Shown: positions 1 to 37,067 of the stretch, one piece after another
How positions within the stretch are numbered: the first letter of the stretch is position 1
Layout of the letters: the number at the start of each line of letters is the position of its first letter
Virus record (IMG/VR): IMGVR_UViG_3300028394_000171
Span: 1 to 37,067 of that record
Length of the DNA: 37,067 nt
Source of the DNA: a virus
Reading direction: 5' to 3' (one strand)
Notes under the pieces: generated by a model
Seen by the model: the letters and a program-made list of their open reading frames with translations, nothing else
The model's database searches: none
Told to the model about the DNA's origin: nothing
Program-made: the position numbers and the translations under genes

Positions 1-1
1 T

Positions 2-181
2 ATCACTAAGGCAATTGAAATACTGGATCATTACAAGGATGAGAATGGCTTGCCCCATATGTTAGAAACATTGCAAGACATTCAGGAAAACTATGAGGAT
101 TTAAATCCTGTAGTTCAGACGGCTTTCAATGTCTTCATGCGACTAGGCAAGAAGATGTTTGCACAGAGAGAGGCGGCATGA
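2..181 (+). CDS. Hypothetical protein, 5'-truncated at window edge
   Basis: An open frame runs from the window edge to a TGA at 179-181 and gives the last 59 residues of a protein (ends FAQREAA). There is no upstream stop in this frame, so the start lies outside the window. The segment is rich in charged residues and looks helical. Its stop overlaps the ATG of the next gene (ATGA), the coupling used throughout this block. I do not recognise the family. Confidence 0.6.
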   Translation: MTKAIEILDHYKDENGLPHMLETLQDIQENYEDLNPVVQTAFNVFMRLGKKMFAQREAA

Positions 182-600
182 GAATCACACCAGTAGCACC
201 CGTCTACCCTGTGTCCAAGTTCAATAGGCACAGGGAACAAGCAGTCTATGCACCTAAACCCAAGGAGAAAATTGTGCAATATATTACACATAATGAGGAT
301 GATTCCATCAACACAAACATGACCTGCCTACGAGGTCACATCACTACTAGCTACGCTAATCTAGTGGATGCATTCGGTGAGCCATTGAAGGAAGGCTTTG
401 ATGACTACAAGTCAGATGCTGAATGGGTAGTGCAGTTTGAGGATGGTCTTGTAGCTACAATTTATAACTATAAAAATGGTATCAACTACTGTGGCTCAGA
501 GCATGGCACACCTACACATCGGATCCATGATTGGAACATAGGTGGACATGATACAGCCGTAGTTGCCTACATTATTGATGCACTTAAGGAGTTAGCATGA
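178..600 (+). CDS. Hypothetical phage protein, 140 aa
   Basis: The ATG overlaps the preceding stop and follows a purine-rich AGAGAGG site. The protein is soluble, with no membrane segment. Its middle holds a compact block (SYANLVDAFGEP, then DAEWVVQFEDGLVATIYNYKNG and a YCGSEHG) that resembles a family of unknown function often seen in environmental phages; that resemblance is from memory, not a search. It is the second gene of the early cluster. No catalytic motif can be named. Confidence 0.75.
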   Translation: MRITPVAPVYPVSKFNRHREQAVYAPKPKEKIVQYITHNEDDSINTNMTCLRGHITTSYANLVDAFGEPLKEGFDDYKSDAEWVVQFEDGLVATIYNYKNGINYCGSEHGTPTHRIHDWNIGGHDTAVVAYIIDALKELA

Positions 601-833
601 ATGCAACACAATTATTTAAACAAGCCAAAAGCAAGGCAGATCAATTGCCTATGATAGTTAGAACACCATTGCTCATAAGCTCAGTAATGATGGCTGATGT
701 AGCTCAGTGGGTATCAAATCAAGACTATTCGATGAGCCTTGGCTACAACGGAGATAAAGCCGTTGCTATTCTTAAAACAGCCAACGATGCAATTGACATG
801 ATTGGCAACTACATGCGAGAGGAAATACTGTGA
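597..833 (+). CDS. Hypothetical protein, 78 aa
   Basis: It starts at an ATG overlapping the upstream TGA, with AAGGAG five bases upstream. The product is small and mostly helical, with many Met and Ala residues, and has no transmembrane segment long enough to call. It overlaps a GTG-started small gene at its 3' end. The family is not recognised. Confidence 0.65.
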   Translation: MNATQLFKQAKSKADQLPMIVRTPLLISSVMMADVAQWVSNQDYSMSLGYNGDKAVAILKTANDAIDMIGNYMREEIL

Positions 834-964
834 CCAAGCAAGAGTTAATCAAAATGATTAGGGAACTAATCGAACCTGAGACTACCCCTGACCCTGACAA
901 TATGTCAGACGGGGAGTTGCTAGACATTATCTACGATCTTGTAAGAGCAGAGGAGGGAGTATGA
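830..964 (+). CDS. Hypothetical small acidic protein, 44 aa, GTG start
   Basis: The GTG at 830 overlaps the previous stop. The frame runs to a TGA at 962-964 that itself overlaps the next ATG (ATGA). The product begins (V/M)TKQELIKMIRELIEP and ends with an acidic helix (DGELLDIIYDLVRAEEGV). It fits exactly between two genes with coupled ends, which is the main support; the protein is too short for a family call. Confidence 0.55.
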   Translation: MTKQELIKMIRELIEPETTPDPDNMSDGELLDIIYDLVRAEEGV

Positions 965-1146
965 AAGTCAAAGACTTAGTTAAGTTGCTACTTGATTGTG
1001 ATCAAGAGAAGACAGTATTCCTATGGGAAAACCATGACATCTCGAACATTGAGGAGGTAGATGAACTCACAGACAGGGTAGATCTACATACCTACATGGA
1101 ACCTAGGGATAGGCAGATTAAAAAATTAATTATGGAGGGTGTATGA
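961..1146 (+). CDS. Hypothetical protein, 61 aa
   Basis: A strong GAGGAGGGAG ribosome site lies just before the ATG, and the gene is coupled to its neighbours on both sides by ATGA overlaps. It starts MKVKDLVKLLLDCDQEKTV, which resembles short phage proteins that open with a 'dLv..L...d.d..V' helix-strand pattern, but I cannot assign a function. Confidence 0.65.
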   Translation: MKVKDLVKLLLDCDQEKTVFLWENHDISNIEEVDELTDRVDLHTYMEPRDRQIKKLIMEGV

Positions 1147-1313
1147 AAAATACAATCGATGAGTTAGTTGCTCACAGAAATACTGCACTTGAAGTACTAG
1201 CACAGATAGCAGATGACACAGAAGATGTAGCTAGAACAGGAGATCATGCCTTGTTCTATGAACGGATGGTAGCGAATCTTGAGAGTATCCGTAGTGTATT
1301 AGACACACAATAG
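1143..1313 (+). CDS. Hypothetical protein, 56 aa
   Basis: The ATG lies inside the ATGA overlap with the previous gene, preceded by GGAGGG. The frame runs to TAG at 1311-1313. The product is helical (ELVAHRNTALEVLAQIADD, later FYERMVANLESIRSVL) and probably forms a short helical hairpin. The TAG sits next to the AGGAGG that serves the next gene. Function unknown. Confidence 0.6.
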   Translation: MKNTIDELVAHRNTALEVLAQIADDTEDVARTGDHALFYERMVANLESIRSVLDTQ

Positions 1314-1321
1314 GAGGATGT

Positions 1322-1504
1322 ATGAAAAAGTATGAGGTACTCATAGCAAGGAATGAAACCACAATCTATACCATTGAGGTGATGGCTAAGTCAGAAGACG
1401 AAGCAGAGAAGAAGGCATATGTAAAGTTCGCCAAGAATGACATCGAAGATGAAGAAGTAGTGTATGGCGAGGAAGAAACACACGAGATCAACGAGCTTGA
1501 CTAG
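1322..1504 (+). CDS. Hypothetical protein, 60 aa, acidic C-terminus
   Basis: AGGAGG at about 1313-1318 precedes the ATG. The sequence opens KKYEVLIARNETTIYTIEV, then AKSEDEAEKKA, a beta-beta-alpha layout common in tiny phage proteins, and ends in a strongly acidic tail (DIEDEEVVYGEEE). It shares a general 'E(A/Q)xxK' helix with the following 46-aa gene, so the two may be distant paralogues; this is a weak inference. Confidence 0.65.
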   Translation: MKKYEVLIARNETTIYTIEVMAKSEDEAEKKAYVKFAKNDIEDEEVVYGEEETHEINELD

Positions 1505-1515
1505 GAGAATGGGCA

Positions 1516-1656
1516 ATGGCTTTTTATTTCACAGTAGAACGAGAAGGTAAGTGGGAAGTTTTGTTTTCTCATGTTAATGGCGAGGACTTGATTAAGGTAT
1601 GTAATACCGAAGAACAAGCCGAGAAAGTAATTAAGGTACTGGAGGAAGAAGCATGA
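1516..1656 (+). CDS. Hypothetical protein, 46 aa
   Basis: The ATG at 1516 follows AGGAGAATGGGCA and the frame runs to TGA at 1654-1656, overlapping the next ATG. The product starts MAFYFTVEREGKWEVLF and ends in a helix (EEQAEKVIKVLEEEA). It fills the space between two confident genes with coupled junctions. No family recognised. Confidence 0.55.
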   Translation: MAFYFTVEREGKWEVLFSHVNGEDLIKVCNTEEQAEKVIKVLEEEA

Positions 1657-2042
1657 GGGTATTCGTATACTGGAATTTACATAAGGACTGTTGGTCTGTG
1701 AAGGCACTCGAAGGTGAGAACAAGGGCAGAGTCATTAAGCATGCCAACAACATCAACCTCACTCACTGCACATTCAAGGTGTCCAAGGCAGGCAGAGAGC
1801 GTGTACTCAGGGAGCATAGAAAGAATGTACATGCAGGTGTAGTAGGTAACCTAAGTTTTGTAGGTGAGGTAGGTGACACTGCCTTATGGGAATGTGCCAG
1901 TACTTACTATGCATTTGTACCTGTTACATACAATCCGTATAAGTATCAGACATTTGTGCGTAAGAACAATGATCACATTGAAATGCACAGATCTAGTGAG
2001 GTATTTTTAAATCAAGATCGGAGTGTCTATGCAATCGTCTAA
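1653..2042 (+). CDS. Hypothetical protein, 129 aa, basic
   Basis: GGAGGAAGAAGC precedes the ATG. The N-terminal half (MRVFVYWNLHKDCWSVKALEG, then GRVIKHANNINLTHCTFKVS) is a pattern I associate with small phage proteins of unknown function. The middle is rich in Arg, Lys and His, which would suit nucleic-acid contact, but there is no motif to prove it. It is followed by about 100 bases without a gene that hold a candidate promoter and palindrome. Confidence 0.7.
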   Translation: MRVFVYWNLHKDCWSVKALEGENKGRVIKHANNINLTHCTFKVSKAGRERVLREHRKNVHAGVVGNLSFVGEVGDTALWECASTYYAFVPVTYNPYKYQTFVRKNNDHIEMHRSSEVFLNQDRSVYAIV

Positions 2043-2055
2043 GGGTTTGTCCCTA

Positions 2056-2085
2056 TTGACAGGGGTTTATTGTAGCTACGATACT
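2056..2085 (+). promoter_or_regulatory. Candidate sigma70-type promoter
   Basis: TTGACA at 2056-2061 is a perfect -35 box. GATACT at 2080-2085, 18 bases downstream, matches the -10 consensus at 4 of 6 positions. It lies in one of the few intergenic gaps of the early block and points at the gene starting at 2139. The -10 match is mediocre and no transcript data exist. Confidence 0.45.
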
Positions 2086-2106
2086 AGCAAGGCTTTATGT
2101 TTCTAC

Positions 2107-2122
2107 TGTCGAATGTTCGACA
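2107..2122. promoter_or_regulatory. 16-base inverted repeat between promoter and start codon
   Basis: TGTCGAA-TG-TTCGACA is a perfect 7+7 inverted repeat with a two-base centre. It lies 21 bases after the candidate -10 box and just before the AAGGAG of the gene at 2139. Its place suits a repressor operator; it could also fold as a very short hairpin in the mRNA leader. No matching repressor is evident. Confidence 0.4.
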
Positions 2123-2138
2123 CTACAAGGAGATCGTT

Positions 2139-2564
2139 ATGAAAGTATGCAAAGTAGAAGTGGAAGTACCAGCAGGTCAGTACATCTTAGGTGACCCATG
2201 CTATGCAGTACCCGATGATGAGTGGATGGAGTTGCTAGAGTCTTGTGATTACTTTGATAATCCTATTGGCAAAATTACAAGGCACGATAAATCTTACTAT
2301 CGTATCGTGGCATTCAGTACCCGTTGGGGTGATGGTTGCTACGATGGTACAGATGGCAACATGTACCCTGTAGATGCAGGCTTGATAGGTCTGGTGCCTG
2401 TAGAGTTATTGGGCAGTGATGTCCATAACTTAAGGGGTGACCTGTCTAAGATCGTCACATTCGATAAGCCAGTTAAATGTAGCAGTGATGGTGAAGGTAA
2501 GCTACGCTTCGGTCACATCACAATAGACACAGATCCTGCAGATGAGGAGGAGGATGATGAGTAG
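2139..2564 (+). CDS. Hypothetical phage protein, 141 aa
   Basis: AAGGAG at 2127-2132 fixes the ATG at 2139; a longer in-frame version from 2097 would run through the palindrome and has no ribosome site. The N-terminal block GQYILGDPCYAVPDDEW followed by an RWGDGCYDGTDG stretch resembles a phage and bacterial family of unknown function in which the 'LGDPCY' strand is typical. The C-terminus is acidic (DPADEEEDDE). It is probably the first gene of a separate transcript because of the promoter-like sequence upstream. Confidence 0.75.
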   Translation: MKVCKVEVEVPAGQYILGDPCYAVPDDEWMELLESCDYFDNPIGKITRHDKSYYRIVAFSTRWGDGCYDGTDGNMYPVDAGLIGLVPVELLGSDVHNLRGDLSKIVTFDKPVKCSSDGEGKLRFGHITIDTDPADEEEDDE

Positions 2565-2652
2565 GCTAGAGATTGCCTGTAGCCTAGTGCTTACAGGAAT
2601 GGCAGTGAGTGCCTGCCTGATGGCACTGTATATGATGGTGGTGTGGCTATGA
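2557..2652 (+). CDS. Single-span membrane peptide, 31 aa
   Basis: It starts inside the 3' end of the upstream gene after a GAGGAGGAGG run. The peptide is almost entirely one hydrophobic helix (IACSLVLTGMAVSACLMAL). Its stop (TGA 2650-2652) overlaps the ATG of another membrane peptide. Strong ribosome site and coupling support translation; the role is unknown. Confidence 0.5.
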   Translation: MSRLEIACSLVLTGMAVSACLMALYMMVVWL

Positions 2653-2771
2653 GAAAAGAAATTTGGTTACTTGCAATGTTAGTTTTATTTGGTTTGACAA
2701 TTATGATTGGCGGTTTAACTGTAGGTTACACGATAGGAGAATTGATATGGCAATCTCAAGTACTGATGTAG
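2649..2771 (+). CDS. Single-span membrane peptide, 40 aa
   Basis: The ATG at 2649 overlaps the previous stop. The frame ends at TAG 2769-2771, inside the start of the next gene. Residues 6-30 are hydrophobic (WLLAMLVLFGLTIMIGGLTV), giving one membrane helix after a charged MRKE start (N-in expected). It forms a tandem pair with the 31-aa peptide upstream. Function unknown; small phage membrane peptides can affect host membrane processes, but nothing here proves it. Confidence 0.5.
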   Translation: MRKEIWLLAMLVLFGLTIMIGGLTVGYTIGELIWQSQVLM

Positions 2772-3001
2772 AAATGTTTGGATGTACACAGCAATCAATG
2801 GACACCATGCTAGAGGATAGCCTGTACAGATCCATGTTAGGTGATACGAATGGGGCATTGATGCTAGCGATGGGTATCCTCAGTGATGCACAGCATGTGA
2901 TGGCACATGGTGACACAGAGATGGCTAGGCAGTTCATCAACAAGTCCAAGTATGTGATCAGTAAGGTGATGGATCAACACGATAACCGAGAGGAGGAGTA
3001 A
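2747..3001 (+). CDS. Hypothetical protein, 84 aa
   Basis: AGGAGAATTGAT before the ATG at 2747 supports this start (MAISSTDVEMFG). A longer reading from 2663 would overlap the whole membrane peptide and has no ribosome site. The product is Met-rich and helical (LMLAMGILSDAQHVMAHGD, then EMARQFINKSKYVISKVMD). A region of this kind, with a helical tail and a 'd.e.aR..iN.aK..i' helix, is common in phage proteins of unknown role. Confidence 0.65.
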   Translation: MAISSTDVEMFGCTQQSMDTMLEDSLYRSMLGDTNGALMLAMGILSDAQHVMAHGDTEMARQFINKSKYVISKVMDQHDNREEE

Positions 3002-3003
3002 TC

Positions 3004-3231
3004 ATGCCAAGAGAGATACATTTCAATGGTCGTAAGCCAAGCAAGCAACAGGTAATGAAGCATGTCCGTAGGCTAGTGCAAGAAGGTTGGTATCACATCG
3101 AAGTATTTTGGGGTGAGAACTGGATAGAGCTTGAAAATATCAATGGTGACTGGTATGGCAGTGGATGGATCAGGGACATCTCTGGTCAGGACATAGCTAG
3201 GTTTGAATTGAATGAAAGGAGAGCAGCATAA
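3004..3231 (+). CDS. Hypothetical basic protein, 75 aa
   Basis: GAGGAGGAGTAATC precedes the ATG. The N-terminus is basic (PREIHFNGRKPSKQQVMKHVRR) and is followed by Trp-rich strands (GWYHIEVFWGENWIELEN). The basic helix would suit nucleic-acid binding, but no fold can be named. It is joined to the next gene by a TAATG junction. Confidence 0.65.
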   Translation: MPREIHFNGRKPSKQQVMKHVRRLVQEGWYHIEVFWGENWIELENINGDWYGSGWIRDISGQDIARFELNERRAA

Positions 3232-3548
3232 TGGGTACATATGTATACAGGGTGACAGGTGTCAAGGTTAAGTGTAGCGATGGAGTGCTAGCTAATGTAG
3301 CTAAGTTTGCATACAAACCCTACTGGGGTATAGGTTCAGACTCAGCCAATGCCAAGCTACACTTCAGGTCTGGTGCTACATCAAGTGATGCACAAGCATG
3401 GAAGGGCAAGATCACTGAGCGATTCGTGATAGAAGATACAGTGTATCTGAATACAAGTAGACGAGGTACATTCTATGATGACTACCTAGGTTCCGATCAA
3501 TACCCAGTACTCAAGGGTGTAACAGTAGAGGAGAATGCAAATGGATGA
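3231..3548 (+). CDS. Hypothetical protein, 105 aa
   Basis: The ATG shares its A with the upstream TAA; AAAGGAGAGCAGC is the ribosome site. The protein is beta-rich, starting GTYVYRVTGVKVKCSDG and holding a KFAYKPYWG strand. This is typical of a small all-beta phage protein family that I have seen without assigned function. No membrane segment. Confidence 0.65.
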   Translation: MGTYVYRVTGVKVKCSDGVLANVAKFAYKPYWGIGSDSANAKLHFRSGATSSDAQAWKGKITERFVIEDTVYLNTSRRGTFYDDYLGSDQYPVLKGVTVEENANG

Positions 3549-3822
3549 GTTAACACTCAAAGCAAACATGGCTATGGCATGGCAGTACGATGGTAGTGAT
3601 GACTGGTGGCATGCAGTCACAGTCGATGGGGTTACATGGGACATCAATGTGTGGGATGCCTGTGTGTATGGAGATGAGGAGCGATCAGGATTACAGATGA
3701 CTGCATACCCCCTTACTACAGAAAGTACGACAGACACAATGAATTACATTCCATTGGAAATTAGTAGTATCACTATGAAAATTTCCCAGTTAAAACAAAA
3801 GGTTAAGGAGCTAGTGCAATGA
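3541..3822 (+). CDS. Hypothetical protein, 93 aa
   Basis: The ATG at 3541 lies at a workable distance from GAGGAG at about 3529-3534; the in-frame ATG at 3535 is too close to it. The N-terminal half is acidic and Trp-rich (AWQYDGSDDWWHAVTVDGV). The C-terminus has a short Lys-rich helix (SQLKQKVKELVQ) that could form a coiled coil. Overlaps both neighbours. Function unknown. Confidence 0.6.
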   Translation: MDELTLKANMAMAWQYDGSDDWWHAVTVDGVTWDINVWDACVYGDEERSGLQMTAYPLTTESTTDTMNYIPLEISSITMKISQLKQKVKELVQ

Positions 3823-4037
3823 GAACAGATCTATGCATATCGCATGACGATAACGATGACACACACTACATCAACTTTGATCGCATTATAGGTGATGGGC
3901 TAGGTGTAGAGACAGGTGGGTACATCTCGGTAAGGCAAGATGCAGATGGCAATGTGTATGTCATTTGCATTGACACAGAAGGTGATGTACTAGCAGAGGT
4001 AGTGCTCCCAGTAAACGCTTTAATAGGAGGTGCATGA
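3819..4037 (+). CDS. Hypothetical protein, 72 aa
   Basis: AAGGAGCTAGTGCA precedes the ATG. The sequence is acidic and probably beta-rich (HYINFDRIIGDGLGV, then YISVRQDADGNVYVIC). Its TGA overlaps the next gene. No family recognised. Confidence 0.6.
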   Translation: MRTDLCISHDDNDDTHYINFDRIIGDGLGVETGGYISVRQDADGNVYVICIDTEGDVLAEVVLPVNALIGGA

Positions 4038-4228
4038 TGAGCAAGCAAGTATTGTGGGTAATTAGCGAGAAGCATACCGATCACATCTTCTCAACACTCA
4101 AGGAAGCTAAGGCTTCTACTGTAGGGTTTGACGATTGGTTTTTTGGTAGCAGTAATAACATCCGTATCATTGCCCGTGTAGTACTAGATAGATTTCGTAA
4201 GCGTAAACAGAAAGGAACTAATGGATGA
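4037..4228 (+). CDS. Hypothetical basic protein, 63 aa
   Basis: AGGAGG at 4025-4030 stands six bases before the ATG at 4037; the adjacent in-frame ATG at 4034 is only three bases away, so 4037 is preferred, but 4034 (64 aa) is possible. The product ends in a strongly basic tail (LDRFRKRKQKGTNG). Function unknown. Confidence 0.6.
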   Translation: MSKQVLWVISEKHTDHIFSTLKEAKASTVGFDDWFFGSSNNIRIIARVVLDRFRKRKQKGTNG

Positions 4229-4691
4229 TGCACTTGAAGTGGTAATCCCTAATCACCCCCAAGCTAGGGAGCGTAACAAGTTTGGTGCCCCAGTTGATAT
4301 CAAGACACATGACTGGGTACATACCAACATAAAGTTTGTAGGTACAGCACAGGAGTATGCTAATATATACAATGCATTCAAAGGTACTAGCCCATTCACT
4401 AGCCTAGGATACAAGGCACAGGCTGATTGCCCTACTCATACCATCAGTGGGTGGTCAGTAAGGGAATGTCCTGTAGCTAAGTACGATGGAGATAGTTTGT
4501 GGGTAGCATTGGAATCAAGGGGTAGTACACCCTGTGTATTCTTGCAGCATGTAGCAGACACACAAAGTATTACAGTTGTAGGTACACATTTACCTGTGTA
4601 TTCAATGAAGTGGAAGCAAACGATTTATACTAAGGGTAATCCCCCATTGACAAAGCAATATGGGAAGCCTGATACTAGCAGTGCAATTTAA
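4221..4691 (+). CDS. Hypothetical protein, 156 aa
   Basis: The ATG follows AAAGGAACTA and overlaps the previous stop by eight bases. The protein is soluble and mixed alpha/beta, with Cys residues at about 69, 83 and 105. It has a long stretch without low-complexity sequence, consistent with a folded enzyme or binding protein, but I see no motif to name. It is the last gene before a 31-base leader and the DUF932 gene. Confidence 0.65.
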   Translation: MDDALEVVIPNHPQARERNKFGAPVDIKTHDWVHTNIKFVGTAQEYANIYNAFKGTSPFTSLGYKAQADCPTHTISGWSVRECPVAKYDGDSLWVALESRGSTPCVFLQHVADTQSITVVGTHLPVYSMKWKQTIYTKGNPPLTKQYGKPDTSSAI

Positions 4692-4722
4692 TTTCAACCA
4701 TACATATCTATAAGGAAATAAT

Positions 4723-5598
4723 ATGTTAATCAAATCAGCAAACGGTATTCCATCTCTCCCAACTTTCTTGGACTTCAACCCAGTGCGTGAGCCACAAACT
4801 CGCAATGGTGTTGCAGTACCTAACAAGTTCTGGACAATCAATCCACTCACTGACACAGTCATCGGTGATGGTAAGTCTGTGCATAACCCAAAGAACTTCC
4901 GTGTTGTATGGGATAACATGCGTGAAGGCTTAGCGATTGCTAAGTTAGACACAAGCAATGTGGATGTAGAGTTCAATGCCATGAACAATGGTGCTGCATT
5001 CTCAGCCAAGATTATCCTCAAGCAATACAACTTCGAGAAGAAGTTAGGTGAGCCTGCAAAGATGGTGATGCATGTTCGTGACTCACATGACCAGTCAGTC
5101 AAGATGCAGATCAGTGCAATGATCTATCGCTTAGCTTGCTTGAATGGAATGATTGCTCCTCGTGAGAAGGTAGGTATCTCACAGAAGCACACTACATTCT
5201 ACGATCCTGAAGTGATCGGCAAGGTAGCATCACAGTTCCCTGAGCGATTAGAGCGTGATGCACAAGTCATGTATCAGATGCAAGGTATCAAAGTTAATCG
5301 TGACTTTGCACTCGACTTCTTCCGTAGGAATGTAGCTACCTACATGACTAAGACAGGTCAGAAGGTAAACAACAAGTGGCTTGAGCGTATCATCGGTATC
5401 TACGATAGCTACGACACAATGCGTGGTACCGCATACCAAGTGTACAACACACTGACACACATCAGCACTCACGTTGAAGCACAGCGTGATGGTACTGAGG
5501 TGGAGCGTAAGCGTATCCGTATTGAACAGGACATCGAGTCTGTCATTCAGGGTGCTGAATTCCAGCAGTTGATTACCCCTGAGTTAGAGTACGCTTAA
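4723..5598 (+). CDS. DUF932 family phage/plasmid-like protein, 291 aa
   Basis: AAGGAAATAAT precedes the ATG. Family features are visible: an N-terminal strand region (NPVREPQTRNGVAVPNKFW), a central RLACLNGMIAPR block and a C-terminal NTLTHISTHVEAQRDG helix, the layout of DUF932 (phage/plasmid-like TIGR03299) proteins of about 270-400 residues. Such proteins occur in many phages and plasmids; their biochemical role is not established, though genomic position often links them to replication or early takeover. The gene has its own leader and a strong terminator straight after its stop, so it can be expressed as a unit, probably at a high level. Confidence 0.85.
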   Translation: MLIKSANGIPSLPTFLDFNPVREPQTRNGVAVPNKFWTINPLTDTVIGDGKSVHNPKNFRVVWDNMREGLAIAKLDTSNVDVEFNAMNNGAAFSAKIILKQYNFEKKLGEPAKMVMHVRDSHDQSVKMQISAMIYRLACLNGMIAPREKVGISQKHTTFYDPEVIGKVASQFPERLERDAQVMYQMQGIKVNRDFALDFFRRNVATYMTKTGQKVNNKWLERIIGIYDSYDTMRGTAYQVYNTLTHISTHVEAQRDGTEVERKRIRIEQDIESVIQGAEFQQLITPELEYA

Positions 5599-5599
5599 T

Positions 5600-5633
5600 G
5601 ATAGGGGAGGGTAACACCTCCCTTATCTTTCTT
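5600..5633 (+). terminator. Rho-independent terminator after DUF932 gene
   Basis: An 11-base stem (GATAGGGGAGG with CCTCCCTTATC, one G-T pair) closes a six-base loop GTAACA and is followed by TTTCTT. It begins two bases after the stop codon at 5596-5598. This is the clearest intrinsic terminator in the plus-strand early block. Confidence 0.8.
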
Positions 5634-5655
5634 CAATGAAATCAAGGAGTTACGA

Positions 5656-5997
5656 GTGAAAAAAGTTAAGGATTCATGCACATTAACAGATAGAATAGAG
5701 CAATTTGCAGCTAAGAAATACATAGCTATCAAAGATAAGTACGATGTAGAAGATGGTATACAAAGTATACGCAATACAATCGATGATCTAGATTCATTCA
5801 TTGATCTGTATGTAGACTCGCCTACTATACTCACAGAAGACGAGGTATGGAACTACCTAGAGGGTATCAAGTCTGTGCTTACACTGCGAGTAGAGCAGCT
5901 ATGGAATGCACACATACAGCGTGAACACTTGGATGGGTACGGTGAGATAAACGAAGTGATGGAATGTAAGGCACAGAAGAAAGCTAAAAAGAAATGA
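5656..5997 (+). CDS. Hypothetical protein, 113 aa, GTG start
   Basis: The start is GTG at 5656 after AAGGAGTTACGA. The protein is helical and charged, with many Asp/Glu in the middle (DSFIDLYVDSPTILTEDEV) and a Lys-rich end (KAQKKAKKK). The stop overlaps the ATG of the next gene. It is the first gene after the terminator, so a promoter may lie at 5634-5655, but I see no good match to consensus there. Function unknown. Confidence 0.65.
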   Translation: MKKVKDSCTLTDRIEQFAAKKYIAIKDKYDVEDGIQSIRNTIDDLDSFIDLYVDSPTILTEDEVWNYLEGIKSVLTLRVEQLWNAHIQREHLDGYGEINEVMECKAQKKAKKK

Positions 5998-6215
5998 ATA
6001 TCACCATCAAGGTAACTAAAGAACACAAGGATGGCTCTGCTGATGCACAGGTAACCTTTGACAAGGAAGCACTAGAGTACATGGTTGAGTATGCAGTGGT
6101 AGGTATGCTCAAGGAATACTGTGACAAGAAAGATAAGGAGTGGAACCCCGATGCCAAAGCAAAGCCAACAAGAAAAACCAGTACCCCCAAAAAGGAAGTA
6201 CGTAGAAGGACATGA
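5994..6215 (+). CDS. Hypothetical basic protein, 73 aa
   Basis: The ATG overlaps the upstream TGA. An N-terminal strand (NITIKVTKEHKDGSADAQV) leads into a helix and a very basic, Pro/Thr/Lys-rich tail (KAKPTRKTSTPKKEVRRRT). The tail suggests binding to nucleic acid. It ends two bases before the preferred start of the helix-turn-helix gene that follows. Family not recognised. Confidence 0.6.
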   Translation: MNITIKVTKEHKDGSADAQVTFDKEALEYMVEYAVVGMLKEYCDKKDKEWNPDAKAKPTRKTSTPKKEVRRRT

Positions 6216-6216
6216 C

Positions 6217-6351
6217 ATGTCGCTTGAAGAAGTAGCTCAGGTCTTCGGTATACACAGAAACAGTGTGCATGATACAGAGAAGAGAGCACTACGTAAGTTC
6301 AAGGCAGGCATAGAAGCAAGAGGGTATAAGCTAGAGGATTTCTTTAGATGA
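6217..6351 (+). CDS. Small sigma70-region-4-like helix-turn-helix protein
   Basis: The sequence MSLEEVAQVFGIHRNSVHD followed by EKRALRKFK matches the pattern of sigma70 region 4 (a turn between two helices, then a recognition helix ending in 'E..ALrKL/F'). AAGGA at 6206-6210, six bases before the ATG at 6217, decides this start (44 aa). A longer form from the ATG at 6151 (66 aa) would overlap the previous gene by 65 bases and has a poorer site, but it is possible. The protein has no other sigma domains, so it is more likely a small DNA-binding regulator of phage or host transcription than a working sigma factor. Confidence 0.65.
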   Translation: MSLEEVAQVFGIHRNSVHDTEKRALRKFKAGIEARGYKLEDFFR

Positions 6352-6566
6352 GTTGGCTGATAAAGAGTCTCTTGATTTTTGTGTTTGCATTTGGGATTTT
6401 AGTGGGACATACGATGGGTAGGATGGAGTGGTCACACTCAGAATGTAATGACATCCCAGATCATACGGCTTGGCTGTCAGTTAGAGATGGTGTCTATAGA
6501 TGCTTTTGGATTCAGAACAATTACCCGTGGAGGGTTAGACTACAAGGAGTTATTGATGTCAGATAA
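6348..6566 (+). CDS. Membrane-anchored small protein, 72 aa
   Basis: The ATG overlaps the upstream TGA. Residues 4-22 (LIKSLLIFVFAFGILVGHTM) form one hydrophobic helix or an uncleaved signal anchor. The remaining 50 residues, with Cys at about 34 and 53, would be outside the cytoplasm (N-in). It overlaps the first bases of the DUF5664 gene. Function unknown. Confidence 0.6.
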   Translation: MSWLIKSLLIFVFAFGILVGHTMGRMEWSHSECNDIPDHTAWLSVRDGVYRCFWIQNNYPWRVRLQGVIDVR

Positions 6567-6921
6567 TGTAGGTGATATTAACAGTGATGCCAAGGGTACT
6601 GGTGCTAGGTACATCAGTGGCAAGGCAGACCTTAGTCTCATACCTCTGAGTACATTAGAGGAAGAGGCAAGGGTATGGATGTATGGTACTAAGAAGTACA
6701 AGGCATTCAACTGGATGAAGGGTATGCCTTGGTCTGTGCCGCTTGGCTGTGCGTTAAGGCACATAGCTGCATGGCAGGAGGGCGAGGACCTAGACCAAGA
6801 GTCTGGACACCACCACCTTGCACATGCTATGTGTAACCTGCGTATGCTGATGTTGTATAGCAAGTCATACAATGAAGGGGATGACAGACCTCCAAAGGAA
6901 TACTTTAGTGAAAGTAGTTAA
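6556..6921 (+). CDS. dATP/dGTP pyrophosphohydrolase-like protein (DUF5664)
   Basis: AAGGAGTTATTG fixes the ATG at 6556 (121 aa). The sequence shows the DUF5664 pattern: GARYISGKADLSLIP, a LEEEARVWMYGTKKYKAFNW segment, then ALRHIAAWQEGEDLDQESG and HHHLAHAMCN. The acidic and His residues of the last two blocks fit an all-alpha MazG/HisE-like metal site. Known relatives hydrolyse dATP/dGTP or dNTPs to monophosphates and shape phage nucleotide pools, and one branch (MazZ) serves phages with 2-aminoadenine DNA. No PurZ is visible here, so a role in dNTP pool control is the safer inference. Confidence 0.8.
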   Translation: MSDNVGDINSDAKGTGARYISGKADLSLIPLSTLEEEARVWMYGTKKYKAFNWMKGMPWSVPLGCALRHIAAWQEGEDLDQESGHHHLAHAMCNLRMLMLYSKSYNEGDDRPPKEYFSESS

Positions 6922-7123
6922 GTGGATAGGAACTATCCTGTGCTTGACTGGTATATGTCTAACCAGTTTCAACGTGTACCCACTCAACATATTCCTAAGC
7001 CTAATTGGTAGTGGGCTATGGACATGGGCAGGGTACATGCAGAAAGATATGCCACTCATCTTAGTAGAAGCAGTGGCTGTAATTTTATACACAACAGGAG
7101 TGATAGCATGGATGATGCAATGA
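6908..7123 (+). CDS. Small multi-pass membrane protein, 71 aa, GTG start
   Basis: AAAGGA at about 6894-6899 fits the GTG at 6908; an ATG at 6872 or 6881 in the same frame would lie further inside the previous gene. There are three hydrophobic stretches: WIGTILCLTGICLTSF, IFLSLIGSGLWTWAGYM and LILVEAVAVILYTTGVIAWM. The pattern N-V-Y-P-L ... W-x-W-x-G-Y ... D-x-P recalls short SWEET/semiSWEET-like or DUF6552-type membrane proteins of phages; that match is from memory and tentative. Confidence 0.65.
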   Translation: MKVVKWIGTILCLTGICLTSFNVYPLNIFLSLIGSGLWTWAGYMQKDMPLILVEAVAVILYTTGVIAWMMQ

Positions 7124-7329
7124 AAGATGCAATGAAGTTAACTAAGATGCCACAGTTTGTACCACCTAAGCCTAAGCGTACTAAGCCAAAGGCAGAGGAA
7201 GTAATCGTAACAACAAAGGAGTATGTAGTATTGACAGATGAGCAGATAGAATCCTGCCGTAAGGGTCAGGACATCTTTGACTTTGCTCGTGACATTGAAG
7301 AACTAGTACGACTTAACAATCAGATATAG
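7108..7329 (+). CDS. Hypothetical protein, 73 aa
   Basis: AGGAG at 7096-7100 points to the ATG at 7108 (MDDAMKDAMKLTK). A Pro/Lys linker (PQFVPPKPKRTKPKAEE) joins a short N-terminal helix to a folded C-terminal part with a 'LTDEQIESC' helix. The linker suggests a two-part protein that bridges partners. Function unknown. Confidence 0.6.
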   Translation: MDDAMKDAMKLTKMPQFVPPKPKRTKPKAEEVIVTTKEYVVLTDEQIESCRKGQDIFDFARDIEELVRLNNQI

Positions 7330-7338
7330 GAGATACAT

Positions 7339-7617
7339 ATGAAATATACTTTTGATTTAATCCCAGAGCAAGTAGATGACATCCTTATCGCTAACCTTAA
7401 GGAGATGTATGAGCTATGCATTGAAGCAATCCTTAACCCGAACTTAAGATACCACGAAGACTTTGAAGATCTCTTAAAGAGATACGATGCAATGAACATT
7501 GTGCTTGAGTACTACATGATCTATGGCGATTGGCTAGCTTACACTAGAGAATTTCAAGACAAGGTCATGAAGATAAAGGATGAATTCTATGCGAACAAAG
7601 ATAGCAAAACTGATTGA
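7339..7617 (+). CDS. Hypothetical helical protein, 92 aa
   Basis: TAGGAGATACAT precedes the ATG. The protein is all-helical and acidic. A 'LKEMYELCIEAILNP' helix and a 'RYDAMNIVLEYYMIYGDW' helix are features of a small protein family that recurs in T7-like and related phages without a known role. Its 3' end overlaps the recombinase start by 29 bases. Confidence 0.7.
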   Translation: MKYTFDLIPEQVDDILIANLKEMYELCIEAILNPNLRYHEDFEDLLKRYDAMNIVLEYYMIYGDWLAYTREFQDKVMKIKDEFYANKDSKTD

Positions 7618-8491
7618 TGAGTACTATGAATCACTAGACTTTAGATCTTTAGGTACAGTAACACAGAAGGACTATCGTTACTGTATCAACACCTTGCTTG
7701 CTACATCAGTACGTGGCAAGCTAATCTCCACGATGTACCTTGAATCCTTAGATACCCCTCGTGCTCAGGCTGCATACAACAGATGGGCTGAGAGGGGTGT
7801 TCCCTTTGCTAACCATACTCATGCTGTATCCAGTAAGTTGTACAACTTTGGAATACAGCTAGGCTATACACAGATCAATCCATTCAGCAAGGTATCTAAA
7901 CACGCTCACAGGGCACGTAAGGTGGTGTGGACAAGGGAGCATATCAAGTTGTTCTTAGACACCGCCTATGGACGTTTTAGATGGCGTAGTGTGGGTCTTA
8001 TAGTACAGATGGCATACGAGTGGTGCCAGAGGCTAGGCGATATGGCTAACCTGCAATGGGATAACTACGATGCACAGGCTAGAGTCTTGTACCTAGAACA
8101 GTCTAAGCGCAGGGCTAAGGTTGAGTTACCTACAACAGATGAGTTGCATGAGATGTTAATGCAGCAGAAGGGTGACGTAGACTTTCAGTCTTACATTGCA
8201 CCATACTGTATGGACAGAAGGATCTTAGCTAAGCCTTATGACAAGCATCAACTATCACAGGTAGCTAGGCAGATCATCAAGGCTGCAGGTTTGCCTAACG
8301 AGTTACAGATCATGGACATGAGACGTACTGGTACGATGGAGATGGTAGATGCAGGGGTACCCTTGCCTCAGATCATGAGTATCACTGGGCACAGTTGTCC
8401 TAGCTCAGTAAGACCCTACATAAAAAATACATTGACAAGTGCGAGGAAAGCTGCTACGCTTCGCTTTAACACCGCCAGTGATACAGTATAA
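7589..8491 (+). CDS. int: Tyrosine recombinase / integrase, 300 aa
   Basis: AAGGA eight to nine bases upstream supports the ATG at 7589 over the ATG at 7580. Residues 1-105 are a SAM-like DNA-binding domain; the catalytic domain follows. Catalytic positions seen: Arg148 (CQRLGDMANLQW), a beta-hairpin Lys (Lys173 or Lys177), Arg245 in MDMRRTG, His268 in TGHSC and Tyr277 in RPYIKNT. The usual first His of the HxxR box is Met242. The length fits phage integrases. Such enzymes insert phage DNA at an attachment site, often a tRNA gene, or resolve multimers. It is embedded in the early operon with no visible attP core beside it, so actual lysogeny is unproven. Confidence 0.88.
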   Translation: MRTKIAKLIDEYYESLDFRSLGTVTQKDYRYCINTLLATSVRGKLISTMYLESLDTPRAQAAYNRWAERGVPFANHTHAVSSKLYNFGIQLGYTQINPFSKVSKHAHRARKVVWTREHIKLFLDTAYGRFRWRSVGLIVQMAYEWCQRLGDMANLQWDNYDAQARVLYLEQSKRRAKVELPTTDELHEMLMQQKGDVDFQSYIAPYCMDRRILAKPYDKHQLSQVARQIIKAAGLPNELQIMDMRRTGTMEMVDAGVPLPQIMSITGHSCPSSVRPYIKNTLTSARKAATLRFNTASDTV

Positions 8492-8501
8492 GGATACTGA
8501 T

Positions 8502-8627
8502 ATGAGTTTTAAAGTCTATACACACGATGGTCATGCACCACACATGGCTTGGTTCTTTACAATAGATCAAGTATTAAAAAGTATGTTAGCTAATCCTACT
8601 CACACTTACCACAGAATAAACAAATGA
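8502..8627 (+). CDS. Hypothetical protein, 41 aa
   Basis: AAGGATACTGAT before the ATG at 8502 supports a short gene directly after the recombinase (MSFKVYTHDGHAPHMAWFF). It is His-rich for its size (five His) and has no membrane segment. A longer in-frame reading would overlap the recombinase and lacks a ribosome site. Function unknown. Confidence 0.5.
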   Translation: MSFKVYTHDGHAPHMAWFFTIDQVLKSMLANPTHTYHRINK

Positions 8628-8628
8628 C

Positions 8629-9003
8629 ATGGCATGGAAGTGTCCACCCCTACACCTACCTAACTGGAATAACTTATGGAAATGGAAAGAACAGATGAAC
8701 TCAAATGAATCTTTTGATAGAACTGCAAGCCACATGGCTGGTGAATATGTTTCATACAATGAACCAGTAGCGTGGGGAATGTTGGATAAAGATGGTGGTA
8801 TTTACGACTCAATTAGTCCTGACGAGCACGACAGAGAAGAAGGTGCTTACACGATTCCGCTCTATACCCATCCAGCAAAGACACTAACAGATGAGGAAAT
8901 AATGGATTGCATTGAAGATAAAACTGGGTATTCGTTTAATGCTTGCGATGAGGATTTATTAGATTTTGCTAGAGCAATACTAAGAAAGGCAGAAAAGAAA
9001 TGA
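8629..9003 (+). CDS. Hypothetical protein, 124 aa (start uncertain)
   Basis: The frame opens at 8629, two bases after the previous stop, but without a clear ribosome site; an internal ATG at 8695 (MNSNESFD) would give 102 aa. The middle holds EPVAWGMLDKDG and IPLYTHPAKTLTDEEI. This 'PVAW ... LYTHP' block is widespread in phage proteins of unknown function and often sits before a short C-terminal helix domain, as here. The stop overlaps the next ATG. Confidence 0.65.
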   Translation: MAWKCPPLHLPNWNNLWKWKEQMNSNESFDRTASHMAGEYVSYNEPVAWGMLDKDGGIYDSISPDEHDREEGAYTIPLYTHPAKTLTDEEIMDCIEDKTGYSFNACDEDLLDFARAILRKAEKK

Positions 9004-9230
9004 TTAATGAACACGACATAGCAGACCACGAGTGTGCACTGTATGACCTACACAAAGGTGATCACTTCGTGATTGTAGATGAAGACCTAAAGGTACCACC
9101 TGCACATGATGCAGTAGACCTAACTGCCAAGTACTGGTTCGGTGACATCGATGGTATGTATAGTTACTGTAAGGATATGGAAGGTAACGTAGTACACTTT
9201 GCAGCATGGACTAAGGTGAAGAAGGTATGA
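9000..9230 (+). CDS. Hypothetical acidic protein, 76 aa
   Basis: The ATG overlaps the upstream TGA. The product is acidic and beta-rich (LHKGDHFVIVDEDLKVPP, later WFGDIDGMYSYC). It reads like a small single-domain protein with a KOW/SH3-like strand pattern, but that is only an impression. The 3' end overlaps the next ATG. Confidence 0.6.
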   Translation: MINEHDIADHECALYDLHKGDHFVIVDEDLKVPPAHDAVDLTAKYWFGDIDGMYSYCKDMEGNVVHFAAWTKVKKV

Positions 9231-9409
9231 CCAAACTACAGACGTACAGGCTGAGCTATTGCATACTAACTGCAGCAGTTGTATGGTGGTCAATTAGCAT
9301 TACGAAGGATACAAGTTGCTTTGAATTCATGGCAGGGGGCTTCTTCATAATACTTGCTATGAATTGTTGGGTAGCTGACATGCTTACGAAGGGTAAGGAT
9401 GGATGCTAA
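9227..9409 (+). CDS. Two-span membrane protein, 60 aa
   Basis: GAAGAAGGT precedes the ATG, which overlaps the upstream TGA. Two hydrophobic stretches are seen (YCILTAAVVWWSISI and FMAGGFFIILAMNCWVADM), separated by a short polar loop. It lies directly before, and overlaps, the primase gene; the role is unknown. Confidence 0.55.
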   Translation: MTKLQTYRLSYCILTAAVVWWSISITKDTSCFEFMAGGFFIILAMNCWVADMLTKGKDGC

Positions 9410-10169
9410 AAAATATGTAATAGATTTAAGCCTATCACTAGGTCAGTCGTATCGTGGCAGTTGTCCTGTATGTAAAAGGTATAACACCTTTACTGCGATC
9501 AACGACAATGGCAAGCTCATGTGGAATTGTTATTCCCTCAATTGCAAAGCAACAGGTATGACTACCACTCACCTATCAGCAGAGGAACTACGCAAGGTAA
9601 TGTTCTCAGAAGTACTACACAAGGACTTACCCATCCAATTTGATTTACCTGATTGGATTGTAGTGGACTATGACAAGCAACATCTAAAGACTCTATGCCA
9701 GAGGTACGGGTTAGATCCACACTGGCTAGACTTGAGGTATGACATACGAGAAGATCGTACTGTATTCCCTGTAAGGTTTGAAGGTAAGCTAGCTGATGCA
9801 GTAGGCAGAGCAGGGCATGCAGGTGTGATACCTAAGTGGAGAAGATACGGTGAGGCACGAGCACCCTACGTGGTAGGTGATACAGATGTAGCTGTAGTCG
9901 TAGAGGATTGTATAAGTGCAGCAGTTGTAGATACGATAGGTGGCACAGGCTTTGCCCTCTTGGGTACTGCACTTCTAGAAGAACACAAGGTACTACTTGC
10001 CAAGTACCGTAGGGTTGTGGTAGCATTAGATCCTGATGCAATGAGTAAGACACTAGCGTACACCAAAGATCTTAAAGCAATTGGAATTGAAGCAATTGCA
10101 TTGAAGTTACTGGATGATATTAAGTACCGTGTCCCAGATGATATAGATAGTTTGAAGAAGTTATTATAG
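9399..10169 (+). CDS. DNA primase, zinc-binding and TOPRIM domains
   Basis: A 256-aa primase that would prime lagging-strand synthesis. The N-terminal zinc site is Cys22-x2-Cys25 and Cys44-x4-Cys49. The TOPRIM core has Glu169 in VVVEDC and the Asp211-Pro-Asp213 pair in VALDPD. It is encoded apart from the helicase, which follows eight bases later, unlike T7 where both are fused in gp4. The start follows GAAGGGTAAGG. The split primase-helicase-PolA order is typical of the replication module of several podovirus groups, including HMO-2011-like phages. Confidence 0.88.
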   Translation: MDAKKYVIDLSLSLGQSYRGSCPVCKRYNTFTAINDNGKLMWNCYSLNCKATGMTTTHLSAEELRKVMFSEVLHKDLPIQFDLPDWIVVDYDKQHLKTLCQRYGLDPHWLDLRYDIREDRTVFPVRFEGKLADAVGRAGHAGVIPKWRRYGEARAPYVVGDTDVAVVVEDCISAAVVDTIGGTGFALLGTALLEEHKVLLAKYRRVVVALDPDAMSKTLAYTKDLKAIGIEAIALKLLDDIKYRVPDDIDSLKKLL

Positions 10170-10177
10170 GAGAAAGC

Positions 10178-11401
10178 ATGGAACTTACCTTGATTAGAAG
10201 TCTGATGGATAAGGGCTTCTACGATGAGACAAGAGGTAACAGGTGTCCTGAGAAGTTGTTCACTAAAGATGTAAGAAAGATCAAAGCCATCATCGATTCA
10301 GCGATGGATCAGTATCAAAGAAACCTAACAGTAGACGAAGTACAAGCACTATTCTTTGCAGCAAATCCCACACTCACTACAGCACAGAAGCAAGCATACG
10401 AATTGCAGTTCAATAAGATTCGTAAGGAAGACATCATGGGTGCTGATGTTGCAACAGAAGTACTAAGCAACATGTTCCGGCAGGTAGTAGGTGAAGAGGT
10501 AGCTAACCTTGGATTCCAGTATGTCAATGGTGACCAGACTACAATGGAACCACTGAGACATATCCTTGATATGTATCAAGATGATTTCACACCAAGCATT
10601 CGTATCAAGTATGTAGACAATAGCATTGAGAACTTGATAGAGAGTGCAGCAAACAATACCAAGTGGCAGTTTAATATCCCATCACTACATCACTCAGTCA
10701 ATGGCTTAGACAATGGAATGTTATTTGTTATCGGTGCACGTAGTAACGTAGGTAAGTCAAGCTTCCACTCCACCCTATGTGCAGGTCCTAATGGATGGGC
10801 ATACCAAGGTGCAAAGATACTTGTGCTATGTAACGAAGAAAAGCCGGAGCGTGTAGCATCACGTTACATGACTGCTTGTACGGGCATGACGATACAGCAG
10901 ATCGTGTCTGACAAGATCACTGCACACAGATCATACGATCCCATCAAGGATAACTTGAAGTTTGTAGATGCAACTGGCAAGACAATGAAGTGGGCTGAGT
11001 CAGTCATCAAGAAGCACAAGCCTGACATTGTGGTACTGGACATTGGTAGCAAGTTCTCAGAGGATGGTGCTTCAACTAATAACCATGAGACACTCAAAGC
11101 TAATGCAGTCTACGCTCGTAACATTGGTAAGATCTACGGCTGCTTAGTTGTGTATTGCACACAGCTATCGGCAGAAGCAGAAGGTAAGATTGTACTATCA
11201 CAAGCAATGATTGAAGGCAGTAAGACTGGCTTAGCAGGTGAGTCAGACTTGATGATCCTAGTTGCACGTAACCCACCAATGAATGATCAGACAGAGGATG
11301 ATGGTATGCGTTACTTAAACATTGTGAAGAACAAGATCAGTGGCATACATCGTATTGTTAACTGTGAGTTTGACTATCGCACTGGTGCGTACTCATCATG
11401 A
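10178..11401 (+). CDS. Replicative DNA helicase, DnaB/gp4-like
   Basis: A 407-aa RecA-fold helicase expected to form a ring at the fork. Visible motifs: Walker A GARSNVGKSS (186-195, Lys193), motif 1a NEEKP (219-223), Walker B IVVLD (284-288) and a YCTQLS segment (motif H3-like) followed by the SKTGLAGESD region. About 165 residues precede the ATPase and may bind the primase. AGGAGAAAGC precedes the ATG. The stop overlaps the polymerase start (ATGA), suggesting coupled production of helicase and polymerase. Confidence 0.9.
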   Translation: MELTLIRSLMDKGFYDETRGNRCPEKLFTKDVRKIKAIIDSAMDQYQRNLTVDEVQALFFAANPTLTTAQKQAYELQFNKIRKEDIMGADVATEVLSNMFRQVVGEEVANLGFQYVNGDQTTMEPLRHILDMYQDDFTPSIRIKYVDNSIENLIESAANNTKWQFNIPSLHHSVNGLDNGMLFVIGARSNVGKSSFHSTLCAGPNGWAYQGAKILVLCNEEKPERVASRYMTACTGMTIQQIVSDKITAHRSYDPIKDNLKFVDATGKTMKWAESVIKKHKPDIVVLDIGSKFSEDGASTNNHETLKANAVYARNIGKIYGCLVVYCTQLSAEAEGKIVLSQAMIEGSKTGLAGESDLMILVARNPPMNDQTEDDGMRYLNIVKNKISGIHRIVNCEFDYRTGAYSS

Positions 11402-13443
11402 TCATCACACTTGACGTTGAGAACACAGTCAGTAACAGGAACAATAAGAAACACTTAGATCCCTTTGAGACTGGCAATACATTGGTGATGGTAGGATACA
11501 AAGAGTTAGATGGTGTATCTCACATCTATACATTCGATCACTCCGAAGTTAAGGAAGATGGAGAGAAGAACCATAAGGACTTACAGGCTGTACTAGATAA
11601 GACTACCCTAATGATTGGGCATAACATCTCATACGATTTGTTATGGCTGTGGGAGTCTGGCTTTAAGTACGATGGAGAAGTCTTTGATACCATGCTAGGT
11701 GAGTACGTCTTACTGCGTGGTGTATCTATGCCATTGGACTTAAAATCAGTTGCCATGAGGCACAAGTGTGAAGTACTTAAACAAGACACACTGAAGGATT
11801 ACTTCAAGCGTGGGTATAGCACTCGTGATATTCCACATGCAGAGTTATCACTGTACCTTGAACATGACTTAGGTTCCACTGAAGGTATCTACAAATCTAT
11901 TGTAGCTAAGCTAGAGACACCTGCTGATTCAGGATTACGTCAGACAATCGAGATGACTAACGAAGTTTCAATTGTGCTAGCACGTATCTATCAGACAGGT
12001 ATCAAGGTAGATCTCGATGCACTGGATGCAGTACGTCTTGAGTTTGAGACAGAGCGAAATGACATAGTCAAGCTGCTGCAGTCTCATGTACGTACACTCA
12101 TGGGTGATACACCTATCAACCTAAATAGTCCTGAGCAGTTGTCATGGATTGTGTATAGTCGTAAGCCTCGCAACAAAGCTGCATGGTCTACTGCTATCAC
12201 ACCTTACATGAAAGACACAGAGTTTAAAGAGGCAGTCAAGAAACACTTTGACTATGTGTACAGAACTAAGGCAGTTAAGTGTGCACCCTGTGATGGTAAA
12301 GGATTTAACTACAAGACTAAGAAGGATGGTAGCCCATTCAAGAAGTCTACTAAGTGTGTTACATGTAACGGTGGTGGCTTTGAATTCAAGGCAACTAAGG
12401 ATGTAGCAGGATTGAAGTTCACTGCACCTAATGCTAAGTGGGCTAGTGCTAATGGCTTTGGTACATCCAAGGGTAACCTTGAAACACTTGAGCGTGTGGC
12501 ACTGTCTAAGAGTATGCCGGATGCAGTAGAGTTCTTAGGTAAGTTACGTAGACTATCAGCATTAGATAGCTACCTCAGTAACTTTGTAGAAGGCATCTCT
12601 ACTTTCATTAAGCCTGATGGTCTGTTACATGTACGGTTGAATCAGCACATCACTGCAACTGGTAGGTTCAGTGGGTCTAATCCTAACATGCAGAACATGC
12701 CTCGTGGTGGTACGTTCCCAGTTAAGCGTGTGTTCATATCTCGCTGGGAAGGGGGCAAGATTATGGAAGCAGACTTTGCACAGCTAGAGTTTCGTGTAGC
12801 TGCATTCCTATCCCAAGATCCTGTAGCCATGAAGGAAGTAGAGGATGGCTTTGATGTGCACTCGTATACGGCTAAGGTTATTACGGATGCAGGTCAGCCT
12901 ACCTCTAGGCAGGTAGCTAAGACACACACCTTTGCCCCACTGTATGGTGCTACTGGGTATGGCAGGACACCCTCTGAAGCTGCGTACTACACACACTTCA
13001 TGGAGAAGTATCAGGGCATAGCTAACTGGCACAAGGTACTAGCCAAGCAAGCATTGAATTATAAGTACATTAAAATCCCTAGCAACAGGGAGTTTGCATT
13101 CACTGAAGTACAGAGGAAACGTGATGGCACTGTGACACACTTCACTGCTATCAAGAACTATCCAGTTCAATCCTTTGCTACTGCAGACATCGTACCTTTG
13201 GCACTAGTCGAGATCTACAAAAGACTAGTCCAGTACAAGAGCAAGGTAGTAAATTCTGTCCACGATTCTATCGTTATAGATGTTCACCCAGATGAGATAG
13301 GGGATATGGTCAGAGTAATAGATGAAGTACAGGCAGAACTTGTTGAATTGATTAATAAAAAGTGGTCAATTAATTTCAATGTTCCCCTTGCACTTGAGTC
13401 CAAGTTGGGTGATAATTGGTTAGAGCAAAAAGATGTACGTTAA
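11398..13443 (+). CDS. Family A DNA polymerase with DnaJ-type zinc finger
   Basis: A 681-aa replicative polymerase. The 3'-5' exonuclease domain shows Asp6/Glu8 (LDVE), His75-Asn-x2-Tyr-Asp80 and Tyr153-x3-Asp157. The polymerase domain shows ATGRFSGSNPNMQNMP, motif A MEADFAQLEFRV (Asp459), motif B Arg504-x3-Lys508-x3-Phe512-x3-Tyr516-Gly and motif C HDS (His622, Asp623). Between them residues 295-327 hold two CxxCxGxG motifs (Cys295/298 and Cys320/323), a DnaJ-type zinc finger. This fusion is known from HMO-2011-type phages. Phe512 aligns with Phe762 of E. coli Pol I. Confidence 0.95.
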   Translation: MIITLDVENTVSNRNNKKHLDPFETGNTLVMVGYKELDGVSHIYTFDHSEVKEDGEKNHKDLQAVLDKTTLMIGHNISYDLLWLWESGFKYDGEVFDTMLGEYVLLRGVSMPLDLKSVAMRHKCEVLKQDTLKDYFKRGYSTRDIPHAELSLYLEHDLGSTEGIYKSIVAKLETPADSGLRQTIEMTNEVSIVLARIYQTGIKVDLDALDAVRLEFETERNDIVKLLQSHVRTLMGDTPINLNSPEQLSWIVYSRKPRNKAAWSTAITPYMKDTEFKEAVKKHFDYVYRTKAVKCAPCDGKGFNYKTKKDGSPFKKSTKCVTCNGGGFEFKATKDVAGLKFTAPNAKWASANGFGTSKGNLETLERVALSKSMPDAVEFLGKLRRLSALDSYLSNFVEGISTFIKPDGLLHVRLNQHITATGRFSGSNPNMQNMPRGGTFPVKRVFISRWEGGKIMEADFAQLEFRVAAFLSQDPVAMKEVEDGFDVHSYTAKVITDAGQPTSRQVAKTHTFAPLYGATGYGRTPSEAAYYTHFMEKYQGIANWHKVLAKQALNYKYIKIPSNREFAFTEVQRKRDGTVTHFTAIKNYPVQSFATADIVPLALVEIYKRLVQYKSKVVNSVHDSIVIDVHPDEIGDMVRVIDEVQAELVELINKKWSINFNVPLALESKLGDNWLEQKDVR

Positions 13444-13467
13444 TAAACTTTATATATAAGGAATGAT

Positions 13468-14361
13468 ATGTCAGATATAACACTAGCAAACAACGGTAAC
13501 TTCGCAATGATGGCAGATGCGATGGGCATGGGTGCCGACCTAGCCAAGCCAAAGAAGCAGAACAATCTTGCACGTTTAAAGCTTGATCACAAAGGTATCA
13601 TGGGTGAGCAGGTGGTAGGTAATAAGAAGAAGAAGGTTGAAGTTGTAGCAGCAGGTAGCTACATACTTGATCGTACTAACATGGAGCCAGTGTATGGCAC
13701 TGATGTAACGATTCGTTTATTCAATCAGCGTTTTATGTACAAGAAATATATTCAAGGTAATGGCGATGTTAAGTCTAAGTATGTAAAGACTATCATGGCT
13801 AAGGATCTGAATGGTGACTTGCGTGATAACGATGGTGGCTTTAATTGTGGTAAGCCATCAGGTTGGATCGAAGACTACGCAGCATTGCCACAGGAAACTA
13901 AGACACTGCTTAAATCTATCAAGCGTGTACGTGTACTGTTCGGTGAAGTAACCATGAAGGATGCAGTCAACGCTAAGGGCGAGGCTGTAGATGGCACGGT
14001 AGCTGTACCATTTATCTGGGAGATTGATAATCGTGATGCATTCAAAACACTTGGTGCACCTATTGCACAGATGGCAAAGCAGAATCGTATCCTGCCACAG
14101 CACAATATTACGTTGGGTTCAGACGAGCAATCTCTACCTACTGGTGCAGTATATTTCTTGCCTACTGCTGTACTGGATCTATCTAAGACAAACGACTTAA
14201 CAGATGCAGATCAAGCTATGTTTGCAGACTTCAATGCTTGGATTGATAACTACAATGAATACATTGTTAAAGAGTTCAACAAGTTATCTGTATCAGCACC
14301 AGTAAATGCAGAGTTAGCTGATGTAGTTAGTGAGTTTGTAGACGTAGAAGTAGAAGCCTAA
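13468..14361 (+). CDS. Possible single-strand DNA-binding protein, 297 aa
   Basis: TATAAGGAATGAT precedes the ATG. The protein has no recognised motif. Residues 45-100 look beta-rich with basic patches (VGNKKKKVEVVAAGSYILD), and the C-terminus is acidic (VVSEFVDVEVEA), as is usual for phage SSBs that recruit partners through an acidic tail. It sits between PolA and the recombination nucleases, where phage SSB genes are often found. The function is inferred from place and tail only; it could be another replication accessory protein. Confidence 0.5.
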   Translation: MSDITLANNGNFAMMADAMGMGADLAKPKKQNNLARLKLDHKGIMGEQVVGNKKKKVEVVAAGSYILDRTNMEPVYGTDVTIRLFNQRFMYKKYIQGNGDVKSKYVKTIMAKDLNGDLRDNDGGFNCGKPSGWIEDYAALPQETKTLLKSIKRVRVLFGEVTMKDAVNAKGEAVDGTVAVPFIWEIDNRDAFKTLGAPIAQMAKQNRILPQHNITLGSDEQSLPTGAVYFLPTAVLDLSKTNDLTDADQAMFADFNAWIDNYNEYIVKEFNKLSVSAPVNAELADVVSEFVDVEVEA

Positions 14362-15209
14362 TGAATCATCCTGCCGAATTAAAGATACATCAGTATCTCA
14401 GTAAGGTAAGGCACGGAGATAGTACCCTAAGCCCTGAAGTTGTAGAGCAGGTAGTTGAGGATGTTCGTGCTGCCCTTACTCGGCAGTTTGTAGACAAGCG
14501 TGACAATGCATTTAGCTATCGCATGTCTAACGTGGGCAGGGAATACTGCCAGTTATGGTTCGATAAGAATGAACCTGAAGCTGCAGTACCCCACTCTACA
14601 AACTTTATTATCAACATGATGATGGGTGACATAGCAGAAGCAGTGTTTAAAGGGCTTCTAACACAGGCAGGAGTAGCGTATAGCAGTGGGGATAAGGTTA
14701 CCCTCACTGCTGGTGATCACACGATCTACGGCACTCCTGATTTGATTACAGAAGGTGCAGTCGATGACGTTAAGTCTGCTAGCCCTTGGTCCTATACTAA
14801 TAAGTTTGTTGACTTTGAAACCCTCAATGCCAATGATTCATTTGGCTACGTAGGTCAGCTTGCTGGCTATGCTAAGGCAATGGATGTAAAGGCAGGTGGG
14901 TGGTGGGTAATCAACAAGGCTAACGGTGAGTTCAAGTACGTACCTGCTGATGGCATTGATGTAGATGCTGAGGTCAAGAAGATTGCAGCTAAAGGTGATG
15001 AGCTTAAGGCTAATACTTTTAGACGTTGCTTTGAAGCTGAGAAAGAAACCTATCGTAAGAAAGAGACAGGTAACTTAATCTTAGGTAAGGAATGTAGTTG
15101 GTGTTCTTATAGGTACAAGTGCTGGGAAGGTTTAGAAGAACGACCATCACTAGTATCTAAGGCAGCTAACCCACCAATGGTGTCTTACATAAAAATTGTT
15201 GAGGCATAA
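14361..15209 (+). CDS. PD-(D/E)XK exonuclease with Fe-S cluster (Cas4/RecB-like)
   Basis: A 282-aa nuclease. Motifs: GDIAEAVF (89-96), Pro126-Asp127 in GTPDLI, Asp136-x-Lys138 in VDDVKS and the QLAGY motif (166-170) of the RecB/Cas4 family. One Cys near the N-terminus (Cys63) and three near the C-terminus (Cys245, Cys248, Cys254) match the four-cysteine iron-sulfur arrangement of Cas4 and AddB. Phage members act as end-processing 5' or 3' exonucleases in recombination or host DNA breakdown. TAATG junction with the gene upstream. Confidence 0.85.
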   Translation: MNHPAELKIHQYLSKVRHGDSTLSPEVVEQVVEDVRAALTRQFVDKRDNAFSYRMSNVGREYCQLWFDKNEPEAAVPHSTNFIINMMMGDIAEAVFKGLLTQAGVAYSSGDKVTLTAGDHTIYGTPDLITEGAVDDVKSASPWSYTNKFVDFETLNANDSFGYVGQLAGYAKAMDVKAGGWWVINKANGEFKYVPADGIDVDAEVKKIAAKGDELKANTFRRCFEAEKETYRKKETGNLILGKECSWCSYRYKCWEGLEERPSLVSKAANPPMVSYIKIVEA

Positions 15210-15665
15210 GTGGCATTTGGTAAGAAGAACTTTATGCCTGCTCATGTCAAGGGATATCGCAGTGGTCTTGAGGCAACAGTACAAGCAGACTTAGAAGAAG
15301 CTTCTATCGATGCAGAGTATGAGTCCATTAAGATTGAGTGGGAAGACTTGTGTTATAGAAGATATACACCTGACTTCCTACTTCCTAATGGCATCATCAT
15401 TGAAACAAAAGGATTGTTTACGGCAGAAGATAGACGTAAGCATACCCTAGTAAAGAAGCAACATCCAAATCTAGATATTAGATTTGTATTCAGTAGTAGC
15501 AAACGTAAGTTAAGCAAGCAATCTAAGACTACGTATGCAGAGTGGTGCATCAAGCAAGGCTTCTTGTATGCAGATAAAAAGATACCTGAAGATTGGCTAG
15601 TAGAAAAAGCTAAAAAAGAAATGCCTCTAAAATTTAATCCATACAAAGGAACCAAGCATGACTAA
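15210..15665 (+). CDS. Endonuclease I, Holliday junction resolvase (T7 gp3-like)
   Basis: Start is GTG at 15210 directly after the upstream stop. The 151-aa protein matches T7 endonuclease I in length (149) and active site: Glu21 in RSGLE, Asp55 in YTPDF, and Glu65-x-Lys67 in IETKG, compared with Glu20, Asp55, Glu65 and Lys67 in T7. The QHPNLDIRFVFS and SKTTYAEWC blocks are also family-typical. It cuts branched DNA, resolving junctions before packaging and helping break host DNA. Its place beside the exonuclease makes a recombination/degradation pair. Confidence 0.93.
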   Translation: MAFGKKNFMPAHVKGYRSGLEATVQADLEEASIDAEYESIKIEWEDLCYRRYTPDFLLPNGIIIETKGLFTAEDRRKHTLVKKQHPNLDIRFVFSSSKRKLSKQSKTTYAEWCIKQGFLYADKKIPEDWLVEKAKKEMPLKFNPYKGTKHD

Positions 15666-15987
15666 CCCTATCAAGAAGGATGACATTGTCCTTATCATAC
15701 GACCTAACTTTGAAGGCAAGCAGTGGAATGGCACAGTAGATCTGAACATGATCTGTATGCCATCAGATAGTCTAGACGAAGAAGCATATACAGAGATTGT
15801 AAGTTTAGCTCAGGGTATAGTGACCTGCTTTCATTTGCTTAACACAGATGAGAAGTTTGGTAAGACTGTGTCTGACAAGATGGATGAGATGGTTAACTCT
15901 GGTGAACTAAAGTTTGATCCGCAGTCAGGTCTGTTTGATTCAACCTTTGATCTTACACAGTGGACACCAACACAGGGGAATGCATAA
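15658..15987 (+). CDS. Hypothetical protein, 109 aa
   Basis: AAGGAACCAAGC precedes the ATG; it overlaps the resolvase by eight bases. The N-terminal strand NPIKKDDIVLIIRPNFEGK and the VDLNMICMP block recall a small phage protein family of unknown function found near recombination genes. The next gene starts inside its stop (TAATG). No catalytic motif visible. Confidence 0.65.
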   Translation: MTNPIKKDDIVLIIRPNFEGKQWNGTVDLNMICMPSDSLDEEAYTEIVSLAQGIVTCFHLLNTDEKFGKTVSDKMDEMVNSGELKFDPQSGLFDSTFDLTQWTPTQGNA

Positions 15988-16442
15988 TGGAAACACGCAA
16001 ATCAATAGACGAATGTTCCGGTGAGGAGTGGAATGCTGCAGCTAAAGGGCATTGGGATTTCCTTAAGAAGGACAGAGTGTACGAAGAAGATCCTGTGTAC
16101 TCCTCCCGTGAAGATAAGATAATTGCAGACAGACAGATAGAAGATGAAGAAGATATCTTTGGTGGTAGTTTGTTTGATGAAGCAGATGAAGCAGAAGAAA
16201 TTAATATGGAAGATGCTATAGGTCTATACGAAATGGAGGAGTGGCTTAGTCAAGAAGAGATCTTAGATGAAGTAGTTAAATGCCTAGGGGACTGGGATGC
16301 TATTGCCTACTGTCAAGGCACAGTGTTACGGATCATGATGGACCACCAAAGTATTACTAACAAGAGTGCAATTGCTGTAGCTAAACGACACCTTGATAGA
16401 TTGTCCCGCCTAGTCCATGAGACTGAGGGAGTTAACTGGTGA
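15987..16442 (+). CDS. Hypothetical highly acidic protein, 151 aa
   Basis: The ATG shares a base with the upstream TAA. The middle third is extremely acidic (residues about 45-85 are mainly Glu and Asp). The last 60 residues form helices (EILDEVVKCLGDWDAIAYC, then a KRHLDRLSRL helix). The acidity could point to a DNA mimic or a partner-binding linker, but there is no test for that here. Function unknown. Confidence 0.6.
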   Translation: METRKSIDECSGEEWNAAAKGHWDFLKKDRVYEEDPVYSSREDKIIADRQIEDEEDIFGGSLFDEADEAEEINMEDAIGLYEMEEWLSQEEILDEVVKCLGDWDAIAYCQGTVLRIMMDHQSITNKSAIAVAKRHLDRLSRLVHETEGVNW

Positions 16443-16630
16443 GTACATCTTCCCCTCTCTTTGTTGAGGTACGGTTTCAATTAGTCCTAGACTATGACAC
16501 TGCACCTCCTACTTATCAAGACCCTGAATATCTTCAAGAGGTATTGCAAGAAGCAATTAAAGATGCTGTGTATGACTTAGGTGCAGAAGAAGTCAACGAG
16601 TTCTTTATAGAACTAGAGACGGATATATGA
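16439..16630 (+). CDS. Hypothetical protein, 63 aa, GTG start
   Basis: GTG at 16439 overlaps the previous TGA (GTGA). The product is acidic with a Phe-Val-Glu-Val strand at the start (PLFVEVRFQLVLD) and helices after it. It ends in an ATGA overlap with the nuclease-like gene. Family unknown. Confidence 0.5.
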   Translation: MSTSSPLFVEVRFQLVLDYDTAPPTYQDPEYLQEVLQEAIKDAVYDLGAEEVNEFFIELETDI

Positions 16631-17073
16631 CTGCTCCCGTCCGTAAACGATTTGATAGAGAACTATTCAACGAAACAGATGGGACAGCAAGAGATTCAGC
16701 CAAGAAGTATTGGATATCTTTGGGGCATACAGTAGAGGATCACCCTGATAGATACGCAGTAGATTTAATTGTAGATACAGGACTAGAGACATTTTATTGT
16801 GAAGTAGAGATAAAGAAAGTATGGAAGGGTGTAGAGTTTAAGTACGATACACTGCAGATACCAGAACGTAAGTCTAAGTTTGCTAAGCTGGATAAGCCTG
16901 CATACTTTATGATATTTAATAATGAACGTAGTCATGCATTCATCTGTAGTCACACAGACCTGTTAGATTCCCCCATAGTTGAGGTGCCTAACAAGTATGT
17001 GTACAAAGGGGAGATGTTCTTCCAAGTACCGATAGCTAAACTACAATTAGTGGAGATACCAAGTGGCACGTAA
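16627..17073 (+). CDS. PD-(D/E)XK-like nuclease-fold protein, 148 aa
   Basis: After a helical N-terminus the sequence shows Asp46 in YAVDLIV and the Glu61-Ile-Lys63 triad end in EVEIKKVW, a layout of the PD-(D/E)XK fold. It is followed by a conserved-looking YDTLQIPERKSKF block. I have seen this pattern in phage proteins annotated only as hypothetical. It could be a small endonuclease or a structural relative that lost activity. It lies between recombination genes and a ClpP-like protease, and overlaps the protease start. Confidence 0.6.
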   Translation: MTAPVRKRFDRELFNETDGTARDSAKKYWISLGHTVEDHPDRYAVDLIVDTGLETFYCEVEIKKVWKGVEFKYDTLQIPERKSKFAKLDKPAYFMIFNNERSHAFICSHTDLLDSPIVEVPNKYVYKGEMFFQVPIAKLQLVEIPSGT

Positions 17074-17644
17074 ACATGATCAGACAGCAGAAGACAGGAT
17101 AGATAATCTCCTGCTGGATAGTCACATGTTCTTTCTTCATGGTGACATAGAGGAGGAGAACATAGATCGTTGTATCAAATGGATTGAATATGAAAACATT
17201 GATCCAAAAGATAAGCTACTCACTCTCTATGTAAACACAGGTGGTGGTGAGTTGTATCAAGCACTAGCACTGATTGATATTATGAAAGCAAGTAAGCATC
17301 CTATCCGTACCATAGGACTAGGTAGCATCATGAGTGGTGGCTTCTTGATCTTTGTGTGTGGCACTAAGGGTGAGCGATACATTGCACCTAATGCAGGCAT
17401 CATGTGTCACCAGTTGTCAGATGACATTAACAACAAGTATCACGATATCAAGTCAGCATTCAAAGAAGTAGAGAACTGTAATGCAAGAATGATTAAGATA
17501 CTGCGTGATGCAACAGGCTTAACTGCATTAAAGATACAAGCAAAACTATTACCAGCAAGTGATGTATACTTGACTGCTAAGGAATTGATTCAACTTAAGG
17601 CAGCAGACTATATACTAGGAGAAGATAATGGCACAGGTGCCTGA
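17063..17644 (+). CDS. ClpP-like serine protease, 193 aa
   Basis: GTG start after GGAGATACCAA. The fold signature follows ClpP: LYVNTGGGELYQALALIDIM, then GSIMSGGFLI with Ser91 as nucleophile, GERYIAPNAGIMCHQ with His116, and Asp182 in LKAADYIL, so the Ser-His-Asp triad looks complete. The length is close to bacterial ClpP (about 195-207). ClpP cuts peptides inside a barrel fed by ClpX or ClpA. Phage relatives act as prohead proteases or of unknown role; here the gene is far from capsid genes, among nucleases, so host-directed proteolysis or partner modulation is possible. Confidence 0.87.
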   Translation: MARKHDQTAEDRIDNLLLDSHMFFLHGDIEEENIDRCIKWIEYENIDPKDKLLTLYVNTGGGELYQALALIDIMKASKHPIRTIGLGSIMSGGFLIFVCGTKGERYIAPNAGIMCHQLSDDINNKYHDIKSAFKEVENCNARMIKILRDATGLTALKIQAKLLPASDVYLTAKELIQLKAADYILGEDNGTGA

Positions 17645-17987
17645 TGAAGTGTTAGATAATAGTTTAGTAAAACTAAAGAGAGCACTTGGTATTGCCACTT
17701 GTGCTATGGTTGCAGCTAAAGATTCTGAATGGTTTGATCACAGACCAGAGATTGAGTATGCTTTGTGGCAGGTGCAAGAGAATTTGTGTGATGCTATACT
17801 GGATCTTGAAGAAGAAGTAGAACACTTTGAAATGTTTGGATCAGCAGATAGAATAAATGCTCTTGAAGAAGCAGCACAGTTAGTAGATAGATTTAATGAT
17901 TCACCTGTAGTAATACCACCCACTGAAAGTTTTGCAACGGTCATAGCTAGGGCAATCAGGTTACTAGCTACCAACAAGGAGAGTTAA
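17628..17987 (+). CDS. Hypothetical helical acidic protein, 119 aa
   Basis: AGGAGAAGATA precedes the ATG, which lies inside the 3' end of the protease gene. The protein is almost all helix, with an acidic middle (AILDLEEEVEHFEMF) that may form a coiled coil. Tight coupling to the ClpP-like gene makes it a candidate adaptor or partner, but this is inference from position only. Confidence 0.6.
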   Translation: MAQVPDEVLDNSLVKLKRALGIATCAMVAAKDSEWFDHRPEIEYALWQVQENLCDAILDLEEEVEHFEMFGSADRINALEEAAQLVDRFNDSPVVIPPTESFATVIARAIRLLATNKES

Positions 17988-17988
17988 C

Positions 17989-18249
17989 ATGAAACTAGTA
18001 ATTGCTATAGCAGTAGCAGTCGCAACAGTAGGTTGCTCATCTAGCTACTATGGTACCGAGACTAAGCTGTATGTACCTAAAAGAACACAGCCTATGGGCA
18101 GACAAGAAGTTATTCAAGCTATCACTGACTGTGAATCTGCTATGACTAGACCTGTTCTGATTATGGGTAAGCAAAGAGTTAATGATTGGGATACTGACAT
18201 TGTCCTGAATGTTACTTGTGCCCCCATGAGACAGGCATACTATAAATAA
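17989..18249 (+). CDS. Small lipoprotein, 86 aa
   Basis: AAGGAGAGTTAAC precedes the ATG. The N-terminus MKLVIAIAVAVATVGCSSS is a short lipoprotein signal with the lipid-modified Cys at residue 16 (the -3 position is Thr, not the usual Leu). The mature part is about 70 residues with two more Cys. It would be anchored to the inner or outer membrane. It is not beside the lysis genes, so it is unlikely to be an Rz1 spanin; superinfection exclusion is one possible role, unproven. Confidence 0.65.
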   Translation: MKLVIAIAVAVATVGCSSSYYGTETKLYVPKRTQPMGRQEVIQAITDCESAMTRPVLIMGKQRVNDWDTDIVLNVTCAPMRQAYYK

Positions 18250-18280
18250 TTTCAATAAAAACAAAGAGATACAAAGGCAG

Positions 18281-18308
18281 TTGCTTTAGGAGGAATTTTA
18301 AGTATAAC
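18281..18308 (+). promoter_or_regulatory. Weak promoter-like sequence with orphan Shine-Dalgarno
   Basis: TTGCTT (18281-18286), a 16-base spacer and TATAAC (18303-18308, five of six -10 matches) resemble a sigma70 promoter. Inside the spacer lies AGGAGG (18288-18293), a perfect ribosome site with no start codon at a useful distance. A terminator follows at 18323, so any transcript starting here would be cut short unless read-through occurs. Support is weak. Confidence 0.3.
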
Positions 18309-18322
18309 TAAAGTCCCCCCAC

Positions 18323-18356
18323 GGGAGTACAGATTCTACTGTGCTCCTATTTTTTT
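18323..18356 (+). terminator. Rho-independent terminator upstream of ribonucleotide reductase
   Basis: GGGAGTACAG (18323-18332) pairs with CTGTGCTCCT (18339-18348) over ten bases with two G-T pairs, closing a six-base loop, and is followed by A and seven T. It ends the transcript of the replication block or acts as an attenuator in the reductase leader. It is the only clear terminator between 5.6 and 20.5 kb on this strand. Confidence 0.8.
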
Positions 18357-18385
18357 CAATAGAATCAACAACATAGGTATACTTC

Positions 18386-20293
18386 ATGACGAAATACACA
18401 ATGACTCCTTACAATGACTTCATTGCCAAGAGCAGGTACTCCCGTTACATAGACGAGATTGGCAGACGAGAACATTGGAGTGAGACAGTAACCAGATACT
18501 TTGACTTTATGACAGAGCATCTAAAAGATAAAAAGAATTACACACTGACTCCTGAGTTACGTGCAGAGTTAGAACAAGCAGTAACAGATTTAGATGTAGT
18601 GCCATCCATGAGAGCCGTCATGACATCTGGACCAGCACTAGAGAGACAGAACGTAGCAGCATTTAATTGTTCCTACCTACCTATCGATGACCCTAAAGCA
18701 TTCGATGAAGCCATGTATATACTCCTGTGTGGTACAGGTGTAGGATTTAGTGTGGAGAAAAAGTATGTATCTAGATTACCTGAAGTCCCTGATCGCATGT
18801 TCAGTAGTCAAACTACTATTGTTGTTTCGGATTCTAAAGAAGGATGGGCTAAATCACTTCGACAACTCATTGCTCTTCTGTACTCTGGCGAAGTTCCACA
18901 GTACGACTTACATAAAGTCCGTGAGGCAGGTGCAAGGCTTAAGACCTTTGGAGGCAGGGCATCTGGACCAAAACCTTTGGAGGATTTATTTAAGTTTGTC
19001 ATTATCAAATTCAAAGGTGCAGCTGGTAGACGTTTATCTGCCCTCGAATGCCATGACATTCTGTGCAAGATCGGGGAAGTTGTTGTTGTGGGTGGAGTAC
19101 GTAGGTCAGCAATGATATCTCTGTCTGATTTGACAGACGATAACATGGCTCATGCTAAAGCAGGTAACTGGTGGGATGGTCAGGGGCAACGTGCCTTGGC
19201 TAACAACTCTGCTGTGTATGAGGAGAAGCCTAGCATTGGACACTTCATGAGGGAGTGGACATCAATTTACGAATCACATTCAGGTGAGAGAGGAATATTC
19301 AGCCGTGATGCATCTCAAAGACAAGCTGCAAAAAATGGAAGGCGTGACAGTACGTATGAGTTTGGTACTAATCCTTGCTCAGAAATTATTCTTAGACCTT
19401 ATCAGTTCTGTAATCTTTCTAGTTGCATTGTGCGTAGCACTGATAGCTTTGATTCTTTATCCACTAAGATTCGCTTGGCAACTATTCTCGGAACATTTCA
19501 AGCGACCTTAACAGACTTCCCGTACCTACGTAAGATCTGGCAGAAGAACACAGAAGAAGAAGCATTGCTTGGTGTGTCAATGACTGGTATCCTTGACAAT
19601 GCTTTATTAAATAACCCAGATGATCTGGAACTACCTAAACGATTGGAGACACTCCGTGATATTGCTATTGCTACTAATGCTGAATACGCTGCTGCCATTG
19701 GAATTAATCAGAGTGTGGCTGTCACAGCTGTTAAACCCGAAGGTACAGTGTCACAGCTTTGTAGTACTGCCTCTGGCATTCATCCTCAGCACAGTCAATA
19801 TTACATACGTAGGGTACGTGCTGATAACAAGGACCCTTTAACACAGTTTATGATTCAGGCAGGATTTGTAGCAGAGCCATGCTTCATGAAACCTGAGAGC
19901 ACTACTGTGTTTAGTTTCCCTGTGAAGGTTGCAGATGGTGCACTGCTACGTGAAGACTTATCTGCTATACAACACTTGAAACTGTGGCTACTATTTCAAC
20001 GTCACTACTGTGAACACAAGCCGTCTGTCACAATCTCTGTGAAGGAAGACGAGTGGATGCAGGTAGGTGCTTGGGTATATGAACACTTTGATGAGGTTAC
20101 AGGGGTATCTTTCCTGCCTATGGATGGTGGCACATACAAGCAAGCCCCGTATGAAGAGTGTACAGAAGAGGAGTACAATAAATTGAAGCTGTTAGTACCT
20201 GAGTCAGTAGACTGGGGTAACTTCAAAGAGTATGATGATAATGTAGAAGGTGCTCAGATGTTGTCTTGCACTGCAGGTGGCTGCACTATCTAA
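18386..20293 (+). CDS. nrdJ: Class II (adenosylcobalamin-dependent) ribonucleotide reductase, monomeric type
   Basis: A 635-aa reductase converting ribonucleoside triphosphates to deoxy forms. Key residues match Lactobacillus leichmannii RTPR in spacing: Cys95 (FNCSY), the thiyl Cys331 with Glu333 in NPCSEI, Cys342 eleven residues later, and a C-terminal redox pair Cys628/Cys633 (CTAGGC, same five-residue spacing). It is about 100 residues shorter than the bacterial enzyme. No separate beta subunit or NrdE/F genes are present, as expected for class II. It depends on host B12. No clear ribosome site precedes the ATG; an ATG five codons later is an alternative start. Confidence 0.93.
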   Translation: MTKYTMTPYNDFIAKSRYSRYIDEIGRREHWSETVTRYFDFMTEHLKDKKNYTLTPELRAELEQAVTDLDVVPSMRAVMTSGPALERQNVAAFNCSYLPIDDPKAFDEAMYILLCGTGVGFSVEKKYVSRLPEVPDRMFSSQTTIVVSDSKEGWAKSLRQLIALLYSGEVPQYDLHKVREAGARLKTFGGRASGPKPLEDLFKFVIIKFKGAAGRRLSALECHDILCKIGEVVVVGGVRRSAMISLSDLTDDNMAHAKAGNWWDGQGQRALANNSAVYEEKPSIGHFMREWTSIYESHSGERGIFSRDASQRQAAKNGRRDSTYEFGTNPCSEIILRPYQFCNLSSCIVRSTDSFDSLSTKIRLATILGTFQATLTDFPYLRKIWQKNTEEEALLGVSMTGILDNALLNNPDDLELPKRLETLRDIAIATNAEYAAAIGINQSVAVTAVKPEGTVSQLCSTASGIHPQHSQYYIRRVRADNKDPLTQFMIQAGFVAEPCFMKPESTTVFSFPVKVADGALLREDLSAIQHLKLWLLFQRHYCEHKPSVTISVKEDEWMQVGAWVYEHFDEVTGVSFLPMDGGTYKQAPYEECTEEEYNKLKLLVPESVDWGNFKEYDDNVEGAQMLSCTAGGCTI

Positions 20294-20304
20294 GTAACAC
20301 TGGT

Positions 20305-20332
20305 TGTGGGGTACCAGCACAGAAACCCCACA
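20305..20332 (+). other. Perfect 8-base hairpin after the reductase gene
   Basis: TGTGGGGT (20305-20312) and ACCCCACA (20325-20332) pair perfectly around a 12-base loop, in the 59-base gap between the reductase stop and the next start. It has no U-tract, so it is at best a weak terminator; mRNA 3' protection is another option. Confidence 0.4.
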
Positions 20333-20352
20333 CTCCTTATGAAAGAGATAAC

Positions 20353-20610
20353 ATGAATCGCTATAGAATAGAAGAAGAATACCCAGACATAGAGCTTATG
20401 CTACTAGAGCCTAGCTACTTTGATAAGGCTATTGTGGGTGTAGTACAGAAGTGTAATAGTGTACAAGCCATTTGCTATGATGCAGGTAAATGCATTAAGC
20501 TATTAGCTAAGTACGAGAAGATGTCGGAGGATGATGCAGTGGAGTACTTCGAGTACAACACACAGGGTGCATACGTAGGTGAACACACCCCTGTGTTTCT
20601 TTATCGATAG
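20353..20610 (+). CDS. Conserved-looking phage protein, 85 aa
   Basis: The ATG at 20353 follows GAAAGAGATAAC. The C-terminal half, SEDDAVEYFEYNTQGAYVG followed by EHTPVFL, is a block that I recognise from many short phage proteins of unknown function, in which a 'AIVGvv' strand and a 'vlYD..kci' strand come first, as here (AIVGVVQKC and AICYDAGKCIKLL). It is the last plus-strand gene and overlaps the end of the minus-strand late block by ten bases. Confidence 0.75.
   Translation: MNRYRIEEEYPDIELMLLEPSYFDKAIVGVVQKCNSVQAICYDAGKCIKLLAKYEKMSEDDAVEYFEYNTQGAYVGEHTPVFLYR
20560..20600 (+). terminator. Possible plus-strand terminator inside the last early gene
   Basis: ACACAGGG (20560-20567) pairs with CCCTGTGT (20589-20596); two more pairs form beyond a single bulged C. 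The stem is followed by TTTCTTTATC. It lies within the 3' end of the gene, right before the convergent junction, and has a T-rich tail only in the plus direction, so it could stop early transcripts from running antisense into the late genes. Confidence 0.4.
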
Positions 20611-23600
20611 CGTTGAATGATAGCTTCGTACTTGTATACTTGTCCGTAATCCTTAGTAGCATCCATCGATTTACCATCATGCTCTGCAGCATATAGTTCA
20701 TTGATAGCTCTACGGGCAACGGCAGGTAACTTGTTAAAGCGTAGTTGATTAACACGATCACGATCTGATACAGTCATCTTAGCCTGTGCCATTTCTCGTG
20801 AGATACCTAGTGTCTCTTGCATAGTAGTGACAGCAGCTAGTCTCTTCTGATCCAGTGTATAACCTTTGTATCTATCACTGTTAATCAAGTCAGTCATGCG
20901 TTTCTCTACCAAAGGTACTGACTCTTTAATAAAGGCACGATCATATACTTTATCACCTGTGCTACCAAAGATCGCATACGGATCTAAGTTAAGTTTGACA
21001 AACTCTTTTTCAACTAGGGGTTTAGATGGGACAAGTCTCATACCAGTTAGTGTGTTAAAGAATTCACCAGCACGAACAGGTGCCTTGTTAGAGAAGTACG
21101 GTTGGAACTCAGGCAACTCTTCTTTAAGCTCAGGCAACTTAGCCATCACCCTTTGAACAGCAGCTTGCTGGAATTTATCATCTGATGTAATCACATTAGG
21201 ATCTCTAGCTATCTGTCCCTCAGCATCAAACAAATCTAGATACTCAAACACAGGCTTGCCGGGTGTAGTAAATCTACCCATGAAATCACCGAGCAATCTA
21301 CCTAGTGCAACAGATACCTTGTCTGCATCCTTGCCCTCAGAACCTGCAATGTATTGTGGTAACTGGTCTAGCAAATAAGACTGAGTACCAGCTGGCATCT
21401 TCATACCTGCAATAGTAGAAGCAAGTTCTGATAGCTTAGCATCTTCAGGTCTACCTGTCTTTTGCTTAGCAATGAAATCTCCTACAGCTAGGTAAGGACC
21501 AATGGGGAACAATGCTCTCATATCTGTAGTACTACCATCAGCATTCTTGATGTTGTACCATTCCTCATCCTGATGTTCCATACGATATTTGTATGCAGCA
21601 TAGATAGCAGCAGTACCTACAACACCTTTACTGGTCTTCTCTAAGCCTTGGTTTAACAGGGCATATCCACCATCTTCCCCTTTAGCAAGCTTAGCTGCAC
21701 CACTTGCCATATCCACAGCACCTGATGCAGTACCTAGTGGGCTATGTCTATACTGGAATGCAATGGCATTAGACATGAATCTTGGGAATGTTACGACTAA
21801 AGAACCACCGGGTAGCTTCTCAAAGAAACTAACAAAGTCATGTGCCAAGTTCTCTGAGACTGCTTCTAAGCCCTTGTCACTTGCTTTCTGCTGCTTAGGC
21901 ATGTAGGAGAAGGTAGCTTTTAAAGTCTCGTCTGTGGCGTTTTTAAGTATGTCTACGGGGATGTCTTTGTTATTGGCTAACAGATCCATCATGTCTATAC
22001 CTACACGATTAAGCTGTCTCTGTACACTCGATGCAAAGATAGCCCGTCTAAAGAAAGCATCCTGTGCTACGTTAAGTGTGTTCACAGTACGTGCTACCTT
22101 ACTGAGATCACTTGTAGTGCTCTCTTGAAGTGCACTGAATAACTGGTTCTGTAATCGTGGGTTATTCTTAAGGATAAGGTCTACTGTCTCGGCAGTTAAC
22201 CCTGCGTTAGACATATACCCAATGGTAGCAAAAGAATCTTTAACTGTATCTACTAGCCCCTTGGAGATATCCCCTTTCTGATATGTGCCTGTAGCCATGC
22301 CAGTAATAGCTTTACCAGTAGTATAGATAGCACCATCCATTAGGTTTGCTGCAGCATCCATTGTCATGGCACCAGTAGTACCAAGTACGTTACGTATAGT
22401 AGTACCTAAACCAGAAACTACAATAGCTTTAGACTCACGCTCTAAACGATTGATAGCACGTAAAGCATTACCCATAATAGACGGGGCTTCAATGTCCTTA
22501 CCGTACAATTCATTGACTAACTTCTCTGCTTCAGGATCTAGCTGTGCTACTTTCTTCAGAGTACGAGCAAGTGCAGAGTATCCCTGCATCACATTAGCTG
22601 CATCAGCTACAGTGGTACGAGTAGCCTGAGCAAAGTCTTCAGGGGTTAAGTTAGCTTTCTTAAGTGCAGCATCGATAACATCATTGTCAATGTTATCCAT
22701 TGATATGAATACATTCTTAACTGCATCACTTACCTTTTGTCCATTGACAGGTCTAAACTCAGGGGCTAACATCATGACATACTTAGCTACATCAATAGCC
22801 TTGCGGTTAATGTCAGTACGGATCTGTGCTTGAGTTAGGTCTGTAGGTTTAGATATTGCATCAAGAGTTCTACGACCCTCAAAGATATCAAACTCATTTA
22901 ATAAATCTTCTTGTGACTTATCAAAGGATTCATTTAACTTCTTAGTTGCAGGATCTACAGTACCAGCTTTAGATTTCTTACCTGCAAGAATATCTTCTAG
23001 TTCTTTTTTAGTAGTAGTAATCTTACCTTTAATTGCAGTAGCGGCTTCAGCACCACCACCAAATGCACTCAGTGCAGATGCAATACCTAACTGTAGGTAG
23101 TCTAGCTCATCCTTCTGAACACCAGTCTTACGTGCTACATCCTGATCAATCACATTCTGACCAGCACCGATAACTGTTTCAGCGGCAGCTGCAGCACCGA
23201 TAGTCTTTAGCTTAGAGCTAAGTACATTCTTAATTGCTTCACGAGCTACTGCATATCTAGCTCCAGCACCGATGCCAGCACTAAGTATATTAGTAGGTTC
23301 ACTGACTGCAGATAAAACACTTTCTGCAAAAGGTCTAACACCCGGCTGTCCACCTGTTTCATAGAAAGAAGGAACTGCATCAAACAAATTGTGGGCACGA
23401 GATGCTTTAACTACATCCTCTGGCTTAGCATTGTTTAACCAGTTTAATTCTGGGACAGCATTCAAAGAAGTGTTCCATTGAACCTGTCTCATAGATGTCA
23501 TGAAACGCTTAGCATACTCCTCATCAGATTCTTTAGGTAACTGCTTACCCTCTTCACCGAAACGAGCTTCAGCATAGTCACGAATGACTTTAAGATTCTC

Positions 23601-23870
23601 AGGTTGCTTGTACAGGTCCTCAAACTTAATCTTAGATTCTTTACCTGCAGCACGTTCTTCTGGAGTACCTTTGATACGCTGAACTTCTACGTCAGACTGA
23701 TATTTATACTCTGCTGGAGGTTTAGTTATAGGTAAATCAAACTCAGACGTAGGAATAGCTTCCCTAGTATTCTCTGTATCCAAAGGAATAGCAGGTGCAT
23801 TCTCAAACTCTTTAGGTGCACCCTCTATTTTTACTTGTCCTGCTATAGGTAAATCGAATTCACTAGCCAT
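20601..23870 (-). CDS. Large virion/ejection protein, 1089 aa
   Basis: The last gene of the minus-strand late block. AAGGAAGTCAG precedes the ATG. The N-terminus has a SEFDLPI motif twice, then long helical and Ala-rich regions. A hydrophobic glycine-rich stretch (ARYAVAREAIKNVLSSKL followed by an IGAAAAAETVIGAG segment) lies near residues 208-240, and a VVTFPRFMSNAIAFQYRHS block near 700. Proteins of this size at the end of a podovirus structural module are usually internal core proteins ejected into the host. I see no lysozyme or transglycosylase motif. The role is inferred from size, place and composition. Confidence 0.7.
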   Translation of the reverse strand: MASEFDLPIAGQVKIEGAPKEFENAPAIPLDTENTREAIPTSEFDLPITKPPAEYKYQSDVEVQRIKGTPEERAAGKESKIKFEDLYKQPENLKVIRDYAEARFGEEGKQLPKESDEEYAKRFMTSMRQVQWNTSLNAVPELNWLNNAKPEDVVKASRAHNLFDAVPSFYETGGQPGVRPFAESVLSAVSEPTNILSAGIGAGARYAVAREAIKNVLSSKLKTIGAAAAAETVIGAGQNVIDQDVARKTGVQKDELDYLQLGIASALSAFGGGAEAATAIKGKITTTKKELEDILAGKKSKAGTVDPATKKLNESFDKSQEDLLNEFDIFEGRRTLDAISKPTDLTQAQIRTDINRKAIDVAKYVMMLAPEFRPVNGQKVSDAVKNVFISMDNIDNDVIDAALKKANLTPEDFAQATRTTVADAANVMQGYSALARTLKKVAQLDPEAEKLVNELYGKDIEAPSIMGNALRAINRLERESKAIVVSGLGTTIRNVLGTTGAMTMDAAANLMDGAIYTTGKAITGMATGTYQKGDISKGLVDTVKDSFATIGYMSNAGLTAETVDLILKNNPRLQNQLFSALQESTTSDLSKVARTVNTLNVAQDAFFRRAIFASSVQRQLNRVGIDMMDLLANNKDIPVDILKNATDETLKATFSYMPKQQKASDKGLEAVSENLAHDFVSFFEKLPGGSLVVTFPRFMSNAIAFQYRHSPLGTASGAVDMASGAAKLAKGEDGGYALLNQGLEKTSKGVVGTAAIYAAYKYRMEHQDEEWYNIKNADGSTTDMRALFPIGPYLAVGDFIAKQKTGRPEDAKLSELASTIAGMKMPAGTQSYLLDQLPQYIAGSEGKDADKVSVALGRLLGDFMGRFTTPGKPVFEYLDLFDAEGQIARDPNVITSDDKFQQAAVQRVMAKLPELKEELPEFQPYFSNKAPVRAGEFFNTLTGMRLVPSKPLVEKEFVKLNLDPYAIFGSTGDKVYDRAFIKESVPLVEKRMTDLINSDRYKGYTLDQKRLAAVTTMQETLGISREMAQAKMTVSDRDRVNQLRFNKLPAVARRAINELYAAEHDGKSMDATKDYGQVYKYEAIIQRYR

Positions 23871-23882
23871 CTGACTTCCTTA

Positions 23883-25154
23883 TTATTTTTGCCAGCCTGT
23901 ACCATTCCAAGTGCTCTTTTTTCCATTACTATCTAGATAGACTTGACCGGGAATCATTTTTGTAGGATCAATTTTTCCATTTACTATTGCATCTTTAGGA
24001 ATAGCAATAGCTTCTTTAGATACAGCTGCAGGTTTAGGTGGAGGAGCAGGTATTTCATCTTTCTTAGGAATTTCTATAGATCCAGACTTCCAAGACTTTA
24101 CCTTACCATCTTCAATGTCGGCATAAGGTAGTAAAGCATCCATAGAGTTACGACCACCTATGATCTTGTTGTCTTTATCTAAAACACCCATTGCCCTAGC
24201 CTGAGCTTCAATCAGTTTGTTCTTGTGCTCTTGATAGCCTTTAACTGCAGCAGCATCCCCAGAGATAACAACAGGTTCATTAGTCTGAGGATCAATTCGG
24301 ATAACACCCTTAATAACAAATGGCTCTAAGCCCACACGCAAGGATGTATTGAACACAGAGTTAATCTGTGCTGCAGTACGAGGCTTACCGTCTTCGCCTT
24401 TTTCTTTATCAAACATACCTTCAATAACAGCATTAGCACGTAACTTAGCTAAAAGATTCTTGCTAGCAGTAGAGTTAATGTCTTCACCATTTGCAATCCT
24501 GTCACGCAACTGTGCTTGAACATTGGCAACAGTATCTGGGTTTTTAAACTGAGACAGATCAGCAGTACCTTCAACACTGGTACCAGCATACTCAGGCATA
24601 TTACCTCTGAGTGCAGCCTTAGCACGTAGCTCTTTTAGATCTGCACCAGTAGCTGTAGTGAATTCATTTTGAGCTTGAGCATAGGCAGGTGACTCAAATC
24701 CAAATGCACCTCTGACTACTTTCTGTGGTGCTTCTGCAGTAGGTATAGAAACAGAAGTGCTTTCTTCAATGTACTTATCGATAGCCTCTCTCTTTAATTC
24801 AGGAGTATCCTTAGCTAATTTAAATACAGTAGAAAAATCAACTAAGTTTAAATCTTTCTTTTCTTTTAGACTAGACACAACTTCTTTTGCTATTGCTGGT
24901 TTCTGTAGTAGTCCTACAATCTGCGTAGGAGTAAAGCTACCACCCTTACTATTGGTAAATCCAGATAGTACTTCAGCAGTAGCCTTTAACTCATCTCGCT
25001 TAGTCCTAAGCTTTTCATCCTGTTCACCTGCTGTCTTTTGCAATGTCTCAAAGTCACGCAAAGCAGATTGACGAATCTCTTTATTTCGTTTATCAATGGC
25101 GGTAGCTGCACCTTCGGATACTCCAGCTACTAATGCTCCAAAATCAAATCCCAT
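23883..25154 (-). CDS. Virion structural protein, 423 aa
   Basis: GGTGGAATAAT precedes the ATG. The first 80 residues are charged helix (likely coiled coil: KRNKEIRQSALRDFETLQK). The middle is helical, and the last 60 are Pro/Lys-rich with a closing small domain (GQVYLDSNGKKSTWNGTGWQK). It lies between the 1089-aa and the 167-aa proteins with 2-12 base gaps. By position it is an internal or tail-associated virion protein; no family can be named. Confidence 0.65.
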   Translation of the reverse strand: MGFDFGALVAGVSEGAATAIDKRNKEIRQSALRDFETLQKTAGEQDEKLRTKRDELKATAEVLSGFTNSKGGSFTPTQIVGLLQKPAIAKEVVSSLKEKKDLNLVDFSTVFKLAKDTPELKREAIDKYIEESTSVSIPTAEAPQKVVRGAFGFESPAYAQAQNEFTTATGADLKELRAKAALRGNMPEYAGTSVEGTADLSQFKNPDTVANVQAQLRDRIANGEDINSTASKNLLAKLRANAVIEGMFDKEKGEDGKPRTAAQINSVFNTSLRVGLEPFVIKGVIRIDPQTNEPVVISGDAAAVKGYQEHKNKLIEAQARAMGVLDKDNKIIGGRNSMDALLPYADIEDGKVKSWKSGSIEIPKKDEIPAPPPKPAAVSKEAIAIPKDAIVNGKIDPTKMIPGQVYLDSNGKKSTWNGTGWQK

Positions 25155-25155
25155 A

Positions 25156-25659
25156 TTATTCCACCATATCTTTCATCGGTTTAGCCATTAGACCTGTTGG
25201 TTTTTTAGGTTGTTCTTGAACTGGCATTTCTACTTTACTGTTCTTACTTGCTAACATTTCTTGAACAGCTAGTTTAGCCTGACGTTGAGGTACAATATTC
25301 TCTTTAAGAATGTCTGTAATGTTTTCTACATACGGAGTATTATGCTCATCAGCTACAGCCATAATCAATTCTTCAATCACTGGCAGTACAAGAATACCTA
25401 CGTCAATAGTATGTATGCCTTGCATAACACTAGTCTTCTGTAAGATACTAGCAATGTTACGAACTGGTAATCCAGACTCAACTAGATTTAATACTTCTTC
25501 ATGATTCTCAGGAGTACCTAGAATTCTTTTAGTGTAGAACTCCATAGCATCTTCTATGGTAGTTAAGCTTGGAGGATTTTCCCAAGGTCTATTACCCGGC
25601 TCTGTCGTTAAGGACATACCGGGTATTGGTGCATTTACATACGAAGCATCTGCTGGCAT
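25156..25659 (-). CDS. Virion-associated protein, 167 aa
   Basis: The N-terminus contains NAPIPGMSLTTEPGNRPWENPP, of which the PGMSLT...PP part is a pattern I recall from marine podo- and myophage structural proteins of unknown role. A helical middle and a Lys/Pro-rich tail follow (EQPKKPTGLMAKPMKDMVE). The start overlaps the upstream stop (TAATG). It is probably part of the internal virion set with its neighbours. Confidence 0.65.
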   Translation of the reverse strand: MPADASYVNAPIPGMSLTTEPGNRPWENPPSLTTIEDAMEFYTKRILGTPENHEEVLNLVESGLPVRNIASILQKTSVMQGIHTIDVGILVLPVIEELIMAVADEHNTPYVENITDILKENIVPQRQAKLAVQEMLASKNSKVEMPVQEQPKKPTGLMAKPMKDMVE

Positions 25660-25877
25660 TATTCTTTACCTCTTTGCTTTTTAGTTTCCATTCTTCTCTG
25701 TCTTAGAGCGTACACAAACTCACCCACATTCTCGATAGCATCTCTTTGCTTACCTGTTTCTTTTTCTATCATTCCCTTGGGTGCTAATAGTCCTTTAGCC
25801 ATGTCAGCTTTGTCAGAAGTATTTGATTTCTTGCTTACGTACTCTTCAATCTTCTTTTTGTATATATCAAGGCTCAT
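25659..25877 (-). CDS. Hypothetical small basic protein, 72 aa
   Basis: AAAAGGTATTTAAA precedes the ATG. The product is charged and helical, Lys/Arg-rich at both ends (IYKKKIEEYVSKKSN and RQRRMETKKQRGKE). It is coupled to the 167-aa gene by a TAATG junction, so it may be a scaffold or partner for it. Function unknown. Confidence 0.6.
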   Translation of the reverse strand: MSLDIYKKKIEEYVSKKSNTSDKADMAKGLLAPKGMIEKETGKQRDAIENVGEFVYALRQRRMETKKQRGKE

Positions 25878-25908
25878 TTTAAATACCTTTTAAATTTAAA
25901 CGGTTCTG

Positions 25909-27936
25909 TCATCTGTCATATTCGTCTGTTATTTGATCAGCGGGTAAAGCACCAGAAGGGGTAAAGGTATTAAATAAACCACCAGCCCAGTCAATGATTC
26001 CTTTACCAGCAGTACCAGCAACACTAAAGATATCACCTAGGAGCTTACCACTTGTAGTGCCACTTAAGATAGTAGCAGCAGAAGTGCCAATAGTTTTAGT
26101 AATTTCAGCATCTTTAGCCATAGTAGCTGCTAGGATTTGAGCATTAGCGGCTATCTCAGAAGTTGCAATCTTATTAACACGATCAGCAGCTGACTCAGCA
26201 GACTTCCATGAGTACTCAATCTCATCACGGAACTGTTGCCACATGTTATTGTATTCTACCATAGTTACTTCCATTGCCTTGGTAGCATTGAATTCATTAG
26301 CTCTGTTAGTAGCTGCAGTGTTAGCAGTAGAAATCTCTCTACGCCACTGAGCATTAGACTGATCAATCACTAAACGATTCTGTGCATTAAAGCTATCACG
26401 TTGATTCTGTACTTCAGCATTGAACTGGGATACTGCATTCATCTGCTGTGTATTAAACTGTGACATAGCATTTGTCTGTGTGGAGTTAAACTGTCCTACC
26501 TGTGTAGTCAAGTTAGCAAAGAACTGATCTGTCTGATTCTGACTAGTAGCATTGAACTGACGAGAAGCATTCTCTGCAGCTGCATCTGTTAGGATAGACT
26601 GTACATTAGACTGAGCCTTGAACATCTCGGTCTGTTGCTCATTAGCTAAGTTAGTCATATCCATCTGTAGGAAAGACTGAGCATTAACTACAGCAGCTTG
26701 TTGTCTATTGTTTAAGTTAGCAGTTTCTAAGTTAGCAATCTGTGCTGCACTAGCCATGACTAAAGCTTGCTTGTTACTTAAGTTAGCTAAGTCCATAGAT
26801 TGAGCAAGACGAGCATTCTCTAAAGCAATCTGTTGCTGTGCAGTAAAGTTTACATTAGCAATGTCAGCTACACGAGCAGCATTAGTTACACGAGTCTGAA
26901 ACTCTTGGTCAAAAGACTGACCTAAGAATGCAGCACGTTGTTGTGCACTTAATACAGCTACTTGCTGTCGGTTAGACAGATTCTGTAATCCCATCTGCTG
27001 GTATATTTGAGCATCTGCAGAAGCAATAGGTGTAGCAGCTTCGAGTGTAGCTTGAATGATAGCTTGACCTGCTAAACTAGAAGCACCTAAACCCCTAGCT
27101 GCCATCTGTGCAGTAGCATTACGCAATGAAGCAGCAGCCCAAGGTGGAGGGTTACCTGTTTCAAAGTTAGTCATCAAGTTATTAAGCTGACCTTGAACTG
27201 TCATTTCTGCTGTAACTACCCCCTGTGCAGCTTCATTTTTAGCAAGGTTAGCTTCTACAGTAGCCATGTCTACAGCAGGACCAGTAACTAATTCACCAGC
27301 TTGTAGTGTACGAGTAGGTGCACCAGTTACTTGTGTTGCAGTACCTTGTGCAGCTTCTAATGAACTTACTTGAGTATCTGTAGGAGTAACCTGAGCAGCA
27401 GCAACTTTAGCCTGATCTGATACAGTACCTTGTGCAGCGTTAGTTGCAGCAGTTACAGCTGCTACTGTAGGTGCAGTAGACACAGCTTCCATTGTCTTTG
27501 CAGCAGTTGCTGTGGGTGCAGTAATTGTGGAGGCTGTAGGTGCAGTAGCACCAGTGACTGTGCTTGCCTGTGCAGGGGCTAGTGTAGTGCTAAGTGATTC
27601 ATTTGCAGCTGCAGTCATAAGTGAAGGAGTTACAGTTGAAACAGTAGGCTGGGTAGGTCTGCCTGTTACAGGATCTACTCCTTCTAGATTTGTTACGCCT
27701 GTGGTAGTTGTACCTGCAGCAGTCAGTAAAGCAGGATCTTCTACTACATCCCCACCTGTTGCATACTTGTTTACCATGCCACCACGAGCCATAAACTTAT
27801 CTACGATAGTGCCATACTTCTGTGCATCAGAAGGAGTTGATTTAAGATATTCATCAAACATATTCATAGGACCTTCGTAACCCATCCTACGGGCTACTAC
27901 TTCCTTTTGTTTTGATGTGAATGATTTATCTGCCAT
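25909..27936 (-). CDS. Virion protein with hendecad repeats, 675 aa
   Basis: Residues 1-60 form a small charged domain. Residues about 75-250 are a low-complexity Ala/Thr/Val region. Then comes NPPPWAAASLRNATAQMAARG and a GASSLAGQAI block that I associate with marine podovirus structural proteins. Residues 360-558 are built of 11-residue repeats (QFN-x8), predicting a long right-handed coiled coil. A Gly-rich, weakly hydrophobic end follows (TILSGTTSGKLLGDIFSV). Such a layout suits an ejected internal virion protein or tail-associated rod. It lies directly after the endopeptidase gene. Confidence 0.7.
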   Translation of the reverse strand: MADKSFTSKQKEVVARRMGYEGPMNMFDEYLKSTPSDAQKYGTIVDKFMARGGMVNKYATGGDVVEDPALLTAAGTTTTGVTNLEGVDPVTGRPTQPTVSTVTPSLMTAAANESLSTTLAPAQASTVTGATAPTASTITAPTATAAKTMEAVSTAPTVAAVTAATNAAQGTVSDQAKVAAAQVTPTDTQVSSLEAAQGTATQVTGAPTRTLQAGELVTGPAVDMATVEANLAKNEAAQGVVTAEMTVQGQLNNLMTNFETGNPPPWAAASLRNATAQMAARGLGASSLAGQAIIQATLEAATPIASADAQIYQQMGLQNLSNRQQVAVLSAQQRAAFLGQSFDQEFQTRVTNAARVADIANVNFTAQQQIALENARLAQSMDLANLSNKQALVMASAAQIANLETANLNNRQQAAVVNAQSFLQMDMTNLANEQQTEMFKAQSNVQSILTDAAAENASRQFNATSQNQTDQFFANLTTQVGQFNSTQTNAMSQFNTQQMNAVSQFNAEVQNQRDSFNAQNRLVIDQSNAQWRREISTANTAATNRANEFNATKAMEVTMVEYNNMWQQFRDEIEYSWKSAESAADRVNKIATSEIAANAQILAATMAKDAEITKTIGTSAATILSGTTSGKLLGDIFSVAGTAGKGIIDWAGGLFNTFTPSGALPADQITDEYDR
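26263..26859 (-). repeat. 11-residue (hendecad) repeat region in 675-aa protein
   Basis: The coding region for residues 360-558 reads as successive 11-residue units. From residue 460 nine units are in strict register, each starting with an x-F-N, x-x-N or similar triplet (QFN, QFF, QFN, QFN, QFN, SFN, QSN, TAN, EFN). Upstream, units starting ANL, ANL and TNL alternate at 22-residue spacing from residue 384, with a one-residue slip before 460. The repeats are degenerate in DNA, so they are old. Confidence 0.7.
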
Positions 27937-27948
27937 AATGTGAAAACC

Positions 27949-28377
27949 TTAAGAGAATATTCTAGTACCAGCTTTGTCTATAATTAATGCTTGTTTACGT
28001 GGTTTAGTTTCAATAGTGTTAGGAACGCTTATATGGGTCCATGACGAGAATTCTTCTATGATCTGATCATACCCTATGTCCGATGCAATGACAGCCTCTA
28101 CGACCTGTCTAGGGGTCATGCCGGGGACACGGATGTCAGCAGCACAGCCTATACGATGTTGGCTGGAGTCTTTCGATCCAACAGAATCATTCACAGCCTT
28201 GGACCGAAATGCGCTGTTAACCATGACAGGCTTGCCGCCCAACACTGTTTTAACTTGCTCAAGAAAAGCTGCAAGACGTTTGAGATTTTCTGTTTCAGAT
28301 TCGTTAGGTTCATTGCTAAACTCCCTGTGGTTAGTGTGTGTTAATTCTTCAAGGGTAAAGTGTTCACTTAAATTCAC
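27949..28377 (-). CDS. Endolysin: M15-type peptidoglycan endopeptidase, 142 aa
   Basis: GTG start (GTGA overlap with the holin stop; AGGAG upstream). The zinc site of peptidase M15A is visible: His74 in SQHRIG, Asp81 in CAADIRV and His115 in WTHIS, with the SAFRS strand (55-59) before it. These enzymes cut peptide cross-bridges in the cell wall to lyse the host. There is no signal peptide, so it needs the holin made by the gene just upstream. The length is typical of single-domain phage M15 enzymes. Confidence 0.88.
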   Translation of the reverse strand: MNLSEHFTLEELTHTNHREFSNEPNESETENLKRLAAFLEQVKTVLGGKPVMVNSAFRSKAVNDSVGSKDSSQHRIGCAADIRVPGMTPRQVVEAVIASDIGYDQIIEEFSSWTHISVPNTIETKPRKQALIIDKAGTRIFS

Positions 28378-28775
28378 TTAGCTTTGCTCCTAATTTCTGT
28401 TACCTTCTCTAATGTACGTGATCCGAAATATGCACCAAAAACGAGCATGCCCCAGTTCCCTAGCAAAGTTACGTAACTTTCGTTAGCATTCAATCCAAAG
28501 GCTGACATCATTGCAAAGACAAAGTAACCACCAAGGATTGCTATCAGAGCCATTGGTCTTATGTTTTTAGATAGCCACGAATCAGAAGACATATCCGCTT
28601 TCCATCTGTCTGATACATTGTTCTGCTCATTCATGTCAGCTTGAAGGTCAGCAAGTTTACCCTCTTGAGCTAACTTAGCTAGGTCTAATTGTGCTTGTGC
28701 TTTTTGTGCAGGATCAGGAATTAGTTTATCAACTAACTTCATTCCTACGCCAATGATGTCATCTATTCCAAACAT
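28374..28775 (-). CDS. Holin, GTA-type 3-TM family, 133 aa
   Basis: GTGGAGATAAT precedes the ATG. The sequence follows the 3TM holin pattern: an amphipathic N-terminal part (DDIIGVGMKLVDKLIPDP), a charged helix, the DRWKADMSSDSWLSKNIRP signature, then hydrophobic helices (LIALLGGYFVF-like and LLGNWGMLVFGAYFG) and a charged end. It is translationally coupled to the endopeptidase, making a normal holin-endolysin pair acting on the inner membrane. Confidence 0.85.
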   Translation of the reverse strand: MFGIDDIIGVGMKLVDKLIPDPAQKAQAQLDLAKLAQEGKLADLQADMNEQNNVSDRWKADMSSDSWLSKNIRPMALIAILGGYFVFAMMSAFGLNANESYVTLLGNWGMLVFGAYFGSRTLEKVTEIRSKAK

Positions 28776-28776
28776 A

Positions 28777-29223
28777 TTATCTCCACATTCCCCAAGTACA
28801 TTCGTAAGCTACCCACGCAGCAAAGATATAGCATAACAACATTACGCTTTTCATTACCCGTCTGTCGTGTTGTTCTAAATACCTATCTCTTTTATCTTCC
28901 CACTGCTTGCGAGCTTTAATTCCTTGTATATCTTCCCAAGCATGATTACCATACTTACTGGTAATTTGTTCTTGAATCTTTGCTTCTGACTGCCTAGCGA
29001 TTAAAAGTCTTTGCCACTCATCGACTGCTTCAATAATGGTGGTGGTGTCAGGATTAACCTGTCTAGCACTCTTTCTTGACTCAGCCCTTTCTTTAGCAGC
29101 TTTGTTTGCTACTTCTAAAACACCATCAATTGCTTTGCTTAATTCTTGACTAGCCTTTACAGATTCATTGATTGAACTTGTGACAGATTTAACACCCTGT
29201 GTTATTCCAAATGGATCTGACAT
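28777..29223 (-). CDS. Coiled-coil protein with C-terminal membrane anchor, 148 aa
   Basis: Residues 1-120 are charged and helical (ASQELSKAIDGVLEVANKA, later REQHD-like basic helices). Residues about 125-145 are a membrane segment (VMLLCYIFAAWVAYECTW), so the protein is tail-anchored. It lies two bases upstream of the holin. It may be a lysis accessory or spanin-like protein, but an i-spanin usually has its anchor at the N-terminus, so this reading is weak. Confidence 0.6.
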   Translation of the reverse strand: MSDPFGITQGVKSVTSSINESVKASQELSKAIDGVLEVANKAAKERAESRKSARQVNPDTTTIIEAVDEWQRLLIARQSEAKIQEQITSKYGNHAWEDIQGIKARKQWEDKRDRYLEQHDRRVMKSVMLLCYIFAAWVAYECTWGMWR

Positions 29224-29226
29224 TAT

Positions 29227-29439
29227 TCATTTTACGAGGTGACTTGTGATGTACCCTACAAGAGTAGATATAGCAGAGACAACCATCATGCCCACCCAGA
29301 AACCCCCTTTAGAACGATTGGCTAATCCCAATAGTTCTTCCATGCCAGCTTCTAGCTTATCTATTTTCTTTTCCATGTTATCTACTTGGGCTACAAGTTG
29401 CCCGTACTTGAACAGGTCTATTTGATTTTGATCGCTCAT
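29227..29439 (-). CDS. Small coiled-coil membrane protein, 70 aa (XhlA-like)
   Basis: An amphipathic coiled-coil stretch (VAQVDNMEKKIDKLEAGMEEL) is followed by one membrane helix (FWVGMMVVSAISTLVGYI) and a short basic end. This layout is that of haemolysin XhlA-type lysis accessory proteins (about 70-90 aa). The ATG overlaps the stop of the upstream gene (ATGA). Its place in the lysis cluster supports a holin-helper role. Confidence 0.65.
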   Translation of the reverse strand: MSDQNQIDLFKYGQLVAQVDNMEKKIDKLEAGMEELLGLANRSKGGFWVGMMVVSAISTLVGYITSHLVK

Positions 29440-29693
29440 AATTGTCTAGCTGCCTGCTCCGCTTTAAACGCTTCATAGGCAACCTTAACCGCTGGTGTCC
29501 ATGCGGCATTGCAAATGTCTTTGACCTTTTGTTCTTGACCGCTAATGTCTGAATCAGGTTGCAATACCCAGCGATGAAATGTTCTTGATACAAATTGACC
29601 ATCTCGTTCAATAACAGTAGCTTGGCGAACTTGGATATTCCAATTAGCTACAATCTCAATTTGGTCTATTTCAATTTTTTCTGTAAGTGCCAT
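29436..29693 (-). CDS. Small fibre-partner-like protein, 85 aa
   Basis: AAGGATTAAAA precedes the ATG. The N-terminal strand part (EKIEIDQIEIVANWNIQVR) continues into QATVIERDGQFVSRTFHRWV and a C-terminal helix (VKVAYEAFKAEQAARQL). Short phage proteins with this 'v.R.a.vi.rdG..is..fhR' pattern are common next to tail-fibre genes and carry no assigned function. It separates the fibre array from the lysis cluster. Confidence 0.65.
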   Translation of the reverse strand: MALTEKIEIDQIEIVANWNIQVRQATVIERDGQFVSRTFHRWVLQPDSDISGQEQKVKDICNAAWTPAVKVAYEAFKAEQAARQL

Positions 29694-29702
29694 TTTTAAT
29701 CC

Positions 29703-30176
29703 TTAAATTTGATAAACAGAAGTCATTACAAACACAGAGCCATTACCAAAGCTAAATGGACTAGTATTGTTATAAGATGTAATCTGTTCTGTAGCACTAT
29801 TGGCTTGCAAATTTCCTTTTAACATTGCTCCGTTTGTGTTGACTTCCATTCCGTAACCAGCTATTTGCACAGTATTTGTGCCTGTAAATGGAAGTGTAAA
29901 ATTACAAGAACCACCAGCCGTACCAACTGTTGTTATTGTTATGTTAACTGTGGCTTCTACAACATTACCAATTTTTGTATATTTAGCACCTGAAAAACTA
30001 GAGGTTGTAATTGTTCCTGAACCCGAACTAATTGTTGGTGTCCAAGTACCTTCTTCATAATCATCTAATGTATTTGCATCAGCACTAGCAGATTGTGTTG
30101 CAGGGAATGTGACACCGTTAACCGACAAGGTTTGTGCTGGGGCAATCATGCCCGATGGTACTTGTGTTAACGCCAT
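29703..30176 (-). CDS. Tail fibre-like protein, 157 aa
   Basis: The N-terminus LTQVPSGMIAPAQTLSVNG is a typical fibre attachment segment. It is followed by DDYEEGTWTPTIS and YTKIGNVVEATVNI, strands seen in phage receptor-binding tips, and a beta-rich, Gly/Thr/Ser-rich end. The start shares a base with the stop of the small gene upstream (TAATG). It is probably part of an adsorption apparatus made of several short fibre proteins. Confidence 0.75.
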   Translation of the reverse strand: MALTQVPSGMIAPAQTLSVNGVTFPATQSASADANTLDDYEEGTWTPTISSGSGTITTSSFSGAKYTKIGNVVEATVNITITTVGTAGGSCNFTLPFTGTNTVQIAGYGMEVNTNGAMLKGNLQANSATEQITSYNNTSPFSFGNGSVFVMTSVYQI

Positions 30177-30439
30177 TATGCTGCTCCTGTCAGTGCAATT
30201 ACTTCAGCTTGGGTTAAACCAAGTGCAGTTAGTTTAGCGAGTGCAGAAGCCTTTGTAGCTTCTTTTGCTTGCTGATTTGCTATAACAGTTGTTTCAGCTT
30301 CAGCTTGTCTAGAATCTAGTTCTTCTTTAGTTGGTTTTGGTGATTTGTCTAACCAATTTAAACCACTATAGTCATCGCCACTCATTGACCATTGTTTATC
30401 AACATAAAGTGTTCCAAGTATTAAATGGTAATTAGGCAT
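30176..30439 (-). CDS. Small fibre-assembly partner-like protein, 87 aa
   Basis: AGGAAATAGCGT precedes the ATG. After an aromatic N-terminal part (NYHLILGTLYVDKQW) and a Pro/Lys turn (DKSPKPTKEELDSRQAEAE), an Ala-rich helix ends in LTALGLTQAEVIALTGAA. 'PTKEEL' plus a helix with 'LgLT..E..al' is the usual build of small phage tail-assembly proteins (XkdW/p2-type chaperone region). It sits between two fibre genes and overlaps both. Confidence 0.65.
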   Translation of the reverse strand: MPNYHLILGTLYVDKQWSMSGDDYSGLNWLDKSPKPTKEELDSRQAEAETTVIANQQAKEATKASALAKLTALGLTQAEVIALTGAA

Positions 30440-30932
30440 ACGCTATTTCCTGTGCAGTAATTGATGATGTAAAACAACCGTGATAAACATCGGTTCCGCC
30501 ATTTAAGTAACTGTTTGCAAAATTTAATGCAAATGTACCACCACTAGCTTGTTGTCGCATTTGAATTTGATAGGTAACCGCAGAAGTAGTTGCTGGAGAA
30601 TCTAAATAAGTCCAATTAGCATTGCTTGGGGTATTAGTTCCTGCTGGTGATGCGGCAAAAGAAAGATTTGGTCCAGTTGTTCCGCTTGTGCCAACACCTA
30701 CTGGAGTTCCATTTCTTAAAAGCACAAACCCTACATTATAGTTTGATGCTTGTGCATAAGTAATTCCTACCGTAATTAGCACTTTATTTGAAGAACTTGT
30801 AGGAGTAATATTTACTGCCAAACCAGTAATATTAGTTAAAGAAGTAGATGTAGAAGTGAATGTTCCTGTTGTTAAAGTTGTGTTTTGAATTTGAACTAAT
30901 AACTGACCTGAACCACGAATAGTAACTGCCAT
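30432..30932 (-). CDS. Tail fibre-like protein, 166 aa
   Basis: AGCTGGAGTGTAATT precedes the ATG. After a short N-terminal arm the sequence is a Ser/Thr-rich beta domain (INITPTSSSNKVLITVGI-like strands, later FLDSPATTSAVTYQIQM). The C-terminal part is clearly related to the 161-aa protein at 32926-33411 (shared SITPSS.SSK.L and FLDSPATTSA.TY blocks). These are likely paralogous fibre tip domains. Overlaps the next small gene by eight bases. Confidence 0.75.
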   Translation of the reverse strand: MAVTIRGSGQLLVQIQNTTLTTGTFTSTSTSLTNITGLAVNITPTSSSNKVLITVGITYAQASNYNVGFVLLRNGTPVGVGTSGTTGPNLSFAASPAGTNTPSNANWTYLDSPATTSAVTYQIQMRQQASGGTFALNFANSYLNGGTDVYHGCFTSSITAQEIAYA

Positions 30933-30934
30933 AA

Positions 30935-31342
30935 TTACACTCCAGCTTTAAGACTACGCAAACCAGCTAAAGTTGTAGCCGCATCAGCTAAAGTTGTTAC
31001 ATCACGCAGACGATTCTTTTCAGCAACGATAGCAGTAGTATCTGCATTAGCTTCTTGTGCTCGTTGGAATAGAACATCTTGTGCGGCTAAGAGTGGGATA
31101 CGCTCTGCTCTTAAACGCTTTTTAGTGATGTCTTTAGCTTTAGCTAGGCTAACAGTAACTACTCCGTTAGCTAGTTCCCAAGCATCAAAAAAGTCATTGT
31201 CTGTTGGTAGGTCAGAAGTGTTAACAATTAAAGAACCAACAGGGGTATCTTTTTCTTTAACAGCTTCGATTGAAATTTCGCCAGTAGGGATGCAAACAGA
31301 TACACCGCCATTGGAGTTAGTAAATATAATTGCTTGTGTCAT
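30935..31342 (-). CDS. Phage tail protein with helical chaperone-like end, 135 aa
   Basis: AAAGGAATCAAA precedes the ATG. A beta N-terminal part (QAIIFTNSNGGVSVCIPTG) is followed by DNDFFDAWELANGVVTVSLAKAK and a helix with KRLRAERIPLLAAQDVLF. The 'fFdAWe...V.vd..KAk.i....lR..R...l..lD' layout belongs to a small phage family usually found beside tail fibres, likely in fibre assembly. This position, within the fibre array, agrees. Confidence 0.7.
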   Translation of the reverse strand: MTQAIIFTNSNGGVSVCIPTGEISIEAVKEKDTPVGSLIVNTSDLPTDNDFFDAWELANGVVTVSLAKAKDITKKRLRAERIPLLAAQDVLFQRAQEANADTTAIVAEKNRLRDVTTLADAATTLAGLRSLKAGV

Positions 31343-31357
31343 TTTGATTCCTTTAAA

Positions 31358-31735
31358 TTAACGATGAAATACAGCACTAATCCAATAAGCATCTGATGGT
31401 CCAGTTGTTCTCATGCGATATTGCGTTGTAGTTATTAAAGTTGGAGCAGTCCCGCTTCCACCACTTGCGTATGGAAATAAAGCACCCGGATCTGATGCGC
31501 CTTCGTAAGAGCCAGCCATTGTGTAGTTTGCATCAACAAAAGCATTTGTAAAAGTTACTGTGTAATCTCCTGTGCCATTGCGAGTAACAGAACTTACATT
31601 GTAAGAGGCTCTAATAGTCCCAGCAGAAATTCCGTAAAAGTTAACCCATGCTTTAGCAGAACCTTGAATACAGTTAGTAGAAGAAGTGCTATTAGTGCCG
31701 TCTGATAGTGTTGATATTGTTAGTGTGCCAGCCAT
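31358..31735 (-). CDS. Tail fibre-like protein, 125 aa
   Basis: AAGGATAAATC precedes the ATG. It opens AGTLTISTLSDGTNSTSST and has the AKAWVNFYG ... RASYNVSSVTRNGTGDYTV ... DANYTMAGSY pattern of short fibre C-terminal domains found in many phage tails. It is a paralogue of the 131-aa gene just upstream (same start, AKAWV.F and NVSSVT.N.TGDYTV.F blocks), so the pair arose by duplication or exchange. Confidence 0.78.
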   Translation of the reverse strand: MAGTLTISTLSDGTNSTSSTNCIQGSAKAWVNFYGISAGTIRASYNVSSVTRNGTGDYTVTFTNAFVDANYTMAGSYEGASDPGALFPYASGGSGTAPTLITTTQYRMRTTGPSDAYWISAVFHR

Positions 31736-31744
31736 GATTTATCC

Positions 31745-32140
31745 TTATGAACCTTGTACCGAAACGCATACATATTTTGGGTTGTATCTATTATTTGTCC
31801 AATCAGAAACAAAAAATCTAAATGCTAAAGTAGTTGGTGCTTGTTCTACTGTTCCAGCATAGTTAGAAAACAAATTTATATTTCCCATATTTTGACTAGC
31901 ATAGTTTGGGCTTACACTTGCGGTAACTGCATAATTTATGTTAGCCATTGCTGTAGAAAAATTTACGGTGTAATCGCCTGTTGTATTGTAAGTAACAGAA
32001 CTAACATTAAAACTTCCGTTAATAGTTCCAGTAGACCCAGCAAATTGCACCCATGCTTTAGCAATACCTGTCATGCCGTTTTGCGTGGCAAGAACTCCGC
32101 TACCTGCCCTTAGTGTGTCTATTGTTAATTGACCAGCCAT
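31745..32140 (-). CDS. Tail fibre-like protein, 131 aa
   Basis: TAAGGAAAATAT precedes the ATG. It starts AGQLTIDTLRAGSGVLATQ, then AKAWVQFAGSTGTINGSFNV and SVTYNTTGDYTVNFSTAM. It shares fold and motif order with the 125-aa gene that follows; the differing C-termini would change the tip surface. It probably trimerises in the adsorption apparatus. Confidence 0.78.
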   Translation of the reverse strand: MAGQLTIDTLRAGSGVLATQNGMTGIAKAWVQFAGSTGTINGSFNVSSVTYNTTGDYTVNFSTAMANINYAVTASVSPNYASQNMGNINLFSNYAGTVEQAPTTLAFRFFVSDWTNNRYNPKYVCVSVQGS

Positions 32141-32149
32141 ATATTTTCC

Positions 32150-32659
32150 TTAGACGATTACCCAGTTACCTGTGGTGTCGATTGCTACAGTCACCCCAGT
32201 ATTGATAGTGATAGGACCAGCACTCATTAGATTGTAGTTTGCTGGAGAAGTATAGTTAGCTGTTATAGTATTACTGTTTAAATAGAACACATCATTAACT
32301 GCACCAACAGAAGCCCAGCTATTATCACCCCTAAGATATGTAGAAGATGATGGTGTTCCTGTTGCAGAAAATGCTGACAAGCCTACGCTAGCAGCAGAAG
32401 GAGTGTTAGGGATACCTGCAACACCTAAGTGTCTCACAGAGATATTACTTGTGCCACTTGGGGGTGCAGCACTGAATGTGAGAGTAGTTCCACTGATAGT
32501 ATATGTGGAAGGATCTTGTGTAACACCTGACACAATCACGATGACTGCATTGACAGATGCAGGTGCAATAGACATAGTGAAAGCAGTAGTGCTTGCATTG
32601 CCAGTGAAGGTATCTGTAGGGAAGTTTGTTGATACTATGGGATTACCGATGTAGCTCAT
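32150..32659 (-). CDS. Tail fibre-like protein, 169 aa
   Basis: AAAGGCATAACCT precedes the ATG. The N-terminal 80 residues (SYIGNPIVSTNFPTDTFTG, ... TISGTTLTFSAAP, ... SNISVRHLG) are homologous to the N-terminus of the 437-aa fibre at 33569-34882 (PYIGATPTT..., TISGTTITFTSAP, SNVYVRYL). This is likely the module that docks the fibre to the tail. A short, different C-terminal domain follows (SSSTYLRGDNSWASVGAVN). Confidence 0.78.
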   Translation of the reverse strand: MSYIGNPIVSTNFPTDTFTGNASTTAFTMSIAPASVNAVIVIVSGVTQDPSTYTISGTTLTFSAAPPSGTSNISVRHLGVAGIPNTPSAASVGLSAFSATGTPSSSTYLRGDNSWASVGAVNDVFYLNSNTITANYTSPANYNLMSAGPITINTGVTVAIDTTGNWVIV

Positions 32660-32662
32660 AGG

Positions 32663-32929
32663 TTATGCCTTTGGGTATTTATCTTTTACTGCTTGAATCT
32701 GCTCTTTCCATGCGTCTAAACCATCATGGAAGATTGTGTCTAGTTGGTCAACAATTGCTGGGTACTCGGCTGCACGAAGTCCTTTGTATGCGTTGGCTTG
32801 TACTTCAGCCTGAACTGCTTGTAGGTCATAAGCTACTTCGTTGCCTTCTGCATCGTAAGCAATATCGCCACGCAAAGTAATAACTTGGGGGTATAACTTT
32901 TGTAATGTGTTAAATATATTTAGACTCAT
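32663..32929 (-). CDS. Small fibre-assembly partner-like protein, 88 aa
   Basis: The helical C-terminal half (VQANAYKGLRAAEYPAIVDQL followed by a DTIFHDGLDAWKEQI helix) is the 'R..eYP.i.dQlDaiw..g..' pattern of small phage tail proteins (XkdW/DUF-type), found beside fibres and thought to assist their assembly. The start overlaps the upstream fibre stop by four bases. Function inferred from that family pattern and position. Confidence 0.72.
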   Translation of the reverse strand: MSLNIFNTLQKLYPQVITLRGDIAYDAEGNEVAYDLQAVQAEVQANAYKGLRAAEYPAIVDQLDTIFHDGLDAWKEQIQAVKDKYPKA

Positions 32930-33411
32930 CCTGCAATCTCCATAAGGGTTACATATCCACTACAAGTTGAGTTAGCAATAATACCGCCACCAGTTGTCCT
33001 TACATAAATGGTATAAGTTGTTGCAGATGTCGTAGCTGGTGAATCTAAAAAAGCTACACTTTGAGCAATTTGAACTCTTGAAGATGCTCCAAAAGCACCA
33101 TTAAAACCACTTCCTGAAGAACTACCACTATCTACCACATTAGTAGAATTTCTATAAATTGTAAAAAGTCCTTGATACGCATTTGACTGCGAATCCATAC
33201 TTGTATTTGCAAGCACTAAAATTTTGCTACTAGCACTTGAGGGAGTGATAGATGCTGTAATTCCAGTTGTTACAAAAGTAGTAGAACTGGTTGATGTTGT
33301 GGTTGTTACAACTGTGCCTTGTACTACCTGCAATACACTACCTGCTGGCAACTTACTTGCACTAGGCACACCGCTGGCTAGGGATGCGTTTTGAATTGTA
33401 CTAACAGCCAT
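32926..33411 (-). CDS. Tail fibre-like protein, 161 aa
   Basis: The start shares a base with the stop of the 51-aa gene (TAATG). After AVSTIQNASLASGVPSASKLP the protein has a Thr/Ser-rich stretch and a beta domain with ITPSSASSKILVLANTSMD and AFLDSPATTSATTYTIYV. It is a paralogue of the 166-aa protein at 30432-30932 in its C-terminal 120 residues. It presumably forms a receptor-binding tip. Confidence 0.77.
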   Translation of the reverse strand: MAVSTIQNASLASGVPSASKLPAGSVLQVVQGTVVTTTTSTSSTTFVTTGITASITPSSASSKILVLANTSMDSQSNAYQGLFTIYRNSTNVVDSGSSSGSGFNGAFGASSRVQIAQSVAFLDSPATTSATTYTIYVRTTGGGIIANSTCSGYVTLMEIAG

Positions 33412-33566
33412 TATGTATTCTCCGCAGGTAGGGGTGTGTTACCTTCAGCCAGCCACTTGAGGTAGGCTTGGTAGTCTGTATTTCCTTCAACAAGTGGGAT
33501 ATAGGTATTAGTAGCGACACGAATAATACCAACTTGTTGCCCTTCAAACATTTGAATTTTATACAT
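33411..33566 (-). CDS. Small tail-associated protein, 51 aa
   Basis: GGAGCTATAATT precedes the ATG at 33566; the frame ends at TAA (33413-33411), sharing a base with the next start. The product begins MYKIQMFEGQQVGIIRV and ends YLKWLAEGNTPLPAENT. The 'dYq.YLkWlaeGN.plPa' ending is a familiar phage tail-assembly protein tail. It lies between two fibre genes, in line with the alternating fibre/partner layout of the region. Confidence 0.65.
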   Translation of the reverse strand: MYKIQMFEGQQVGIIRVATNTYIPLVEGNTDYQAYLKWLAEGNTPLPAENT

Positions 33567-33568
33567 AA

Positions 33569-34882
33569 TTATAGCTCCGCACTTGCATTAAACACCCCAG
33601 CACCACTTCTAAAAGTAAAAAGACCCCCGCTTCCAGCCGCATAATAAAGTGCAGTTCCATTTGTTCCTGACAAAGGAGAAGGTTGAATACCACCAGCCCA
33701 CCCACTAATAGTAATTGCTGGAGCAATTCTCATTGCTGTTGGAAATGTCATATACATTGAAATGTTATATCCACCGCTAGCTACATAGCCTGTAAAGAAA
33801 CCAGCGTATCCATTAGCAGTCCTGTCAGTAAAATCTTGATAGTAGCGTTCACACAAAGCCAATTCAGTACCATAGGAGCGGTTATCGAAAGTTGTTGCCT
33901 GTGTGCCTACCTCTAGTTGAACACCAGTAATGTAGAAAGTTGCTCCGTTTGTTCCTACTACGGATGTTGCGCCTGTGGCTGAACGAAAGTTTGAACCAGC
34001 CCATGCACCAGCAGTTCCACTTAATGTAGAACCAACACCAAGACCAATTCCTAAATATATGCCGCCACCATTTGTAGCGCCCCATGTTCCGCTAGTATCG
34101 CCAGCAATAGTAATAGTTTCGTATTCCCAAGTGTTTGCGGTATTGATGGTGTATGTAAAAGGATAAGACCTATCAGCAGATGCGTTTCTTAACGAACCGC
34201 CAAAAGTACCAGTTAATGAAGAACGAACCCAAAACGACAAGGTTACAGTTTTAGCGTTTGCAGTTCCCCAATTAAGGTCTGCCATGTTAAAACCTTCTAT
34301 TCCTTGCTGAATAGTAAAGTAATCAGTAGAAGTAATTGAATACGCAGAACTTGAAGTGTATCCAAGGTATCTGCTAAAACCTACTGGTGGTGTTACAGAG
34401 CCGGCATTTTGTTGGGCAGTTAATTTTGATGATTGTGAAGCCGCAGTTTTAAATCTATCAAGAGCATAAGTGTCATCATTAGCGGTAATAGATGCACCAG
34501 CGTTTCTTTGGTCGATGACCATATTGCCGTTGATGATGCGGTTCTTGAAGCTAATACCTAGGTCTTGCTGGGTGTCAGCGTTTAACTGGCTCCAACCTAC
34601 TGTACCTTGACTTGGTGTAATTGCCTGCGTGGTTGTGCTTAGGTAGCGAACATAGACGTTGCTAGTACCTGCCGATGGAGCAGAGGTAAATGTAATAGTA
34701 GTGCCACTGATTGTGTAAGCATCATTAGGTACTTGAACTACGTTATTAACAACAGCTTGAATATCGTTAACAGAAGTTACTGCACGAGTTAAAGTAAAAG
34801 CAGTCGCTGATCCTGTACCATTAAAGTAATCAGTACCAGAGATAAAACTCTGAGTAGTGGGGGTTGCTCCGATGTATGGCAT
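33569..34882 (-). CDS. Tail fibre / receptor-binding protein, 437 aa
   Basis: ACCTAAGAGGTTTAA precedes the ATG. N-terminal module of about 85 residues (PYIGATPTTQSFISGTDYF, TISGTTITFTSAP, SNVYVRYL) is shared with the 169-aa fibre. Next comes the FKNRIINGNMVIDQRNAGASI segment, which opens a carbohydrate-binding-like beta domain in many phage fibres; ALCERYYQDF appears near residue 345. No catalytic residues for depolymerase activity could be named. Likely the main host-recognition fibre of this array. Confidence 0.82.
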   Translation of the reverse strand: MPYIGATPTTQSFISGTDYFNGTGSATAFTLTRAVTSVNDIQAVVNNVVQVPNDAYTISGTTITFTSAPSAGTSNVYVRYLSTTTQAITPSQGTVGWSQLNADTQQDLGISFKNRIINGNMVIDQRNAGASITANDDTYALDRFKTAASQSSKLTAQQNAGSVTPPVGFSRYLGYTSSSAYSITSTDYFTIQQGIEGFNMADLNWGTANAKTVTLSFWVRSSLTGTFGGSLRNASADRSYPFTYTINTANTWEYETITIAGDTSGTWGATNGGGIYLGIGLGVGSTLSGTAGAWAGSNFRSATGATSVVGTNGATFYITGVQLEVGTQATTFDNRSYGTELALCERYYQDFTDRTANGYAGFFTGYVASGGYNISMYMTFPTAMRIAPAITISGWAGGIQPSPLSGTNGTALYYAAGSGGLFTFRSGAGVFNASAEL

Positions 34883-34891
34883 TTAAACCTC

Positions 34892-35218
34892 TTAGGTAAT
34901 ATTCAGAACAGCAGTAACTGCATCTATAGAGCTAGCAGTAGAGCTAACCACTTTAAGTGCATCACTAGTAATCAGAACAACTTTCTGATCTCCACCAACA
35001 ATAACTAATGAACCACCAACAGGTACTGTTGCACCTTTAACTAAATAGTAGTTAACTGCAGAGCGAGTAATGTAAGCATCAACAGTAACAGGGCTAGCAG
35101 TAGTATTAGCACATGACATGCCAATCACAGTAGTCTGAGTAGATGCACCTACAGTTACTACTGTAGCAGCAGAAGTGCCAACGTCTTTGTTGACATATGA
35201 AGTAAAAGTATTTGCCAT
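34892..35218 (-). CDS. Small beta-rich virion protein, 108 aa
   Basis: TAAGGAAAACAA precedes the ATG. The sequence is almost entirely short strands (VGTSAATVVTVGAS, TVIGMSCANTTASPVTVDAY, VPVGGSLVIVGG, DALKVVSS). Such about 110-aa beta proteins with 'giscaNtt...vtVdvyi' occur next to fibre genes in many phages and may be decoration or collar proteins. Exact function unknown. Confidence 0.7.
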   Translation of the reverse strand: MANTFTSYVNKDVGTSAATVVTVGASTQTTVIGMSCANTTASPVTVDAYITRSAVNYYLVKGATVPVGGSLVIVGGDQKVVLITSDALKVVSSTASSIDAVTAVLNIT

Positions 35219-35227
35219 TTGTTTTCC

Positions 35228-36724
35228 TTATCCTAATGCAATTGCCATTGCTACAGCAGTGCCCGCAGGATCTCCTGTCGTAGTTGAGTAACCAGCTAAG
35301 GCATGATTGCCCCAGCCAAATGCTGTATCTGCCTTAGTGCCTTGTGCAGCTGTAGCATAATCTGTTGCTGCAGTTGTAGCTGCAGTACCTAAACCTAAAG
35401 AAGTCCTTGCAGCAGAAGGTGTCCCTAATATAAAGTTAGTACCATTGCCAACAATGAAGTTATCAAGAGTTGGAGAAAGCGCAGCGATATCAGCTAATTG
35501 TGCATCGTAACCTTGTACATCGGTACCGATCACTAAGCCAAGAGCAGTTCTTGCAGCACCTGCTGAAGTAGCACCTGTACCACCATTAGCAATAGGAAGA
35601 GTACCAGTGATATCAGCAGTACTGATATTCAAGTCATCCCAAGAAGTATTAGTACCGTCAGACTTTAGGTACTTACCTGATGCTGTTGTCTGTGCTGGTA
35701 GAAGATTGTTAATTGCAGCAGTAGCAGTAGATGCACCAGTACCACCGTCAGCAATAGCTATGTCAGTAATACCCGTAATAGATCCACCAGTAACACTTAC
35801 GTTACTAGAATCCTGAGTAGCAATAGTACCAAGACCTAATGATGTTCTAGCAGTAGCACCAGATTCAGCAACAAAGGCAGTACCGTTTCCTACAATAAAG
35901 TTATTATCGGTAGGAGTTAATGCTGCAATGGCAGCTAAGTCAGCATCATAAGCCTGTACATTAGTGCCAATCACTAAACCTAAAGTTGTACGTGCTGTAG
36001 CTGCATCTGCATCATCTATTAAACTACGACCAAAGGTAGTGAGGTCTGCTACTGCAGCAGTACCTGATCCAGTAAAGTAAGGTACTTTATCTGCTGCAGA
36101 AGTCACACCTGCTAAAGCTGCAAGCTCAGCATCATAGGCTTGTACGTTAGTTCCGATTACTAGACCAAGGGTAGTTCTTGCTGTAGCTGCATCTGCATCA
36201 TCTACCAGTGTTCTACCAAAAGCAGAGAAGTCTGCTACTGCTGCTGTGCCTGAGCCAGTGAAGTACGGTACTTTATTAGCTGCTGATGTAAGACCTGCAA
36301 TTGCAGTTAAGTCAGCATCAAGAGGTTGCTTAGCATCTAACTGAGTTTGAATAGCAGAGGTAACGCCATCAACAAAGTTTAACTCAGTACCTGTTGGTGT
36401 AAGTACAGTACCATTAAAATCAATTGCATCTACATATGCAGTACCATCAACATACAAATCTTTGTACTGAAATGTTGCAGAACCTAAGTCTACTGTGTTA
36501 GTAGTCTTTGGAATAGCTCCACCAGTTGTTACTACGATATCTTGAGTAGGACCAACCTTAGTGATTGGTGCACCTTGTGAATCACTACCGTCATGCGTAT
36601 GCCCTGTAACCTCATCAAATGCAGCTGCAAGCGAATCAAATTCCGAATCTAAGTCTGCTGCATTAATGATATTACCGTCAGCAATATTGTTGACTGTATC
36701 AGCACGAGTATAACCTGTAGACAT
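35228..36724 (-). CDS. Repeat-containing tail fibre, 498 aa
   Basis: AAGGTAAAGAT precedes the ATG. N-terminal 50 residues ([19 protein letters not shown] and a [11 protein letters not shown] metal-like HxH motif) are typical of fibres that attach to the tail. A central region holds two near-identical 62-residue repeats (residues 143-204 and 205-266) and shorter degenerate copies, plus [19 protein letters not shown]-type 'GGTGA' motifs common in fibre shafts. Probably the trimeric shaft of the adsorption apparatus; it is next to the tail tube gene, as in other podoviruses. Confidence 0.85.
35927..36298 (-). repeat. Two tandem 186-base coding repeats in the tail fibre
   Basis: Unit 1 (36113-36298) and unit 2 (35927-36112) encode 62 residues each and differ at few positions. 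Both include [15 protein letters not shown] and [18 protein letters not shown] followed by NVQAYDA. Many third-position differences exist between the DNA copies, so the duplication is not recent. Half-length degenerate copies ([16 protein letters not shown]) follow downstream. Confidence 0.8.
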
Positions 36725-36733
36725 ATCTTTACC

Positions 36734-37066
36734 TTATCGTCTGTCGAATGTTGCGTATTCTAAAGTTGCAGCATCAAGTGAAAATGCAGGATCAGTACTC
36801 TCTGAAACAAACTGAAGTGACACAGTAAAACCAGATCCTACTACCTGTGTTTGAAATAGTTTCTTTAACTTAGTTCCGTATATAGCAGATCCGTATGTAG
36901 CTGTTGGTGATCCATAAAAACCTACAGCACCTGTGTCATTTGACAGTGTTATGGTATCTGGTTGTATCACACCTTCATCGTCAAAGTCAAGCTTTAAGTT
37001 AGCTGATGTGGTAACACTACCTGTTGGATCTGTATACAAGAACATTTTATAAAATGTCTTACGTAA
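36734..37066 (-). CDS. Tail tube/nozzle-like protein, C-terminal fragment
   Basis: The frame is open to the window edge (reads LRKTFYKMFLYTDPTGS before any stop), so the ATG at 37045 is internal and the gene is 5'-truncated. The visible 111 residues end with GSGFTVSLQFVSESTDPAFSL and DAATLEYATFDRR. The 'V.GsG.tVSlqf......pFslDaatLeYa..dRR' ending belongs to podovirus tail tubular/nozzle proteins of about 500-800 residues. Its location just before the tail fibre agrees with that. Identification rests on the C-terminus only. Confidence 0.65.
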   Translation of the reverse strand, partial: LRKTFYKMFLYTDPTGSVTTSANLKLDFDDEGVIQPDTITLSNDTGAVGFYGSPTATYGSAIYGTKLKKLFQTQVVGSGFTVSLQFVSESTDPAFSLDAATLEYATFDRR

Positions 37067-37067
37067 T

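Follow-up and report, generated by a model that had tools for sequence, protein, structure and literature searches.

A register-locked 11-residue repeat in an unannotated protein family of HMO-2011-type short-tailed phages

Introduction

The closest described system is protein H of phiX174. According to the available portion of PMC7354561, its tube is a decamer of helices 170 Å long in which 18 of 23 inward positions are N, Q or R, and its helical domain consists of three hendecads, a transition and eleven heptads. Among the papers listed on hendecads in bacteriophages, only that on phiX174 H concerned a phage conduit, and there was no match for an 11-residue repeat in the context of a bacteriophage virion. 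In podophages, ejection genes follow the order small, tunnel and large ejection protein, and T7 (gp14/gp15/gp16) and P22 (gp7/gp20/gp16) show a comparable arrangement, several ejection genes with a large one last (PMC8954989, in the portion available). For SU10, the part of PMC9509320 at hand places gp20 to gp24 in the virion and reports them gone in the genome-release intermediate.

HMO-2011-type phages are described as among the most abundant marine groups (PMC9038755, excerpted text). The accessible portions of the literature gave no account of how their DNA passes through the envelope. The present analysis concerns a repeat-carrying protein of IMG/VR virus record IMGVR_UViG_3300028394_000171 (positions 1 to 37,067; this whole stretch of 37,067 nucleotides is called the window). 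The initial annotation had described in this protein a hendecad repeat, read as a right-handed coiled coil.

Materials and methods

Relatives were collected from phage records with tblastn, which returned 27 records in which two isolates appear twice under two accessions, and from IMG/VR by pattern matching. Nine loci in bacterial genomes, all metagenome-assembled records and mostly phage-like contigs, were excluded from the counts.

Rod length was measured between two profile-HMM anchors per relative, P303 ahead of the array and W531 near the array end (numbering of the window protein), on ORFs called by script. The first anchor was located in 217 proteins, the second in 218 and both in 213; where more than one anchor match was present (12/213), the outermost was used. 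With 28 duplicate segments and the proteins with the first anchor only (4) or the second anchor only (5) left out, 185 distinct segments were retained.

Results

The rod protein and its relatives

The repeat region (26263-26859, minus strand) corresponds to residues 360-558 of the 675-aa product of ORF 25909-27936 (minus strand). The parts of this protein and its neighbouring genes are given in Table 1. The window protein had no match in Pfam, PHROGs or PDB. All relatives in the 27 phage records were below 60% identity, and belonged to phages of Roseobacter, Pelagibacter, Puniceispirillum, Rhizobium, Sinorhizobium, Vibrio, Aeromonas and Pseudoalteromonas, plus one metagenomic record; the product name was 'hypothetical protein' in 25/27 and 'huntingtin' in one (ctYwJ313), and one was unannotated. 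At least 552 IMG/VR pattern matches encode relatives (552/600 among the matches listed). HMO-2011 phage1322_25 shares the family and the gene order (54% identity over 69% of the window protein) and, like most relatives, is annotated merely as a hypothetical protein. The other genes of the window (ribonucleotide reductase, family A-type DNA polymerase, helicase, primase and tail fibres) form a set that fits the HMO-2011-type group. The rod protein is a member of a family, so far unannotated, in short-tailed phages of the HMO-2011 type.

The window also encodes a tyrosine-recombinase-type integrase, which in an otherwise HMO-2011-type phage suggests a temperate relative, and a Cas4-domain exonuclease family protein. 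Two contigs from one metagenome (L022 and L025; IMGVR_UViG_3300010160_000378 and _000451) match residues 1-441 and 380-675 of the rod protein at 100%; the window's phage is probably present in pieces in that metagenome.

Table 1. Positions in the window of the rod protein, its parts, its neighbours and other features named in the text
Feature	Position	Strand	Basis or remark
Tyrosine-recombinase-type integrase	7580..8491	+	phrog_1, E 6.2e-32
Cas4-domain exonuclease family protein	14361..15209	+	phrog_1990, E 2.2e-33
1089-aa gene, downstream, fifth in conserved order	20601..23870	-	predicted largely helical
423-aa gene, downstream, fourth in conserved order	23883..25154	-	gene order
167-aa gene, downstream	25156..25659	-	family in 14/14 isolate regions; one candidate membrane-helix segment by hydrophobicity
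72-aa gene, downstream, second in conserved order	25659..25877	-	gene order
675-aa repeat-carrying protein (P0001)	25909..27936	-	relatives in 27 phage records and IMG/VR contigs
Residues 587-675, C-terminal tail rich in small residues	25912..26178	-	alignment with relatives
Residues ~290-586, register-locked predicted helical rod	26179..27069	-	whole 11-residue insertions/deletions only among relatives, 185/185 segments
Residues 456-558, rod half of 11-residue FN units	26263..26571	-	one hydrophobic 3-4-4 seam
Residues 303-455, rod half of 22-residue double units (NLxNxQQ..., NAQ...)	26572..27030	-	hydrophobics over two 3-4-4 seams
Residues 246-302, conserved domain preceding rod (PxWA ... 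PIA)	27031..27201	-	invariant columns in alignment A1
Residues 1-245, A/T/V-rich low-complexity N-terminal region	27202..27936	-	length varies among relatives (sequence, alignment A1)
27-bp tandem repeat, 2.5 copies	27441..27508		in N-terminal part of rod gene
Lysis genes, M15 peptidase endolysin and holin, upstream	27949..28775	-	phrog_894, E 6.3e-35; phrog_3427, E 8.7e-25

Periodicity of the repeat

Nine consecutive 11-residue units span residues 460-558, in the strict register that had been claimed for them. The proposed x-F-N-like opening triplet was present with FN exact in 6/9 units (residues 461, 483, 494, 505, 516 and 549, which share a single 11-register) and FF, SN and AN in the other three; six or more FN in one 11-register occurred in 0/20,000 shuffles of residues 360-558. 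Across this same stretch, identity at lag 11 and at lag 22 was 48 pairs each (0/5000 shuffles reached either). Heptads were rejected, as lag-7 identity was 14 (reached by 4593/5000 shuffles) and hydropathy at 2/7 showed nothing. The 22-residue double units described ahead of the nine units were likewise confirmed: in residues 311-455, z was 5.1 at lag 22 and 2.6 at lag 11. The first 310 residues had no 11-residue signal (lag 11 z 1.1).

A DNA-level tandem-repeat scan of the window and of relative L194 found no tandem repeats over the rod, and one low-complexity array in each, within the N-terminal part. The A/T/V-rich N-terminal part of the window's rod gene contains a short tandem repeat (Table 1).

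Rod length among relatives

All 185 distinct segments differed from the window rod (P303-W531) by a multiple of 11 residues. Fifteen distinct rod lengths were found, from 140 to 668 residues, among them 151 in Sinorhizobium phage phiM6, 228 in HMO-2011 and 316 in HTVC115P; because 94/185 segments share the length of the window protein, the evidential weight of this result is that of the 15 distinct values. Related sequences are also non-independent. The fit was retained in 185/185 segments with the first anchor anywhere between residues 290 and 307, and with zero exceptions when the second anchor was moved out to 586, so that the register-locked stretch covers approximately residues 290-586. 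When the first anchor was shifted to 264, 275 or 285, only 157/185 segments fitted multiples of 11, and the test was therefore able to fail; residues 246-302 carry small indels that are not multiples of 11. The N-terminal lengths of the relatives, used as a control, occupied all residue classes modulo 11. The initial extent of 26263-26859 does contain the repeat, but the register-locked rod reaches further on both sides. The 11-residue repeat is a real, ordered and previously unannotated feature, longer than first claimed.

In segments longer than 280 residues, the best internal matches lay at lags that are multiples of 11 (51/51): the long members grew by block duplication. L194 and L197 (668-residue rod) contain super-repeats of 110 residues, equal to ten hendecads, in which identity reaches 46/55 and 48/55 residues (46/55 at lag 110 in L194), a sign of recent block duplication. 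Four relatives (L001, L030, L034 and L043) are 1021-1243 aa long, with greatly extended N-terminal regions before the rod. As straight helices, rods of 140-668 residues would measure about 21 to 99 nm, and the P303-W531 stretch of the window protein about 34 nm if a single straight helix.

Hydropathy and seams

The hydropathy Fourier spectrum of residues 360-558 peaked at 2.75 residues (11/4), not at 3.67 (11/3) and not at 7; an 11-related peak was thus obtained, but not the 11/3 one. Among 63 diverse representatives, hydropathy power exceeded 4.6 at 11/3 in 1/63, at 11/4 in 59/63, at 11/5 in 63/63 and at 7/2 in 0/63. The dominant 11/3 hydropathy stripe of a canonical right-handed hendecad coiled coil was therefore seen in a single representative, and a one-stripe coiled coil over the entire rod found no support. 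Within the rod halves the 11/3 amplitude was 3.5 and 4.9, versus 7-8 for 11/4. The 11/3 term was prominent only in residues 456-560 (reached by 17/1000 shuffles).

On an 11/3 wheel, hydrophobic residues clustered along two 3-4-4 seams, one formed by positions 1-4-8 and the other by 3-6-10; measured on one side, about 164 degrees separate them. One face between the seams carried the Q-rich positions 0 and 7 (Q/N 45% in the N part of the rod, 34% in the C part); the opposite face carried position 5, which is N in 67-77%, together with positions 9 and 2. Seam 1-4-8 had 59% large hydrophobics (F/I/L/M/V/W/Y) in the FN half and 31% in the 22-residue half, and seam 3-6-10 had 14% and 48%, respectively. 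This switch of the main seam from one face to the other between the halves lowers the whole-rod 11/3 value and accounts for part of the deficit. Two contact faces on one helix are suited to a barrel or a sheet. A crude barrel fit peaked at the trimer angle, but was no better than permuted profiles (152/200), so no oligomer was drawn from the hydropathy geometry.

Composition and predicted structure

Proline was absent from all 45,049 residues of the 185 segments, as was cysteine; glycine numbered 646. The 55 residues that follow each segment (10,173 residues) also lacked proline. Alanine, glutamine and asparagine made up 46% of the rod, and numerous rod positions were near-invariant.

The AlphaFold2 model of a single chain (residues 240-675, 71 relatives) contained helices and zero strands (mean pLDDT 66.7, pTM 0.28), in agreement with the helical structure first proposed. 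The FN half lay within one modelled helix, residues 451-578 (block means 69-86 over residues 460-569), and a helix in this half is well supported. The 22-residue half was modelled as helix with breaks and at low confidence (block means 43-63 over residues 350-450; 43-55 at approximately 360-450); the helix predicted there rests mainly on composition and register. A PDB fold search with the rod model returned no match at E 0.001. Regarding the right-handed coiled coil of about 200 residues in the initial annotation, the non-heptad 11-residue repeat over at least about 200 residues, the predicted helix and the zero proline stood, but the canonical 11/3 stripe did not.

Neighbouring genes

The lysis genes adjoin the rod gene, as had been noted (Table 1). 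In 13/14 isolate regions the rod relative was followed by one gene of 62-321 aa and then by genes of 164-192, 365-928 and 817-1393 aa; in the 14th (HTVC115P) extra genes intervene in that order. Profile matches among the 14 isolates numbered 14 for the 167-aa family, 4 for the 72-aa, 2 for the 423-aa and 4 for the 1089-aa family. Since only the 167-aa family was sequence-matched in 14/14, the remaining order rests on position and size. A gene set ending in a large gene, as in podophage ejection blocks, was thus found in 13/14 regions, by position and size save for the member of about 170 aa. The conserved block after the rod gene resembles, by this analogy, ejection-protein blocks.

A tblastn search with the 167-aa protein found 26 records, all within the 27 that carry the rod protein. 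Members of this family have a conserved PIPGxSLT-like stretch at the N-terminus, contain a hydrophobic segment and carry a GLMA-like motif close to the C-terminus; the 167-aa window protein was matched by no database family. One of 38 homologues of the 1089-aa neighbour weakly matched phrog_6651, 'internal virion protein' (E 6.8e-6), and the AlphaFold2 model of the 1089-aa protein (mean pLDDT 62.5) had no PDB match at E 0.001. One of 32 members of the 423-aa family had a weak tape-measure PHROG match (E 4.7e-4). TAL-effector matches to the 423-aa profile lacked any single stretch that passed and were discounted as artefacts of the repeats.

Peptidase_S74 domains in relatives

A Peptidase_S74 chaperone domain replaced the tail at the C-terminus of 2/14 family members (CRP-3 and CRP-738), and tblastn with an S74 protein also found the CRP-235 and CRP-212 loci. 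Outside the family, 4/8 S74 records listed alongside the CRP-3 protein were named DNA injection or ejection protein, the others being named hypothetical, chaperone or tail spike; a second list of S74 proteins included tail fibres. Such proteins stood at the head of the ejection blocks in phages 7-11, H6/1 and 199E37-1. In phiM5, the corresponding protein, 'tailspike/chaperone', was marked as a particle-proteome protein, alongside three internal virion proteins.

The S74 domain of the CRP-738 homologue matched phrog_4287, which contains SU10, phiEco32 and 7-11 ejection proteins (E 2e-13, S74 part only). The phrog_4287 proteins of SU10, phiEco32 and Salmonella phage 7-11 likewise stand at the head of the ejection block, and 7-11 gp020 is homologous to SU10 gp22 (E 9.7e-22). 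In contrast to these ejection proteins, the window protein has no S74 domain, and its 11-residue repeat was absent from 7-11 gp020 (z11 -0.3) and SU10 gp22 (z11 0.9). A relationship of the domain preceding the rod to GSSR/S74-type ejection proteins, likely by eye, had no support from hhalign (probabilities at most 0.3%); the S74 link therefore rests on a domain of a few relatives, one that also occurs on spikes and fibres. On these comparisons, the tie to ejection proteins is a chain of domain sharing and not homology of the rod.

Comparison with phiX174 H and podophage ejection proteins

Like phiX174 H, the window protein has an amide-rich, predicted helical domain with hendecad repeats; the lag-11 z of phiX174 H in the same test was 3.5. 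The best register match placed the two glutamine positions of phiX174 H on positions 0 and 7 of the window repeat, but the likeness of the hendecad profiles was not significant (151/2000 permutations as good for the N half and 1195/2000 for the C half). phiX174 H differs in that it has 328 aa, belongs to an ssDNA phage and forms a tube mostly of heptads. Profiles A1-A5 against 23 reference proteins (E 10) and PDB searches gave no homology to phiX174 H or to T7 and P22 ejection proteins. Unlike the window protein, T7 gp13-15 and P22 gp7, gp14, gp16 and gp20 had no 11-residue signal.

Discussion

The reading that we tentatively prefer, at somewhat less than even confidence, is that of an ejection or pilot protein whose helices form an envelope-spanning rod or tube, similar to phiX174 H in its working. 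By this analogy, the rod protein would head a set of ejection (internal virion) proteins in an HMO-2011-type short-tailed phage. Its copies would be kept inside the virion and released on adsorption, and their helices would pack laterally, with the two 3-4-4 seams as contacts, to form a rod or tube conducting DNA across the envelope. The Q/N-rich face, repeat positions 0 and 7, would face the DNA, an arrangement like that of the phiX174 H tube. For the function of the rod we infer, as the initial annotation had proposed, a DNA path or a periplasm-spanning rod. The papers searched on HMO-2011 virion proteins and mass spectrometry gave no report that places the rod protein in the virion.

A trimeric tail needle or fibre shaft is less likely, but a serious competitor of the ejection reading. 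The rod, external to the capsid, would there be a solid right-handed coiled coil of three parallel helices, as free in length as fibres are. The single 3-4-4 hydrophobic seam of the FN half, with F at one core position, is consistent with such a shaft; the 22-residue half, without a single hydrophobic core seam, is not. The barrel fit peaked at the trimer angle, at chance level, and the Peptidase_S74 domain that ends 2/14 members also occurs on tail spikes and fibres. The gene of the P22 tail needle, gene 26, directly precedes 14-7-20-16, but P22 gp26 lacked an 11-residue signal and was not matched by the profiles. The window protein was matched by no PHROG tail or fibre family, and the window has separate tail-fibre genes, strongly matched by PHROGs, at other positions. 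A rod of 668 residues, at about 99 nm as one helix, is longer than any known periplasm. The longest rods are ill-suited to a periplasmic tube and suit fibres better; they speak most strongly for a needle or fibre, or else for rods folded back in those members.

An internal head protein (a core, a DNA-spool organiser or a length ruler), retained within the capsid or close to it and using the long helix as a spacer, appears improbable. Length variation by whole units is what a ruler or spacer would be expected to have, and the weak tape-measure match in the neighbouring 423-aa family points the same way. Against these stand the position of the gene, which heads an ejection-like block distant from the capsid genes, and the searches, in which no known core or scaffold protein proved to be related.

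Ejected phage proteins act in the envelope, and helical repeats of 11 residues are also what an ejected protein lying along the host membrane would have, as a single 11/3 amphipathic helix with apolipoprotein- or synuclein-like 11-mers. This is very unlikely here, as it requires the strong 11/3 hydropathy seen in only 1/63 representatives, and few charged residues were found on any face of the rod. A drifting low-complexity array without defined structure, as the Q/N/A-rich composition of the rod might suggest, can hardly be entertained given the many near-invariant positions and the zero proline with strict register over 185 segments, which indicate selection on structure.

Under the ejection reading, the changes of rod length by whole units suggest a DNA-delivery part of tunable length. 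A stronger version is doubtful: that the rod represents a new class of DNA conduit, a helical tube with right-handed units of 11 residues and no sequence relationship to phiX174 H, its length quantised, evolving as whole hendecads are gained or lost, and fitted to the host envelope or to the phage's own tail. Should the rod prove to be a tube, hendecad helices would serve for the passage of DNA in an independent case beside phiX174 H. If it is a ruler, rod length should track envelope width or tail length, and the quantised rod length over 185 sequences offers a direct test of ejection rods as rulers.
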